This document shows, piece after piece, positions 1-64,000 of a stretch of DNA of 64,000 nucleotides. A model generated the notes under the pieces. That model searched no databases and had not been told where the DNA came from. It worked only from the letters and a program-made list of their open reading frames with translations. The first letter of the stretch is position 1. Each line of letters begins with the position of its first letter. Source of the stretch: Serratia nevei (lineage in GTDB: Bacteria; Pseudomonadota; Gammaproteobacteria; Enterobacterales; Enterobacteriaceae); assembly GCF_037948395.1 (NCBI RefSeq), contig NZ_CP149940.1, positions 1,240,001 through 1,304,000 of the forward strand, given 5' to 3'. A program made the position numbers and the translations under genes.

Positions 1-25
1 CGGGGGCAGTTAAGGGAATTCAACG

Positions 26-352
26 ATGAAAAAAATCATGCTGATGTTGGCGGCCGCCGCGGCCTTGAGCGCCTGTGCGCAACCCGCCGCACCGCCGGAA
101 GATGCCAAATTGAAGCAGGCTTACAGCGCCTGCATCAACACCGCCGAAGGTTCGCCGGAGCGTCTGCAACCCTGTAAGGCGGTGCTGAACGTGCTGAAAC
201 AAGAGAAGCAGCACCAGCAGTTCGCCGCGCAGGAAACGGTGCGGGTGATGGATTATCAGAACTGCATTATGGCGGTGCACAGCGGTAACGGTCAGGCTTA
301 CGACGCCAAGTGCGGCAAGCTGTGGCAAGAAATTCGCGATAACAATAATTAA
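26..352 (+). CDS. chiQ: ChiQ-like chitin-inducible lipoprotein
   Basis: A 108-residue outer-membrane lipoprotein candidate. The N-terminus is a lipoprotein signal peptide with lipobox Leu-Ser-Ala-Cys, Cys17 being the lipidated residue. The mature part is small and has four more cysteines (36, 50, 80, 96), which could form two disulfides in the periplasm. The ribosome site AAGGGAA lies nine bases before the ATG. It sits 13 bp before the chitobiase gene, so the two are probably one operon. In S. marcescens the chitoporin operon is chiP-chiQ-ctb, and the size, lipobox and position fit ChiQ (E. coli YbfN). Its biochemical role is not established. chiP would lie just left of the window. Confidence 0.8.
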
Positions 353-365
353 GAAGGACAAGAAC

Positions 366-3023
366 ATGAACGCATTCAAACTGAGCGCATTAGCCGCGTT
401 GACGGCAACGATGGGATTTCTGGGCGGCATGGGAAACGCCATGGCCGATCAACAGCTGGTGGATCAGCTGAGCCAGCTGAAGCTGAACGTAAAAATGCTG
501 GATAACCGCGCCGGCGAAAACGGCGTGGATTGCGCGGCGCTGGGCGCCGACTGGGCCTCATGCAACCGGGTGTTGTTCACCCTCAGCAACGACGGCCAGG
601 CGATCGACGGTAAAGACTGGGTCATCTATTTCCACAGCCCGCGCCAGACCCTGCGGGTAGACAACGACCAGTTCAAGATTGCTCACCTCACCGGCGATCT
701 GTACAAGCTGGAGCCGACCGCCAAATTCAGCGGCTTCCCGGCCGGTAAGGCGGTGGAAATCCCGGTGGTCGCCGAATATTGGCAGCTGTTCAGAAACGAC
801 TTCCTGCCGCGCTGGTATGCCACGTCCGGCGACGCCAAGCCGAAAATGCTGGCGAATACCGACACCGAAAACCTGGACCAGTTTGTGGCGCCGTTCACCG
901 GCGACCAGTGGAAGCGCACCAAGGACGACAAAAACATTCTGATGACGCCGGCTTCGCGCTTTGTCAGCAATGCCGATCTGCAGACGCTGCCTGCCGGCGC
1001 GCTGCGCGGCCAGATCGTGCCGACGCCGATGCAGGTGAAGGTTCACGCGCAGGACGTCGATTTGCGCAAAGGGGTATCGCCGGATCTAAGCACGCTGGTC
1101 AAGCCGGCGGCGGACGTCGTCAACCAGCGCTTCGCGCTGCTGGGCGTGCCGGTTCAGGCCAACGGCTATCCGATCAAGACCGACATCCAGCCGGGCAAGT
1201 TTAAAGGCGCGATGGCGGTGCCGGGCGCCTATGAGCTGAAAATCGGCAAGAAAGAGGCGCGGGTGATCGGCTTCGATCAGGCCGGGGTGTTCTACGGGCT
1301 GCAGTCGATCCTGTCGTTAGTGCCGAGCGACGGCAGCGGCAAGATCGCCACGCTGGACGCCAGCGATGCGCCGCGCTTCCAGTATCGCGGCATTTTCCTC
1401 GACGTAGCGCGCAACTTCCATAAGAAGGACGCGGTGCTGCGCCTGTTGGATCAAATGGCGGCCTACAAGCTCAACAAATTCCACTTCCACCTGAGCGATG
1501 ACGAAGGCTGGCGCATCGAGATCCCCGGTTTGCCTGAGCTGACGGAGGTCGGCGGCCAGCGCTGCCACGATCTGAGCGAAACCACCTGTCTGCTGCCGCA
1601 GTACGGCCAGGGGCCGGACGTCTACGGCGGCTTCTTCAGCCGTCAGGACTATATCGACATCATCAAATACGCCCAGGCACGCCAGATTGAAGTGATCCCG
1701 GAGATCGACATGCCGGCACACGCCCGCGCCGCGGTGGTCTCGATGGAAGCGCGCTATAAAAAGCTGCATGCCGCCGGGAAAGAGCAAGAGGCCAACGAAT
1801 TCCGCCTGGTGGATCCGACCGATACCTCCAACACCACCTCCGTGCAGTTCTTTAACCGCCAGAGCTACCTGAACCCGTGCCTGGATTCTTCCCAGCGTTT
1901 TGTCGACAAGGTGATCGGCGAGATCGCCCAGATGCATAAAGAGGCCGGCCAGCCGATCAAGACCTGGCACTTCGGCGGCGACGAAGCGAAAAACATTCGC
2001 CTGGGCGCCGGCTACACCGACAAGGCGAAACCGGAGCCGGGCAAAGGCATCATCGATCAGAGCAACGAAGACAAGCCGTGGGCCAAGTCGCAGGTGTGCC
2101 AGACGATGATCAAAGAAGGCAAGGTGGCCGACATGGAGCATCTGCCGAGCTACTTCGGCCAAGAGGTCAGCAAGCTGGTGAAGGCGCACGGCATCGACAG
2201 AATGCAGGCTTGGCAGGATGGCTTGAAAGACGCCGAGAACGCGAAGGCGTTCGCCACCTCGCGCGTGGGCGTCAACTTCTGGGATACCCTGTACTGGGGC
2301 GGTTTCGATAGCGTCAACGACTGGGCCAACAAAGGGTATGAAGTGGTGGTTTCCAACCCGGACTACGTCTACATGGACTTCCCTTACGAGGTGAACCCGG
2401 ACGAGCGCGGTTACTACTGGGGTACCCGCTTCAGCGACGAGCGCAAGGTGTTCAGCTTCGCGCCGGATAACATGCCGCAGAACGCGGAAACTTCGGTCGA
2501 CCGCGACGGCAACCACTTCAACGCCAAGAGCGACAAGCCGTGGCCGGGCGCCTACGGGCTGTCCGCTCAGCTGTGGAGCGAAACCCAGCGCACCGATCCG
2601 CAGATGGAATACATGATTTTCCCACGCGCGCTGTCGGTGGCTGAACGCGCCTGGCACCGCGCCGGTTGGGAGCAGGACTACCGCGCCGGCCGCGAATACA
2701 AAGGCGGGGAAACCCACTTTGTCGATACCAAGACGCTGGAGAAAGACTGGCTGCGCTTCGCCAATATCCTGGGGCAGCGTGAACTGGCCAAGCTGGACAA
2801 AGGTGGCGTCGCTTACCGTCTGCCGGTGCCGGGCGCACGCGTAGCGGGCGGCAAGCTGGAGGCGAATATCGCGCTGCCGGGATTGGGCATCGAGTACTCC
2901 ACCGACGGCGGCAAGCAGTGGCAGCGCTATGACGCCAAGGCCAAGCCTGCGGTGTCCGGTGAGGTGCAGGTGCGTTCGGTTAGCCCGGACGGCAAGCGCT
3001 ACAGCCGCGCCGAGAAGGTCTAA
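366..3023 (+). CDS. ctb: Chitobiase (N,N'-diacetylchitobiase, GH20 beta-N-acetylhexosaminidase)
   Basis: An 885-residue periplasmic enzyme that splits chitobiose and short chito-oligomers into N-acetylglucosamine. A signal peptide of about 27 residues ends at Ala-Met-Ala. Next come an N-terminal beta-sandwich domain, a small alpha/beta domain near 215-335, the GH20 TIM barrel from about 336 to 765, and a C-terminal Ig-like domain. The catalytic pair is in the motif HFGGDEAKN, and counting from this ATG gives Asp539-Glu540, as described for the S. marcescens enzyme of the same length. The RBS AAGGAC precedes the start. It follows the ChiQ-like gene by 13 bp, which fits chitoporin-dependent chitobiose uptake and hydrolysis. 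Confidence 0.96.
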
Positions 3024-3177
3024 GCCCGGTGCAACGGCCTGCTGCCCTGGCGGCGGCCGTATAACGAAGGGGGAATGCGTTCGCCCGCGCGTGTCGGCGT
3101 AGGGCGGACGTTGTAGTGAGAGTAGTACGTGGAGTAGCAGTGCCGCTGCAATTGTGATATTTCATGACATGATTTTC

Positions 3178-3202
3178 CCCCGGCTTGTCCGGGGATTTTT
3201 TT
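3178..3202 (+). terminator. Terminator after chitobiase gene
   Basis: A 6-bp stem CCCCGG/CCGGGG with a 5-nt loop is followed by A and seven Ts. It ends the chiQ-ctb transcript about 155 bp after the ctb stop. Confidence 0.8.
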
Positions 3203-3224
3203 GCCCTTTGCACGGCAGGCATAA

Positions 3225-3253
3225 AAAAACCGCCTCTGCGTGAGGCGGTTTTT
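3225..3253. terminator. Bidirectional terminator between ctb and fur
   Basis: Stem AAAAACCGCCTC/GAGGCGGTTTTT with a 5-nt loop. The A and T runs on both sides make it usable in both directions. It lies 15 bp after the fur stop on the minus strand and is probably the main fur terminator. Confidence 0.85.
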
Positions 3254-3268
3254 CATAGCCGGTCAGGC

Positions 3269-3715
3269 TTATTTCTTGTCGTGCAGCGTTTCGTCTTCGC
3301 GACAGTCACCGGTTTCACAGTGGCCGTACAGGTACAGGCTGTGGTTGGTGAGCTTGATGCCGTGCTGCTTGGCGATGTCACGCTGGCGCACTTCGATGGA
3401 TTCGTCGCTGAATTCGATCACTTTGCCGCAGTCCAGGCAAATCAGGTGATCGTGGTGATGCTGTTGGGTCAGCTCGAACACGGACTTGCCGCCTTCGAAA
3501 TTGTGACGTGTCACAATGCCCGCATCGTCAAACTGGTTCAGTACGCGATAAACCGTTGCCAGCCCGATCTCTTCGCCCATATCAATCAGTTTTTTGTACA
3601 AATCTTCCGCACTGACGTGATGGCATTCCGGATTTTGCAGTACTTCCAGGATTTTGAGTCGCGGAAGCGTGACTTTTAAGCCGGCCTTCTTCAATGCGAT
3701 GTTGTTGTCGGTCAT
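3269..3715 (-). CDS. fur: Ferric uptake regulator Fur
   Basis: A 148-residue dimeric Fe(II)-dependent repressor, the same length as E. coli Fur. The N-terminal winged helix (about 1-80) contains the recognition segment around GLATVYRVLNQF. The C-terminal dimerisation domain has the His-rich metal motif HHHDHLICLDCG near 86-97 and a second Cys pair (HCETGDC). The RBS AACAGGAC precedes the ATG. It lies downstream of fldA on the same strand with no strong terminator between, as in E. coli, where fldA read-through adds to fur expression. A consensus -10 upstream gives it its own promoter. Confidence 0.97.
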   Translation of the reverse strand: MTDNNIALKKAGLKVTLPRLKILEVLQNPECHHVSAEDLYKKLIDMGEEIGLATVYRVLNQFDDAGIVTRHNFEGGKSVFELTQQHHHDHLICLDCGKVIEFSDESIEVRQRDIAKQHGIKLTNHSLYLYGHCETGDCREDETLHDKK

Positions 3716-3738
3716 GCGAATTCAGTCCTGTTACTATG

Positions 3739-3801
3739 CTAATCAAGTTGAGGCGTACTCGCCTGTGGCATCGGTCGGCACAAAGAGTTAATGCGTCTCA
3801 T
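3739..3801 (-). CDS. Possible leader peptide upstream of fur (uof-like)
   Basis: A 20-codon open frame beginning MRRINS stops 23 bases before the fur start, in the position of the E. coli uof leader, which couples fur translation to the sRNA RyhB. Its ATG lies inside the -10 box of the proximal fur promoter, so only transcripts starting further upstream, for example read-through from fldA, could translate it. No Shine-Dalgarno is obvious. This is a candidate by position only. Confidence 0.25.
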   Translation of the reverse strand: MRRINSLCRPMPQASTPQLD

Positions 3802-3828
3802 TATAGAACCGGTTGTACTAAATGGAAA
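3800..3828 (-). promoter_or_regulatory. Proximal fur promoter
   Basis: On the minus strand, -35 TTTCCA and a perfect -10 TATAAT are separated by 17 bp, about 85 bp before the fur ATG. Confidence 0.6.
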
Positions 3829-4044
3829 CCGCCGGTTGTTAACAAAGATATAATTGCACTATTGCATGTTTTGCATGCAACGCCTTGATGGATGGGATAA
3901 ACCGATATCTCAGTCTACCGTGACGGGGTGGGAAGTTACAAATCTGTAGCTTCTATCGCAGCAATCCCTGCTGCCGATGACGGCCCTGTGGGCACACTAT
4001 GCACTTTACAGGGCCTTTGTTCAACCTTTCGCCAGTGCCGGGGC
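3829..4044. other. fldA-fur intergenic region
   Basis: About 330 bp separate fldA from fur. A long-loop hairpin (GGCCCTGT/ACAGGGCC, 3982-4016) lies after fldA but has no T-run on the minus side, so read-through into fur is plausible. I see no convincing 19-bp Fur box here. Confidence 0.4.
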
Positions 4045-4584
4045 TTAGCCGACGATATCGGCCAGGCTCAGCTCTTCGACGATTTGTTTGACCCAGGCGT
4101 CCACGCGCTCGTTGGTCAGCTCAGGCTGACGGTCTTCGTCGATCGCCAGACCGATGAAGTGGTTGTCGTCCGCCAGGCCTTTGGAGGCCTCGAAGTGGTA
4201 GCCTTTGGTCGGCCAGTGGCCCACGATGGCCGCGCCACGCGGTTCGATGATGTCGCGGATGGTGCCCATCGCGTCACAGAAGTATTCCGCGTAGTCTTCC
4301 TGGTCGCCGCAGCCGAACAGCGCCACCAGTTTGCCGTTGAAGTCGACTTCTTCCAGCGTCGGGAAGAAATCATCCCAGTCACACTGCGCTTCACCGTAGT
4401 ACCAGGTCGGGATACCCAGCAGCAGGATATCGAACCCTTCCAGGTCTTCTTTGCTGCTTTTAGCGATGTCATGCACTTCAGAGACGTCGTCGCCAAACTG
4501 TTTCTGGAGAATTTTCTGGATCATTTTGGCAATGTTTTCGGTATTGCCAGTGTCGCTGCCAAAGAAAATGCCTACAGTAGCCAT
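4045..4584 (-). CDS. fldA: Flavodoxin I
   Basis: A 179-residue FMN-binding electron carrier, needed for example by radical-SAM enzymes and methionine synthase reactivation. The phosphate-binding loop FGSDTGNTENIA is at residues 7-18. The long-chain flavodoxin signature continues with TWYYGEAQCDWDDF around the FMN-stacking aromatics and ends in the acidic C-terminal third. The ATG encoding MATVGIFF is chosen over an in-frame ATG eight codons upstream because it matches the family start and has AAAGGTT before it. It is followed by fur on the same strand, linking redox and iron control. Confidence 0.96.
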   Translation of the reverse strand: MATVGIFFGSDTGNTENIAKMIQKILQKQFGDDVSEVHDIAKSSKEDLEGFDILLLGIPTWYYGEAQCDWDDFFPTLEEVDFNGKLVALFGCGDQEDYAEYFCDAMGTIRDIIEPRGAAIVGHWPTKGYHFEASKGLADDNHFIGLAIDEDRQPELTNERVDAWVKQIVEELSLADIVG

Positions 4585-4848
4585 ATCGCGTATAACCTTT
4601 AAATTCAAGTAATTGCATTACTCGACGCCGGCACTGCCGCCGCTGACGCCGATTAAAATGATGCCATGGCAAGAGCCTTTCGCCTCCGGGGCGGGCGCCG
4701 ACAGGCGCAGTCTCTTACCGGTAAATGCGTATCATGCCAGAAAGTGGCGCCGGGGTTTTATCGCATTTATGCGATGCCGGAGAATGAAGAAAAGCGTGGT
4801 CGATCCGGCGTTGTCCTTAACGCCGCGCCGCGCGTGCGGCCGAAGAGA

Positions 4849-5136
4849 TCAATGTTCCGGCTGTTCTTCCGCCAGTTGTGCCAACAGCATCTGCTCGATG
4901 AGTTCGCTGCGGCTGATGTTGCGCTGTTCCGCCAGTTTGTTCAGGGCGTCCACCGCATCCGCGTTGATTTTCAGCTCTACGCGCCGCAATCCACGCACTT
5001 TATCGCGCCGTAACTGATTGCGCTTATTGATTCTAAGCTGTTCATCGCGGGAAAGCGGGTTGGTTTTCGGGCGCCCCGGACGGCGTTCATCTGCGAACAG
5101 ATCCAGCGTCGTGCGATCCGTTTGTTCTTTTGCCAT
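4849..5136 (-). CDS. ybfE: YbfE-family small DNA-binding-like protein
   Basis: A 95-residue protein matching the E. coli YbfE family, which is LexA-regulated in E. coli and of unknown function. After MAKEQTDRTTLDLF comes an AT-hook-like patch (RRPGRPKTNP). A basic segment and a ribbon-helix-helix-like unit follow (VELKINADAVDALNKL, then NISRSELIEQML). The start is set at MAKEQ by family comparison; the open frame runs 27 codons further upstream without RBS support. I see no clear LexA box in its upstream region. It lies between ybfF and fldA on the minus strand. Confidence 0.85.
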   Translation of the reverse strand: MAKEQTDRTTLDLFADERRPGRPKTNPLSRDEQLRINKRNQLRRDKVRGLRRVELKINADAVDALNKLAEQRNISRSELIEQMLLAQLAEEQPEH

Positions 5137-5248
5137 AGGTAGCGGTACTGCAAGGGAGTTTGCATCAAAAAGCGCTCGCACGCTTCCGGAGGCATCGGTT
5201 AACACACTTCGGGCCAATAAACCCTAACCCAAATTCACCCCCGAACCG

Positions 5249-5285
5249 GCGTTCGCGAACGCGCTGGCGCGGTGGCAAAATTATA
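5249..5285 (-). promoter_or_regulatory. ybfE promoter -10 with downstream palindrome
   Basis: On the minus strand a perfect -10 TATAAT (5280-5285) is followed, where transcription would start, by the 14-bp perfect palindrome GCGTTCGCGAACGC (5249-5262). The -35 is poor. The palindrome could be an operator, but I do not recognise the regulator. Confidence 0.45.
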
Positions 5286-5339
5286 GCGCGCCATATTACC
5301 CCAGCAGATGGAGCGACGACAATGCCTAACTGCGGGCTA

Positions 5340-5373
5340 AACGCGCTAAGCCGTTATCTTTAGCGCGTTTTTT
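5340..5373. terminator. Strong hairpin with T-run downstream of ybfF
   Basis: A 10-bp stem AACGCGCTAA/TTAGCGCGTT with a 10-nt loop. On the plus strand it is followed by six Ts; on the minus strand, where ybfF ends 20 bp before, the tail is only GTTTAG. It may weakly terminate ybfF, but its better orientation points at a plus-strand transcript for which I see no gene. Confidence 0.6.
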
Positions 5374-5392
5374 CGCCAGGTGAGTGCGTTTT

Positions 5393-6154
5393 TCAGGCTT
5401 CGTCGAGGAAACGGTGAATGGCGCGCAGCACCGCTTCCGGTTTTTCGGCGTGCACCCAATGGCCGGTGCCGGCGACGACGTGCGCGCGGGCCTGCGGGAA
5501 CTGGCGGGCGATGTCCGCACGGTAGCTGTCCTGCACGTACGGCGACAGGCCGCCGCGAATGAACAGGGTCGGATGCGGCCAGGCCGGGACTTCCTGCCAG
5601 CCGGTGATGTCTTCGTAGCGTTCGATCAGCACCGGCAGGTTGAAGCGCCATTCGCCGTTGTGGAAGGACTTCAGCAGGAACTGGATCACGCCTTCTTCCT
5701 GCAGGTAGTCGCGCATCAGCTGGGCAGCCGCCTGGCGCTGGGTGATGCCGGCGGCGCTGACGGCCTTCAGCGCGGCGAAGATCTCGTCGTGGCGGCGGGT
5801 CTGGTAATTCACCGGCGCGACGTCGATGACGATCAGCCTGGCGACGCGCTCGGGCGCGATGGCGGTCAGCGCCATCGCCGCTTTGCCGCCCATCGAATGG
5901 CCGATGACGATCGCTTTTTCCAGCTGCAGTTCGTCGAGCAGCGCCAGCAGATCCTGCGCCATGGCGGGGTAGTTCATGTCGTCGGCGCGCGGGGAGAGGC
6001 CGTGGTTGCGCAGATCGACCTTGATCACCGTGTGCTGTTTATGCAGATCGCGCGCCAGCACGCCCAGGTTGTCCAGATTGCCGAACAGCCCGTGGATCAG
6101 CAGCACCGGCAGCGCGTCTGACTCGGCGGCCAGCAGTTGATAATGTAATTTCAT
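5393..6154 (-). CDS. ybfF: Alpha/beta-hydrolase esterase YbfF
   Basis: A 253-residue alpha/beta hydrolase acting on acyl esters; E. coli YbfF is active on malonyl-CoA and palmitoyl-CoA. The oxyanion region HGLFGNLDNLG lies near 21-31. The nucleophile elbow is GHSMGGKAAMAL (Ser near 86), and the catalytic His sits in the C-terminal motif GTGHWVHAEKP. I use the ATG encoding MKLHYQ because the family begins there; an ATG four codons upstream (6166) is possible and neither has a clear RBS. It is divergent from seqA, as in E. coli. Confidence 0.92.
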   Translation of the reverse strand: MKLHYQLLAAESDALPVLLIHGLFGNLDNLGVLARDLHKQHTVIKVDLRNHGLSPRADDMNYPAMAQDLLALLDELQLEKAIVIGHSMGGKAAMALTAIAPERVARLIVIDVAPVNYQTRRHDEIFAALKAVSAAGITQRQAAAQLMRDYLQEEGVIQFLLKSFHNGEWRFNLPVLIERYEDITGWQEVPAWPHPTLFIRGGLSPYVQDSYRADIARQFPQARAHVVAGTGHWVHAEKPEAVLRAIHRFLDEA

Positions 6155-6321
6155 GGCGAAGTTCATACTGAGAGAGATTCAGATTAGGGTATCATGATTG
6201 AATCGCACGATGAATCATGCGGAATTTTCGCGGCGCGGGCTTGGCAGTGCCGGCTATAGGTATTAGTCTGCATTTTCCGTCCGGAGGCACATTGTTGTGT
6301 TCGCCCCAGCGCTTTTAACCT

Positions 6322-6327
6322 TATAAT
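6322..6327 (+). promoter_or_regulatory. seqA promoter -10 box
   Basis: A perfect TATAAT lies about 60 bp before seqA. The -35 is weak; TTGTGT is present but 21 bp away. Confidence 0.4.
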
Positions 6328-6390
6328 CCCATGGCTTGAATGCAGGATCTGGCTTCAGGTTCTAAGTAGAAAAAACAGTATTGGATAAAG

Positions 6391-6933
6391 ATGAAAACTA
6401 TTGAAGTCGACGAAGAGCTTTACCGTTATATTGCCAGCCACACGCAACACATCGGTGAAAGCGCGTCCGATATTTTACGCCGCATGTTGAAATTCACCGC
6501 CGGGCAACCGGTGCGCGCGTTGCCTGCCGCCAGTGCGCCGCAGTCCGTCGAGCTGGAAAAAACGGCGCCGGCGCAGCGTCCGCGCGATCGCGTGCGCGCC
6601 ATGCGCGAGCTGCTGTTGTCGGATGAATATGCCGAGCAGAACAAAGCGGTCAACCGTTTCATGCTGGTGCTGTCCACCCTGTATACCCTCGATGCCGCCG
6701 GTTTCGCCGCCGCCACCGAGGCGTTGACCGGCCGTACCCGCACCTATTTCGCCGGCGATCAGCAGACCTTGCTGGCCAACGGCACGCATACCAAGCCGAA
6801 GCATGTACCGGGCACCCCTTACTGGGTGATCACCAATACCAATACCGGCCGCAAACGCAGCATGATTGAACACATCATGCAGGCCATGCAGTTCCCGGCG
6901 GAACTGATCGAGAAAGTTTGCGGTACCGTCTAA
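6391..6933 (+). CDS. seqA: Negative modulator of replication initiation SeqA
   Basis: A 180-residue protein that binds hemimethylated GATC sites, sequesters oriC after initiation and organises new DNA. The N-terminal oligomerisation helix pair (MKTIEVDEELYRYIASHT to about residue 35) is followed by a variable Ala-Pro linker. The C-terminal DNA-binding domain has the loop VITNTNTGRK, which reads the methylated adenine, and ends KVCGTV. It is 71 bp upstream of pgm on the same strand, so seqA-pgm is probably one operon, as in E. coli. Confidence 0.97.
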   Translation: MKTIEVDEELYRYIASHTQHIGESASDILRRMLKFTAGQPVRALPAASAPQSVELEKTAPAQRPRDRVRAMRELLLSDEYAEQNKAVNRFMLVLSTLYTLDAAGFAAATEALTGRTRTYFAGDQQTLLANGTHTKPKHVPGTPYWVITNTNTGRKRSMIEHIMQAMQFPAELIEKVCGTV

Positions 6934-7010
6934 TTTAGCGAACAGCCCGTCATGATGGCCGTGCGCGACGTATTTGCCCGGTCACCGACAGGGATGAGGG
7001 AGATATGTCG

Positions 7011-8654
7011 ATGGCGAATAATCCACGTGCCGGGCAGCCCGCCCGCCAAAGCGATCTGATCAACGTAGCCCAGCTGACGTCGCAGTACTATGTGCTGCAA
7101 CCGGAAGCCGGCAATCCCGCACATGCAGTGAAGTTTGGCACCTCCGGCCACCGCGGCAGCGCGCAGCGCCACAGCTTCAACGAAGCGCACATCCTCGCCA
7201 TCGCTCAGGCGATCGCCGAAGTTCGTCATCAGCAGGGCACCACCGGCCCGTGCTACGTGGGCAAAGACACCCATGCGCTGTCCGAGCCAGCCTTCATTTC
7301 CGTGCTGGAAGTGCTGACCGCCAACGGCGTCGATGTGATCGTGCAGGAAAACAACGGCTTCACGCCAACGCCGGCGGTATCGCACGCCATTCTGTGCCAC
7401 AACCGCCGTGGCGGCGCGCAGGCTGACGGCATCGTCATTACGCCGTCCCATAACCCACCGGAAGACGGCGGCATCAAGTACAACCCGCCGAACGGCGGCC
7501 CGGCCGACACCAACCTGACGTCGGTGATCGAAAAGCGCGCCAACGAACTGCTGGCGCAACAGTTGAAAGGCGTTCAGCGCCAGTCGCTGGACAAGGCCTG
7601 GAACAGCGGCCACCTGCACGCCAAAGACCTGGTGCAGCCTTATGTCGAAGGCCTGGTTGAGGTGGTCGACATGCCGGCCATCCAACGCGCCGGCCTGAAA
7701 CTGGGCGTGGATCCGCTTGGCGGTTCCGGCATCGCCTATTGGCAGCGCGTGGCGGAGCACTACAAGCTGGATCTGACGCTGGTGAACGATTCCATCGATC
7801 AGACCTTCCGCTTTATGCACCTGGACCACGACGGCATCATCCGCATGGACTGTTCGTCCGAGTCGGCGATGGCCGGCCTGCTGGCGCTGCGCGACAAATT
7901 CGATCTGGCGTTCGCCAACGATCCGGATTACGACCGCCACGGCATCGTCACGCCGAAGGGCCTGATGAACCCGAACCATTATCTGGCGGTAGCCATCAAC
8001 TACCTGTTCCAGCATCGCCCGCAGTGGGGCGCTGATGTCGCAGTCGGTAAAACGCTGGTGTCCAGCGCGATGATCGACCGCGTGGTGGCCGACCTGGGCC
8101 GCAAGCTGGTGGAAGTGCCGGTCGGCTTCAAGTGGTTCGTGGACGGCCTGTTCGACGGTAGCCTGGGCTTCGGCGGCGAAGAGAGCGCCGGGGCCTCGTT
8201 CCTGCGCTTCAACGGCAAACCGTGGTCGACGGACAAAGACGGTATCATCATGTGCCTGCTGGCGGCTGAAATCACCGCGGTAACCGGTGAAAACCCGCAG
8301 CATCACTATGACGATCTGGCCAAACGCTTTGGTGCACCAAGCTACAACCGCATCCAGGCGCCAGCGACTGCGGCGCAAAAAGCGGCGCTGTCCAAGCTGT
8401 CGCCGGAGATGGTCAAGGCCAATACCCTGGCGGGCGACCCGATCACCGCCCGTCTGACTGCGGCACCGGGCAACGGCGCGTCGATTGGCGGCCTGAAAGT
8501 GATGACCGACAACGGCTGGTTCGCGGCCCGTCCTTCCGGTACCGAAGACGCATACAAGATCTACTGCGAGAGCTTCCTTGGGGCGGAACACCGCGAGAAA
8601 ATCGAGCACGAAGCGGTCGAGATCGTTAGCGAAGTGCTGGCTTCCGCCAAGTAA
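7011..8654 (+). CDS. pgm: Phosphoglucomutase (alpha-D-glucose-1,6-bisphosphate-dependent)
   Basis: A 547-residue enzyme interconverting glucose-1-phosphate and glucose-6-phosphate, linking glycogen, trehalose and UDP-glucose synthesis to glycolysis. The phosphoserine loop [11 protein letters not shown] places Ser146 exactly as in E. coli Pgm. FGTSGHRG lies near 42-49, the sugar-binding FGGEESAG in domain III and the phosphate-binding RPSGTED in domain IV. Two ATGs occur in frame (7005, 7011). GAGGGAG is only two bases from the first but eight from the second, which also matches the family start. Confidence 0.96.
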
Positions 8655-8672
8655 TCGCTTTTCTTGATTGAT

Positions 8673-8702
8673 AAAAAGCGCTGTTTTTACAGCGCTTTTT
8701 TT
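8673..8702 (+). terminator. seqA-pgm terminator
   Basis: Stem AAAAAGCGCTGT/ACAGCGCTTTTT with a 4-nt loop and further Ts, 18 bp after the pgm stop. Confidence 0.92.
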
Positions 8703-8712
8703 ATGCCTGCAA

Positions 8713-8802
8713 TTTAGATATATCTTTTTATCGGCGCACGCTTGCGCATTTAGATATATCGATCTAGATTAGCGTTATCGACGCTGTTTAGATATATCTA
8801 AA
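8713..8802. promoter_or_regulatory. Triple palindromic operator upstream of the PadR gene
   Basis: Three copies of TTTAGATATATC start at 8713, 8749 and 8787. The third is a perfect 16-bp palindrome, TTTAGATATATCTAAA (8787-8802). Palindrome centres are 36 and 38 bp apart. A plausible promoter (TTGCGC at 8743, TAGATT at 8765, 16-bp spacer) has the second copy in its spacer and the third just after the expected start, which suits autorepression by the downstream regulator. Confidence 0.7.
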
Positions 8803-8845
8803 CAACCTTGTATTGATGTTCACTGTTAAAGCGAGGTATCACCCT

Positions 8846-9484
8846 ATGTTTCATCGATTAGGTTTACACCGGCATCACCACCATCATGAATGCGAAGAGG
8901 GCCGCCGTCATCGCGGTGGGCGCCATCACTTCGGCGGCGAAGGCGAAGAGCACGGCCGGGGTGGGCGCGGCGGCCGGGGCGGGCGTCACCGTCTGTTCGA
9001 GCACGGCGATCTGCGTCTGGTACTGCTGGCGCTGGTGGCGCGCAAGCCCAGCCACGGCTATGAGCTGATCAAGGCGATTGAGGAGGCGTCATCCGGCCTG
9101 TACGTGCCGAGCCCGGGGGTGATTTACCCCACGCTGACGCTGCTGGAAGAGCAGGATTTCCTTGAGCCGCTCACCACCGGCAACGGCCGCAAAAGCTACC
9201 GCATCACCGCCGCGGGCGAGGGCGAGCTGCAAAAGCATCAACAGGTGGTTGACGTCATTCTGGCGCGTCTGGCGGGCGCCGGCCGCGAGCATCATCGGCA
9301 CGGCAATCTGGCGGAAGGCATCTACGACGCCATGAACCGCCTGCGCAGCCTGCTGCGCGGCAACGTGATGCGCGCCGATCTCACGCCGCAGCAGGTGGAG
9401 CGCATCAACGCCGCGTTGCTGACCGCCGTGGCGGCGATCGAAAGCGAAATGCATATTCAACCCACGCAGCAGGAGAAGAACTGA
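8846..9484 (+). CDS. PadR-family transcriptional regulator with His/Gly/Arg-rich N-terminus (YqjI-like)
   Basis: A 212-residue repressor candidate. Residues 1 to about 50 are rich in His, Gly, Arg and Glu, with the run HRHHHHHECEEGRRH and Gly-Arg-Gly repeats. The PadR winged helix then starts at LFEHGDLRLVLLALV, with the family signature HGYELIKAIEE and SPGVIYPTLTLLEEQ. The C-terminal helix for dimerisation is predicted after about 130. E. coli YqjI, a nickel-sensing PadR protein, has the same layout, so metal sensing is plausible but only inferred. The start has GAGG nine bases upstream; an upstream in-frame ATG at 8813 lacks an RBS. It overlaps the next gene by one base (TGATG). Confidence 0.88.
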   Translation: MFHRLGLHRHHHHHECEEGRRHRGGRHHFGGEGEEHGRGGRGGRGGRHRLFEHGDLRLVLLALVARKPSHGYELIKAIEEASSGLYVPSPGVIYPTLTLLEEQDFLEPLTTGNGRKSYRITAAGEGELQKHQQVVDVILARLAGAGREHHRHGNLAEGIYDAMNRLRSLLRGNVMRADLTPQQVERINAALLTAVAAIESEMHIQPTQQEKN

Positions 9485-9783
9485 TGCCCGGCCACCGTTT
9501 TACTATTACCGTTGAAGCCCTGAGCGATCGCCAGGGCAATCCCGTCGAGAAAGCGCCGCTGAGTTTTGAAGTGACCAACCACGACGATATTCTCGATATC
9601 GTCGAACGCATCCGGGCGCGTGACGATCTGAACTTCGGCCCCGAGCAGAGCGCGGCCTTCGCCGTAGGCTTGAAGCTGTTCTCCGAAGTGATGATCGAAA
9701 ACCGCAAACACCCGGTGTTCGCTCCGCTGCGCGATGCGTTTAAAGAATTTATGGTCGGATTGAAGAAGGGGCCGGCGGCGTAA
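9484..9783 (+). CDS. DUF3861 family protein
   Basis: A 99-residue soluble protein of the DUF3861 family; function unknown. It begins with a strand-rich part (RFTITVEALSDRQGN) and continues in helices, with a conserved-looking motif SFEVTNHDDILDIVERI. There is no signal peptide, membrane segment or metal-ligand cluster. Its ATG overlaps the stop of the PadR gene, so the two are translationally coupled and this protein is presumably under the same operator. It may be the repressor's only local target. Confidence 0.85.
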   Translation: MPGHRFTITVEALSDRQGNPVEKAPLSFEVTNHDDILDIVERIRARDDLNFGPEQSAAFAVGLKLFSEVMIENRKHPVFAPLRDAFKEFMVGLKKGPAA

Positions 9784-9784
9784 A

Positions 9785-9802
9785 GGCGCGGCAAACCGCG
9801 CC
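9785..9802. terminator. Hairpin between convergent DUF3861 gene and kdpE
   Basis: A perfect 7-bp stem GGCGCGG/CCGCGCC with loop CAAA directly follows the DUF3861 stop and faces the end of kdpE. There is no T-run, so it may act mainly as a 3'-end stabiliser. Confidence 0.45.
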
Positions 9803-9810
9803 CTCCGGGG

Positions 9811-10500
9811 TTAAGGCATGAAGCGATAGCCGACGCCGGTTTCGGTCAGCAGGTGTTTGGGCCGGGCCGGATCGGCTTCGAGCTTCTGCCGCAGGTGGCC
9901 CATGTAGATGCGCAGATAGTGGCTGTGCTCCACGTAGTTCGGCCCCCAGACGTGGCTCAACAGTTGGCGTTGGGTGATCACTTTGCCGGCGTTGGCCAGC
10001 AGCTCCGCCAACAGGCGAAACTCGATCGGCGTCAGATGCAGATCTTCGTCGTTGCGCAGTACCCGGCGATTCACCAGATCGACGGTGATTTCCGAAAAGC
10101 TTATCAGCGGGCTTTCCTGTTGGCTGGCGGAGTGGCGACGCAGTGCGACCCGTACCCGCGCCAGCAGCTCGCCGATGCCGAACGGTTTGCTGAGGTAGTC
10201 GTCGGCGCCGGCGTCCAGCGCGGCGATTTTGTCCTCTTCGGCGTTGCGCGCCGACAGCACGATCACCGGAATGGCGCTCCACTGCCGCAGATCGCGGATG
10301 TAGCTCAGCCCGTCGCCGTCCGGCAAGCCCAAATCAAGAATGATCAGATCCGGTTTGCGCGTGCCGGCTTCAATCAACCCACGCTGCAGCGTTTCACTTT
10401 CAAATACCCGCAGGCCTTCGCTCTCCAGTGCGGTGCGCACGAAGCGGCGGATCTCTTTTTCATCTTCAACAATCAGAATGTTGGTTGGCGTTATGCTCAC
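9811..10500 (-). CDS. kdpE: KdpE response regulator
   Basis: A 229-residue OmpR/PhoB-type activator of kdpFABC. The receiver domain (about 5-120) has the acidic pair in VEDE, the phosphoacceptor Asp56 in ILDLGLPDGDG and the KPFGIGEL lysine loop. The C-terminal winged helix includes LTPIEFRLLAELLANAGKV and YLRIYMGHLRQKLE. The start is taken as GTG, with AGGGGAAAC upstream, because KdpE homologues begin there; the open frame continues into the end of kdpD out of register. It starts 16 bp after the kdpD stop. Confidence 0.95.
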   Translation of the reverse strand: MSITPTNILIVEDEKEIRRFVRTALESEGLRVFESETLQRGLIEAGTRKPDLIILDLGLPDGDGLSYIRDLRQWSAIPVIVLSARNAEEDKIAALDAGADDYLSKPFGIGELLARVRVALRRHSASQQESPLISFSEITVDLVNRRVLRNDEDLHLTPIEFRLLAELLANAGKVITQRQLLSHVWGPNYVEHSHYLRIYMGHLRQKLEADPARPKHLLTETGVGYRFMP

Positions 10501-10516
10501 GTTTCCCCTGCGTTGA

Positions 10517-13213
10517 TTACAGATCGAAGGCGTCGCCGTCGATCTCGGGCGGTTTTTCCAGCGGCAGCACGAAGCGGAAGCTGGCGCCGCCGTTGGCGCC
10601 GTTTTCCGCCCAGATGCGGCCATCATGCACTTCAATAATGGCACGGCAAATCGCTAACCCCAAGCCGACGCCGGGGATTGCCGACTCTTTATTGCCGCGT
10701 GAAAACTTGTCGAAAATCAGCTGCCGCTGATCGGCGGGGATGCCGGGGCCGTTATCCCAGACCTCGACTTCCAGCCACTCGGGCAGCGTGCGGGCGCGAA
10801 TGCCGATGGTGGCCTCGGCGCCGGCGTATTTATTGGCGTTTTCCAACAGGTTGGTGAACACCCGCTCCAGCAGGCTGCCGTCGCAGTTGACCAGGATCTG
10901 TTCCGGCGGCAGTTCGACCACGATAGGATGCTGGCTGAGCAGCGGCTCCAGCATGTGCAGCGAGGCGCCGACGATTTCTTCCAGCGACTGCCACTCTTTG
11001 CGCAGGCTGAAACCGCCGGACTGGATGCGCGCCATATCCAGCAGGTTGTTCACCAGCCGGGTGGTGCTCAGCACCTGCTGGCGGATCTGGCTGGCCTGGG
11101 TGGCGTGATTGGAGCCTTCGGCCGCCAGATCCAGCGTGAGAATTTCCGCCTGGCCGAACAGCACGGTCAGCGGCGTGCGCAGATCGTGCGACAGCGCCGC
11201 CAGCAACGAGTTGCGCAGCTGTTCGCGCTCGGCGTCCAGCTTGGCTTCTTCGGCGCTGCGCGCCAGGTGCAGCCGCTCCAGCGCGCTGGCGATCAGCACC
11301 GCGAAGGTCTGCAGCAGCCGCTGCTGTTCCGGCACCATCAGCTGGCGCAGGTTGTTGGGTTCGATCGCCAGCAGGCCGAAGGTCTGCTTGGGGGTATTGA
11401 GCGGCAGCAGCTGGTAAGGCACGCCGGGCAGGGTGTCGGTGCCGGCGCCGGCCGGCAGGCCTTTGTCGAAGCTCCAGCGTGCGATGGCCTCGTCTACCGA
11501 CAGCAGCCCACCTTCCTCGCCGACCATCTGTTGCAGGCGGCCGTCTTCCTGCGGCAGCAGCAGCACGGTTTTCGCCTGGAAACTGCTGGAGAGGAAGTGG
11601 CGGCTGGTGTTGGCGATGTCGGCCACGGTCAGCGCGCGGCTCAGCCCGCGCGACATTTCGTACAGGTGGCGCGCCCGCTGCTCGCGGTAGCGCGCCACCC
11701 GGGCCTGATAACGCACCCCGGCGGTCAGGTTGCCGATGATGATGCCGACGGCGAGCATCACGCCGAAGGTCAGCAGATACTGCATGTCGCTGACGGCGAA
11801 CGACCATTCGGGCTGGACGAAGAACAGATCGAAACTGGCGACGTTGATCACCGCCGCCAGCACCGACGGCCAGCGGCCGAAGAACAGCGCGACGATCGCC
11901 ACGCCGAGCAGATAGACCATCACCAGGTTGGCCTGATCGAAGCCCGGCAGCAGCCACTGCGAGAGCAGGGTAATCAGCGCACACAGCGCCACCGCGACCA
12001 CGCAACCGCGCAGCTGCATGCGCCATTTATCATTGAAGCTGCGGCCGTCGTGCTCCTTGCCCGGCGGCGGTTGTGCGGTGTCGCTCTCCAGCGCCACGAT
12101 CACCAGATCGAGATCCGGGCCCAGCCGGCCGAGGCGATCGGCGAAGCTGCCGCGCAGCTTCCAGCGCTGCTCGCTGCGGCGGCCGATGATGATTTTGCCG
12201 AGGTTATGCTCGCGGGCATAGCGCAGCACCGCGCGCTCTTCGGACGGATCGGCCAGCGTGGCGGTTTCTGCCCCCAGTTCCTGCGCCAGCCGCAGCGCGC
12301 GCAGAATGGCGCGGCGCTGGTTTTCCGGCAGCCGGTGCAGCTTGGGGGTTTCCACATAGACCGCATGCCAGTGGCAGCCGAGCCGCGCCGCCAGCCGGGC
12401 GGCGATGCGCACCAGCTTTTCGTTGCCGCTGTTGTGGCCGACGCACAGCAGAATGCTGTCGCGGGTGTGCCACACTTTCTCGCGCCCCTGGGTGTCGCGA
12501 AACTCGCGCATCTGGTCATCGACCCGATCGGCGGTGCGGCGCAGCGCCAGCTCGCGCAGGGCGATCAGGTTGCCTTTGCGGAAGAAGTGCTCGATGGCGC
12601 GCTCGGCCTGGCCGGGAATATACACTTTGCCTTCGTGCAGCCGCCGGCGCAGATCGTCCGGTGGCAGATCGACCAGCACCACTTCGCTGGCCTCGTCAAA
12701 CACGTGGTCGGGCACCGTTTCACGCACCCGCACGCCGGTCACGCCGCCCACTACGTCGTTCAGGCTTTCCAGATGCTGTACGTTGACGGTTGTCAGCACG
12801 TCGATGCCGGCATCCAGCAGCTCTTCCACATCCTGCCAGCGTTTGGGGTGGCGCGAACCGTGAGCGTTGCTGTGCGCCAGTTCATCCATCAGCACCAGCG
12901 CCGGGTGGCGCGCCAGCGCGGCGTCGAGATCGAATTCATGCACCAGCCGGCCGCGATGCTGGATGCGTTTTTGCGGCAGCAGCGTCAGGCCGTCGAGCAG
13001 GGCGGCGGTCTCGCTGCGGCCGTGGGTTTCCACCACGCCGACCAGCACGTCCAGCCCCTGAGCGCGCAAACGCTGGGCCTCCTGCAGCATGGCGTAGGTT
13101 TTGCCGACGCCGGCGCAGGCGCCGAAGAATACTTTCAATCGGCCGCGCGGTTTTTCATTGGCCATCGCCAGCAGGCTATCGGGATCGGGGCGCTGCTGCT
13201 CTTCTTCGACCAT
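10517..13213 (-). CDS. kdpD: KdpD sensor histidine kinase
   Basis: An 898-residue turgor/potassium sensor. The N-terminal KdpD domain has a Walker A motif GACAGVGKT at 31-39 and the LMDELAHSN segment near 108. A USP-like domain spans about 250-375. Four membrane helices lie between about 402 and 500, then a GAF-like region. The dimerisation domain carries phosphoacceptor His676 (ALSHDLRTPL), and the ATPase part has NLLENANKYA and GVGLGLAI. The ATG is chosen because AAGGAA lies seven bases upstream; the frame is open seven codons further. It is separated from kdpC by a palindrome with a T-run. Confidence 0.95.
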   Translation of the reverse strand: MVEEEQQRPDPDSLLAMANEKPRGRLKVFFGACAGVGKTYAMLQEAQRLRAQGLDVLVGVVETHGRSETAALLDGLTLLPQKRIQHRGRLVHEFDLDAALARHPALVLMDELAHSNAHGSRHPKRWQDVEELLDAGIDVLTTVNVQHLESLNDVVGGVTGVRVRETVPDHVFDEASEVVLVDLPPDDLRRRLHEGKVYIPGQAERAIEHFFRKGNLIALRELALRRTADRVDDQMREFRDTQGREKVWHTRDSILLCVGHNSGNEKLVRIAARLAARLGCHWHAVYVETPKLHRLPENQRRAILRALRLAQELGAETATLADPSEERAVLRYAREHNLGKIIIGRRSEQRWKLRGSFADRLGRLGPDLDLVIVALESDTAQPPPGKEHDGRSFNDKWRMQLRGCVVAVALCALITLLSQWLLPGFDQANLVMVYLLGVAIVALFFGRWPSVLAAVINVASFDLFFVQPEWSFAVSDMQYLLTFGVMLAVGIIIGNLTAGVRYQARVARYREQRARHLYEMSRGLSRALTVADIANTSRHFLSSSFQAKTVLLLPQEDGRLQQMVGEEGGLLSVDEAIARWSFDKGLPAGAGTDTLPGVPYQLLPLNTPKQTFGLLAIEPNNLRQLMVPEQQRLLQTFAVLIASALERLHLARSAEEAKLDAEREQLRNSLLAALSHDLRTPLTVLFGQAEILTLDLAAEGSNHATQASQIRQQVLSTTRLVNNLLDMARIQSGGFSLRKEWQSLEEIVGASLHMLEPLLSQHPIVVELPPEQILVNCDGSLLERVFTNLLENANKYAGAEATIGIRARTLPEWLEVEVWDNGPGIPADQRQLIFDKFSRGNKESAIPGVGLGLAICRAIIEVHDGRIWAENGANGGASFRFVLPLEKPPEIDGDAFDL

Positions 13214-13242
13214 GACAATTCCTTGTGTTACCAAGCAAAAAG

Positions 13243-13262
13243 GGGTTCGGCATGCCGAACCC
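13243..13262 (-). terminator. Palindrome with T-run between kdpC and kdpD (possible attenuator)
   Basis: A perfect 20-bp palindrome, GGGTTCGGCATGCCGAACCC, is followed on the minus strand by CCTTTTTG. It has the form of an intrinsic terminator inside the operon and could lower kdpDE expression relative to kdpFABC. Confidence 0.55.
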
Positions 13263-13286
13263 TATCACTATGCTGAATACGGCGCG

Positions 13287-13856
13287 TTACTTCAACGCAT
13301 CCAGCGCGAGGTTCAGCTTCAGTACGTTCACCACCGATTCCCCCATGAAGTTGGGCGTGGCCCGATCGGTGTTGTCTTCGATCAGTTTGGCGATCTGTTC
13401 CGGCGGCAGATGCCGCGCCGCCGCGACTCGTGCCAGCTGATACTGTGCGGCGGCGATCGAGATCTGCGGATCCAACCCGCTGCCGGAGGCGGTCAGCAGA
13501 TCGACCGGGATCGGGCCGCTCATCGCAGGGTTGGCCTGGCGCAGCTGCGCTGCGCGCTCGGCGATAGCCTTATCCAACGTCGGGTTGGTGGCCGCCAGGT
13601 TGCTGCCGGCAGAGGCCAGTGGATTATAGGCCGAATCGCCGGTGGCCGATGGGCGGCCCCAGAAATAGTCGGGGCGCGTGAAGTTCTGGCCGATCAGCGC
13701 GGAGCCGACCGCCTTGTCGCCCCGGTACAGCAGCGAACCGTTGGCCGCACCCGGAAACAGCAGCTGCGCCAGCCCGGTGGTCAGCAGCGGATAGGCGATG
13801 CCGGTGATCAGCGTCAGCAGGATCAGCATCACCAGCGCAGGTCGTAAATAAGTCAT
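13287..13856 (-). CDS. kdpC: KdpC potassium-transporting ATPase subunit C
   Basis: A 189-residue subunit anchored by one N-terminal membrane helix (about 8-28, LVMLILLTLITGIAYPLL). The periplasmic body has the family motif SALIGQNFTRPDYFWGRPSA and ends LNLALDALK. It assists nucleotide binding by KdpB and assembles the KdpFABC complex. The start at MTYLRPAL has GAGGGAA eight bases upstream and matches E. coli KdpC in length; ATGs two and five codons upstream are less well placed. It follows kdpB by 18 bp. Confidence 0.95.
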   Translation of the reverse strand: MTYLRPALVMLILLTLITGIAYPLLTTGLAQLLFPGAANGSLLYRGDKAVGSALIGQNFTRPDYFWGRPSATGDSAYNPLASAGSNLAATNPTLDKAIAERAAQLRQANPAMSGPIPVDLLTASGSGLDPQISIAAAQYQLARVAAARHLPPEQIAKLIEDNTDRATPNFMGESVVNVLKLNLALDALK

Positions 13857-13874
13857 GTTCATTTCCCTCAATGG

Positions 13875-15944
13875 TTAACCGGCGACGTGCAGCGCGACCA
13901 GGATCAGGTCGATCAGTTTGATGCCGACGAACGGCACCAGCAGGCCGCCGACCCCGTACAGCCACAGGTTGCGGCGCAGCAGGGCCGCGGCGCTCATCGG
14001 TTTGTAGCTCACCCCTTTCAGCGCCAGCGGGATCAGGAACACGATCACCAGGGCGTTGAAGATCACCGCCGACATGATGGCGGAGGCCGGGGAATGCAGA
14101 TGCATCACGTTCAGTGCGTTCAGCTGTGGATAGGTGGCCGCGAAGGCCGCCGGAATGATGGCGAAGTATTTGGCCACGTCGTTGGCGATGCTGAAGGTGG
14201 TCAGCGAGCCGCGCGTCATCAGCATCTGTTTGCCGATGTGCACCACTTCGATCAGCTTGGTCGGGTTGGAATCCAGATCGACCATGTTGCCCGCCTCTTT
14301 GGCGGCCTGGGTGCCGGAGTTCATCGCCACCGCCACATCGGCCTGCGCCAGCGCCGGGGCGTCGTTGGTGCCGTCGCCGGTCATCGCCACCAGGCGGCCT
14401 TCCGCCTGGTACTGGCGGATCAGCGCCAGCTTGGCTTCCGGCGTGGCTTCCGACAGGAAGTCGTCCACCCCGGCTTCGGCGGCGATCGCCGCCGCGGTCA
14501 GCGGGTTATCGCCGGTGATCATCACCGTTTTGATGCCCATCTTGCGCAGCTCATTGAAGCGTTCCTTGATGCCGCCCTTGACGATATCCTTCAGCGCCAC
14601 CACGCCCAGCACCCGGGCGCCTTCCGCCACCACCAGCGGTGTACCGCCGGTGCGCGCCACGCTTTCCACCAGATCGTCCACCGCCCGCGGGAAGTGCCCC
14701 TGATTGGATTCGACGTGACGGCGAATGGCATCCACTGCGCCTTTGCGGATCATGCGCTCCTGCACGTTGACGCCGCTCATGCGGGTCTGGGCGGAGAAGG
14801 GCACGAAGGTGGCGTTCAGCGCCTGCAGATCGCGTTCGCGCAGGTTGAATCGCTGTTTGGCCAACACCACGATGCTGCGGCCTTCCGGCGTTTCGTCCGC
14901 CAGTGAGGCCAGTTGCGCGGCATCCGCCAGCTCTTGCTCTTTCACGCCCGGTGCCGGCAGGAACTCCGAAGCCTGGCGGTTGCCCAGCGTGATGGTGCCG
15001 GTTTTATCCAGCAGCAGCACGTCCACGTCGCCGGCGGCTTCCACCGCGCGGCCGCTGGTGGCGATCACGTTGGCGCCGAGCATGCGGCTCATCCCGGCCA
15101 CGCCGATGGCGGACAGCAGGCCACCGATGGTGGTGGGGATCAGACAGACCAGCAGCGCGACCAGCACGGTGATGGTGACCACGCTGCCGCTGCCGGCCGC
15201 TTCCACGCTGTATTGCGAGAACGGGAACAGGGTGGCGGTGGCCAGGACGAACACGATGGTCAGCGCCACCAGCAGGATAGTCAGTGCGATCTCGTTCGGC
15301 GTTTTGCGGCGTTTGGCGCCTTCCACCATGGCGATCATGCGATCGAGGAAGGTTTCCCCCGGGTTGACGCTGCACTGCACCACCAGCCAGTCGGACAGCA
15401 CGCGGGTGCCGCCGGTGACCGAGGAGAAGTCGCCGCCGGACTCGCGGATCACCGGCGCGGATTCACCGGTGATGGCGCTTTCATCTACCGAGGCGCCGCC
15501 TTCCAGCACTTCGCCGTCGCACGGGATGGTGTCGCCGGCTTCCACCAGCACGATATCGCCCTTGCGCAGGCTGTCGGCGGCCACTTTCTCCGTGGCGCCG
15601 TCGCGGCGCGGGCCGGCCAGTTTTTTCGCCCAGCTGGTTTTCTTGGTGCCCTTCAGGCTTTCCGCCTGGGCCTTGCTACGCCCTTCGGCCAGCGCTTCCG
15701 CGAAGTTGGCGAACAGCACGGTGAACCACAGCCACAGGGAGACGCTGCCGGTAAAGGCGGCGGCGCCGTCGGTTTGGCCGGTGAGGATCGCCAGCCAGAT
15801 GGCGGTGGTCAGAATGCTGCCGATATACACCACGAACATCACCGGGTTGCGCCATTGAACGCGAGGGTCCAGTTTTTTCACCGCATCGATCAGCGCGGTG
15901 CGCACCAGGGCCGGTTCAAACAGCGCGCGTTGTTTGCGAGTCAT
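13875..15944 (-). CDS. kdpB: KdpB P-type ATPase catalytic subunit
   Basis: A 689-residue P-type ATPase subunit that energises potassium uptake. The actuator-domain loop TGES falls at 159-162; Ser162 is the residue whose phosphorylation inhibits the E. coli pump. The phosphorylation motif DKTGT has Asp313, and the hinge [20 protein letters not shown] lies near 520. Membrane helices flank these domains, with [10 protein letters not shown] as the unwound intramembrane segment. Length and order fit the family. It lies 26 bp after kdpA. Confidence 0.97.
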
Positions 15945-15970
15945 CTCTTATTCTCTCTCTGTGACGTCTG

Positions 15971-17659
15971 TTAGTTTGCCAACCAAAGCTGCAAATGCTC
16001 GGCCACCGGGCCCAGCGCCAGCGCCGGCACGAAGGTCAGCGCGCCCACCAGCAGCACGGTGCCGATCAGCAGGCCGATAAACAGCGGCCCATAGGTCGGC
16101 AGGGTGCCGTTGCCCGCCGGTTGGCGTTGTTTGGCGCTCAGCGAACCGGCGATCGCCAGCACCGGCAGGATCACCCCGAAGCGGCCGACAAACATGGCGA
16201 AGGCCAACAGCAGGTTGTAGAACGGCGTATTGACGCTCAACCCGGCGAAGGCGCTGCCGTTGTTGTTGGCGGCGGAGGACAGGGCGTACAGCACTTCGCT
16301 GAAGCCGTGGGCGCCCGGGTTGAGGATGCCGGCGCGGCCCGCGTCGGTGCCGATGGCCAGCGCGCTGCCCAGCAACACCAGCGTCGGCGTGACCAGGATC
16401 GCCAGCGCGGTCATCTTCATGTCGTAAACGTCGATTTTCTTGCCCAGATATTCCGGGGTGCGGCCGATCATCAGACCGGCGATAAACACCGTCAGCAGCA
16501 CGAACAGCAGCATGCCGTACAGGCCGGAGCCGACGCCGCCGAACACCACCTCACCGATCTGCATCAGCCACATCGGCACCAGGCCACCCAGCGCGGTGAA
16601 AGAGTCGTGCATGGCGTTAACCGCCCCGCAGGACGCGGCGGTGGTCACCACCGAGAACAGGCTGGTGGCAAGAATGCCGAAGCGCGACTCTTTGCCTTCC
16701 ATATTGATGTTGCTGTCGGCGCCCAGTGCGCTCAGGTGCGGGTTGCCCGCCAGTTCGGCGTACATCACCACGACCACCGCCACCACGAAGATCAGCGCCA
16801 TCGCCCAGATCAGCGCATGGCCCTGGCGGTTTTCACCGGCCAACTGGCCGAAGGAGAAGCACAGCGCGCAGGGGATCAGGAAGATGGCCAGCATCTGCAC
16901 GAAGTTGGTCAGCACGGTTGGGTTCTCGAACGGGTGCGCCGAGTTGGCGCCGAAGAAGCCGCCGCCGTTGGTGCCAAGCATCTTGATCGCTTCCTGCGAG
17001 GCCACCGGCCCCATCGGCAGCGTCTGCTGCGCGCCTTCGAGCGTGGTGACGTGCAGGTAAGGCAGGAAGTTTTGCAGCGTGCCCTGGCTGACGAAGAACA
17101 GGGCGATCAGCAGCGCGATTGGCAGCAGCACATACAGCGTGATGCGGAACAGATCGGCCCAGGCGTTGCCGACGGTCTTGCCGGCGCGGCGGGTAAAGGC
17201 GCGGATCAGCGCAAAGGCCACGGCGATGCCGGTGGAGGCGGAGACGAAGTTCTGCACCGCCAGCCCGGCCATCTGGCTGAAATAGCTGAGGGCGCTTTCG
17301 CCGCTGTAGGCCTGCCAGTTGGTGTTGGTGACGAAGCTGACGGCGGTGTTGAGCGCCAGATCCCAGGAGAGGCCCGGGAAGCCTTGCGGGTTGAGCGGCA
17401 GCGAGCCCTGCGTCATCAGCAGGGCGAACAACAGCGCCAGGCCGAGCAGGTTGAACGCCAGGATCGCCAGCGCGTACTGCCACCAGTTCATCTCGGTGGC
17501 GCGGATGCCGCAGGCGCGCCAGACGCCGGCTTCTACCCCGCGCAGCGCAGGCAACGGCTCACCTTCGATCAGGCGCGCCATAAAGCCGCCCAGCGGCCGG
17601 GCTAGCAGCAGAAGCACCAGCAGGAAGCTGGCGATCAGTAAAAAGGCTGAAGCCGCCAT
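15971..17659 (-). CDS. kdpA: KdpA potassium-translocating subunit
   Basis: A 562-residue inner-membrane protein related to K+ channels, with about ten transmembrane helices. Four degenerate selectivity-filter loops are visible, including [31 protein letters not shown] and [14 protein letters not shown]. It supplies the high-affinity K+ pathway in KdpFABC. Its ATG overlaps the kdpF stop by one base (TGATG), so the two are coupled. Confidence 0.97.
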
Positions 17660-17748
17660 CAGAAATCCTCCGCGTTAAACAGGGCGTAGACCAAATAGGC
17701 CAACAGCAGCAGAACCAACAGCGCACCACCAATAACGCTGAAACTCAC
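17659..17748 (-). CDS. kdpF: KdpF small membrane subunit
   Basis: A 29-residue single-helix membrane peptide starting at GTG ([16 protein letters not shown]) and ending YALFNAEDF. It matches E. coli KdpF in length, in the LAYLVYAL segment and in the C-terminal NAE-F. It stabilises the KdpABC complex. An excellent SD, GGAGG, lies six bases before the GTG but sits in a short hairpin. Its stop overlaps the kdpA start. Confidence 0.93.
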
Positions 17749-17751
17749 GGG

Positions 17752-17767
17752 ACACCTCCAGAGGTGT
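17752..17767 (-). promoter_or_regulatory. Hairpin covering the kdpF ribosome binding site
   Basis: On the minus strand ACACCT-CTGG-AGGTGT forms a 6-bp stem with a tetraloop, and the right arm contains part of the SD GGAGG used by kdpF. It may tune translation at the head of the operon. Confidence 0.45.
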
Positions 17768-17830
17768 TGTTTTTGATAGAGGCAGTGTAGGGAGAGGGGT
17801 AGAAAGAAGATGAAAAAATCGCGCGGGTGG

Positions 17831-17852
17831 GTGTAAAAAAAGTATAAAAATG
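17831..17852 (-). promoter_or_regulatory. KdpE operator of kdpFABC
   Basis: On the minus strand CATTTTTATACTTTTTTTAC is followed by ACCCACCCG, nearly the same as the KdpE-binding site I recall from the E. coli kdp promoter. It lies about 85 bp before the kdpF start, with a TACACT -10-like hexamer at 17784-17789. Confidence 0.75.
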
Positions 17853-18177
17853 GCTGAAATTGCAGCGGAAATTCAGCATTTCAACCATCAGGCCGGTGGC
17901 GAGATTGCCCCTGATGGGGGAGGGAGAACGGGCGTAAGCGGGAAATAATAACCACAATGTAACCCGGGGTAAGTTAAAAATTAACCTGGCTGTAACAAAA
18001 TTACGGATCGCTGCGGCGATTAGCGATTTTTTGTGCGATTTAGTGGTCGGATGAGTAGTAAACTTTCATCAAGTGCGCTAAAATTTTGCTCAGTTACCAA
18101 ATTACCGATTGTTCATTTGATACGCCGACGCCGTTTTCCCTGACAAATCAACGGCAGGCGTTTTTAAGGAGGTTCGC
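17853..18177. other. Divergent kdpF-ybfA upstream region
   Basis: This stretch is AT-richer than its neighbours. It holds a TAAAAT -10-like box at 18079-18084 that could drive ybfA, with no good -35. I see no gene. Confidence 0.4.
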
Positions 18178-18387
18178 ATGTCTACTACCTATCACGCTTA
18201 TTCATTGCATCGGATTCTCCTGCGCCGCAGCGCAGTGGTTATCGCGGGCATTTTGGCCCTGCCGGTGATGCTGTTCCGCAGCGACCGCGGGCGTTTTTAC
18301 AGCTACCTGCACCGCGTCTGGTCAAAAACCAGCGATAAGCCGGTCTGGCTGCAGCAGGCGGAATTGGCGTCCTGCGATTTCTACTGA
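18178..18387 (+). CDS. ybfA: YbfA family small membrane protein
   Basis: A 69-residue protein of the YbfA family. One hydrophobic segment (about 19-35, [15 protein letters not shown]) is followed by the conserved tail [19 protein letters not shown] and QAE, ending DFY as in E. coli YbfA. Function is unknown. The RBS AAGGAGG is strong. It is divergent from kdpF, the same neighbourhood as in E. coli, and has its own terminator. Confidence 0.92.
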
Positions 18388-18405
18388 GCCACTGCTGATT
18401 CACGA

Positions 18406-18436
18406 AAAACCCTCGCCCTGCGGCGGGGGTTTTTTT
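18406..18436 (+). terminator. ybfA terminator
   Basis: A GC-rich stem (CCCTCGCC pairing with GGCGGGGG, one G-T pair, 4-nt loop) is followed by seven Ts. Confidence 0.85.
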
Positions 18437-18528
18437 ATGCCTCTGGCCGCCCCTATCAAGCGCAAGGTCGTATTCGGCAAGCCATTCTTCTACACTTTCC
18501 TCATCGGCCAACAACACGGGAGAGCGGT

Positions 18529-19485
18529 ATGAGTGACAAAATCCCTATCGGCATCAGCGCCTGTTTACTGGGCGAGACGGTGCGTTTCGACGGCGGCCAC
18601 AAGCGGCTGGCCTTTGCGGTGGAACAGTTGGCGCCCTATGTGCGCTTTGAGCCCGTTTGCCCGGAAATGGCGATCGGGCTGCCTACGCCGCGCCCGGCGC
18701 TGCGCCTGGTGAAACAGGCGCAGCCGTGGCCGGCGATGCGCTACAGCAACGACGCCGGCGTGGATCTGACCGAGGAGATGCGCGGCTTCTCCGCGCAGCG
18801 CGTGGCGGCCTTGCAACATCTTTGCGGGTACATCGTCTGCGCCAAGTCACCGAGCTGCGGCCTGGAGCGGGTGCGGGTCTACAGCGAAAACGGCAAGGAC
18901 TCGCGTAAAAACGGCGTCGGTCTGTTTACCGCCGAACTGCTGCGCCAGATGCCGTGGCTGCCGGTGGAAGAGGATGGACGATTGCAGGACGCGGCACTGC
19001 GGGAAAACTTCATTGAACGGGTGTATGCGCTGTACGAGCTGAACATGCTGTGGCGTCAGGGGCTGACCCGCGGCGGGCTGATCGCGTTTCACAGCCGCTA
19101 TAAGCTGTCGCTGCTGGCGCATTCGCAGCCGGCGTATCGGGAGCTGGGGCGCTTCGTCGCCGATATTCACCGCTGGGACTCGCTGGAGGCCTTCGCCGTG
19201 GAATACCGCAGCCGCCTGATGGCGCTGTTGGCGCACAAGGCAACGCGCCGCAACCACACCAATGTGTTGATGCACGTGCAGGGCTATTTCAGCCGTCAGC
19301 TTAGTACGGCGCAGCGCCAGGAGCTGGCGCATCTGATCGATCGCTACCGGCAGGGCATGCAGCCGCTGTTGGCACCGATCGCGCTGCTCAAACATTACAT
19401 GGCGGAATACCCCGATCGCTATCTGGCGGAACAACGCTATTTCGAACCTTATCCGGAGGCGCTGCGTTTGCGTTACGGCCATTGA
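18529..19485 (+). CDS. DUF523-DUF1722 protein, RudS-type tRNA 4-thiouridine desulfidase
   Basis: A 318-residue two-domain protein. The N-terminal DUF523/TudS-like domain (about 5-150) has Cys12 (ISACLLGE), Cys44 (PVCPE) and the motif CAKSPSCG with Cys104 and Cys110, giving the three cysteines expected to bind a 4Fe-4S cluster. The C-terminal DUF1722 domain (about 170-318) is helical and corresponds to E. coli YbgA. Proteins with this architecture have been named RudS and remove sulfur from 4-thiouridine in tRNA; that activity is inferred here from the family. It is 15 bp upstream of phrB, as ybgA is in E. coli. Confidence 0.85.
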   Translation: MSDKIPIGISACLLGETVRFDGGHKRLAFAVEQLAPYVRFEPVCPEMAIGLPTPRPALRLVKQAQPWPAMRYSNDAGVDLTEEMRGFSAQRVAALQHLCGYIVCAKSPSCGLERVRVYSENGKDSRKNGVGLFTAELLRQMPWLPVEEDGRLQDAALRENFIERVYALYELNMLWRQGLTRGGLIAFHSRYKLSLLAHSQPAYRELGRFVADIHRWDSLEAFAVEYRSRLMALLAHKATRRNHTNVLMHVQGYFSRQLSTAQRQELAHLIDRYRQGMQPLLAPIALLKHYMAEYPDRYLAEQRYFEPYPEALRLRYGH

Positions 19486-19500
19486 TTGACAAGGAGTTTT

Positions 19501-20931
19501 ATGACCACGCATCTGGTCTGGTTGCGTAACGATCTGCGTATCACCGACAACAACGCGCTGCACGCCGCCTGCAGCGATCCCGAAGCCCGGGTGCTGGCGG
19601 TGTTTATCGCCACGCCGCAGCAGTGGCGGCAACATGAGATGGCGCCGCGGCAGGCGGCGCTGATCCACGCCAGCCTGCAGGCGGTGCAGCAGGCGCTGGC
19701 GCACAAGGGCATTGCGCTGCATTGCCATTCCTGTGCTGACTTTGCCGCGTCGATCGACTGGCTGGCGGACTATTGCGAGCGGGAGCAGGTGGATGCGCTG
19801 TTTTACAATCGCCAGTACGAACTGAACGAACGGCGGCGCGATGCGCGGCTGGAACAGCGGTTGAGTGGCCGGGTGAGGTGCCACGGTTTCGATGACAGCC
19901 TGCTGTTGCCGCCGGGCAGCGTGCTCACCGGCGGCGGAGAGATGTACAAGGTCTATACGCCGTTTCGCAACGCCTTTCTTCAGCGCCTGACCGAGTCCGA
20001 CGTGAGTTGCCTGCCGGCACCGAAGACCCGCGCCGGTGGCGCGTTGCCTGCGCCTGAGGCGCCGGCGGCGTTCGATTACCCCACGGCGGAGACTGGGGAT
20101 GGCTATCCCGCCGGCGAGGAGGCCGCGTTGCAGCGGTTGCGCGCCTTTTGCCGCGAGCAGGTGCAGGATTACCTCCGGCAGCGCGATCTGCCGGCCCTCG
20201 CCGGCACCAGTAGCCTGTCGCCCTATCTGGCGATCGGCGTGCTGTCGCCGCGCCAGTGCTTCAACCGCCTGCGCGCCGAATGCCCGCAGCTGCTGGAAGA
20301 TCGCGAAAGCGGTGCCTTCGCCTGGCTCAACGAGCTGATTTGGCGCGAGTTCTATCGCCATCTGCTGGTGGCCTATCCCGATCTGTGCCGCCATCGGCCG
20401 TTTATTGCCTGGACGGACAAGGTGCGCTGGTGCGATGACAAGGCGAAGCTGCAGGCTTGGCAGCGGGGCGAGACCGGCTACCCGATCGTCGATGCCGCCA
20501 TGCGACAGCTTAACGCCACCGGCTGGATGCACAACCGGCTGCGCATGATCAGCGCCAGTTTTCTGGTGAAGGATCTGCTGATCGACTGGCGCGCCGGGGA
20601 GCGCTATTTCATGTCGCAACTGCTGGATGGGGATCTGGCGGCCAACAACGGTGGCTGGCAGTGGGCGGCCTCCACCGGCACCGACGCCGCGCCGTATTTC
20701 CGCATCTTCAATCCGACGACTCAGGGTGAACGTTTTGATCCACAAGGCACTTTTATCCGTAAATGGTTGCCGGAACTGGCGGATGTGCCCGACAATGACA
20801 TCCATCATCCCCATCGCTGGGCGGAAAAGCAGCGATGCACGCTGAACTACCCGCTGCCGATCGTCGACCATAAGCAAGCCCGGCTGGAGACGCTGGCGGC
20901 GTTCGAGGCGGCAAAACGGGGAGAGTCTTGA
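19501..20931 (+). CDS. phrB: Deoxyribodipyrimidine photolyase
   Basis: A 476-residue class I CPD photolyase that repairs pyrimidine dimers with blue light. The N-terminal alpha/beta domain begins HLVWLRNDLRITDNNAL and binds the antenna cofactor. The C-terminal FAD domain has GTSSLSPYLAIGVLSPR and WREFYRHLL. It continues with MRQLNATGWMHNRLRM and the signature DGDLAANNGGWQWAASTGTD. The chosen ATG has a perfect AAGGAG seven bases upstream; an ATG five codons earlier does not. It lies 15 bp after the RudS-type gene. Confidence 0.96.
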   Translation: MTTHLVWLRNDLRITDNNALHAACSDPEARVLAVFIATPQQWRQHEMAPRQAALIHASLQAVQQALAHKGIALHCHSCADFAASIDWLADYCEREQVDALFYNRQYELNERRRDARLEQRLSGRVRCHGFDDSLLLPPGSVLTGGGEMYKVYTPFRNAFLQRLTESDVSCLPAPKTRAGGALPAPEAPAAFDYPTAETGDGYPAGEEAALQRLRAFCREQVQDYLRQRDLPALAGTSSLSPYLAIGVLSPRQCFNRLRAECPQLLEDRESGAFAWLNELIWREFYRHLLVAYPDLCRHRPFIAWTDKVRWCDDKAKLQAWQRGETGYPIVDAAMRQLNATGWMHNRLRMISASFLVKDLLIDWRAGERYFMSQLLDGDLAANNGGWQWAASTGTDAAPYFRIFNPTTQGERFDPQGTFIRKWLPELADVPDNDIHHPHRWAEKQRCTLNYPLPIVDHKQARLETLAAFEAAKRGES

Positions 20932-20953
20932 GGCAACTGCAAGGAGCGACGCA

Positions 20954-21934
20954 ATGATGAAAAAGGTGCTGGCCCTGTGCCTGAGCGGCTATTCGGCGCT
21001 GGCGATCGCCGGCTTTGACGTGGTGGCGCTCGGCGTCGACGGCGGCGTCAGCGACGGCAATCTGACCTCCTACCTGATCCGCAGCGACAATCAGCCGCGG
21101 TATGTGGCGCTGGACGCCGGTTCGCTGCTGCCGGGCATCGCCAAAGGGCTGGAGAAGGGCAGCTTCCCGCAGGTGACGCCCGAGCTGGCCGCGCCTTACA
21201 CGCCGCAGGGCTATGTGTTCCGGCAGTTGATCGGCAGCTACTTTATCAGCCACGGCCACCTGGACCACGTGGCGGGGCTGATCGTCGGCTCACCCGAGGA
21301 CAATAAAAAAACCGTTTACGCCCAGGCGGACACCGTACTGACCCTGCGTAATCACTACTTCAACTGGAAGGCGTGGCCGAACTTCACCGACGCCGGCAAC
21401 GGCTCGCGGCTGGGCACTTACCGGCTGCAAACGGTGCGGCCGCAGCAGCGGTTTACTCTCGGCCTGACCGGATTGACCGGCGTGATGTACCCGCTCAGCC
21501 ACGATCGCTATCCGTCGTCGATGCTGCTGATTTCCAACGGCAACGAGTTCTTCGCCTACTTCGGCGATACCGGGCCGGATAAGGTGGAGCAGTCGCGCGA
21601 TCTCGATACCGTCTGGCGCGCGCTGGGGCCGCTTGTCGAGCAGAAGAAGCTCAAGGGCATGATTATCGAAACCTCTTACCCTAACGGGGTGGAGGATAAA
21701 CATCTGTACGGCCATTTGACGCCGGCCTGGCTGCTGAAGGAGCTGAAGAACCTGACGCAGTACAGCGGCGGCGATGGCTCGCTGAACGGTTTGCCGGTGG
21801 TGATCAGCCACATCAAGCCCAGCCTGAAACAGGGCGAAGACACGCGCGCCGCCATTGCGCAGCAGCTGGCGCAGGGCAACGATCTGGGCGTGAAATTTAT
21901 CCTGATGGCGCAGGGCGACCGGCAGACATTTTGA
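20954..21934 (+). CDS. Exported class II 3',5'-cyclic-nucleotide phosphodiesterase
   Basis: A 326-residue metallo-beta-lactamase-fold enzyme of the class II cyclic nucleotide phosphodiesterase family (yeast PDE1, Vibrio fischeri CpdP). A signal peptide of about 20 residues (to Ala-Ile-Ala) suggests a periplasmic enzyme. The zinc motif SHGHLDH gives His100, His102, Asp104 and His105. Further ligands are probably in YPLSHD, FGDTG and ETSYPN, with HLYGHLTP and ISHIKPS near the end. It would hydrolyse cAMP or cGMP, perhaps to recover extracellular cAMP. It lies between phrB and ybgI, a position with no such gene in E. coli. AAGGAG precedes the start. Confidence 0.87.
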   Translation: MMKKVLALCLSGYSALAIAGFDVVALGVDGGVSDGNLTSYLIRSDNQPRYVALDAGSLLPGIAKGLEKGSFPQVTPELAAPYTPQGYVFRQLIGSYFISHGHLDHVAGLIVGSPEDNKKTVYAQADTVLTLRNHYFNWKAWPNFTDAGNGSRLGTYRLQTVRPQQRFTLGLTGLTGVMYPLSHDRYPSSMLLISNGNEFFAYFGDTGPDKVEQSRDLDTVWRALGPLVEQKKLKGMIIETSYPNGVEDKHLYGHLTPAWLLKELKNLTQYSGGDGSLNGLPVVISHIKPSLKQGEDTRAAIAQQLAQGNDLGVKFILMAQGDRQTF

Positions 21935-21952
21935 CTATGAAGAGAGAAGAGA

Positions 21953-22696
21953 ATGCGTAACCTCGATCTGGAACAACTGATCAACACGGAACTGAACGCC
22001 GCGGCGTTTCAGGACTACGCCCCCAACGGATTGCAGGTAGAAGGCCGCCCGCACGTGCAGCGCATCGTGACCGGCGTCACCGCCTGTCAGGCGCTGCTGG
22101 ACGCCGCGGTGGCGCATCAGGCCGACGCGATTATCGTGCACCACGGCTATTTCTGGAAAAACGAGGCGCCGGCGGTGCGCGGCATGAAGCGCAACCGCCT
22201 GAAAACGCTGCTGACCCACGACATCAACCTGTACGGCTACCATCTGCCGCTGGACGCGCATCCGGTGCTGGGCAACAACGCGCAGCTGGCGCAGGCGCTG
22301 GGCATTCGGGTGATTGGCGACGTCGAGCCGCTGGTGCCGCACGGCGAATTTGAACAGCCGCTGACCGGCGAAGCGCTGCAGCAGCGTATCGAAAGCCGGC
22401 TGGGGCGCGCGGTGCTGCACTGCGGCGATAACGCGCCTGAGCACATTCGCCGGGTGGCCTGGTGCACAGGCGGCGGCCAGGGCTTTATCGACAGCGCGGC
22501 GCGCTTCGGCGTCGATGCGTTCATCAGCGGTGAAGTGTCTGAGCAGACCATTCACAGCGCGCGCGAAATGGGCGTGCATTTCTTCGCCGCCGGCCACCAC
22601 GCCACCGAGCGCGGCGGCGTGAAGGCGTTGGGCGACTGGCTGGCGCAGCACCACGGCTTTGATGTGACCTTTATCGATATCCCGAATCCCGCCTGA
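21953..22696 (+). CDS. ybgI: YbgI, Nif3-like dinuclear metal-centre protein
   Basis: A 247-residue protein of the NIF3/DUF34 family, often named type 2 GTP cyclohydrolase I; the true substrate is uncertain. The metal-binding motifs are visible: IIVHHGYFWKNE (His-His near 63-64), YHLPLDAHPVLGNN with Asp and His, and the C-terminal HFFAAGHHATERGG. It follows the phosphodiesterase gene by 18 bp and precedes the pxp operon, as in E. coli. Confidence 0.94.
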   Translation: MRNLDLEQLINTELNAAAFQDYAPNGLQVEGRPHVQRIVTGVTACQALLDAAVAHQADAIIVHHGYFWKNEAPAVRGMKRNRLKTLLTHDINLYGYHLPLDAHPVLGNNAQLAQALGIRVIGDVEPLVPHGEFEQPLTGEALQQRIESRLGRAVLHCGDNAPEHIRRVAWCTGGGQGFIDSAARFGVDAFISGEVSEQTIHSAREMGVHFFAAGHHATERGGVKALGDWLAQHHGFDVTFIDIPNPA

Positions 22697-22786
22697 TTTT
22701 TTTCTTCCCCGGATCCAGCCCGGCCTGTGCGCCGGCTGAATCCTTTTACCGCGCTATTTCCTTATTTTCCTTATGGTTGCGTTCTA

Positions 22787-22815
22787 TTGACAGCCGGGGC
22801 CGCGTCACGCATAAC
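22787..22815 (+). promoter_or_regulatory. pxp operon promoter
   Basis: A perfect -35 TTGACA and -10 CATAAC are separated by 17 bp, about 40 bp before the pxpB start. Confidence 0.6.
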
Positions 22816-22855
22816 TGGTGTGTTTTTCATCGCGATAATAATAAGGAGAATAAGG

Positions 22856-23512
22856 GTGCAACAAGCACGTTATTACCTGTTGGGTGAGAGAGCGGTAGTG
22901 CTTGAACTGTCGCCGCCGGTGACCTTACCGAGCCAGCAGCGCATCTGGGCGCTGGCGGAAAAGCTGAATCACCACCCCGACGTGCGGGAAGTGGTGCCGG
23001 GGATGAATAACCTGACGCTGTTGCTGCATACGCCGCAGGCCGACGCCGAAGCGATACTCGCATTGCTGCAGCAAGGTTGGGAAAGCAAAGAGAGCCTGAC
23101 GCCGGAATCGCGCCAGGTGGATATTCCGGTGGTCTACGGCGGGGAGCAAGGCCCCGATCTGGATGAAGTGGCGCGCCATACCGGCATGACGCCGCGGCAG
23201 GTGGTGGAATGCCACGCGGCGGCGGCCTACGTGGTCTATTTCCTCGGCTTTCAGCCGGGTTTCTCCTATTTGGGCGGCATGCCGGAACAACTGGCGACGC
23301 CGCGCCGCGCTGAGCCGCGTCTGGCGGTGGCGGCCGGCTCCGTCGGCATCGGCGGCGGCCAGACCGGCATCTATCCGCTGGTGACACCCGGCGGCTGGCA
23401 GCTGATCGGCCGCACGCCGCTGGCGCTGTTCAATCCGCATGAAATGCCGCCGACGCTGCTGCGCCCGGGCGATAACGTGCGCTTCGTGCCGCAGAAGGAG
23501 GGCGTATGCTGA
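22856..23512 (+). CDS. pxpB: 5-oxoprolinase subunit B
   Basis: A 218-residue KipI/YbgJ-family subunit of the prokaryotic ATP-dependent 5-oxoprolinase PxpABC, which opens 5-oxoproline to glutamate. Family motifs include [14 protein letters not shown], the [17 protein letters not shown] block and [16 protein letters not shown]. The start is taken as GTG ([11 protein letters not shown]) with AAGGAG upstream, which gives exactly the E. coli YbgJ length; the open frame extends 43 codons upstream without family support. It overlaps pxpC by seven bases. Confidence 0.94.
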
Positions 23513-24438
23513 TTATTCTGCGTGCCGGCATCTATACCACGGTGCAGGATTTGGGCCGCGAGGGATTCCGCCGCCTGGGCATCAGCACCGGCGGGGCGCT
23601 AGATCAACCGGCGTTGAAGATCGCCAACCTGCTGGTGGGCAATGCGCCTGAGGCCGCCGGGCTGGAGATCACCCTCGGCCAGTTCAGCGCCGAGTTTACC
23701 CGCCCTGGCTGGATCGCCCTGACCGGCGCCGGCTGCGACGCGCAGCTGGACGGCAAGCCGCTGTGGACCGGCTGGCGCTACCCGGTGAAAAAGGGGCAGC
23801 GGCTGGCGCTGGGCACGCCGAAACGCGGCATGCGCAGCTACCTGGCGATCTCGGGCGGCATCGCCGTGCCGGAAATGCTGGGCTCGTGCAGCACCGACAT
23901 GAAAGCCGCCTTTGGCGGCCACGAAGGCCGTAACCTGAAGGACGGCGATCGGCTGCCGCTGGGCAAATCCACCGCGCTGCCGCAACACCGCTGCGGCGTG
24001 AAGCAGCTGCTGTTCACCAACCGCATCCGCGCGCTGCCGGGGCCGGAGTACGCTGAATTCAGCGAAGAGGCGCAGGACACGTTCTGGCGCACCGCCTGGC
24101 AGCTCAGCCCGCAGAGCAACCGCATGGGCTACCGCCTGCACGGCGGCACGCCGCTGGAGCGCACCACCGACCGCGAGATGCTTTCGCACGGCCTGCTGCC
24201 CGGCGTGGTGCAGGTGCCGCACAACGGCCAGCCGATCGTGCTGATGGCCGATGCGCAAACCACCGGCGGTTACCCGCGTATCGCCTGCGTGATCGAGGCC
24301 GATCTTTACCACTTGGCGCAGATCCGTCTCGGCGAACCGATCCACTTCGTTCTCTGCTCTCTGACGGAGGCGCAGCGCGCCAAGGCTGAGCAGGATCTCT
24401 TCCTTCGACAGATTGCCTGGGGGTTACATGATCGTTGA
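23506..24438 (+). CDS. pxpC: 5-oxoprolinase subunit C
   Basis: A 310-residue KipA/YbgK-family subunit, related to the allophanate hydrolase C2 domain. Typical segments are [19 protein letters not shown] at the start, then [20 protein letters not shown] and [14 protein letters not shown] near the end. It works with PxpA and PxpB in ATP-dependent 5-oxoproline ring opening. Both ends overlap the neighbours (pxpB by 7 bp, pxpA by 11 bp), consistent with coupled translation of a complex. Confidence 0.95.
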
Positions 24439-25168
24439 TTTGAACGCCGATCTCGGCGAAGGCTGCGCCAACGACCAGGCGCTGTTGCAATTGGTGAGTT
24501 CGGCCAACATCGCCTGCGGCTTCCACGCCGGCGATGCGCAGACCATGCGTCAGTCGGTGCGCTGGGCATTGCAGTACGGCGTGGCGATCGGCGCTCACCC
24601 GAGTTTTCCCGATCGGGATAACTTCGGCCGCACCCGCATGCAGCTGCCGCCGGAAACGGTCTACGCGCAGGTGGTGTATCAGCTCGGGGCGCTGGCGGCC
24701 ATCGCCCGCGCCGAGGGTGGGGTGATGGTGCACGTTAAGCCGCACGGCATGCTGTACAACCAGGCGGCGGTTGAGCCGGCGCTGGCGGAAGCGATCGCCC
24801 GGGCGGTGCAGGCGGTCGATCCGGCGCTGCGGCTGGTGGGGCTGGCCGGCAGCGAGCTGATCCGCGCCGGGGAACAACTCGGTCTGACCACCCGGCAGGA
24901 GGTATTCGCCGATCGCGGCTATCAGGCCGACGGCACGCTGGTGCCGCGCGGTTTGCCGGGGGCGTTGATCGACGATGACGAACAGGCGCTGGCGCAAACC
25001 CTGGAGATGGTGCGCCATCACCGGGTGCGCAGCGTGGATGGCGTCTGGACCGCCGTTCAGGCGGAAACCGTCTGCCTGCATGGGGACGGCGAGCATGCGC
25101 TGGCGTATGCGCGCAAGCTGCGGGACAGTTTTGTTCAGCAGGGCATCCGCGTCAGCGCGGAGCAGTAA
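24428..25168 (+). CDS. pxpA: 5-oxoprolinase subunit A
   Basis: A 246-residue LamB/YcsF-family subunit. The hallmark sequences are [15 protein letters not shown] at the N-terminus, [29 protein letters not shown] and [12 protein letters not shown], then [17 protein letters not shown], with [11 protein letters not shown] at the end. The start MIVDLNAD lies inside the end of pxpC. It completes the PxpBCA set in the same order as in E. coli. Confidence 0.95.
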
Positions 25169-25230
25169 AGCAATAAAGCAAGACACAACATCACAAGCAA
25201 AAAACTATTAGAAAATATCGAGGGAAGACT

Positions 25231-25962
25231 ATGGAACAGGCCGTGAATCTCTGGCCACTGATTGGCATCGCCGCCATCGTGGTCGGGTTTGTATTGCGTT
25301 TCAACCCGGTGCTGGTGGTGATCGCCGCCGGCATCATCACCGGTTTGGCGGCGCTGATGCCGCTGGACGTCATTCTGGAAAAGCTCGGCGAGGGCTTTCT
25401 CAACACCCGTAACCTGCCGCTGATCCTGCTGCTGCCGCTGGCGGTGATCGGCCTGCTGGAGCGCCACGGGCTGAAAGAGCGTGCGCAGGCGTGGATCGCC
25501 AAGATCAAAAGCGCCACCGCCGGCCGTTTGCTGATCGTATACCTGTTCGTGCGCGAGATTACCGCGGCGATGGGGCTGACCAGCCTGGGCGGGCATCCGC
25601 AAATGGTGCGGCCGCTGCTGGCGCCGATGGCGGAAGGGGCAACGGAAAACCGCTACGGCGAGCTGCCGGAGCGCACCCGCCACCGTCTGCGCGCCATGTC
25701 GGCCGCGACCGACAACGTCGGGCTGTTCTTCGGCGAAGATATCTTCGTGGCCTTCGGCGCGATCATCTTCATGCACAACTTTATGCTGGAGTCCGGCGGC
25801 ATTCAGACCGAGCCGTTGCATATCGCGCTGTGGGGCATTCCGACCGCGATTTTCGCTTTCCTGATCCACGCGTTCCGGCTGTATCGGATGGATAAGCAGC
25901 TGAGCGCCGAGCTGGCGCAGCTGAATCAGGCGGCGCTGCAGGCGAAGGGGGAGGCACGATGA
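25231..25962 (+). CDS. DUF969 family membrane protein, candidate 5-oxoproline transporter subunit
   Basis: A 243-residue hydrophobic protein with about five or six membrane segments, for example near 8-45, 60-78, 92-115 and 165-210. It carries conserved polar stretches (LNTRNLPLILLLPLAVIGLLERHG and EITAAMGLTSLGGHPQM, within residues 55-125) of the DUF969 family. It overlaps the following DUF979 gene by four bases (ATGA) and sits between pxpA and pcp, both acting on pyroglutamate. A transport role for 5-oxoproline or pyroglutamyl peptides is inferred from context only. Confidence 0.8.
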   Translation: MEQAVNLWPLIGIAAIVVGFVLRFNPVLVVIAAGIITGLAALMPLDVILEKLGEGFLNTRNLPLILLLPLAVIGLLERHGLKERAQAWIAKIKSATAGRLLIVYLFVREITAAMGLTSLGGHPQMVRPLLAPMAEGATENRYGELPERTRHRLRAMSAATDNVGLFFGEDIFVAFGAIIFMHNFMLESGGIQTEPLHIALWGIPTAIFAFLIHAFRLYRMDKQLSAELAQLNQAALQAKGEAR

Positions 25963-26978
25963 ACTTCCAGCAACAATATCTCTACTGGCTGGCCGGCGCG
26001 GTGCTGCTGATTGTGGCGGTGATGTCCTTCCGCGATCGCGCCAACCCGCGCCGCATCACCACCGGGCTGTTTTGGGGGCTGTACGGCCTGGTGTTCCTGG
26101 TCGGCGACTGGACTTACCGCCTGCTGGGCGACGTGCTGGGCGAAGGCAGCAACGAGAAACGCATGCTGCACATCATCGTTGGCGGGGTGGTGGTGGTGAT
26201 GGCCCTGATTGCCGGCTTCGGCGGCGTGCGCCTCGGCAGCTATCATCAGCGGACGCCGCAGGAGCGCGAGGCCAGCGCCAAGCGCCTGGGCAATAAGCTG
26301 TTTATCCCCGCTCTGGCGATCCCGGTGGTGACGGTGATCGGCGTGCTGCTGTTCAACAACGTGCCGGCGTTGCAAACCGCGGTGTTCGGCAGCGGTAACC
26401 ACGCGACGCTGATCACCCTGTTCTCGATGACCGTCGGCTGCCTGATTGGCCTGGCGATCGCGGTGAAAATGACCCATGAGAAGGCCCTGCAGCCGATACA
26501 GGAAGCGCGGCGCCTGCTGGATTCGATCGGCTGGGCGTTCATTCTGCCGCAGATCCTTGCCACGCTGGGGCTGCTGTTTACCGTCGCCGGCGTTGGCACC
26601 GCAATCTCGCATTTGACCCAGGAGTATCTGGCGGTCGATAACCGCTTTATCGCCGTGGCAGTCTACGCTATCGGTATGGCGGTGCTGACCATGGTGATGG
26701 GCAACGCCTTCGCCGCCTTCCCGATCGTTACCGCCGGCATCGGCATTCCGATCCTGGTGTTGCAGCACGGCGGCAACCCGGCGGTGATGGCGGCGATCGG
26801 CATGTTCTCCGGCTATTGCGGCACCCTGATGACGCCGATGGCGGCGAACTTCAACATCGTGCCGGCGGCGCTGCTGGAGCTGCCGGACAAGAATGCGGTG
26901 ATCAAGGCGCAGGTGCCGACCGGCGTGCTGCTGCTGTTGGTTAACGTGTTCCTGCTGTATTTCCTGATGTTCCTGTAG
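25959..26978 (+). CDS. DUF979 family membrane protein, candidate 5-oxoproline transporter subunit
   Basis: A 339-residue polytopic membrane protein with about nine predicted helices, beginning at residue 9. A conserved-looking C-terminal portion holds [20 protein letters not shown] and [20 protein letters not shown]. The latter, a Pro/Asn-rich re-entrant-like stretch, resembles the substrate sites of some ion-coupled transporters. It overlaps the DUF969 gene and is 8 bp before pcp, so it is probably expressed with the 5-oxoproline enzymes. Its function is unproven. Confidence 0.8.
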
Positions 26979-26986
26979 GAGTAAGG

Positions 26987-27631
26987 ATGCAAAAAGTATT
27001 GATTACCGGCTTTGAGCCGTTTGGCGGCGAGCGCCTTAACCCCTCCTGGGAAGTTGTGAAGCAGCTCAATGATATGGAGCTGGTCGGCACACGCATCGTG
27101 GCGCGCCAGCTGCCGTGCGTGTTCGGCGCGGCGCTGGACGCGCTCAATGCGGCGATCGACGAGGTGCAGCCGGTGATGGTGCTGGCTATCGGCCAGGCCG
27201 GCGGCCGCACCGACATCACGATCGAACGGGTGGCGATCAACGTCGACGACGCGCGTATCCCCGACAATCAGGGGCAGCAACCGGTGGACGAGCCGATCGT
27301 CGCCGGCGGTCCGGCGGCCTATTTCAGCACCTTGCCGATTAAAGCGATGGTCAGTTCGATGCGCGAGGCCGGTATTCCGGCCTCCGTTTCGCAGACCGCC
27401 GGCACCTACGTGTGCAACCATGTCATGTATGGCCTGCTGCACCGTTTGAGCGGCCAGCGCGAGGTCAAGGGCGGGTTTATCCATATCCCGTACCTGCCGG
27501 AACAGGCGGCGGCGCACCCCGGTGCGCCGAGCATGGCGGCCTCGACGGTGCTGTTTGCATTGGAGCTGGCCGTTTCCATCGCTTTGCAGGTGGAGCACGA
27601 TCTGAAAGTGGTGGGCGGCGCGACGCATTAA
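26987..27631 (+). CDS. pcp: Pyroglutamyl-peptidase I
   Basis: A 214-residue cytosolic cysteine peptidase (C15) that removes N-terminal pyroglutamate from peptides. The catalytic residues are visible: Glu80 in [17 protein letters not shown], Cys143 in [16 protein letters not shown] and His166 in [10 protein letters not shown]. It begins 8 bp after the DUF979 gene. Free 5-oxoproline released here would be the PxpABC substrate, so the operon forms a pyroglutamate salvage route. Confidence 0.96.
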
Positions 27632-27684
27632 TCATGTCATCCCCGGCGCATCGGGCTGCGCCGGGTCTACGCAAGGAGTGGTCT

Positions 27685-28476
27685 ATGCCGGAAGGACCGG
27701 AGATTCGCCGGGCGGCGGACAAACTGGCGGCGGCGGTGATCGATCAGCCGCTGACCGCCGTCGATTTCGCTTTTCCCCAGCTGAAACACTATCGCCAGCG
27801 TCTGCTCGGCGAGCGCATCGTCGCCATCGAGCCGCGTGGCAAGGCGCTGCTGACCCATTTCTCCAATGGGCTGACGATGTACAGCCACAACCAGCTGTAT
27901 GGCGTGTGGAAAGTGGCGGCGGCAGGGGAGACGCCGGAGACCAAGCGCGATCTGCGGGTGCGGCTGGAAACCGCCCACAGCGCGATATTGCTTTACAGCG
28001 CTTCCGACATTACCGTCGGGCCGCGCGAGGAAATAGAGCAACACCCGTTTTTGCAACGCATCGGCCCCGACGTGTTGGACATGTCGCTGACGGTAGACGA
28101 TGTGGCGGAGCGGTTGCTGACGCCGCGTTTTCGCCGCAGGCAGCTGGGGGGCATGCTGCTCGACCAGGCGTTTCTCGCCGGATTGGGCAATTATCTGCGC
28201 GCCGAAATCCTGTGGCAGGCCGAACTGGCGCCGCAGCACAAACCGCAGGATCTGACGCCAGAGGCGCTGCGCCACCTGGCGGAGGCACTGCTGGCAGTGC
28301 CGCGCCTTTCCTACCAGACGCGCGGGCAGGCGGATGACAACCGGCATCACGGCGCGCTGTTTCGCTTCAAGGTATTTCATCGCAGCGGCGAGCCCTGCGA
28401 ACGCTGCGGTGGGATGATCGTGCGTACCGAGCTGTCGTCGCGGCCGTTTTATTGGTGCCCGGGCTGCCAGAAATAA
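27685..28476 (+). CDS. nei: Endonuclease VIII
   Basis: A 263-residue DNA glycosylase/AP lyase for oxidised pyrimidines, the same length as E. coli Nei. The catalytic N-terminus is [14 protein letters not shown] (Pro2 nucleophile, Glu3). A helix-two-turn-helix includes [24 protein letters not shown] (within about 150-180). A C-terminal zinc finger has CERCGG and WCPGC cysteine pairs. The start has AAGGAG nine bases upstream; the open frame upstream lies in pcp. It closes the operon, as in E. coli. Confidence 0.96.
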
Positions 28477-28478
28477 CC

Positions 28479-28506
28479 AAAAAAAACGCCGCCCGAAGGG
28501 GCGGCG
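28479..28506 (-). terminator. gltA terminator
   Basis: On the minus strand a perfect 8-bp stem CGCCGCCC/GGGCGGCG, loop of four, is followed by eight Ts, about 28 bp after the gltA stop. It also faces the nei 3' end. Confidence 0.9.
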
Positions 28507-28533
28507 CTGTGCGGTTTCAGCCGGGAAAGCGGC

Positions 28534-29826
28534 TTACTTGTTTTTCAGCTGGGATTTGAAATCGCGTTCGGCATAGCCGGTGTACAGCTGACGCGGACGG
28601 GCAATTTTGATGCCTTCGTCGTGCATTTCGTTCCAGTGGGCGATCCAGCCGATGGTGCGCGCGATGGCGAAGATCACGGTGAACATGGAAGAAGGAATGC
28701 CCATCGCTTTCAGGATGATGCCGGAGTAGAAGTCGACGTTCGGGTACAGTTTCTTCTCGATGAAGTACGGGTCGTTCAGCGCGATGTGTTCCAGCTCCAT
28801 CGCGACCTGCAGCAGGTTGTCGTCCTTCTTGTTCAGCTCTTTCAGCACTTCGTGACAGGTTTCGCGCATCACGGTAGCGCGCGGATCGTAGTTCTTGTAC
28901 ACGCGGTGGCCGAAGCCCATCAGGCGGAAGGAGTCGTTCTTGTCCTTGGCGCGCTTGATGAATTCTGGAATGTGCTCGACAGTCTTGATCTCTTCCAGCA
29001 TTTTCAGCGCCGCTTCGTTGGCGCCGCCGTGCGCCGGTCCCCACAGGGAGGCGATACCGGCCGCGATGCAGGCGAACGGGTTGGCGCCGGAAGAGCCGGC
29101 GGTGCGCACGGTAGAGGTAGAGGCGTTCTGCTCATGGTCGGCGTGCAGGATCAGAATGCGATCCATGGCGCGTTCCAGCACCGGGTTCACCACGTACTCT
29201 TCGCACGGGGTGGCGAACATCATGTGCAGGAAGTTGCCGGCATAGGACAGATCGTTGCGCGGGTAAACGAACGGCTGGCCCAGGGAATATTTGTAGCACA
29301 TCGCGGCCACGGTCGGCATTTTGGACAGCAGGCGGAACGCGGTGATTTCACGGTGACGCTCGTTGTTGACGTCCAGCGCATCGTGGTAGAACGCCGCCAG
29401 CGCGCCGGTCACGCCGCACAGCACCGCCATCGGGTGCGAGTCGCGACGGAAACCACGGAACAGATGGGTGATCTGGTCGTGGATCATGGTGTGGCGGGTG
29501 ACGGTGGTCTTGAAGGTCTCGAACTCTTCCGGCGTTGGGGTCTCGCCGTACAGCAGGATGTAGCACACTTCCAGGTAGGAAGATTCTTTCGCCAGCTGCT
29601 CAATAGGGAAGCCGCGGTGCAGCAGTACGCCTTTGTCGCCGTCGATGAAGGTAATCTTGGATTCGCAAGAAGCGGTGGAGGTAAAGCCGGGATCAAATGT
29701 GAAATAACCTTTGGAACCCAGAGCGCGGACATCGAGGACATCAGGGCCCAGTGTCGGTGTCAATACGCCCAGTTCGATCGGAGCTTCGCTGTCGTTAATG
29801 GTTAGCGTCGCTTTCTTATCAGTCAT
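28534..29826 (-). CDS. gltA: Citrate synthase (type II)
   Basis: A 430-residue hexameric citrate synthase condensing acetyl-CoA and oxaloacetate. Visible motifs are the catalytic segment [20 protein letters not shown], the oxaloacetate/CoA loop [14 protein letters not shown] and the C-terminal [17 protein letters not shown] segment ([15 protein letters not shown]). The RBS AAGGAG precedes the ATG. It is divergent from sdhC with 730 bp between, as in E. coli, and feeds the TCA genes on the other strand. Confidence 0.97.
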
Positions 29827-30063
29827 TTACTGTCTCCTTAGCGCCTTATTTTAAAAACCACTAACAACTGAAATACCTTAAATCTCTGCAGGTTGCCCGC
29901 AAAAAAATGGTGCGGACGCTAACTCTGTGAGCGACTGCGCAACTGTGCGCGGGTAGGGTACAGAGTGCTGACCAGGCGAACGAGACGGGTGACCAGTTGT
30001 TAACGATTCATAGTAATTCGTTATAGTCTGTTAATCTTACCTATGAGCTGTTCGAAGAGATGT

Positions 30064-30155
30064 GAACCTATCCCAATAATCTGTTTTTATTTGCTTTATT
30101 TGCTTTTTGACGCCGGCAAAATCGAGCGGGAAACAACGGCTATTGGGATAGGTTC
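30064..30155. repeat. Long inverted repeat between gltA and sdhC
   Basis: Perfect 15-bp arms GAACCTATCCCAATA (30064-30078) and TATTGGGATAGGTTC (30141-30155) enclose a 62-bp AT-rich centre. I see no target-site duplication. It could be a cruciform, a regulator-binding element or a small non-autonomous repeat; I do not recognise its family. Confidence 0.75.
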
Positions 30156-30304
30156 GTCAAATACACTGTTGCATAACTCGAACCCGGGGGGAAGTGTATC
30201 TGCTGACCCATAGCGCATCATAGGACCGTTTGTGCCCCTATATGTAATGGAAATGTTGATCTCTTGTCAAATCAGATAATTAATTTTGCACTAATTGTGA
30301 AATC

Positions 30305-30320
30305 CGTGATCTGAATCACT
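30305..30320 (+). promoter_or_regulatory. CRP-like site upstream of sdhC
   Basis: CGTGATCTGAATCACT matches TGTGA-N6-TCACA at eight of ten positions and is centred about 80 bp before the predicted sdhC start. CRP control of sdh is known in E. coli. Confidence 0.5.
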
Positions 30321-30357
30321 GTTCGGGGGAAATGTTATCAAAGCGGTTGTATGAGAA

Positions 30358-30386
30358 TTGTAATCAGAATGTGATCCTCCTATACT
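30358..30386 (+). promoter_or_regulatory. sdhC promoter
   Basis: -35 TTGTAA and -10 TATACT with a 17-bp spacer, followed by GCCGCC, very like the E. coli sdhC promoter. Confidence 0.75.
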
Positions 30387-30556
30387 GCCGCCAGGTCTCC
30401 GGATTACCCTGAAGTAGGAGCACCCAGCGTTATAAATGCGCGCCGTTTGAGCACAGAGGATGTTGATGTTTGAGCGCGTGACGTGTAAGGGTTTTAGGCT
30501 CTTAACGCTGTCTGATCCCCGCCCAGGCCCGGAGGAAGGAAAATAATAAGAGCTGT

Positions 30557-30946
30557 GTGGGCAAATACGTGAAAAAACAACGACCTGTCAACTTGGATCT
30601 GCAAACGATCCGGTTCCCCGTAACTGCGATAGCGTCTATCTTACACCGAGTCTCTGGCGTAATTACCTTCGTTGCCGTGGGTATCCTCCTCTGGCTGCTG
30701 GGCCTGTCACTCTCTTCCCAAGAGGGGTTCCTGCAGGCGGCCGCCATCATGAATAGCTTCATCGTCAAATTCATATTCTGGGGCATCCTCACGGCGCTGG
30801 CCTATCACATTTGCGGTGGCATCCGTCACTTGTTAATGGATTTTGGCTACATCGAAGAGAGTTTGGCCGCCGGTACCCGTTCCGCCCAGGTGGCGATCGG
30901 TCTGACCGTCGTGCTGTCAGTTCTGGCTGGAGTCCTCGTATGGTAA
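30557..30946 (+). CDS. sdhC: Succinate dehydrogenase cytochrome b556 subunit
   Basis: A 129-residue membrane anchor of complex II with three helices. Ser27 and Arg31 (ASILHR) for quinone and His84 ([11 protein letters not shown]) for haem b are at the E. coli positions. The start is GTG ([15 protein letters not shown]). A GGAGG-type SD is present but rather far upstream, so initiation may be weak or use another codon. The sdhD ATG overlaps its end. Confidence 0.95.
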
Positions 30947-31287
30947 ACAACGTTTCTGCATTAGGGCGCAACGGCGTGCACGATTGGCTGCTGCTGCGCG
31001 CTTCCGCTATCATCATCACCCTGTACGTCCTGTATATCCTGGGCTTCTTCGTCACGGCTCCGGAACTGACTTATGACATCTGGCGCGGTTTCTTCGCCAC
31101 TTCCATTACGAAAGTGTTCACTCTGCTGACCTTGCTGTCGATTCTGGTGCACGCCTGGATCGGGCTGTGGCAGGTGCTGACGGACTACGTCAAGCCGCTG
31201 GCGGTTCGCCTGGTGTTGCAGCTGGCTGTCGTGGTCGCGTTGCTGGTCTATTTACTGTACGGAACAATCGTAGTGTGGGGTGCTTAA
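30940..31287 (+). CDS. sdhD: Succinate dehydrogenase membrane anchor subunit
   Basis: A 115-residue partner of SdhC with three membrane helices. His71 ([11 protein letters not shown]) is the second haem ligand and Tyr83 (LTDYVKPLA) lines the quinone site, both numbered as in E. coli. The ATG overlaps the last codons of sdhC, and the stop directly abuts the sdhA ATG. The long frame open upstream of this ATG is not used. Confidence 0.96.
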
Positions 31288-33054
31288 ATGAAACTGCCAG
31301 TCAGAGAGTTTGATGCCGTCGTAATCGGCGCCGGCGGTGCGGGCATGCGTGCCGCGCTGCAAATTTCCCAAGCGGGCTCGACCTGTGCCCTGCTGTCCAA
31401 AGTTTTCCCGACCCGTTCCCATACCGTGTCCGCACAGGGCGGCATCACCGTCGCGCTGGGCAACAGCCACGAGGACAACTGGGAATGGCATATGTACGAC
31501 ACGGTGAAAGGTTCCGACTATATCGGTGACCAGGACGCCATCGAATATATGTGTAAAACCGGCCCGGAAGCGATTCTGGAACTGGAACATATGGGCCTGC
31601 CGTTCTCTCGTCTGGACGACGGCCGCATCTACCAGCGCCCGTTCGGCGGCCAGTCGCTGAACTTCGGCGGCGAGCAGGCGGCGCGTACCGCAGCCGCAGC
31701 CGACCGTACCGGCCACGCGCTGCTGCACACCCTGTACCAACAGAACCTGAAAAACCACACCACCATCTTCTCCGAGTGGTATGCGCTTGATCTGGTGAAA
31801 AACCAGGACGGCGCGGTGGTCGGCACCACGGCTATCTGCATCGAAACCGGTGAAGTGGTTTACTTCAAAGCCAAGGCCACCGTGCTGGCGACCGGCGGCG
31901 CAGGCCGTATTTATCAGTCCACCACCAACGCCCACATCAACACCGGCGACGGTGTCGGCATGGCGCTGCGCGCCGGCGTGCCGGTGCAGGACATGGAAAT
32001 GTGGCAGTTCCACCCGACCGGCATCGCCGGCGCGGGCGTGCTGGTGACCGAAGGCTGCCGCGGCGAAGGCGGTTACCTGCTGAACAAACACGGCGAGCGC
32101 TTCATGGAGCGTTATGCGCCGAACGCCAAAGATCTGGCGGGCCGCGACGTGGTTGCCCGTTCGATCATGATCGAAATCCGCGAAGGCCGCGGCTGCGACG
32201 GCCCTTGGGGCCCGCACGCCAAGCTGAAGCTGGATCATCTGGGTAAAGACGTGCTGGAATCCCGTCTGCCGGGCATTCTGGAACTGTCCCGCACCTTTGC
32301 GCACGTCGATCCGGTGAAAGAGCCGATCCCGGTTATCCCAACCTGCCACTATATGATGGGCGGCATTCCGACCAAAGTGACCGGCCAGGCATTGACCGTG
32401 AACGAGAAAGGTGAAGACGTGGTGATCCCGGGGCTGTTCGCCGTGGGCGAAATCGCCTGCGTATCGGTGCACGGCGCCAACCGCTTGGGCGGCAATTCGC
32501 TGCTCGACCTGGTGGTGTTCGGCCGTTCCGCCGGCATGCACCTGCAGGAATCGCTGGAAGAGCAGGGCGTGAGCCGTGACGCCAGCGACTCCGACGTGGA
32601 AGCCTCGCTGGATCGTCTGAACCGTTGGAACAACACCCGCTCCGGCGAAGACCCGGTCGAAATTCGCAAAGCGCTGCAGTCTTGTATGCAGCACAACTTC
32701 TCGGTATTCCGCGAAGGCGATGCGATGGCCAAGGGTCTGGAAGAACTGAAAGTGATCCGTGAACGTCTGAAGAACGCACGCCTGGACGATACCTCCAGCG
32801 AGTTCAACACCCAGCGCATCGAGTGCCTGGAGTTGGATAACCTGATGGAGACCGCGTATTCCACCGCCGTGTCGGCCAACTTCCGTACCGAGAGCCGTGG
32901 CGCACACAGCCGCTTCGACTACCCGGAACGCGATGACGCCAACTGGCTGTGCCATTCGCTGTATCTGCCGCAATCGGAAAGCATGACGCGTCGTGAAGTG
33001 AACATGCAACCGAAGCTGCGCCCGGCATTCCCGCCGAAAGTGCGTTCTTACTAA
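31288..33054 (+). CDS. sdhA: Succinate dehydrogenase flavoprotein subunit
   Basis: A 588-residue catalytic subunit oxidising succinate to fumarate. The FAD Rossmann motif [13 protein letters not shown] is at 12-24. The covalent-FAD residue is His45 ([13 protein letters not shown]), and the active-site region includes [20 protein letters not shown] and [15 protein letters not shown]. Length is identical to E. coli SdhA. It starts immediately after the sdhD stop. Confidence 0.98.
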
Positions 33055-33070
33055 TTGCGGAGATCGACAG

Positions 33071-33787
33071 ATGAAACTCGAATTTTCCATTTATCGCTAC
33101 AACCCGGATGTCGATGACGCGCCGCACATGCAGGACTACACCCTGGAAGCGGAAGAAGGTCGCGACATGATGCTGCTGGATGCGTTGATCCAGCTGAAAG
33201 AAAAAGACCCGACCCTGTCGTTCCGTCGCTCATGCCGCGAAGGCGTGTGCGGTTCCGATGGCCTGAACATGAACGGTAAAAACGGCCTGGCGTGCATCAC
33301 CCCGATTTCGTCGCTGCGCAAAGGCAACGGCAAGATCGTGATCCGTCCGCTGCCGGGCCTGCCGGTGGTGCGCGATCTGGTGGTGGATATGGGCCAGTTC
33401 TACACCCAGTATGAAAAGATCAAGCCATACCTGCTGAACGACGGCAAGAACCCGCCGGCGCGCGAGCACCTGCAGTCGCCGGAGCAGCGCGCCAAGCTGG
33501 ACGGTCTGTACGAGTGCATTCTGTGCGCCTGCTGCTCGACCTCTTGCCCATCGTTCTGGTGGAACCCGGACAAGTTCATCGGGCCTGCCGGTCTGTTGGC
33601 GGCGTATCGCTTCCTGATCGACAGCCGTGACACGGAAACGCAAGAACGTTTAGATGATCTGGACGACGCTTTTAGTGTTTTCCGCTGCCATAGCATTATG
33701 AATTGTGTCAGTGTATGTCCTAAAGGCTTGAACCCGACGCGTGCTATCGGGCATATCAAGTCCATGCTGCTGCAACGCGGCGCATAA
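33071..33787 (+). CDS. sdhB: Succinate dehydrogenase iron-sulfur subunit
   Basis: A 238-residue electron-transfer subunit. The 2Fe-2S cysteines are in SCREGVCGSDG and LACITPI. The 4Fe-4S and 3Fe-4S ligands are in CILCACCSTSCPSFW and CHSIMNCVSVCPKGLNP. It passes electrons from SdhA FAD to quinone at SdhCD. It lies 16 bp after sdhA and ends the sdh set; suc genes follow on the same strand. Confidence 0.98.
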   Translation: MKLEFSIYRYNPDVDDAPHMQDYTLEAEEGRDMMLLDALIQLKEKDPTLSFRRSCREGVCGSDGLNMNGKNGLACITPISSLRKGNGKIVIRPLPGLPVVRDLVVDMGQFYTQYEKIKPYLLNDGKNPPAREHLQSPEQRAKLDGLYECILCACCSTSCPSFWWNPDKFIGPAGLLAAYRFLIDSRDTETQERLDDLDDAFSVFRCHSIMNCVSVCPKGLNPTRAIGHIKSMLLQRGA

Positions 33788-33840
33788 ACGGAATGAGATG
33801 CTGCGCCGGGCTCTTTTCCGGCGCACATCCCATAGGGGAG

Positions 33841-33912
33841 GGAACCTCTAAAAACTGACCCGCGGCTGCGGCGCTATGCAGCCTGGTTCTTCCGCCGGTT
33901 TTTAGAGGTTCC
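33841..33912. repeat. Long inverted repeat between sdhB and sucA
   Basis: Perfect 15-bp arms GGAACCTCTAAAAAC (33841-33855) and GTTTTTAGAGGTTCC (33898-33912) enclose 42 bp. The stem begins with GAACCT as does the gltA-sdhC repeat, but the rest differs. As RNA it would form a long hairpin separating the sdh and suc messages; as DNA it resembles a miniature repeat. A smaller hairpin, TGCGCCGG/CCGGCGCA, precedes it (33801-33826). Confidence 0.7.
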
Positions 33913-34062
33913 TTGTAAGGGACCGCAAGGTCCATAACAGAACGTATCGGGCCGTCATGGCCGCAAGTACGTCGAGTGAACCGTTTTACGGCAAACCGTA
34001 TTCATCACGGTAATTATGTTAACCACGGCGAAAACTAAAGCTTCAAAGCTTAAGGGATCATG

Positions 34063-36870
34063 ATGCAGAACGGCGCAATGAAGGCCTGGCTGGATTCCTC
34101 CTATCTGGCGGGCGCGAACCAGTCTTACATAGAGCAGCTCTATGAAGACTTCTTAACCGATCCGGGTTCCGTTGAAGATAGCTGGCGTTCCATTTTTCAA
34201 CAGCTACCAACCGCGGGTGTCAAACCCGATCAGCTTCACTCTCAAACGCGCGATTACTTCCGCCGCCTGGCGAAAGACTCCGCGCGCTATAACACCACCA
34301 TCACCGATCCGGAAACCGACGCCAAACAGGTCAAGGTACTGCAGCTGATCAACGCCTTCCGCTTCCGCGGGCATCAGCATGCCAACCTCGATCCGCTCGG
34401 CCTGTGGCAGCGCGAGCAAGTTCCTGACCTTGATCCCGCTTACCACAACCTGACCGAAGCCGATTTCCAGGAAACCTTCAACGTGGGCTCTTTCGCCATC
34501 GGCAAAGAAACCATGAAGCTGGGCGATCTGTACGCCGCGCTGAAGCAGACCTATTGCGGGTCGATCGGTGCTGAGTACATGCACATCACCAACACCGAAG
34601 AGAAACGCTGGATCCAACAGCGCATCGAGTCGGTGGTGGGGCGCGCCAGCTTTACCGCCGACGAAAAACGCCGTTTCCTGAACGAGCTGACCGCGGCGGA
34701 AGGCCTGGAACGTTACCTGGGCGCCAAATTCCCGGGCGCTAAACGCTTCTCGCTGGAAGGCGGCGACGCGCTGGTGCCGATGCTGAAAGAGATGGTGCGC
34801 CACGCCGGTAAGAACGGCACGCGCGAAGTGGTGTTGGGCATGGCCCACCGCGGCCGTCTGAACGTGCTGATCAACGTACTGGGCAAAAAGCCGGCCGATC
34901 TGTTCGACGAATTCGCCGGCAAGCATAAAGAACACCTCGGTACCGGTGACGTGAAATATCACCAGGGCTTCTCCTCCGACGTGGAAACCGAAGGCGGCAT
35001 GGTTCACCTGGCGCTGGCGTTCAACCCGTCGCACCTGGAGATCGTCAGCCCGGTGGTCATGGGCTCGGTTCGCGCCCGTCGCGATCGTCTGGATGAAGCG
35101 CGCAGCAACATGGTGCTGCCGATCACCATCCACGGCGATGCCGCCATCACCGGCCAGGGCGTGGTTCAGGAAACCCTGAACATGTCTCAGGCTCGCGGCT
35201 ACGAAGTGGGCGGCACCGTGCGTATCGTCATCAACAACCAGGTTGGTTTCACCACCTCCAACCCGCTGGATGCGCGCTCTACCGAATACTGCACCGACAT
35301 CGCCAAAATGGTTCAGTCGCCGATCTTCCACGTTAACGCGGACGATCCGGAGGCCGTGGCCTTTGTCACCCGCCTGGCGTTGGATTTCCGTAACACCTTT
35401 AAGCGTGACGTGATGATCGATCTGGTCTGCTACCGTCGCCATGGGCACAACGAGGCCGACGAGCCGAGCGCCACCCAGCCGGTGATGTATCAGAAGATCA
35501 AGAAACACCCTACGCCGCGCAAAATCTACGCTGACGTTCTGACCGAGCAGAAAGTGGCCAGCCTGGAAGATGCCACGGAAATGGTCAACCTGTACCGCGA
35601 CGCGCTCGACCGCGGCGATTGCGTGGTTGAAGAGTGGCGTCCGATGAACCTGCACTCTTTCACCTGGTCTCCGTACCTGAACCACGAGTGGGACGAAGAG
35701 TACCCGAGCAAGGTTGAGATGAAGCGCCTGCAGGAGCTGGGCCGCCGCATCAGCACCGTGCCGGAAGCGATCGAAATGCAGTCGCGCGTGGCGAAAATCT
35801 ACGCGGACCGCGCCGAGATGGCGGCGGGCAACAAGCCGTTCGACTGGGGCGCCGCCGAAACGCTGGCCTACGCGACCATGGCGGATGAAGGCATTCCAAT
35901 CCGCATCTCCGGCGAAGACGCCGGCCGCGGTACCTTCTTCCACCGCCACGCGGTGGTGCACAACCAGAAAAACGGTTCCGTCTACGTTCCGCTGGCGAAC
36001 ATCCACAGCGGCCAGGGCGAATTCAAGGTCTGGGACTCCGTGCTGTCCGAAGAAGCGGTGCTGGCGTTCGAATACGGCTACGCGACGGCGGAACCGCGCA
36101 CGCTGACCATCTGGGAAGCGCAGTTCGGCGACTTCGCCAACGGCGCGCAGGTCGTTATCGACCAGTTCATCAGCTCCGGCGAGCAAAAATGGGGCCGTAT
36201 GTGCGGCCTGGTGATGCTGCTGCCGCACGGCTATGAAGGCCAGGGCCCAGAGCACTCTTCCGCGCGTCTGGAACGCTATCTGCAGCTGTGCGCAGAGCAG
36301 AACATGCAGGTGTGCGTCCCGTCCACGCCGGCGCAGGTTTACCATATGCTGCGTCGTCAGGCGCTGCGCGGTATGCGCCGTCCGCTGGTGGTGATGTCGC
36401 CGAAGTCGCTGCTGCGTCACCCGCTGGCGATTTCTTCGCTGGACGAACTGGCCAACGGCACCTTCCTGCCGGCGATCGGCGAGATCGACGACTTGGATCC
36501 GAAAGCGGTCAAGCGCGTCGTGCTGTGCTCCGGTAAGGTCTACTACGACCTGCTGGAACAGCGTCGCAAGAACGAGCAGAAAGACGTGGCCATCGTGCGT
36601 ATCGAGCAGCTGTATCCGTTCCCGCATCAGGCCGTGCAGGCCGTGCTGGAACAATACTCGCACGTGCATGATTTCGTCTGGTGTCAGGAAGAGCCGCTGA
36701 ACCAGGGCGCCTGGTACTGCAGCCAACACAACTTCCGTGAAGTGGTACCGTTCGGGGCTTCTTTACGTTACGCAGGACGTCCGGCCTCCGCTTCTCCGGC
36801 GGTGGGCTATATGTCCGTACACCAGAAGCAGCAGCAGGCTCTGGTGAACGACGCGCTGAATATTGACTAA
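34063..36870 (+). CDS. sucA: 2-oxoglutarate dehydrogenase E1 component
   Basis: A 935-residue thiamine-diphosphate enzyme decarboxylating 2-oxoglutarate. The N-terminal segment (MKAWLDSSYLAGANQSYIEQ, near residue 5) and the GHQHANLDPLG block are characteristic. The ThDP core has GMAHRGRLNVL and GDAAITGQGVVQETLN. The C-terminal part has GEDAGRGTFFHRHAV and GYEGQGPEHSSARLERYLQL. Of two adjacent ATGs the second is preferred, as AAGGGA is five bases from it and only two from the first. Confidence 0.97.
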   Translation: MQNGAMKAWLDSSYLAGANQSYIEQLYEDFLTDPGSVEDSWRSIFQQLPTAGVKPDQLHSQTRDYFRRLAKDSARYNTTITDPETDAKQVKVLQLINAFRFRGHQHANLDPLGLWQREQVPDLDPAYHNLTEADFQETFNVGSFAIGKETMKLGDLYAALKQTYCGSIGAEYMHITNTEEKRWIQQRIESVVGRASFTADEKRRFLNELTAAEGLERYLGAKFPGAKRFSLEGGDALVPMLKEMVRHAGKNGTREVVLGMAHRGRLNVLINVLGKKPADLFDEFAGKHKEHLGTGDVKYHQGFSSDVETEGGMVHLALAFNPSHLEIVSPVVMGSVRARRDRLDEARSNMVLPITIHGDAAITGQGVVQETLNMSQARGYEVGGTVRIVINNQVGFTTSNPLDARSTEYCTDIAKMVQSPIFHVNADDPEAVAFVTRLALDFRNTFKRDVMIDLVCYRRHGHNEADEPSATQPVMYQKIKKHPTPRKIYADVLTEQKVASLEDATEMVNLYRDALDRGDCVVEEWRPMNLHSFTWSPYLNHEWDEEYPSKVEMKRLQELGRRISTVPEAIEMQSRVAKIYADRAEMAAGNKPFDWGAAETLAYATMADEGIPIRISGEDAGRGTFFHRHAVVHNQKNGSVYVPLANIHSGQGEFKVWDSVLSEEAVLAFEYGYATAEPRTLTIWEAQFGDFANGAQVVIDQFISSGEQKWGRMCGLVMLLPHGYEGQGPEHSSARLERYLQLCAEQNMQVCVPSTPAQVYHMLRRQALRGMRRPLVVMSPKSLLRHPLAISSLDELANGTFLPAIGEIDDLDPKAVKRVVLCSGKVYYDLLEQRRKNEQKDVAIVRIEQLYPFPHQAVQAVLEQYSHVHDFVWCQEEPLNQGAWYCSQHNFREVVPFGASLRYAGRPASASPAVGYMSVHQKQQQALVNDALNID

Positions 36871-36880
36871 TGTTCGCTCG

Positions 36881-36904
36881 CTTGCCGGCCGAGGGGCCGG
36901 CAAG
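36881..36904 (+). repeat. Intergenic hairpin between sucA and sucB
   Basis: A perfect 10-bp stem CTTGCCGGCC/GGCCGGCAAG with loop GAGG and no T-run. It probably stabilises mRNA ends between sucA and sucB rather than terminating. Confidence 0.6.
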
Positions 36905-36934
36905 CAGATGATAAAAAACTTAAGGGAAAGCTAA

Positions 36935-38152
36935 ATGAGTAGCGTAGATATTCTGGTTCCTGACCTTCCTGAATCGGTTGCCGATGCGACCGTAGCCACC
37001 TGGCACAAAAAACCGGGCGACAGCGTGCAGCGTGATGAAGTCCTGGTTGAAATCGAAACCGACAAAGTCGTGTTGGAAGTGCCGGCCAGTGAAGCGGGCA
37101 TTCTCGATGCTATCGTGGAAGAAGAGGGCGCGACCGTGCTGTCTCGCCAGCTGCTCGGCCGCATCCGTCCGGGCGACAGCTCCGGCAAGCCGACCGCTGA
37201 GAAGAGCCAAGAGAAAGAAGCCACGCCTGCCCAGCGCGCTACCGCGAGCCTGGAAGAAGAAAGCAATGACGCGCTCAGCCCGGCGATTCGTCGCCTGATC
37301 GCCGAACACGATCTCGATGCCGGCGCCATCAAGGGCACCGGCGTGGGTGGCCGCATCACGCGTGAAGACGTGGAAGCGCACCTGGCCAAAGGCGGCGCCG
37401 CTGCCAAACCGGCCGCCGCCGCTGAAGCCGCACCGCAGCCTGCTCTGGCCGGCCGCAGCGAAAAACGCGTGCCGATGACCCGCCTGCGCAAACGCGTCGC
37501 CGAGCGTCTGCTGGAAGCGAAGAACAGCACCGCGATGCTGACCACCTTCAACGAAATCAACATGCAGCCGATCATGGACCTGCGCAAGCAGTACGGCGAA
37601 GCCTTCGAGAAGCGCCACGGCGTGCGTCTGGGCTTCATGTCCTTCTACATCAAGGCGGTGGTTGAAGCGCTGAAGCGTTTCCCGGAAGTGAACGCGTCGA
37701 TCGACGGTTCCGACGTGGTTTACCACAACTACTTCGACATCAGCATCGCGGTTTCGACCCCGCGCGGCCTGGTGACGCCGGTACTGCGCGATGTAGACGC
37801 CATGAGCATGGCTGACATCGAGAAGAAAATCAAAGAGCTGGCCGTTAAGGGCCGCGACGGCAAACTGACCGTGGAAGAGCTGACCGGCGGTAACTTCACC
37901 ATTACCAACGGCGGCGTATTCGGCTCCCTGATGTCCACCCCGATCATTAACCCGCCGCAGAGCGCCATCCTGGGCATGCACGCCATCAAAGATCGCCCAA
38001 TGGCGGTCAATGGTCAGGTGGTGATCCAGCCGATGATGTATCTGGCGCTGTCTTATGACCACCGCCTGATCGACGGTAAAGAATCCGTCGGTTATCTGGT
38101 GACGGTCAAAGAGATGCTGGAAGATCCGGCTCGTCTGCTGCTGGACGTCTAG
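36935..38152 (+). CDS. sucB: Dihydrolipoyllysine-residue succinyltransferase (E2)
   Basis: A 405-residue core of the 2-oxoglutarate dehydrogenase complex, the same length as in E. coli. The lipoyl domain (1-80) has Lys44 in [12 protein letters not shown] Pro/Ala/Glu linker leads to the peripheral-subunit-binding domain (about 105-145, [20 protein letters not shown]). The catalytic domain contains [13 protein letters not shown] and the active site [12 protein letters not shown] near 373-384. AAGGGAAAGC precedes the ATG. Confidence 0.98.
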
Positions 38153-38163
38153 TAACCCTTGCC

Positions 38164-38241
38164 GGGCGCGGCATGCCGCGCCCGCACTCTGTGCTATGTG
38201 GCCGGAAAACCATGCGGTTTACCGCGTAATAATGGTCCGGC
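38164..38241 (+). repeat. Structured sucB-sucC intergenic region
   Basis: A 20-bp palindrome GGGCGCGGCATGCCGCGCCC (38164-38183) is followed by a nested imperfect hairpin, GCCGG..ACCAT against ATGGT..CCGGC (38201-38241), with an inner stem GCGGT/ACCGC. There is no T-run. It probably affects mRNA processing or stability. Confidence 0.5.
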
Positions 38242-38274
38242 TAAAAACCTTCAGAACTGAATGGATAGAACATC

Positions 38275-39441
38275 ATGAATTTACACGAATATCAGGCAAA
38301 ACAGCTGTTTGCTCGGTATGGCATGCCGGCACCAACCGGTTACGCCTGTACCACTCCGCGTGAAGCAGAAGAAGCCGCATCCAAAATCGGCTCCGGCCCG
38401 TGGGTGGTGAAATGTCAGGTTCATGCTGGCGGCCGCGGTAAAGCGGGCGGCGTTAAAGTCGTCAACAGCAAAGAAGATATCCGTGCTTTCGCGGAAGCCT
38501 GGTTGGGCAAGCGTCTGGTGACTTACCAGACTGACGCGCTGGGCCAGCCGGTTCACCAGATCCTGGTAGAAGCGGCGACCGACATCGATAAAGAGCTGTA
38601 CCTGGGCGCGGTAGTGGATCGTTCTACCCGTCGCGTGGTGTTCATGGCGTCTACCGAAGGCGGCGTGGAAATTGAGAAGGTGGCGGAAGAAACCCCTGAA
38701 CTGATCCACAAAATGACCATCGATCCGCTGGCGGGTCCACAGCCTTATCAGGGCCGTGAGCTGGCTTTCAAACTGGGCCTGACCGGTAAGCAAGTCAGCC
38801 AGTTCGCCAAGATCTTCATGGGTCTGGCGACGCTGTTCCTGGAGCGCGACCTGGCGATGGTTGAGATCAACCCGCTGGTGATCACCAAGCAGGGCGATCT
38901 GGTGTGCCTGGACGGCAAACTGGGCGCCGACGGCAACGCCCTGTTCCGCCAGCCGGAACTGCGTGAAATGCGTGACCCTTCCCAGGAAGACGAGCGCGAA
39001 TCCCGTGCGGCTCAGTGGGAGCTGAACTACGTTGCCCTCGACGGCAACATCGGCTGCATGGTTAACGGCGCCGGTCTGGCGATGGGCACCATGGACATCG
39101 TTAAACTGCACGGCGGCGAACCGGCCAACTTCCTGGACGTTGGCGGCGGCGCGACTAAAGAGCGCGTGACCGAAGCGTTCAAAATCATCCTGTCCGACGA
39201 CAAGGTGAAAGCGGTTCTGGTTAACATCTTCGGTGGTATCGTACGTTGCGATCTGATCGCCGACGGCATCATCGGCGCAGTGGCCGAAGTGGGCGTTAAC
39301 GTCCCGGTCGTAGTGCGCTTGGAAGGGAACAACGCCGAACTGGGCGCCAAGAAACTGGCGGACAGCGGCCTGAATATCATTGCTGCGACCAGCCTGACTG
39401 ATGCGGCTCAGCAAGTTGTTGCAGCAGTGGAGGGTAAATAA
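38275..39441 (+). CDS. sucC: Succinyl-CoA synthetase beta subunit (ADP-forming)
   Basis: A 388-residue ATP-grasp subunit that makes ATP from succinyl-CoA together with SucD. It begins [18 protein letters not shown]. The nucleotide and Mg site includes [16 protein letters not shown] and MVEINPLV, and the C-terminal part has [14 protein letters not shown]. Length equals E. coli SucC. Its stop overlaps the sucD ATG (TAATG), coupling the two subunits. Confidence 0.98.
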
Positions 39442-40313
39442 TGTCCATTTTAATCGATAAGAACACCAAAGTAATTTGCCAGGGCTTCACCGGTAGCCAG
39501 GGGACTTTCCACTCCGAACAAGCTATCGCTTACGGCACCAAAATGGTTGGCGGCGTAACCCCGGGCAAAGGCGGCACTCAGCACCTGGGCCTGCCGGTGT
39601 TCAACACCGTGCGCGAAGCGGTTGAAGCGACCGGTGCGACGGCCTCGGTCATCTACGTTCCAGCGCCGTTCTGCAAAGACTCCATCCTGGAAGCGATCGA
39701 TGCCGGCATCAAACTGATCATCACCATCACCGAAGGCATCCCGACCCTGGACATGCTGACCGTGAAAGTGAAGCTGGACGAAGCCGGCGTGCGCATGATC
39801 GGGCCGAACTGCCCTGGCGTGATCACCCCAGGCGAGTGCAAAATCGGCATCATGCCTGGCCACATCCACCTGCCGGGCAAAGTGGGCATCGTTTCCCGCT
39901 CCGGTACCCTGACCTATGAAGCGGTGAAACAAACCACCGATGCCGGTCTGGGCCAGTCTACCTGCGTGGGCATCGGCGGCGACCCGATCCCGGGCTCCAA
40001 CTTCATCGATATCCTGAAGATGTTCCAGCAGGATCCGCAGACCGAAGCGATCGTGATGATCGGTGAGATCGGCGGCAGCGCTGAAGAAGAAGCGGCAGCT
40101 TACATCAAAGAACACGTCACCAAACCGGTTGTCGGCTACATCGCCGGCGTGACCGCGCCGAAAGGCAAGCGTATGGGCCACGCGGGCGCCATCATCGCAG
40201 GTGGCAAAGGCACGGCGGACGAGAAGTTTGCTGCGCTGGAAGCGGCGGGCGTGAAAACCGTTCGCAGCCTGGCGGACATCGGCGACGCGGTAAAAGCGGT
40301 GCTGAAGCGCTAA
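39441..40313 (+). CDS. sucD: Succinyl-CoA synthetase alpha subunit
   Basis: A 290-residue subunit with an N-terminal CoA-binding Rossmann domain ([17 protein letters not shown]) and the [20 protein letters not shown] block. The phosphohistidine loop [19 protein letters not shown] puts the active-site His near 247. It forms the heterotetramer with SucC, overlaps sucC by one base and ends the ten-gene TCA run before a strong terminator. Confidence 0.98.
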
Positions 40314-40374
40314 GAATTTAGTACGAAATAACAATATCTCGACATGTTTGGCCACCCATTGGGTGGCCTTTTTT
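40314..40374 (+). ncRNA. sucD 3' UTR, candidate SdhX (RybD)-like sRNA
   Basis: About 60 nt follow the sucD stop and end in an intrinsic terminator. In E. coli the same 3' UTR releases the Hfq-binding sRNA SdhX, which targets acetate metabolism. Here the call rests on position and terminator shape, not on a checked seed match. Confidence 0.4.
40350..40374 (+). terminator. sdh-suc operon terminator
   Basis: A perfect 8-bp stem GGCCACCC/GGGTGGCC with a 3-nt loop and six Ts. Confidence 0.93.
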
Positions 40375-40385
40375 ATGGGTGAAGA

Positions 40386-42284
40386 TCAGAAATCGTTGAG
40401 TGCCTTGATCAGCGCGATCCGATCCTGCAGGCGGCGCTGTTGCACCGGATCCGTAGCGGCTTGGCGCTGTTGCTCCAGCGAGGTGAGGGTGGCGCGGTAA
40501 TCATCGGCGTTGCTGAACAGCGCGTCTTTGACGTTGATCGACGCGACGTTGGTGTAGCGGCCGTCGTCGGTGGTCGGTACCTGGATAACGCCTTCATTGA
40601 GCAGCCGTTTGACGATCGCCCGCTGCGGTTCGTACCCCTCCATGCCGATCAGCTTCCAGCGCTGCGGCGGCACGCCCTGATAGTGGCCGTGTTTCACCTC
40701 CGTCAGGTAGCGCAGAGTCAGGTGGCGAATAGTGCCTTCTTCTTCACCGTATTGCGCTTTGCTGTCGAACAGCACCGGGAAGGATTGCCCCTCCAGCGCA
40801 CCACCCTTTTGCGTCAGGTGGCCCATACGGTAACTGTTCATGCCCAGGCGGATCGGCATATCGTCGGTGACCGGCGTGCCGTCCGCCAGGCGCAGGTCGA
40901 CGATGCGCGAGCCGGCAGGTTGGCGCAGGTCGATGGTGTAAGTGACGCCGTCGAAGAAATCATTGGTGGAATATTTGGACGATCGCCGCGCCGGGTTAAA
41001 GCTGTAGGTGACATCGCCCGGCTGCAGCTGATTGAAGTAGCCGGCGGACCACTCCATGTAGCGTTTAAGCGCTTTGCCGTTGAGCTGATACACGGTGATC
41101 TCGCCGCCGGCGTATTGGTAGTTAAAGGCGATGTCCTTGGCCTTGATGTCGCCGACGTCCAGCTTGGCGCGATCGTTGTCGATCTGTAGGGCGATCACCT
41201 GCGCCAGCGGCGCATAGTGGCGGGCGGCCTGCTGGAACAGCGCGCTGATGCCGGTATCCTGCACGTGCACCTGGGGAATGCCGCGGAATTCGTCGGTGGG
41301 CACCAGATCGCTGCCGCTCAGTTTCGCCACGACCCGGTTGGCGTTGGCGCGCAGAATGTCATGGTACGGCTGGTAGAGCGCTTGCATGGCGCTGTCCGGC
41401 GTCATCCCCTTGATGGAGTAGGTGTAGCTGTTTTTGTCGATCAGCGTGAACTTGCCGTCGCGGCGCTCAAACTGCAGATCGATGCGCGACAGCGCGCGGC
41501 CGTATTTATCCGGCTCGGTGATGATGACGCCGTTAACCACCGCTTTGTCGATCTTCACATGCATATGGCCGGCGACGATCGCCGCGAGCTCCGGGTTGGC
41601 GTTGGCTATGTCGGCTACGCCGGTGCCGGGACGCTGATTTTCGTTGTCGATGCCCATATGCGCCACCAGCACGATGGCGTCGACCTGGCCGTCGATTTGC
41701 CTGATGACCTGTTTCACCGCCTGCACCGGATCGGTGAAGTTCAGCCCTTTGATGCGATCGGTGCCCTTGGCGAATTCCGCGGTCATCGGCGTGTCCATGC
41801 CGATAATGCCGATCTTCACGCCCTGGCGTTCGACGATGGTGTAGGCGGGCAGATAGGGCTTGCCGTTGTCCCAGACGATATTGCCCGCCAGCGCCGCGCC
41901 CTTGAACTGCTTGAGCGGGGTGGCCAGCACCGGCAGGCCGAAGTCGAACTCGTGGTTGCCCATCACCCAGACATCGTAATTGAGCGCGTTGAGGCCCAGC
42001 ATCATCGGGCTGACGGCCTCATGCTTGAAGGTTTCGACGAAGTTGCCCTGAATGGTGTCGCCGGCGTCCACCAGGATCAGGTTGGGCTGCTCGGCCCGCA
42101 CTTTTTTGATCTGGGTGGCTATCTGGCTCAGGCTGCCCGCCAGATTTTCCGTGTCGCTGGCGTAGTCCCAGGGCACGAAGGTGCCGTGCAGATCGGAGGT
42201 GCCCAGCAGGGTGATATTTACCGTTTCGGCGGCCATGGCGTTTCCCGAGAGTCCCAAGACAGAGGCAAAGATGATTTTTTTCAT
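40386..42284 (-). CDS. Periplasmic bifunctional metallophosphatase/5'-nucleotidase
   Basis: A 632-residue UshA/CpdB-type protein with a signal peptide (MKKIIFASVLGLSGNAMA). The calcineurin-like N-domain has LLGTSDLHG, VDAGDTIQG, MGNHEFDFG, VAHMG and AGHMHVKI, the full set of two-metal ligands. The C-terminal 5'-nucleotidase domain (about 345-560) has NYQYAGGEITVYQLNGKAL and the substrate-binding FNPARRSSKYS region. It probably hydrolyses nucleotides or cyclic nucleotides in the periplasm; the exact substrate is not visible. It lies where E. coli has mngRAB, between sucD and cydA. Confidence 0.88.
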   Translation of the reverse strand: MKKIIFASVLGLSGNAMAAETVNITLLGTSDLHGTFVPWDYASDTENLAGSLSQIATQIKKVRAEQPNLILVDAGDTIQGNFVETFKHEAVSPMMLGLNALNYDVWVMGNHEFDFGLPVLATPLKQFKGAALAGNIVWDNGKPYLPAYTIVERQGVKIGIIGMDTPMTAEFAKGTDRIKGLNFTDPVQAVKQVIRQIDGQVDAIVLVAHMGIDNENQRPGTGVADIANANPELAAIVAGHMHVKIDKAVVNGVIITEPDKYGRALSRIDLQFERRDGKFTLIDKNSYTYSIKGMTPDSAMQALYQPYHDILRANANRVVAKLSGSDLVPTDEFRGIPQVHVQDTGISALFQQAARHYAPLAQVIALQIDNDRAKLDVGDIKAKDIAFNYQYAGGEITVYQLNGKALKRYMEWSAGYFNQLQPGDVTYSFNPARRSSKYSTNDFFDGVTYTIDLRQPAGSRIVDLRLADGTPVTDDMPIRLGMNSYRMGHLTQKGGALEGQSFPVLFDSKAQYGEEEGTIRHLTLRYLTEVKHGHYQGVPPQRWKLIGMEGYEPQRAIVKRLLNEGVIQVPTTDDGRYTNVASINVKDALFSNADDYRATLTSLEQQRQAATDPVQQRRLQDRIALIKALNDF

Positions 42285-42306
42285 AAGTTATTGTCACTCA
42301 ATGCAA

Positions 42307-42335
42307 TTTTAACATAAGTGGTCATTTTGCTACAA
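42307..42335 (-). promoter_or_regulatory. Promoter of the nucleotidase gene
   Basis: On the minus strand, -35 TTGTAG and -10 TTAAAA have a 17-bp spacer, about 25 bp before the ATG. Confidence 0.45.
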
Positions 42336-42612
42336 AATCGCAACCTTTACGATCCCATCGCGAGAAATAGACTAATATTGGAGAGAGATTTGTTGTTTTG
42401 TGACTGCTATCACTGTCACGGCTTATTGGAAATAAAAGGTTAATTATGTCGCATAATAAGCGCGTAATAATACAATGGCGGCCCTTTTAAATTACATTTA
42501 TTTAACACAAAAATATCATTAAAAAACAATTAAACCATTGCGCAACATGACCCTAAGAAAATTATGCGAAATGTGCTGATGAATATGGAAATAAGATGCG
42601 GATAGGCTTAAA

Positions 42613-42626
42613 TTGTCTCAGATCAA
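42613..42626 (+). promoter_or_regulatory. FNR-like site upstream of cydA
   Basis: TTGTCTCAGATCAA matches the FNR consensus TTGAT-N4-ATCAA at eight of ten positions. Confidence 0.4.
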
Positions 42627-42967
42627 ATTAGCCCGAAGTACCTCTTTCGGCTAAGATTTGACCTGTAACCAAAAGTCTAACCCACGTCACGTAAAAACCT
42701 ATTTATTGTGTGGGATTGGGCGAGTATCATCCATGTTGTGATTATGGATGGTTGATCTTGTTGCATTTGTTACCCGTTGTCGGTTTTCAGTGGCGTGCTT
42801 GTCGGCGGCCCGAGGGGCTATTGGCCGAGTGTGCGGTTGAAAGCGGAGAAGCTGGATCAAATTTGTTGTGTTTAAGGGCATTCACTGCGGGGCGTTACTG
42901 GCGGCTTTGAAAGAGGCGTGCCGATAACCGCGTGTCGGAGTCTTCCTGCGAGGAGCAAGGAGTCAAG

Positions 42968-44536
42968 ATGTTTGATATTGTCGAACTGTCGCGCTTACAG
43001 TTTGCTTTAACGGCGATGTACCATTTCTTATTTGTCCCATTAACGCTCGGTATGGCGTTCTTGCTGGCAATTATGGAAACGGTATATGTCCTGTCTGGCA
43101 AACAAATCTATAAAGACATGACCAAATTCTGGGGAAAGTTATTTGCGATTAACTTTGCTCTGGGTGTGGCCACCGGTTTGACCATGGAGTTCCAGTTCGG
43201 GACTAACTGGTCGTATTTCTCTCACTACGTCGGCGATATCTTCGGGGCCCCTCTGGCTATCGAAGGTCTGATGGCGTTCTTCCTTGAATCGACGCTGGTC
43301 GGCCTGTTCTTCTTCGGCTGGGATCGTCTGAGCAAGGTGCAGCACATGGCGGTAACCTGGTTCGTGGCCCTCGGCTCCAACCTGTCCGCGCTGTGGATCC
43401 TGGTCGCCAACGGCTGGATGCAGAACCCGATCGCTTCGGATTTCAACTTCGAAACCATGCGCATGGAGATGGTCAGCTTCTCCGAACTGGTGCTTAACCC
43501 GGTTGCGCAGGTGAAATTCGTTCACACCGTGGCTTCCGGCTACACCTGTGGCGCGATGTTCGTTCTGGGCATCAGCTCCTACTACCTGCTGAAAGGCCGC
43601 GACATCGCCTTCGCCAAGCGCTCCTTCGCCATCGCTGCCAGCTTCGGTATGGCTGCCATTCTGTCCGTTATCGTTCTGGGTGATGAATCCGGCTACGAAA
43701 TGGGCGACGTGCAGAAAACCAAACTGGCCGCTATCGAAGCGGAATGGGACACCCAACCGGCGCCGGCGTCCTTCACCCTGTTCGGCATTCCCGATCAGGA
43801 CAAGATGGAAAACTCCTTCTCTATTCAGATCCCGTATGCGCTTGGCCTGATCGCCACCCGCTCCACGGACACTCAGGTCACCGGCCTGAAAGATCTGATG
43901 GCGCAGCATGAAGTGCGTATCCGCAACGGGATGAAAGCCTACCAGCTGCTGGAAGAGCTGCGCGGCGGCAACACCGATCCTGCGGTGCGCGCCGAATTCA
44001 ACAAAACCAAGCAAGACCTGGGCTACGGCATGCTGCTGAAGCGCTATACCCCGAACGTCACCGACGCGACGGAAGCGCAGATCCAGCTGGCGACCAAGGA
44101 CTCCATTCCGCGCGTGGCGCCGCTGTACTTCGCCTTCCGCATCATGGTGGCCTGTGGCGTGATCATGCTGTTGATCATCGGCCTGTCGTTCTGGAACGTG
44201 ATCCGCGGCCGCATCGGCCAGAAAAAATGGCTGCACCGCGCGGCACTGTACGGTTTGCCGCTGCCTTGGATCGCGATCGAGTCCGGCTGGTTCGTGGCGG
44301 AATACGGCCGTCAACCGTGGGCGATTGGTGAGGTGCTGCCGACGGCGGTCGCCAACTCTTCGCTGACCGCGGGCGACATTCTGTTCTCGATGGGGCTGAT
44401 CTGCGGCTTGTACACCCTGTTCCTGGTGGCTGAATTGTACCTGATGTTCAAGTTTGCGCGTCTGGGTCCAAGCAGCCTGAAAACCGGCCGCTATCACTTT
44501 GAACAACCGACTGCCGCCGTGCAGGAAGCGCGCTAA
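42968..44536 (+). CDS. cydA: Cytochrome bd-I ubiquinol oxidase subunit I
   Basis: A 522-residue membrane subunit, the length of E. coli CydA, reducing O2 with electrons from ubiquinol. Haem ligand His19 ([15 protein letters not shown]) is in place, with the other ligands in the [15 protein letters not shown] and later segments. The Q-loop for quinol binding lies around 250-380 and includes [21 protein letters not shown] (near 265-285). The ATG encoding [11 protein letters not shown] has AAGGAG upstream; the frame extends 12 codons further without support. It is 14 bp before cydB. Confidence 0.98.
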
Positions 44537-44550
44537 ACAGGAGTCCACGT

Positions 44551-45690
44551 ATGTTTGACTATGAAGTACTGCGATTTATTTGGTGGGTCCTGGTTGGCGT
44601 ACTGCTGATCGGCTTCGCCGTCACCGACGGTTTCGACATGGGCGTCGGCATTCTGGTGCGCATCATCGGGAAAACCGATACCGAGCGCCGGGTGATGATC
44701 AACTCCATCGCCCCGCACTGGGACGGTAACCAGGTGTGGCTGATCACCGCCGGCGGCGCGCTGTTCGCCGCCTGGCCGATGGTCTACGCAGCGGCCTTCT
44801 CCGGCTTCTACGTTGCCATGATCCTGGTGCTGGCCGCCTTGTTCTTCCGCCCGGTCGGTTTCGACTACCGCTCCAAGCTGGAGAGCAGCCGCTGGCGCAA
44901 CATGTGGGACTGGGGCATCTTCATCGGCTCCTTCGTGCCTGCCGTGGTATTCGGCGTGGCGTTCGGCAACCTGCTGCAGGGCGTGCCGTTCCACATGGAC
45001 GAGTACATGCGCCTGTTCTATACCGGCAACTTCTTCCAACTGCTGAATCCGTTCGGTCTGTTGGCGGGCGTGGTCAGCCTGACCATGCTGGTTACCCAGG
45101 GGGCGACCTACCTGCAAATGCGCACCACCGGCGAGATCCACCTGCGTTCACGCGCTGCGGCGCAGATCGCGACGCTGATCATGGCGGTATGCTTCCTGCT
45201 GGCGGGCGTATGGCTGGTGAAAGGCATCGACGGCTTCGTCGTGACGTCGGCGCTGGACACCCTGGCGGAATCCAACCCGATGCGTAAAGAAGTGGCGCAT
45301 CAGGCCGGTGCCTGGTTGATCAACTTCAACAAGTATCCGCTGCTGTGGGCGTTGCCTGCGCTGGGCGTGGTGCTGCCGTTGTTCACCATCCTGTTCTCGC
45401 GTCTGGAGAAAGGCGCACTGGCGTTCGTCACCTCGTCGCTGACCATCGCCTGCGTCATCCTCACCGCCGGGGTCACCATGTTCCCGTTCGTGATGCCGTC
45501 CAGCACCGTGCCTAACGTCAGCCTGACCATGTGGGACGCGACGTCGAGCCTGTTGACGCTGAAAGTGATGACCGTCGTGGCGGCGATCTTCGTGCCTATC
45601 GTTTTGGCGTACACCAGCTGGTCGTACTACAAAATGTTCGGTCGCCTCGACAAGAACTACATCGAAAACAACAAGCATTCGCTGTACTAA
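44551..45690 (+). CDS. cydB: Cytochrome bd-I ubiquinol oxidase subunit II
   Basis: A 379-residue membrane protein with about nine helices. It starts MFDYEVLRFIWWVLVGVLL and carries GFAVTDGFDMGVGIL, with Asp residues of the proton path, and NSIAPHWDGNQVWLITAGGA. It partners CydA. The gene follows cydA by 14 bp and precedes cydX by 17 bp. Confidence 0.98.
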   Translation: MFDYEVLRFIWWVLVGVLLIGFAVTDGFDMGVGILVRIIGKTDTERRVMINSIAPHWDGNQVWLITAGGALFAAWPMVYAAAFSGFYVAMILVLAALFFRPVGFDYRSKLESSRWRNMWDWGIFIGSFVPAVVFGVAFGNLLQGVPFHMDEYMRLFYTGNFFQLLNPFGLLAGVVSLTMLVTQGATYLQMRTTGEIHLRSRAAAQIATLIMAVCFLLAGVWLVKGIDGFVVTSALDTLAESNPMRKEVAHQAGAWLINFNKYPLLWALPALGVVLPLFTILFSRLEKGALAFVTSSLTIACVILTAGVTMFPFVMPSSTVPNVSLTMWDATSSLLTLKVMTVVAAIFVPIVLAYTSWSYYKMFGRLDKNYIENNKHSLY

Positions 45691-45707
45691 GGATAAGGAG
45701 CTAAACC

Positions 45708-45821
45708 ATGTGGTATTTTGCCTGGATTCTCGGAACGCTTCTTGCCTGCGCCTTCGGCATCATCACGGCGCTGGCGCTTGAGCAGAGCGAAGCGACCAAA
45801 GCTCAGCAAGACGGTAAGTGA
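45708..45821 (+). CDS. cydX: Cytochrome bd-I accessory subunit CydX
   Basis: A 37-residue single-helix subunit, the same length as E. coli CydX. It starts MWYFAWILGTLLAC and includes the conserved ITALALE segment whose Glu contacts the haem region. ATAAGGAG lies before the ATG. The stop overlaps the ybgE ATG (TGATG). It stabilises the oxidase haems. Confidence 0.95.
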   Translation: MWYFAWILGTLLACAFGIITALALEQSEATKAQQDGK

Positions 45822-46117
45822 TGAGCTCGTCCGTGATTGACAAGCTGTACGCTGTCACCGACAAGGGCCCGATCCGGGCCCTTTCCCTGGTGTTGGCGTT
45901 GATTTTGGCGGGGTGCGTGTTCTGGGATCCGACGCGTTTCGCCGCCAAAACCAGCTCGCTGGAGATTTGGGAAGGGCTGCTGCTGATTTGGGCGGTGTGC
46001 GCCGGGGTGATCCACGGTTTCGGATTCCGCCCGCAGCGTAGCATCTGGCGCGCTTTTTTCGCGCCGCTTCCCGCAATTGTGATCCTGTGCGCAGGATTAC
46101 TTTACGTTTCTTTATAA
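45821..46117 (+). CDS. ybgE: YbgE family inner-membrane protein of the cyd operon
   Basis: A 98-residue protein with three predicted membrane helices (about 19-36, 48-66, 78-97). It has the family motif VFWDPTRFAAKTSSLEIWEG and GVIHGFGFRP. It is always encoded with cydABX in enterobacteria but its role is undefined. The start is the ATG overlapping the cydX stop; a GTG one codon earlier is less likely. Confidence 0.92.
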   Translation: MSSSVIDKLYAVTDKGPIRALSLVLALILAGCVFWDPTRFAAKTSSLEIWEGLLLIWAVCAGVIHGFGFRPQRSIWRAFFAPLPAIVILCAGLLYVSL

Positions 46118-46137
46118 TCTCCCTGATGTCCCCACGT

Positions 46138-46166
46138 TATGGGCCCTCACGGCCCATAATTATTTT
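46138..46166 (+). terminator. cyd operon terminator
   Basis: A near-perfect stem TATGGGCC/GGCCCATA is followed by ATTATTTT, 20 bp after ybgE. Confidence 0.65.
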
Positions 46167-46186
46167 CATTCCCATCTTGTAACCCA

Positions 46187-46215
46187 TTCCCAACCCGATC
46201 CGTCTTGCGTATAGT
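46187..46215 (+). promoter_or_regulatory. ybgC-tol operon promoter
   Basis: -10 TATAGT and a weak -35 TTCCCA with a 17-bp spacer, about 33 bp before ybgC. Confidence 0.45.
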
Positions 46216-46247
46216 AGCAGCGTTAAATTGCATTGCTGGGAAGTAGA

Positions 46248-47332
<1,085 letters not shown>

Positions 47333-47344
47333 GTAGGAGGTAGC

Positions 47345-47773
47345 ATGGCGAGAGTACGTGGACGTAGTCGGCGCGAGCTGAAGTCCGAAATTAACATCGT
47401 TCCGCTGCTCGACGTGTTGCTGGTGCTGCTGCTGATCTTTATGGCAACCGCGCCAATCATCACGCAGAGCGTGGAGGTTGACCTGCCGGACGCCACCGAT
47501 TCCAAAACGGTGTCCAGCGATGACAATCCGCCGGTGATCCTCGAGGTTTCCGGCGTAGGTCAATACACCCTGGTGGTGGATCACAACCGTATGGAGCTGC
47601 TGCCGCCTGAGCAAGTCGCGGCCGAAGCCAAGTCGCGTTTGGCGGCTAACCCGAAAACGGTCTTTTTGATCGGCGGTGCGAAGGAAGTCCCTTACGATGA
47701 GATTATCAAGGCATTGAATATTCTCCATCAGGCGGGCGTGGCTTCCGTGGGGCTGATGACCCAGCCGATCTGA
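47345..47773 (+). CDS. tolR: Tol-Pal system protein TolR
   Basis: A 142-residue ExbD-family protein, the same length as in E. coli. One membrane helix (about 18-38) carries the essential Asp in IVPLLDVLLVLLLIFM. The periplasmic domain follows, with the D-box-like C-terminus IIKALNILHQAGVASVGLMT. RBS AGGAGG lies upstream. It is 12 bp after tolQ. Confidence 0.97.
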   Translation: MARVRGRSRRELKSEINIVPLLDVLLVLLLIFMATAPIITQSVEVDLPDATDSKTVSSDDNPPVILEVSGVGQYTLVVDHNRMELLPPEQVAAEAKSRLAANPKTVFLIGGAKEVPYDEIIKALNILHQAGVASVGLMTQPI

Positions 47774-47794
47774 CCGTAAGGCGAACGGCAACCC

Positions 47795-47820
47795 GGTTCC
47801 TGCGCTGCGGCCCAGGAACC
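47795..47820 (+). repeat. Hairpin between tolR and tolA
   Basis: Stem GGTTCCTG/CAGGAACC with a 10-nt loop and no T-run, in the 81-bp tolR-tolA gap. It possibly modulates tolA expression or mRNA decay. Confidence 0.45.
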
Positions 47821-47854
47821 CCGTATAAGCAACACCAGTTTTTGGGAATCTATT

Positions 47855-49081
47855 TTGGTAAAGGCAACTGAGCAAAACGATAAGCTGAACCGCGCCGTTA
47901 TTGTTTCGGTCGTTCTGCACTTCATATTGATTGCCCTGCTGATTTGGGGATCGCTGCAGGAAAAGGTCGACATGGGCGCCGGCGGTGGCGGTGATGGCAC
48001 CGTGGTGGGCGCAGTGATGGTCGATCCTGGCGCGGTGGTGGAGCAATACAACCGCCAGCAGCAGCAGAGCAACGATGCGCAGCGTGCCGAGAAGCAGCGC
48101 CAGAAAAAGGCGGAGCAACAGGCCGAAGAGCTTCAGCAGAAGCAGGCGGAGCAACAGCAGCGCCTGAAGGAGCTGGAGAAAGAGCGTTTGGCGGCGCAGG
48201 AGAAAGCTGCGCAGGACGCCAAGGCGCAGGCTGAGCAACAGCAGAAGGCAGCGGAGCAGCAGAAACAGGCCGCCGAGCAGCAAAAAGCGGCGGAAGCCGC
48301 CGCAGCCAAGGCCAAAGAGCAACAGAAGGTCGCCGAAGCCGCCGCCGCCAAGGCGAAGGCCGAAGCGGAAAAGGTCGCCAAGGCACAGGCGGACGCGCAG
48401 AAGAAAGCCGAAGCGGAAGCCAAGAAAGAAGCGGCCGCCGCTGCCGCCGCCAAGAAACAGGCGGAAGAGGCGAAGAAAGCCGCGGCGGCTGCCGCAGAGC
48501 AAAAAGCCGCAGAGGCCGCGGAGAAGAAAGCGGCCGCTGAAGCTGAGAAAAAAGCCGCAGCGGAAGCCGAGAAGAAGGCTGCCGCCGAGGCAGAGAAGAA
48601 AGCTGCGGCCGAGAAAGCGGCTGCCGCCAAAAAAGCCGCTGCGGATGCCAAGAAGAAGGCTGCCGCTGAGGCTGCGAAACAATCGGATGAAGTTAGCGAT
48701 CTGTTTGGCGGCCTGGCGGACGGCAAGAACGCGCCGAAAGGCGGCGGTGCTAAATCGAAAGGCGACGGTAAACCGGCCGGGCAGGGCAATGCCAAAGCGG
48801 CTGGGGCCAGCGGGGCGGATATCAGCGGTTATATGGGGCAGATTCAAGGGGCGATTCAGAGCAAGTTCTATGACGCCAGTTCGTTCGCCGGCAAAACCTG
48901 CGACCTGCGTATCAAGCTGGCACCGGACGGCCTGCTGATAAGCGTACAAGCGGCGGGGGGAGATCCTGCTCTGTGTCAAGCAGCAGTGTCTGCCGCCAAG
49001 TTGGCGCATATACCGAAGCCGCCGAGCGATGCCGTTTATCAGCACTTTAAGAATTCTATACTTGAATTCAAGCCGCAATAA
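47855..49081 (+). CDS. tolA: Cell envelope integrity protein TolA
   Basis: A 408-residue protein bridging inner membrane and Pal. Domain I has one membrane helix (about 15-35). Domain II (about 70-285) is a long helix rich in Ala, Lys, Glu and Gln with repeated AEKKAAA units. Domain III, the globular C-terminus, has SGADISGYMGQIQGAIQSKF and a Cys pair in KTCDLRI and DPALCQAA. The start appears to be TTG (encoding M-VKATEQNDKLNRA), since no ATG or GTG fits the family N-terminus. E. coli TolA is 421 residues. Confidence 0.96.
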   Translation: MVKATEQNDKLNRAVIVSVVLHFILIALLIWGSLQEKVDMGAGGGGDGTVVGAVMVDPGAVVEQYNRQQQQSNDAQRAEKQRQKKAEQQAEELQQKQAEQQQRLKELEKERLAAQEKAAQDAKAQAEQQQKAAEQQKQAAEQQKAAEAAAAKAKEQQKVAEAAAAKAKAEAEKVAKAQADAQKKAEAEAKKEAAAAAAAKKQAEEAKKAAAAAAEQKAAEAAEKKAAAEAEKKAAAEAEKKAAAEAEKKAAAEKAAAAKKAAADAKKKAAAEAAKQSDEVSDLFGGLADGKNAPKGGGAKSKGDGKPAGQGNAKAAGASGADISGYMGQIQGAIQSKFYDASSFAGKTCDLRIKLAPDGLLISVQAAGGDPALCQAAVSAAKLAHIPKPPSDAVYQHFKNSILEFKPQ

Positions 49082-49213
49082 CGGTTGATTGAGTGAGTGA
49101 TATCACAGGGATGTACTAAGGTAACCAACAGGGATTATGTAGTTTTACGTAAGTTGGTTTGTTAAAATTCTGCTAATTTATCGCAGGCATCCCGCCTGGA
49201 TAAGGGAGATGAG

Positions 49214-50506
49214 ATGAAGCAGGCATTTCGAGTAGCGCTAGGTTTTTTAATTCTGTGGGCGTCCGTGCTGCACGCGGAAGTTCGCATTGAAATCACCCAA
49301 GGGGTCGACTCCGCTCGCCCGATTGGCGTGGTGCCGTTTAAGTGGGCGGGCCCAGGCACGCCGCCGGAAGATATCGGCAAGATTGTCGGCGCGGATCTGC
49401 GCAACAGCGGCAAATTCAACCCGATCGACGTGGCGCGCATGCCGCAGCAACCTACCTCCGCGTCTGAAGTGACGCCGGCGGCCTGGACTGCATTGGGCAT
49501 CGACGCCGTGGTTGTCGGCCAGGTTCAACCTGGCGCCGACGGCAGCTACCTGATCTCCTACCAGCTGGTGGACACCTCGGGTTCGCCGGGCACCGTATTG
49601 GCGCAGAACCAGTATAAAGTGACCAAACAATGGTTGCGTTATTCTGCCCATACCGCCAGCGACGAAGTGTTCGAGAAGCTGACCGGCATCAAGGGCGCGT
49701 TCCGTACCCGTATCGCCTACGTCGTGCAGACCAACGGCGGGAAATTCCCGTATGAGCTGCGCGTAGCGGATTACGACGGTTACAACCAGTTCACGGTGCA
49801 CCGTTCGCCTGAGCCGCTGATGTCGCCGGCCTGGTCGCCGGACGGCAGTAAACTGGCTTACGTGACCTTCGAGAGCGGCCGTTCCGCGCTGGTGGTACAG
49901 ACCCTGGCTAACGGCGCTATCCGCCAGATCGCCTCGTTCCCGCGCCACAACGGTGCGCCGGCGTTCTCGCCGGACGGCAGCAAGCTGGCCTTCGCGCTGT
50001 CCAAGAGCGGCAGCCTGAACCTGTACGTGATGAACCTCGGCTCCGGCCAGATCACGCAGCTGACCGATGGGCGCAACAACAACACCGAACCGACCTGGTT
50101 CCCGGATGGCCAGTCGCTGGCGTTTACCTCCGACCAGGGCGGGCGTCCGCAGATTTATAAAATCAGCGCCAGCGGCGGTGCCGCACAGCGTCTGACGTGG
50201 GAAGGATCTCAGAACCAGGATTCTGAAGTCAGCTCCGACGGTAAATTCCTGGTGATGGTAAGCACCAACAGTGGTGCACAACACATCGCCAAACAAGATC
50301 TTGGATCGGGCGCCGTTCAGGTTTTGACCGGCACCTTCCTGGATGAAACGCCTAGTATTGCGCCAAACGGCACCATGGTGATCTATAGCTCCACGCAAGG
50401 TATGGGCTCCGTGTTGCAGTTGGTGTCAACTGATGGGCGTTTCAAAGCGCGTCTTCCGGCAACTGATGGACAGGTCAAATTCCCTGCCTGGTCGCCGTAT
50501 CTGTGA
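49214..50506 (+). CDS. tolB: Tol-Pal system beta-propeller protein TolB
   Basis: A 430-residue periplasmic protein with a signal peptide of about 21 residues ending at His-Ala. The N-terminal alpha/beta domain binds TolA. A six-bladed propeller follows, whose WD-like repeats are visible as [36 protein letters not shown] and [19 protein letters not shown]. The propeller binds Pal. Same length as in E. coli. Confidence 0.98.
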
Positions 50507-50550
50507 TGCATGTGTAAATATGTATGGCAAACTATAAAAGGATCAAAGAA

Positions 50551-51060
50551 ATGCAACTGAACAAAGTGCTGAAAGGGCTTCTGCTGGCACTGCCAGTTCT
50601 GGCTGTAGCAGCTTGTAGTTCTAACAAAAGCGCAAACAACGACCAATCTGGTATGGGCGCTGGCACTGGTATGGAAAACGGCAGCAGCAACCTGTCTTCC
50701 GAAGAACAAGCTCGTCTGCAGATGCAAGAACTGCAGAAGAACAACATCGTTTACTTCGGTCTGGACAAGTATGACGTAAGCTCCGAATTCGCTCAGATGC
50801 TGGACGCGCACGCTGCATTCCTGCGTAACAACCCGTCTTACAAAGTGACCGTTGAAGGCCACGCTGACGAACGCGGCACGCCGGAATACAACATTGCTCT
50901 GGGTGAGCGCCGTGCTAACGCCGTTAAAATGTACCTGCAGGGTAAAGGCGTTTCCGCTGACCAGATCTCTATCGTTTCTTACGGTAAAGAAAAACCAGCA
51001 GTACTGGGCCACGACGAAGCGGCTTATGCTAAAAACCGTCGTGCCGTTCTGGTTTACTAA
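50551..51060 (+). CDS. pal: Peptidoglycan-associated lipoprotein Pal
   Basis: A 169-residue outer-membrane lipoprotein. The signal peptide ends in lipobox Val-Ala-Ala-Cys with Cys22 lipidated. A short flexible Ser/Gly/Asn linker follows, then an OmpA-like domain binding peptidoglycan ([20 protein letters not shown], with [10 protein letters not shown]). The start is the ATG encoding MQLNKVLKG with AGGA upstream; an ATG nine codons earlier is open but unlikely. It lies 44 bp after tolB. Confidence 0.97.
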
Positions 51061-51069
51061 GAGAATCGC

Positions 51070-51861
51070 ATGAACAGTAACTTCAGACGTCACCTGTTGA
51101 GTCTGTCGTTACTGGTTGGCGTAGCGGCCCCTTGGGCCGCTACTGCCCAAGCGCCAATCAGTAATGTCGGCTCCGGCTCGGTCGAAGACCGTGTCACCTC
51201 GCTTGAGCGCATCAGCAATGCTCAAGGCCAGCTTTTAAACCAACTCCAGCAACAACTCTCTGATAACCAACGCGACATTGATTCTCTCCGTGGGCAAATC
51301 CAGGAAAGTCAGTATCAGTTGAATCAGGTGGTTGAACGCCAGAAGCAAATCTATCAGCAGATGGATAGCCTCAGCCAGGGCGGCGCTCAGAGCGCCTCTG
51401 CGGCCGTGGGTGCTGCCGGTGGGGCAGCCGCAGCATCTTCCGATGCGGGCGGCAGCGCGCCTGCAGCCGCTTCTGCAACGCCGAGCGGCGGTGATGAGAA
51501 CAGCGACTACAACGCCGCTGTTTCTCTGGCGCTGGAAAAAAAACAGTATGATCAGGCGATTTCCGCCTTTCAGTCCTTCGTAAAACAGTACCCGAAGTCT
51601 ACCTACCAGCCCAACGCCAACTATTGGCTGGGGCAGTTGTTCTACAACAAGGGTAAAAAAGACGACGCGGCCTACTATTTTGCGGTGGTGGTGAAGAATT
51701 ACGCGAAATCACCGAAGGCGCCGGACGCCATGTACAAGGTGGGTATCATCATGCAGGAGAAAGGGCAGGCCGATAAAGCCAAAGCCGTGTTCCAGCAGGT
51801 GATTAAACAGTACCCAACCAGTGCGGCGGCCAAACAGGCGAAAAGCCGCGTAGGCGGTTAA
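51070..51861 (+). CDS. cpoB: Cell division coordinator CpoB
   Basis: A 263-residue periplasmic protein (formerly YbgF) that links Tol energy to PBP1B activity at division. The signal peptide is about 26 residues (to AATAQA). An N-terminal trimeric coiled coil follows (about 35-105, rich in Gln/Leu heptads such as LNQLQQQLSDNQRDIDSLRG). After an Ala/Ser/Gly-rich linker come three TPR repeats from about 150 (YNAAVSLALEKKQYDQAISAF). It begins 9 bp after pal. Confidence 0.97.
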   Translation: MNSNFRRHLLSLSLLVGVAAPWAATAQAPISNVGSGSVEDRVTSLERISNAQGQLLNQLQQQLSDNQRDIDSLRGQIQESQYQLNQVVERQKQIYQQMDSLSQGGAQSASAAVGAAGGAAAASSDAGGSAPAAASATPSGGDENSDYNAAVSLALEKKQYDQAISAFQSFVKQYPKSTYQPNANYWLGQLFYNKGKKDDAAYYFAVVVKNYAKSPKAPDAMYKVGIIMQEKGQADKAKAVFQQVIKQYPTSAAAKQAKSRVGG

Positions 51862-51872
51862 CAGTCAGAAAA

Positions 51873-51915
51873 ATGAGCCCAGAAGTTAGTCGATTTGACC
51901 GATTTCTGGGCTCAT
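51873..51915 (+). terminator. Hairpin after cpoB
   Basis: Perfect 12-bp arms ATGAGCCCAGAA/TTCTGGGCTCAT enclose 19 nt and contain a small inner stem. There is no T-run, so it is a 3'-end structure rather than a classical terminator. Confidence 0.5.
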
Positions 51916-51960
51916 TCGCGTGAAGAACAAGCAGTTGAACGCATCAGTAAAAAATTTAGG

Positions 51961-51988
51961 TTGCGCTGCCAAGATAAATTAGTAATAT
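51961..51988 (+). promoter_or_regulatory. tRNA operon promoter
   Basis: -35 TTGCGC and -10 TAATAT with a 16-bp spacer. The bases after the -10 include GCCGCCG, a GC-rich discriminator typical of stringently controlled stable-RNA promoters. It lies about 50 bp before the first tRNA. Confidence 0.7.
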
Positions 51989-52039
51989 ATGCCGCCGTTG
52001 CCAAGACATCTTGCAAGATGTTAAAGCGGCTGGGAAATT

Positions 52040-52115
52040 GGGTCGTTAGCTCAGTTGGTAGAGCAGTTGACTTTTAATCAATTGGTCGCAGGTTCGAATC
52101 CTGCACGACCCACCA
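52040..52115 (+). tRNA. tRNA-Lys (anticodon TTT)
   Basis: A 76-nt cloverleaf, GGGTCGTTAGC at the start and encoded CCA at the end. Anticodon TTT at 34-36, T-loop GGTTCGAAT. First gene of a six-tRNA operon. Confidence 0.98.
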
Positions 52116-52144
52116 ATTTCTGAAGTAGCAGTAACCACAACAGT

Positions 52145-52220
52145 GGGTGATTAGCTCAGTTGGTAGAGCATCTCCTTTACACGGAGGGGGTCGGCGGTTC
52201 GAGCCCGTCATCACCCACCA
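52145..52220 (+). tRNA. tRNA-Val (anticodon TAC)
   Basis: 76 nt, begins GGGTGATTAGC and ends CACCCACCA. Anticodon TAC at 34-36, T-loop GGTTCGAGC. Confidence 0.98.
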
Positions 52221-52227
52221 CTGTTAT

Positions 52228-52303
52228 GGGTCGTTAGCTCAGTTGGTAGAGCAGTTGACTTTTAATCAATTGGTCGCAGGTTCGAATCCTGCACGACCCA
52301 CCA
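52228..52303 (+). tRNA. tRNA-Lys (anticodon TTT)
   Basis: 76 nt, identical to the first tRNA-Lys. It is only 7 bp after tRNA-Val, and is followed by a structured spacer with a copy of its own 3' end. Confidence 0.98.
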
Positions 52304-52318
52304 TTCTTTAAGAATGGC
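52286..52318 (+). repeat. 33-bp direct repeat, copy 1 (tRNA-Lys 3' end plus flank)
   Basis: The last 18 nt of the second tRNA-Lys plus the flanking TTCTTTAAGAATGGC. The whole is repeated exactly at 52426-52458. Confidence 0.9.
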
Positions 52319-52329
52319 TGCGATAGAGA

Positions 52330-52442
52330 ATCGTAAAGGATGAGAACCGTAAAGGTTCGAGTCTCGCGAAGCGAGACAACATCACTCCGGTGATGGCCCG
52401 CAAGGGCGAGGCCAAAGGCCGAGTTATCCTGCACGACCCACC
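52330..52442 (+). repeat. 113-nt tRNA-tail structured element, copy A
   Basis: Lies between the second and third tRNA-Lys. A left arm TCGTAAAGGA (52331-52340) can pair with TCCTGCACGA (52427-52436). Inside are GGTTCGAG and four hairpins: GTCTCGC/GCGAGAC, ATCAC/GTGAT, GCCC/GGGC and GGCC/GGCC. It ends in the tRNA-Lys sequence CCTGCACGACCCACC. Same length and order as copies B and C, with different stem sequences. Confidence 0.75.
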
Positions 52443-52458
52443 ATTCTTTAAGAATGGC
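52426..52458 (+). repeat. 33-bp direct repeat, copy 2 (tRNA-Lys 3' remnant)
   Basis: Exact copy of 52286-52318, giving a tRNA 3' end without a tRNA body. It forms the end of structured element A. Confidence 0.9.
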
Positions 52459-52597
52459 AGCTTCAGAATCGGTTTGATGTGGCAAAGTAAAGGTCCGAGT
52501 CGAGTACCCGTCGAGTTGTCCTGAACATCCCCATCCTTGTTTTCCGCGAGTCGGTTCCAATAGAGCCTATTCGCCATCAGCAGTAAACCACATCAGT

Positions 52598-52673
52598 GGG
52601 TCGTTAGCTCAGTTGGTAGAGCAGTTGACTTTTAATCAATTGGTCGCAGGTTCGAATCCTGCACGACCCACCA
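52598..52673 (+). tRNA. tRNA-Lys (anticodon TTT)
   Basis: 76 nt, identical to the other tRNA-Lys genes in the operon. Confidence 0.98.
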
Positions 52674-52718
52674 CTCTTTAATAGAGCAAGGTGTGAAAAA
52701 TAGCAGTACCACAGCAGT

Positions 52719-52794
52719 GGGTGATTAGCTCAGTTGGTAGAGCATCTCCTTTACACGGAGGGGGTCGGCGGTTCGAGCCCGTCATCACCCACCA
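52719..52794 (+). tRNA. tRNA-Val (anticodon TAC)
   Basis: 76 nt, identical to the first tRNA-Val. Confidence 0.98.
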
Positions 52795-52800
52795 CACTGC

Positions 52801-52876
52801 GGGTCGTTAGCTCAGTTGGTAGAGCAGTTGACTTTTAATCAATTGGTCGCAGGTTCGAATCCTGCACGACCCACCA
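52801..52876 (+). tRNA. tRNA-Lys (anticodon TTT)
   Basis: 76 nt, identical to the other tRNA-Lys genes. Its last 16 nt begin the first 199-bp tail unit, followed 8 bp later by a terminator. Confidence 0.98.
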
Positions 52877-53059
52877 ATTCAGAGAAAAGCGCCTTTTGGC
52901 GCTTTTTTCGTTTCTGTAACATCTAAACCTGACCTCATCTTCTTGCCAACATGGTCACCGAGTCGTGCGGGTGAGATCCTGCGTTCAGGTTCGAGCATCG
53001 CGCAGCGATACGACAACGCGCAGCGTTGCCCGCAGGGTGAGGCCACAGGGCGAATCAAT
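52861..53059 (+). repeat. tRNA-operon tail tandem unit 1 (199 bp)
   Basis: Begins with the last 16 nt of the final tRNA-Lys (CCTGCACGACCCACCA), then a terminator, an unstructured spacer and structured element B up to the next tRNA-Lys 3' end. It is about 94% identical to unit 2 by eye. Confidence 0.9.
52885..52908 (+). terminator. tRNA operon terminator 1
   Basis: AAAAGCGCC-TTTT-GGCGCTTTTTT, a 5-bp GC stem extended by A-T pairs with a T-run, 8 bp after the last tRNA. Confidence 0.93.
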
Positions 53060-53074
53060 CCTGCACGACCCACC
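52962..53074 (+). repeat. 113-nt tRNA-tail structured element, copy B
   Basis: A left arm GTCGTGCGGG (52962-52971) pairs over 10 bp (one G-U) with the tRNA-derived CCTGCACGAC (53060-53069). Inside are CCTG/CAGG, GGTTCGAG, ATCGC-gca-GCGAT, CAACGC-gca-GCGTTG, GCCC-gca-GGGT and GCC/GGC, then CCACC at the end. Confidence 0.8.
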
Positions 53075-53259
53075 CATTCAGAAAAAAGCGCCTTTTGGCG
53101 CTTTTTTCGTTTCTGTAACACCCAAACCTGACTTTATCCTTTTGCCAACATAGTTCACCGAGTCGTGCGGGTGAGATCCTGCGTTCAGGTTCGAGCATCG
53201 CGTAGCGATACGACAACGCGCAGCGTTGCCCGTAGGGTGAGGCCACAGGGCGAATCAAT
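53060..53259 (+). repeat. tRNA-operon tail tandem unit 2 (200 bp)
   Basis: Second tandem copy, with its own terminator and structured element C. Most differences from unit 1 fall in the spacer. Within the structured part I see only two changes, both in hairpin loops (gca to gta). Confidence 0.9.
53084..53107 (+). terminator. tRNA operon terminator 2
   Basis: Same terminator as 52885-52908 in tandem unit 2. Confidence 0.9.
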
Positions 53260-53274
53260 CCTGCACGACCCACC
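53162..53274 (+). repeat. 113-nt tRNA-tail structured element, copy C
   Basis: Left arm GTCGTGCGGG (53162-53171) pairs with CCTGCACGAC (53260-53269). Hairpins are as in copy B, with loops gta in the first and third. Ends in CCACC and is followed by terminator 3. Confidence 0.8.
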
Positions 53275-53283
53275 CATTCAGAG

Positions 53284-53307
53284 AAAAGCGCCTTTTGGCG
53301 CTTTTTT
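53284..53307 (+). terminator. tRNA operon terminator 3
   Basis: Third copy of the terminator, in the partial unit (53260-53309) that ends the array. Confidence 0.9.
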
Positions 53308-53309
53308 CG

Positions 53310-53595
53310 CATCTGCAGCACCGTCAGCTACATTCGTGCTTTCTCGTTTCAACACTGCACCGATCATCACGCTGTTCTCTGAACGGCTATACGGTCTCGT
53401 CAGGCCATTTCCCGCTGTGAGCTGTGTAACCAATATCTGTGTTTTTTAATCCATTAAACAATAGGTGCGCAAATATGAAAATATCAGCGGACTTTTCGCG
53501 CAGTTTTAGGTATTTTGTTTAGTATATAAAACGAAGGGCGTTGCGGCAGGCGATATTCACGCGGCAGGCGCCCAGCCTAGCATGAGATTGCAGCG
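53310..53595. other. Region between the tRNA tail and nadA
   Basis: 286 bp, AT-rich in the right half, with no gene seen. It holds the nadA control site at 53516. Confidence 0.5.
53516..53533 (+). promoter_or_regulatory. Candidate NadR box of nadA-pnuC
   Basis: TGTTTA-GTATAT-AAAACG resembles the NadR operator TGTTTA-N6-TAAACA: the left half is perfect and the right has four of six. It lies 63 bp before nadA and overlaps TATA-rich promoter sequence. NadR control of nadA-pnuC is known in enterobacteria. Confidence 0.5.
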
Positions 53596-54657
53596 ATGAG
53601 TGAAATGTTTGATGTCAATGCGGCGGTGTATCCCTTCCCGCCTAAACCGGTTCCGCTGGACGTAGCCGAAAAAGCCTTTTATCGCGAAAAGATCAAAGCC
53701 CTGCTCAAGCAGCGCAATGCGGTGATGGTCGCCCACTATTATACCGATCCGGAAATCCAGGCGCTGGCGGAAGAAACCGGCGGCTGCGTGGCGGATTCGC
53801 TGGAAATGGCGCGCTTCGGCAGCGCCCATCCGGCCTCCACGCTGTTGGTGGCCGGCGTGCGCTTCATGGGGGAAACCGCCAAGATCCTCAGCCCGGAAAA
53901 GCAGGTGCTGATGCCGACGCTGTTTGCCGAATGTTCGCTGGATCTGGGCTGCCCGGAAGAGGAGTTTCATGCGTTTTGCGACAGCCACCCCGATCGTACC
54001 GTGGTGGTCTATGCGAACACCTCGGCGGCGGTCAAAGCGCGCGCCGACTGGGTGGTCACTTCCAGCATCGCCGTTGAGCTGATCGAGCACCTGGACAGCC
54101 TGGGCGAGAAGATCATCTGGGCGCCGGATCGCCATCTCGGCAGCTACGTGCAGAAGCAGACCGGCGCCGACGTGCTGTGCTGGCAAGGCGCCTGCATTGT
54201 CCATGACGAGTTCAAGACTCAGGCGCTGCGGCGCATGAAGGCGCTTTATCCGCAGGCGGCCATCCTGGTGCATCCCGAATCGCCACAGGCGGTGGTTGAG
54301 TTGGCGGATGCGGTGGGATCGACCAGCCAACTGATTCAGGCGGCGAAAACATTGCCGCATCAACAGCTGATCGTCGCCACGGATCGCGGTATCTTTTACA
54401 AGATGCAGCAGGCCTGCCCGGACAAGGAGCTGTTCGAAGCGCCGACCGCCGGAGAAGGGGCGACCTGTCGCAGCTGCGCGCATTGCCCGTGGATGGCGAT
54501 GAATGGCCTGAAGGCGATTGCCGAAGGGCTGGAGCAGGGGGGCGCGCAGCATGAGATCCACGTGGACGCCGCGCTGCGTGAGAAGGCGCTGGTGCCGCTG
54601 AACCGCATGCTGGATTTCGCCGCTCAGCTTAAGATGCAGGTTAAAGGCAACGCTTAA
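53596..54657 (+). CDS. nadA: Quinolinate synthase A
   Basis: A 353-residue 4Fe-4S enzyme condensing iminoaspartate and dihydroxyacetone phosphate to quinolinate in NAD synthesis. The three cluster cysteines lie in [23 protein letters not shown] and [32 protein letters not shown] near the N-terminus is the substrate motif. It is 20 bp before pnuC, giving an operon for NAD synthesis and precursor uptake as in E. coli. Confidence 0.97.
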
Positions 54658-54677
54658 CCGTTTAAAAGGATGACTTC

Positions 54678-55403
54678 ATGAGCTTCTTCAGTACCAGCAA
54701 TATTCTGGTGCACATTCCGCTTGGCGCGGGCGGTTACGATCTGTCGTGGATCGAAGCCATCGGCACGCTGTTCGGGTTGCTGTGCATCTGGTACGCCAGC
54801 AAGGAAAAAATCATCAACTACCTGTTCGGCCTGATCAACGTCACGCTGTTCGCGGTAATTTTCTTCCAGATCCAGCTGTACGCCAGCCTGCTGTTGCAGC
54901 TGTTCTTTTTCGGCGCCAACATTTACGGTTGGTATGCCTGGAGCCGCCAAACCCAGGATAATCAGGCTGAGCTGCAGATCCGCTGGCTGCCGTTGCCGAA
55001 AGCGTTGGCCTGGGCGGCGGTTTGCGTCATCGGCATTGGCCTGATGACCTTTAACATCGACCGCGTGTTCGCCTGGCTGACGCAGATCGCGGTAGCGGTG
55101 ATGCAAGGGCTGGGGCTGGACGTGCAGATGCCTGAACTGCAGCCGGACGCGTTCCCGTTCTGGGATTCGGCGATGATGGTGCTCTCCATCGTGGCGATGA
55201 TCCTGATGACGCGCAAGTACGTGGAAAACTGGCTGCTGTGGGTGGTTATCGACGTCATCAGCGTGGCGATCTTCGCTTACCAGGGGGTGTACGCGATGGC
55301 GCTGGAGTATGTCATTCTGACGCTGATCGCCCTGAACGGCTCCTGGCTGTGGATCAAGAGCGCCGGGCGTAACCGTTCCAACCCGCTCTCGTCCGCACCG
55401 TAG
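54678..55403 (+). CDS. pnuC: Nicotinamide riboside transporter PnuC
   Basis: A 241-residue inner-membrane protein with about seven or eight helices, a SWEET-like facilitator for nicotinamide riboside. The family motif WYASKEKIINYLFGLINV lies near 35-52. The substrate region is NIYGWYAWSRQ, with TRKYVENWLLWVVIDVISV further on. AAGGATG is upstream of the start. Uptake depends on trapping by NadR kinase. It ends before a palindromic hairpin shared with zitB. Confidence 0.96.
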   Translation: MSFFSTSNILVHIPLGAGGYDLSWIEAIGTLFGLLCIWYASKEKIINYLFGLINVTLFAVIFFQIQLYASLLLQLFFFGANIYGWYAWSRQTQDNQAELQIRWLPLPKALAWAAVCVIGIGLMTFNIDRVFAWLTQIAVAVMQGLGLDVQMPELQPDAFPFWDSAMMVLSIVAMILMTRKYVENWLLWVVIDVISVAIFAYQGVYAMALEYVILTLIALNGSWLWIKSAGRNRSNPLSSAP

Positions 55404-55410
55404 CAACAGC

Positions 55411-55436
55411 AGAGGGCGCCGTGGTGGCGCCCTCTT
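55411..55436. terminator. Hairpin between convergent pnuC and zitB
   Basis: A 10-bp perfect stem AGAGGGCGCC/GGCGCCCTCT with a 5-nt loop, 8 bp after pnuC and 4 bp after the zitB stop on the other strand. No strong T-run, but well placed to serve both. Confidence 0.65.
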
Positions 55437-55439
55437 GGC

Positions 55440-56402
55440 TTAGTGACGATGTCCCAGATGGGAGTGCGCTTCGGCATGTGAGTGTTCACTCGGCTCCGGC
55501 GCCCGGTTGATACCGCAGTCCGGTGTCTCACAGTGCCGGTACTCCATCTGAATGGTCACGTGGCCAATCTTGTAGTGTTCCAACAGATAAGCCTGAATGC
55601 GTTGCAACAGCCCATCGTGGTCATGCGGCGGGATCACCTGCGCATGTAGCGTCATCAGCTTTTGTTCGCCGATCTGCCAGACATGCACGTGATGGATGTT
55701 GCGCACTTCCGGGATATTCAGGCACAGGTCTTTTTGCAGCTTGGCGATATCGACCTCCTGCGGCGTGCCTTCCAACAGCTCGTGGAAACTCTCCTTCAGC
55801 AGCCGCCAGGCGCTGCGTAGCACCAGACAGGAGACCAGCACCGACAGGATCGGGTCAATCGGCGTCCAGCCGGTGGCAAGAATGACGATGGCGGCGACGA
55901 TGGCGCCCACCGAACCGAGCAGGTCGCCCAACACATGCAGCGCGGCGGCGCGCACGTTGATATTTTTCTCTTCGCTGCCGCGATGCAGCAACCAGAAGGC
56001 GAACAGGTTCGCCAGCAGCCCCGCTACGGCGATGATCAGCATCGGGGTACCCATCACCGGCTGCGGTTCGAAGAAACGCCGTATCGCCTCCCACAGGATG
56101 AATACCACGATCACCAGCAGCGCTGCAGCGTTGAGGAAGGCCGCCAGGGTGGTGAGGCGCAGATAGCCGAAGGTGTGGCGCGCGTTGGGCTTGCGCTGGG
56201 AGAAGTGCACCGCCATCAGCGCCACCAGCAGCGCGGCGGCATCGGTCAACATATGGCCGGCGTCGGCCAACAGCGCCAGCGAGCCGGACAACAGGCCACC
56301 GACCACCTCGGCCACCATAAAGACGGCGGTGACTAAAAAAGCGGTCAGTAGGCGTTTACTATTACTGTCTTTCGGCAGGTGTACGTGTGGAGTGTCCGAC
56401 AT
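55440..56402 (-). CDS. zitB: Zinc transporter ZitB (cation diffusion facilitator)
   Basis: A 320-residue CDF antiporter exporting Zn2+ for protons. Six membrane helices span about 15-205. The metal site HxxxD is in [19 protein letters not shown] and a second Asp site in helix 5 ([11 protein letters not shown] region). The cytosolic C-terminal domain has [20 protein letters not shown]. The tail is rich in His ([14 protein letters not shown]), as usual for zinc carriers. Its ATG region abuts the end of the kinase gene, overlapping by one base. Confidence 0.94.
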
Positions 56403-59400
56403 TATTCATCCTTATGCATAGCGAAAGAGGGGGCAGCGGCGAGCAGAGCGTCCAGCTCCGGTTCTATCTGCGCCACTAACGCCTTTAATTTAGTATAAGC
56501 GGCGGCGGCAAGCTCGCCCCGACGTGCGGTATCCACCAGCTGCTGGCACAGCTGCGCGGCTTCCGGCAGCTGCAGCATCAGCAGGCTGCCCTTGATGCGG
56601 TGCGCCGCCTGCTCCAGGCGCGGCCAGTCGCTCGCGGCGACGGCGTCCGCGAGCCGCTGCCGGTCTTGGCGCAGCGTATCGCCGAGCGTCTGCGCCAGCC
56701 GCTGCAGCATGGCGCGATCGCCACCTGCCATTTCGGCCAGCGTTTGTCGCAGGTCAGTAAGGACTGACTTTTCTTCCTGAGCCTGCGGTTGCTGAGCCAA
56801 TACCTGGCCGATCGCCGCCAGTGAAATCGGTTTGGTCAGGAAGTGGTCGATCGCCACCAGCCCCGGCGGGATGCGGGTAAACTCCTGCACGTCTGCCGAG
56901 CAAAGCACGATGCGGCAAGGCGGGCGTTGCAGCCGCTGTTCGTCGCGGCGGATCAGTCTGGCCAGCGTCAGCCCGTCCGGGCGCGGCATGTTATAGTCGA
57001 TAAACAGCAGATCGAACGGTTGCCGGCGCTGGGCCTTCAACAGCGCATAGCCTTGTTCAAAGCGGGCGGGTTGCAGCCCGAAGTGGCGCAGCTGGCGTTC
57101 CAGCAGCAACAAATTGGTGGGGTGATCGTCGATCAGCGCGGTACGCAAGGCGGAAGACGGCAGAGCATAGGTGTGCTCCTCCTGGGCGACAGCCGGCGCC
57201 GCGCCGCTCAGCTCGACCGGTATCGCGACCTCGACGCGGGTGCCGACGCCCGGCTGCGAGTGCAGCCCGATGCGGCCGCCCATCTGTTCGACGATCTCTT
57301 TGCAGATAGACAGTCCCAAACCGGTGCCCTGCACCGAGATGCGTTGCGCGCCGCGCGCGCGGTAAAACGGTTGGAACAGCTTGCCTATCTCATCGGCGGC
57401 GATGCCGCAGCCGCTGTCGTTCACCGTTAATCGCAATTCCCCCTGCCGCTCATCTTGCGCGCGCCAGCCGATCTCGACCTGAATAGTGCCGCGCGGTGTA
57501 AACTTTATCGCGTTGTTTATCAGGTTGTTAGCCACTTGAAGTAAACGCTCACCATCAATAATCACCGCCTCAGGCAGCGCCGGATCCGCCAGCACGCTCA
57601 GCGTCAACGGGCGTTCGCCGATCAGCGGCCGGTAAAGGGCGTCGATGCGCGCTACCCAGGGGCGCAGCGCCACCGGTTTCGGCGCCAGCGTCAGCGAACC
57701 GGTTTCCAGCCGGGCGTGATCCTGCAGGTCGTTGAGTAGGTTGAGCAGCGAAGAGGCCGAGCTGTATATCACCGGCAGGCCTTCCGGCGCGGGTTGGCGT
57801 TTGAGCTCCAGCTCCAGCAGGCCGAGGATGGCGTGCATCGGCGTGCGCAGCTCGTGGCTGACGGTGGCGAGGAATTTGCTCTTCATGCGGTTTTCCGCCT
57901 CGGCGCGGCGGCGCGCGTGCTCGAGTTCTTCGCGTTCGCGTTTTTCACGGCGCTGCAGCATGAAACGGCGCAGCGTTAGCGCCAGCAGCAGCACGGTGGC
58001 GGCGGCCAGCAGTGCCAGCAACCAGGTGGTCTGCGGCGGCATACGGTTGTCATTCACCGCGTCGATAAGATTGCTGCGGTCGACGATCCACTCGTCGCGC
58101 AGCGATTGCAGGGTGTCCGCCGGGATCTGCATCAGATTCTTATCGAGGATCGCCAACAGAAGAGGTTGATCGCGGCGCACGCCGAAGGCCACCGGGTAGG
58201 GGATGTTGTTGGCGGCAAAGGCCAGCTTGATGGCGCCGGAATAGCGCGACAGCGCCAAAAAGTTGGCGGAGATGACGTTATCCACCAGCGCATCCAACTG
58301 GCCGTTGGCCAGCGCGTCGTACATCGACTTGCTGTCGGCGAAGCTGACGGTCTGCTCCTGTTCCGGTACCAGCCCCCGCGCCAAATCGCCCTGCAGCACG
58401 CCGATGCGCTTGCCGGCCAAATCGCTCCAGGTGGAAATGCCGTCGGCGTGCTGGCCAACGTAAACGCCCCACAGCGAACGGTGGATCGGCATGCTGGCGC
58501 CGTAGCGCGCCTTGACGCCGCGCGCCAGCGGCAGGGCGGCGCGGAAGCTGGCCTGGCCGGACTGCACCAGCTGATCGGCCTGCTCGGCGTTGTGCGCCCA
58601 CAGCGGTGCGAAACGCAGCCCGGTGTTTTGCGCGATGATGTTGAGAATGTCGATGGCGTAGCCGCGCGGCTGGCCGTCAGAGCCGCGGTAGGCGAACGGG
58701 AAGTTGTTCTCGATGGCGGCGTAGTACACCACGCGGTGGCTCGCCACCCAATTCTTCTCCATCGTCGTCAGGTCGGCATTGCCGGTGTCGAGGTAGCTGG
58801 GGATCTTTTTGCTCCAGCGGCTCTGCAGAGCGTTCATCAGCTCCATCGGCGCGTCGGCGATGGCGGTGTCCAGCGTGTCTATCAGCCGTGAGTCGGCGGC
58901 GGCGAACACGAAGGACAGGTTGCCCAGGTTCTCGTTGCTTTCAATCTGATAGAGCTGGCCGAGCTGCAGCTGGTCGATGATAAAGCTGGCGCTGGCCTCG
59001 TCGGCGATAAAGTAGTCGCTGCTGCCGTTGAGCAACGAGTAGACCGCCTGCAGATTGTTGTCGTAGCGCTGGATCTGCGACGCCACGGCCTGCAGAGCGC
59101 CGCCGGACTGCATGTCGGTCAGCGCGCCGATCGCGACGCGGGCGTTGGCGGAGTTGAGCATCACCGGTCGATCGTTGCTGCGATCGCGCAATACGCGCAG
59201 GTTGCTGACGTAATAGGGCTGAGAGATCGCCAGGCCGTGCAGCGCCTCACTCTGCGGGATGCCGTACAGCAGGTCGACCTTGCCATCGTGCAGCGCCTGC
59301 TCCAGCTGGGTCAGATCGGCAAAGCCGTAAATGGCGAAGCGAATACCGGTTACCTGCTGGATATAGCCGAGGTAGTCGGCGTTCAGCCCGTACAGATCGT

Positions 59401-59602
59401 CGTCCACGATGATGTTGTACGGGCTGGTGTTCTCACTGATGATGCCGATGCGCAGCGTTCGGTCGCGCCAGGGATTTTTCTCGCCGACGATCAGCATGTT
59501 CTCGGGGGTATTCAGATTGCTGACCAGCTGATAGCGCACCGGCTCCGCCGCCTGCGCCAGACCGCACCACAGGATCAGCAGCAGCAGCGCGCGGCGCATC
59601 AT
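56402..59602 (-). CDS. EvgS/BvgS-like hybrid sensor histidine kinase
   Basis: A 1066-residue unorthodox sensor. A signal peptide (about 1-18) leads to two periplasmic SBP_bac_3 (Venus-flytrap) domains, about 48-270 and 290-510. One membrane helix lies at about 525-546. The cytoplasmic part has a dimerisation domain with His583 ([14 protein letters not shown]), an ATPase domain ([14 protein letters not shown], then [18 protein letters not shown]), a receiver with Asp869 ([12 protein letters not shown]) and an HPt domain with His1001 ([12 protein letters not shown]). This is the EvgS/BvgS layout; the signal is unknown. It overlaps the response regulator stop (CCATGATG). Confidence 0.92.
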
Positions 59603-60204
59603 GGCGCCAGCTCTTTAAACACCGCCACCAGCTCCAGCAGGTTGCCGGCGCCGGTTTTGCGCTGGATGTTCTTCTTGTGCGTGCTGACGGTCTTGTTGCT
59701 GATGTGCAGCCGATCGGCGATCTGCAGGTTGGACAGCCCCTGGCTCAGCAAGCCCAGCACTTCGAGCTCTTTGGGAGTGAGCAGCCCACCGTCCGCCGTC
59801 GGCGCTTCTTCGGCCAGCGCGGCGGCGGGGAAGTGGGTTTCACCGTCCAGCACCTGCTCAATCGCCTGTACCAACTCTGCCAACGAGCTGCCTTTATTGA
59901 CGAAACCGTTGGCTCCGGCGGCATGGGCCATGCGCGCATAGACCTCGGCCTCCTGCGCGGTATAGATCAGGATCGGCTGCTGCGGGTAGCGGCGGCGGAT
60001 TTTTTTCAACAGCTGCAGCCCGTCGACCTGCGGCAGGCCGATATCCAGGATCACCAGGCCGAAAGCGGCCTCGGCCAGCAGGGCCAGCGCCTGGACGTCG
60101 TCCTGCGCCGCCTGCAGGCGGTAGGAGCGGGATGATTTCATTAGCGCCGCTTCCAGTGCGACATGAACCACCGGGTGGTCATCAACTAATAACAGAGAGG
60201 GCAT
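59599..60204 (-). CDS. EvgA/BvgA-like LuxR-type response regulator
   Basis: A 201-residue NarL/FixJ-family regulator. The receiver has the acidic pocket LLVDDHPVVH, phosphoacceptor Asp54 (LVILDIGLPQVDGL) and Lys in NGFVNKGSS. The C-terminal LuxR helix-turn-helix is in LTPKELEVLGLLSQGLSNLQ and continues IADRLHISNKTVSTHKKNIQ. The start at MPSLLLVDDHP is chosen by family; the frame continues 27 codons upstream. It precedes and overlaps the hybrid kinase, forming the usual pair, and is divergent from aroG. Its targets are not evident. Confidence 0.9.
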   Translation of the reverse strand: MPSLLLVDDHPVVHVALEAALMKSSRSYRLQAAQDDVQALALLAEAAFGLVILDIGLPQVDGLQLLKKIRRRYPQQPILIYTAQEAEVYARMAHAAGANGFVNKGSSLAELVQAIEQVLDGETHFPAAALAEEAPTADGGLLTPKELEVLGLLSQGLSNLQIADRLHISNKTVSTHKKNIQRKTGAGNLLELVAVFKELAP

Positions 60205-60416
60205 GTTCAACTCGGGTCGCTTTATATTCCGATCGCTAGCATAGCGAAAAAGGAGGCTCTGCGCTCCCCTGATGAAACAGCACAATCTGCTGTTAATTTG
60301 GCGGTTCCAGCGGAGGGGGGCAAAGGTGATTTACAGCGCCATTCCCACAGGCTAGATTGTTGGGATCTACACCGTTACGCACTGCGAAATACCCCTCGAT
60401 ACCGAATGGAAAAGCT

Positions 60417-61469
60417 ATGAATTACCAAAACGACGATTTACGCATTAATGATATTAAGGAACTCCTGCCGCCGGTGGCTTTGCTGGAGAAATTCCCGGCC
60501 ACTGAACGCGCAGCAAAGACGGTGTCCCAGGCCCGCAGCGCAATTCACAATATCCTCCGCGGCAGCGACGATCGCCTGCTGGTGGTGATTGGCCCTTGCT
60601 CTATCCACGATACCCAAGCCGCCAAAGAGTACGCGGGGCGCCTGCTGGCGCTGCGTGAAGAACTGAAGGGCGAGCTGGAAGTGGTCATGCGCGTATACTT
60701 CGAAAAACCGCGCACCACCGTGGGCTGGAAAGGCCTGATCAACGATCCGCAGATGGACAACAGCTTCAACATCAACGACGGCCTGCGCCTGGCGCGCAAG
60801 CTGCTGGTGGAGATCAACGACAGCGGCCTGCCGGCCGCGGGCGAATTCCTCGACATGATCACGCCGCAGTACCTGGCGGATCTGATGAGCTGGGGCGCCA
60901 TCGGCGCGCGCACCACGGAATCGCAGGTGCACCGCGAGCTGGCCTCCGGCCTCTCATGCCCGGTCGGCTTCAAGAACGGCACCGACGGCACCATCAAGGT
61001 GGCGATCGACGCCATCAACGCCGCCGGCGCGCCGCACTGTTTCCTGTCGGTAACCAAGTGGGGCCACTCGGCTATCGTTAACACCAGCGGCAACGGCGAC
61101 TGTCACATTATTCTGCGCGGCGGCAAAGAGCCGAACTACAGCGCGGCGCACGTGAAGGACGTCAAAGCCGGCCTGAGCAAAGCCGGGCTGCCGGCGCAGG
61201 TGATGATCGATTTCAGCCATGCCAACAGCAGCAAACAGTTCAAAAAGCAGATGGACGTGAGCGCTGACGTTTGCGGGCAGATTAGCGGCGGTGAAAAAGC
61301 GATCATCGGCGTGATGATCGAAAGCCACCTGGTGGAAGGCAACCAGAACCTTGAAAGCGGCGAACCGCTGGTTTACGGCAAGAGCGTGACCGACGGCTGC
61401 ATCGGCTGGCAGGACACCGAAACCGTGCTGCGCGATCTGGCGGCGGCGGTGAAAGCGCGCCGCGGATAA
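60417..61469 (+). CDS. aroG: 3-deoxy-7-phosphoheptulonate synthase, Phe-sensitive type
   Basis: A 350-residue DAHP synthase, the length of E. coli AroG, making the first shikimate intermediate from PEP and erythrose-4-phosphate. The active-site motifs VVIGPCSIHD, MRVYFEKPRTTVGWKGL and the metal-binding DFSHANSSKQ are intact. The segment GEFLDMITPQYLADL contains Asp and Pro at the positions tied to Phe feedback inhibition in AroG. The start is the ATG encoding MNYQNDDLRIND with GGAAAAGCT before it. I found only a weak half-site resembling a TyrR box upstream. Confidence 0.96.
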   Translation: MNYQNDDLRINDIKELLPPVALLEKFPATERAAKTVSQARSAIHNILRGSDDRLLVVIGPCSIHDTQAAKEYAGRLLALREELKGELEVVMRVYFEKPRTTVGWKGLINDPQMDNSFNINDGLRLARKLLVEINDSGLPAAGEFLDMITPQYLADLMSWGAIGARTTESQVHRELASGLSCPVGFKNGTDGTIKVAIDAINAAGAPHCFLSVTKWGHSAIVNTSGNGDCHIILRGGKEPNYSAAHVKDVKAGLSKAGLPAQVMIDFSHANSSKQFKKQMDVSADVCGQISGGEKAIIGVMIESHLVEGNQNLESGEPLVYGKSVTDGCIGWQDTETVLRDLAAAVKARRG

Positions 61470-61481
61470 TCGCTAAAATGA

Positions 61482-61510
61482 CAAGGGCCTGGCAGCCGGG
61501 CCCTTGTTTT
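61482..61510 (+). terminator. aroG terminator
   Basis: Stem CAAGGGCC/GGGCCCTTG with a short loop followed by TTTT, 12 bp after the aroG stop. Confidence 0.85.
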
Positions 61511-61622
61511 ATCCTTGTCATTGCACCTCTATATATCCCACTCATTTAAGGCTTACAATTAATAGGCCAATGAAATCATTAAGCGACCTCCTTCGCATTA
61601 TTCCTATTTAATAAAAGAATAA

Positions 61623-61652
61623 TTGTCACTGCTCATGGCATTGTGCTTATAT
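61623..61652 (+). promoter_or_regulatory. Candidate promoter of the DUF898 gene
   Basis: -35 TTGTCA and -10 TTATAT with an 18-bp spacer in an AT-rich stretch, about 50 bp before the start. Confidence 0.5.
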
Positions 61653-61675
61653 AAGACGCTTTTTTATTCCACAAA

Positions 61676-61698
61676 CCCCGCATGACAAATAAGCGGGG
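61676..61698 (+). promoter_or_regulatory. Hairpin covering the ribosome site of the DUF898 gene
   Basis: CCCCGC (61676-61681) pairs with GCGGGG (61693-61698). The right arm includes most of the SD GGGGAG used by the start at 61705. It may limit translation unless melted, or favour the downstream ATG at 61735. Confidence 0.45.
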
Positions 61699-61704
61699 AG
61701 TGGT

Positions 61705-62925
61705 ATGACCTATTCCTTTCAGGACGAAAGAATTATGACAAGCAATATCTCGCAGCCGCTGGGGCTGCACCGGATTAAATTCCATGGGAAAGGCGGCGAG
61801 TACTTCGCTATTTGGTTAGTCAATGCATTATTGACCATCGTGACCCTGGGCATCTATTCCGCCTGGGCGACGGTGCGTCGTCGCCGCTATTTTTACGGCA
61901 ACACGGAATTGGACGGCGATCGTTTCGATTACCATGCGCAGCCGCTGCAAATTCTGAAAGGGCGGCTGTTGGTGATCGGCGGTATCATCGTGTTTTATAT
62001 CCTGCTGGCGGTGGCGCCGCTGCTGGGGCTGCTGGCCTTATTGGTGTTGCTTGCCCTGCTGCCATGGGTGGTGATTCGCAGCTGGCGCTACAATGCGATT
62101 ATGTCGAGCTATCGCGGCGTGCGTTTTAATTATGTTTGCCGCACCGGGCGCGCTTATTGGGCGCTACTGTTCTGCCCGCTATTACTGATTATCGGGCTTT
62201 ATGTCGGCTTAATCATTTTGCTCAGTATTGGCAGCAGCTTTGACAGCATTAACGCCATCGGCCTGATGCTGGTGTTGACGCTGCTGTTGGCCGTGCCGGC
62301 ATTCGCCGCCGTCAACGGTATTATTAGCGCGCTGCAGCACGATCTGTACGTTAATAATCTGTTCTTCGGCCGCACGCCGTTTATTGCCGAGCTGAAAAAG
62401 TCGGCCTTTATCAAATTTGCCTTGATCGGCCTGCTCATTTTCCTGCCGTTTATGTTGGCGGCGCTGGTGTGTATGGGGTCGTTCATGCTGTCGCTGTACC
62501 AAATGGTATTGATGGGCATACTGACGGATGAAACCGCCGACTTGCTGGTGTTGGAGAATATTGGCAGCCTGCTGCTGATGATGGTGGTATTGCTGGTTGG
62601 CGCCTTGATTGCCGGCAGCTACCAGATTGTCGCCCAACGCAACTATCTGTATAACCAGGCGACGCTGAACGGCAACGTTAAACTGCGTTCTTCCATGCAG
62701 ACACTGCCGTATATGGGGCTGTTGATCACCAATACCCTGATCACGCTGTTCTCGCTCGGCTTTGCTGCGCCGGTGGCGGAAGTGCGTCACGCCCGTTATC
62801 TGGCGGAGTGCACGGCGGTTGAAGGCGATCTGGCATTGCTGGACATTGCGGCACATCAGGAAACTGCCAACAGCGCGGTGGCCGAAGAAGCAGTGCAGGC
62901 GCTGGATCTGGGCGGCAGCTTCTGA
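61705..62925 (+). CDS. YjgN-family (DUF898) multipass membrane protein
   Basis: A 406-residue inner-membrane protein of the DUF898/YjgN family, about eight to ten helices. The family signature appears twice: near the N-terminus (HGKGGEYFAIWLVNALLTIV then GIYSAWATVRRRRYFYGNTE) and again near the C-terminus (LLITNTLITLFSLGFAAPVAEVRHARY, within 340-370). Function unknown. The ATG at 61705 has GGGGAG five bases upstream; one at 61735 (MTSNISQ) has AGGA ten bases away and is the alternative. An M48 protease gene follows after 7 bp. Confidence 0.87.
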   Translation: MTYSFQDERIMTSNISQPLGLHRIKFHGKGGEYFAIWLVNALLTIVTLGIYSAWATVRRRRYFYGNTELDGDRFDYHAQPLQILKGRLLVIGGIIVFYILLAVAPLLGLLALLVLLALLPWVVIRSWRYNAIMSSYRGVRFNYVCRTGRAYWALLFCPLLLIIGLYVGLIILLSIGSSFDSINAIGLMLVLTLLLAVPAFAAVNGIISALQHDLYVNNLFFGRTPFIAELKKSAFIKFALIGLLIFLPFMLAALVCMGSFMLSLYQMVLMGILTDETADLLVLENIGSLLLMMVVLLVGALIAGSYQIVAQRNYLYNQATLNGNVKLRSSMQTLPYMGLLITNTLITLFSLGFAAPVAEVRHARYLAECTAVEGDLALLDIAAHQETANSAVAEEAVQALDLGGSF

Positions 62926-62932
62926 GGCGCCA

Positions 62933-63976
62933 ATGATCCTCGAGGGTGCCTATCAGTTGCCGGGGCGGGCCGCACGTGAGGCGGCTCGCCTGCTGGTGAA
63001 CGAAAGCGGCGAGGGCGTGATGCTGCAACGGCAGGATGAGCAACGTTACATCCCCTTGGCGGACATCACCGTCTCTGCGGCGCTGGGCAATATTCCGCTG
63101 ACGCTGACCTTTAAGGACGGCGCGCGCTTTGTGCCGGACGACGACGCGGCGTTTCGCCGCTGGTTCTATCAGCGCCGTTCGCCGGGCTGGGTGCATCGCC
63201 TGGAACGCCACAAACGCGGCGTCGCTCTGGCGCTGCTGATGACGCTGCTGGCGGTCGTGGCCTACGTTTACGTCGTGCTGCCGTGGGCGAGCAGCGAGAT
63301 CGCCATGCGCATCCCCACCTCGGTGGAACAGACGCTGGGCGAACACACGCAGACGTTTTTAAGCCAGAGCGGCTTCAAGCCTTCTGCACTCCCGGCCGAG
63401 CGGCAGCGGGCGTTGCAGCAGCTGTTCCGGCAGGTGATGCCGGCCGAAATGCGTGAGGCGCGTACGCCGCTGTCGTTGAAGCTGATGGCGGTGCCCGGTG
63501 CGCCGAACGCCTTTATGTTGCCGGACGGCACGCTGGTGCTCAGCGATAGTCTGGTCGCCCTGGCGAAAAACGACGATGGGCTGGCGGCAGTCATGTTGCA
63601 TGAGATGGGGCACCACGCTCATCGCCACCCAATGCGCATGCTGGTGCGTTCGTCGCTGGTGGCGTTGACGCTGATGTGGATGACCGGTGACGTCAGCGGC
63701 ATCGGCGATACGCTGCTGCAGTCTGCGTCCTTCGTGAATGAGATGCAGTTTTCCCGCGGGATGGAGCGCGAGGCGGATGCGTTCGCGATAGCGCAAATGC
63801 AGCGACAGGGGCGTTCGCTGGCGCAAATGGCAGCGATCTATCGCGCGTTGGCGCAGGCGCCTGAACGAGAACAGGCCGATGACTGGGCGCTGCCGGCCTG
63901 GCTCAGCACCCACCCGGCGATGCAGGAACGGCTGGACGCGGTGAACGAGGCGATGGCGCAGCAGCCGCCACAGTAA
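62933..63976 (+). CDS. M48-family membrane metalloprotease
   Basis: A 347-residue protein. An N-terminal soluble domain (about 1-85, starting MILEGAYQLPGRAAREAARL) precedes one membrane helix (about 98-120). The M48 peptidase domain follows, with zinc motif HEMGHHAHRH near 222 and the third ligand in MEREADAFAIAQM. PGAPNAFMLPDGTLVLSDSL is the usual upstream edge strand. It may act on membrane or periplasmic proteins; no substrate is known. GAGG lies five bases before the ATG. It follows the DUF898 gene by 7 bp and is probably cotranscribed. Confidence 0.88.
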   Translation: MILEGAYQLPGRAAREAARLLVNESGEGVMLQRQDEQRYIPLADITVSAALGNIPLTLTFKDGARFVPDDDAAFRRWFYQRRSPGWVHRLERHKRGVALALLMTLLAVVAYVYVVLPWASSEIAMRIPTSVEQTLGEHTQTFLSQSGFKPSALPAERQRALQQLFRQVMPAEMREARTPLSLKLMAVPGAPNAFMLPDGTLVLSDSLVALAKNDDGLAAVMLHEMGHHAHRHPMRMLVRSSLVALTLMWMTGDVSGIGDTLLQSASFVNEMQFSRGMEREADAFAIAQMQRQGRSLAQMAAIYRALAQAPEREQADDWALPAWLSTHPAMQERLDAVNEAMAQQPPQ

Positions 63977-63983
63977 TCAGTAA

Positions 63984-64000
63984 TAAAAAAGCCCCCGGTT
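63984..64000 (+). terminator. Partial terminator at the window edge
   Basis: AAAAAAGCCCCCGGTT is the left half of what looks like an intrinsic terminator, 8 bp after the protease gene; the right half is outside the window. Confidence 0.5.

Follow-up and report, generated by a model that had tools for sequence, protein, structure and literature searches.

What do the RtT RNAs of tRNA operons do? To our knowledge, their function is still unsettled. The tRNA trailer sRNAs of the 3'ETS-leuZ type are likewise RNAs from a tRNA operon trailer, and 3'ETS-leuZ itself is said to be a small-RNA sponge. In the RefSeq record of E. coli C600, two tRNA-Tyr genes are accompanied by four annotated RtT sRNAs, and the annotation reads 'rtT sRNA, processed from tyrT transcript'. 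The RtT RNA goes back to a 1991 paper, as dated from the references in the accessible parts of PMC11623569 and PMC4986893. The accessible part of the latter states an effect of E. coli RtT on the stringent response, reports A. pleuropneumoniae RtTs on Northern blots and locates these in front of tRNA-Asn and tRNA-Lys genes, in contrast to the position behind tRNAs seen here. Excerpts of other papers describe a tandem G-A motif in RtT (PMC7657543), an RtT sRNA of Thioalkalivibrio that is up in the cold (PMC8092127) and RNA-seq reads for four RtT copies of EHEC, of which two have few reads together with a ribosomal coverage of at least 2 (PMC5331693); the available portion of PMC2267715 makes no mention of RtT. 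What is already known thus includes the RtT family, its location in several tRNA operons and a measure of covariation. Its tracking of the host tRNA, the exact gain and loss of units and its occurrence in Zetaproteobacteria may be undescribed, judging from an incomplete literature search in which host tracking was absent from titles and abstract openings.

RtT copies in a tRNA-Lys/Val operon

The window, the whole 64,000-nt stretch of Serratia nevei DNA that was analysed, contains a six-tRNA operon (four Lys and two Val genes by ARAGORN). Three RtT copies, A, B and C, lie within and directly behind it, all downstream of a tRNA and on the same strand:

52040..52115, + strand, tRNA-Lys(ttt) gene (ARAGORN)
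52145..52220, + strand, tRNA-Val(tac) gene (ARAGORN)
52228..52303, + strand, tRNA-Lys(ttt) gene, host of copy A (ARAGORN)
52330..52442, + strand, RtT copy A (Rfam match 52319-52443)
52456..52540 (about), + strand, putative eroded RtT remnant (by eye)
52598..52673, + strand, tRNA-Lys(ttt) gene (ARAGORN)
52674..52708, + strand, empty site with a single post-tRNA flank (comparison with relatives)
52719..52794, + strand, tRNA-Val(tac) gene (ARAGORN)
52801..52876, + strand, tRNA-Lys(ttt) gene, host of copies B and C (ARAGORN)
52882..52909, + strand, terminator-like hairpin behind the last tRNA-Lys (hairpin scan)
52962..53074, + strand, RtT copy B (Rfam match 52951-53075; P1 52962-52971/53060-53069; CCC, not CCA)
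53081..53108, + strand, terminator-like hairpin behind copy B (hairpin scan)
53162..53274, + strand, RtT copy C (Rfam match 53151-53275; P1 53162-53171/53260-53269; CCC, not CCA)
53281..53308, + strand, terminator-like hairpin behind copy C, same as that behind B (inverted repeat I14; unlisted by the scan)

The scan for terminator-like hairpins listed two sites against a shuffle mean of 2.0. Elsewhere in the window, positions 51000-51099 match the CpoB/ybgF RNA thermometer (RF02782) at 107 bits (cut-off 51), the 5' end being clipped by the searched stretch.

A sequence-only reading of the window had described the three segments, and they are present as it described them: each is exactly 113 nt long and terminates in CCTGCACGACCCACC. 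It had also named the tyrT/rtT system of E. coli as their nearest parallel. That link was right, but the two are not separate systems. Copies A, B and C match the Rfam RtT model RF00391 at 71.2, 64.2 and 64.3 bits, respectively (gathering cut-off 45 bits; E from 3e-13 to 1.6e-11), in alignments that span the whole model and carry its consensus structure with some non-standard pairs. They are RtT RNAs, belonging to the tyrT/rtT family itself, and are real and ordinary members of a known family. Like rtT of E. coli tyrTV (RF00391), they stand behind a tRNA, carry a tail that copies the end of the host tRNA and come as repeated units; the letters of arm and tail differ from those of E. coli because the host here is tRNA-Lys. 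Copies B and C depart from the tyrTV elements in the loss of the CCA and in the terminator-like hairpin that follows each of them.

The left arm of B and C pairs with CCTGCACGAC at 10 of 10 positions, one of them G-U, as had been claimed; in copy A, where arm 52330-52339 faces tail 52428-52437, we count 7 of 10 pairs rather than the eight given before. B and C differ at only 2 of 113 positions (42 and 72), which we read as hairpin loops, in agreement with the earlier placement of these changes. Copy A folds far better than its dinucleotide shuffles (z -7.1; 0 of 200 equally good), and the folds of B and C stand out weakly (z -1.45 and -1.85; 17 and 9 of 200 equally good). The tail equals the last 16 nt of the host tRNA at 16 positions in A and at 15 in B and C. 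With the next base 3' of the 113-nt segment the sequence reads CCACCA in A and CCACCC in B and C, so that the intact 3' CCA of a functional tRNA-like end is present in A and absent from the other two. The 3' flank that follows CCACCA in copy A is the same as that of its host tRNA.

Tails borrowed from the host tRNA

How general is the copying of the host? We surveyed 171 loci, a hand-picked part of the RF00391 matches listed for the order, family and genus. With a model span over 60 required, 345 of 365 hits were kept, and 293 elements remained after removal of duplicates, a step that may drop identical tandem copies; 286 of these had a usable upstream tRNA. Their tails are identical to the host tRNA end at 16 of 16 positions in 217 elements and at 15 or more in 236, and 19 show fewer than 8 of the first 10 letters of the tail. 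The hosts are tRNA-Lys, -Tyr, -Pro, -Ser, -Arg, -Glu and -Gln, with a few misassigned where ARAGORN missed a tRNA (locus L106, for example). Set against every dissimilar tRNA end, in a narrower search segment, the host end was the better match for 239 of 279 elements, tied for 6 and worse for 34.

The same genome holds 17 RtT matches, 15 of them above the cut-off. They lie at two places behind tRNA-Tyr, at three behind tRNA-Pro, in one tRNA-Ser(gga) region that has two tRNA genes, and at two places behind tRNA-Lys. In 14 of the 17 the tail is identical to the last 16 nt of the host; B and C match at 15 of 16, and L014 at 9. Arms mostly go with tails, the exceptions being L015, which is shortened, and L017, whose left part fits no arm. 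The two tRNA-Ser(gga) genes have different ends, CCCTCTCTC and CCCTCCCTC, and the arms that follow, GAGAGGG and GGGAGGG, differ correspondingly. L017 itself (1501-1635, behind tRNA-Lys) scores 41.5 bits, below the cut-off, and has a body like that of B and C with a left part unlike the other arms.

A proposed closing helix that changes with the host

We consider it moderately probable that copies A to C are RtT modules of the tRNA-Lys/Val operon, that is, P1-closed RNA domains with a tail from the host end that recombine as units and are excised as small RNAs. Each RtT would be a single domain in which a helix, P1, joins the left arm to the copy of the host tRNA 3' end, the copy comprising the 3' strand of the T-stem and the start of the acceptor strand. 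Inside P1 would lie a hairpin, P2, whose 3' strand copies the 5' strand of the host T-stem ahead of GGTTCGA; several small hairpins in a row would complete the domain. P1 may close and stabilise the module and so keep the spare tRNA end paired, and the module may be cut out as a small RNA during tRNA maturation, as the E. coli annotation and one paper state for rtT.

The left arm pairs with the tail and varies with it. Taking one element for each of 27 tail types (two of them tails changed by one letter from the host end), the pairing of arms with their own tails came to -15.66 kcal/mol, against -10.35 (sd 0.51) for permuted tails; the lowest of 10,000 permutations was -12.57 and none reached the own value, although the p value is a guide only, because the tail types are not independent by descent. 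The own tail ranked first for 11 of the 27 types, and as low as 17th for L081 and 20th for L173 (arm missed by the pairing window). Among 227 elements (241 were kept before the final selection), arms paired with their own tail at a mean of -13.8 kcal/mol and with the tails of other hosts at -9.0, while an upstream control window gave -4.4 and -3.3, respectively; the own tail was strictly the best partner in 100 of the 227 and, for the control window, in 43. Of 20 elements whose tail departs from the tRNA end, 7 have an arm that suits the tail better and 7 an arm that suits the tRNA end better.

Position by position, 134 unique arm/tail pairs (from 160 elements) have tail positions 3-10 paired in 78-96% of cases and positions from 11 on in at most 54%, and P1 positions 5-10 show 3-6 pair types with 78-93% paired, percentages that lean high because the best-pairing duplexes were chosen and the elements had been pre-filtered for an arm-like motif. 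MAFFT alignments displace the arm by one base from one host type to another, and pairs were therefore counted by duplex prediction. P1 thus differs with the host tRNA, and the permutation test over 27 tail types supports selection on RNA shape for the closing helix, which the sequence-only reading had proposed. Its expectation of matches at tRNA 3' ends with covariation was also borne out, through the existing Rfam model and our own permutation test instead of a new covariance model and R-scape.

Does selection act on the tail as a tRNA mimic? A tRNA-like end could recruit or titrate RNase P, CCA enzymes or other tRNA-binding proteins, and the 217 tails that copy the tRNA end through the CCA, together with the invariance of GGTT and of the G of TTCG across 88 aligned sequences, fit such a decoy. 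However, P1 pairing drops off before the acceptor end, copies B and C end in CCC, and 31 eroded tails keep T-stem positions at 97-100% and CCA positions at 48-61%, a difference favoured by the selection of these tails for at least 8 of the first 10 letters. The loss of the CCA from B and C and its poorer retention in eroded tails speak against a decoy, which we regard as very unlikely, and the recognition by tRNA-processing enzymes or competition with tRNA-Lys suggested before is disfavoured in this decoy form. The same observations instead point to P1 as the closing helix of the domain and to the remainder of the tail as a mark left by the copying of units.

Alternative pairings

The strand before GGTTCGA also matches the 5' strand of the host T-stem, at a mean of 4.1 of 5 nt in 160 elements. 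In an RNAalifold consensus of 88 sequences (A and B of the window, together with a diverse selection of 86 from the 134 that includes C), the 3' strand of P2 pairs with the tail, in 8 pairs, and P1 does not form. This pairing equals P2 in quality (mean 4.09 versus 4.0 of 5 pairs), and the arm, the two P2 strands and the tail could therefore form two mutually exclusive sets of helices. We favour P1, as in the Rfam model, because the acceptor part (positions 8-10), which lies outside the T-stem, still covaries.

With arm, P2 strands and tail all mirroring the host T-stem, could the exclusive pairings work as a switch? In a strand exchange, the arm would also bind the 3' strand of the real tRNA, and RtT folding would set the speed at which the upstream tRNA matures. 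ViennaRNA ensembles of 113 precursors go in this direction: the acceptor stem forms with probability 0.98 in the tRNA alone, 0.37 with RtT minus its tail and 0.05 with the full RtT, while the arm sits on the tRNA 3' strand at 0.39 and 0.57 in the latter two, and forcing the arm to stay unpaired raises the native T-stem from 0.18 to 0.56. The native acceptor, however, then stands at 0.07 (from 0.05), with the RtT tail bound to its 5' strand at 0.89, which we take as an artefact of multiloop energies. We distrust precursor folding as evidence, both for this suspected artefact and because the model leaves out tRNA tertiary structure and co-transcriptional folding. Moreover, complementarity between arm and tRNA is automatic if the arm need only pair with a tail that copies the tRNA. 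A switch of this kind is unlikely. We judge equally unlikely its fuller form, in which RtT would be an old companion RNA of particular tRNA genes that Gamma- and Zetaproteobacteria have in common. Arm, P2 strand and tail would then co-evolve with the end of the tRNA in front, so that trailer and tRNA could exchange strands and the number of RtT copies would set the maturation of that one tRNA.

Gain and loss of units

Under the module reading, units would be gained and lost by recombination between a tRNA end with its flank and the similar tail and flank of an RtT, leaving the tRNA whole. Copies A to C of the earlier count are confirmed, but that count overlooked both an eroded copy and an extra unit in relatives. 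Between copy A and the tRNA-Lys gene at 52598, the stretch at about 52456-52540 has by eye an arm-like part, GGTCCGAG and a degenerate tRNA-Lys-like tail and is without central hairpins; it found no match to RF00391 even at E up to 10. We read it as a probable eroded RtT.

Relatives L146, L147 and L153 have a full RtT behind the tRNA-Lys equivalent to 52598-52673, where the window has none. That RtT is bordered by the post-tRNA flank on either side in L147 and L153 (L146 is less clear), and in the window there is one flank. This one-flank/two-flank pattern is the footprint expected of recombination between a tRNA end plus flank and an RtT tail plus flank, and would be equally compatible with loss here or gain in the relatives. 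In 132 of the 236 elements whose tails reach 15/16 or more, the agreement with the host continues past the CCA, at 11-12 of the next 12 nt. Tails of this quality belong to 91 of 116 terminal and 145 of 164 internal copies, a weak effect (p = 0.03; 6 unplaced). Relatives L146-L158 have between 1 and 6 RtTs in the tRNA-Lys/Val operon (7 if doubtful matches are counted); these are lower bounds because several loci are cut.

Descent and distribution

At E up to 0.001, RF00391 has matches in 28 of the 148 genomes that represent the GTDB order (22 above the cut-off) and, among the matches listed, in 33 of 60 of the family (32 above) and 26 of 30 of the genus. Why is it there? RtTs might be selfish or accidental repeats, functionless tandem duplications kept by recombination between tRNA ends. 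Copy number does vary among relatives, a 175-bp VNTR is recorded for the rtT RNA of Salmonella in an excerpt of PMC2658671, and bodies with the same genome and host are alike (mean identity 0.925). Yet the arm varies with the tRNA end though it is no direct repeat of it, bodies go with the host tRNA across genera, and the family matches given above leave 27 genomes without RtT, 24 of which are 2.4 Mb or less among the matches listed. We hold mere repeats to be unlikely.

The body comparison covered 143 bodies from 52 genomes, with arm, P2 and tail removed. Mean identity is 0.737 for the same host in other genera versus 0.682 for other hosts in the same genome. The best match of a body was a same-host RtT of another genus in 106 cases and an other-host RtT of its own genome in 2, a comparison tilted toward the former because other genera offer more candidates than the own genome. 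For 129 of the 143 bodies, the closest one from a different genus agrees in host amino acid (33.7 expected). Because bodies follow the host tRNA rather than the genome, they look like old tRNA-specific lineages, and from the body alignments we infer that these host-specific lineages are older than the genera compared. Recent hopping between tRNA genes was considered and is unsupported, given the 2 best matches against 106.

Across the phylum, 39 of 299 genomes matched (25 above the cut-off), 24 of them in one family of another class, probably the Zetaproteobacteria, where 24 of 78 genomes matched and 14 lie above the cut-off. Of 28 distinct elements analysed outside the order, 25 have an upstream tRNA in the available stretch; 20 of these 25 tails match at 16 or more of 18 positions, and the hosts of the 20 are tRNA-Ser, -Gln, -Asp, -Arg and -Lys. 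The zetaproteobacterial elements (L174-L176, L178-L187, L189-L191, L194 and L196) stand behind tRNA-Ser, -Gln or -Asp where the upstream tRNA is available, and one of them, L186 (735-913), is a 179-nt match with extra sequence before a tail that equals the tRNA-Ser end at 18 of 18. Their presence may reflect either old inheritance or transfer. Copies B and C (52955-53322) found no match in 50,697 phage records; 37 plasmid records match some part of 52030-53350, none covering more than 80%.

Implications

The host tracking reported here shows that the RtT family is more orderly than its single-host history suggests. The gain and loss of units shows a route by which a tRNA operon can change while its tRNAs are kept whole. 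The host-matched helix, in turn, opens the way to a test in which the arm is broken and a changed tail restores the pairing, to show whether the tRNA or the RtT RNA responds.
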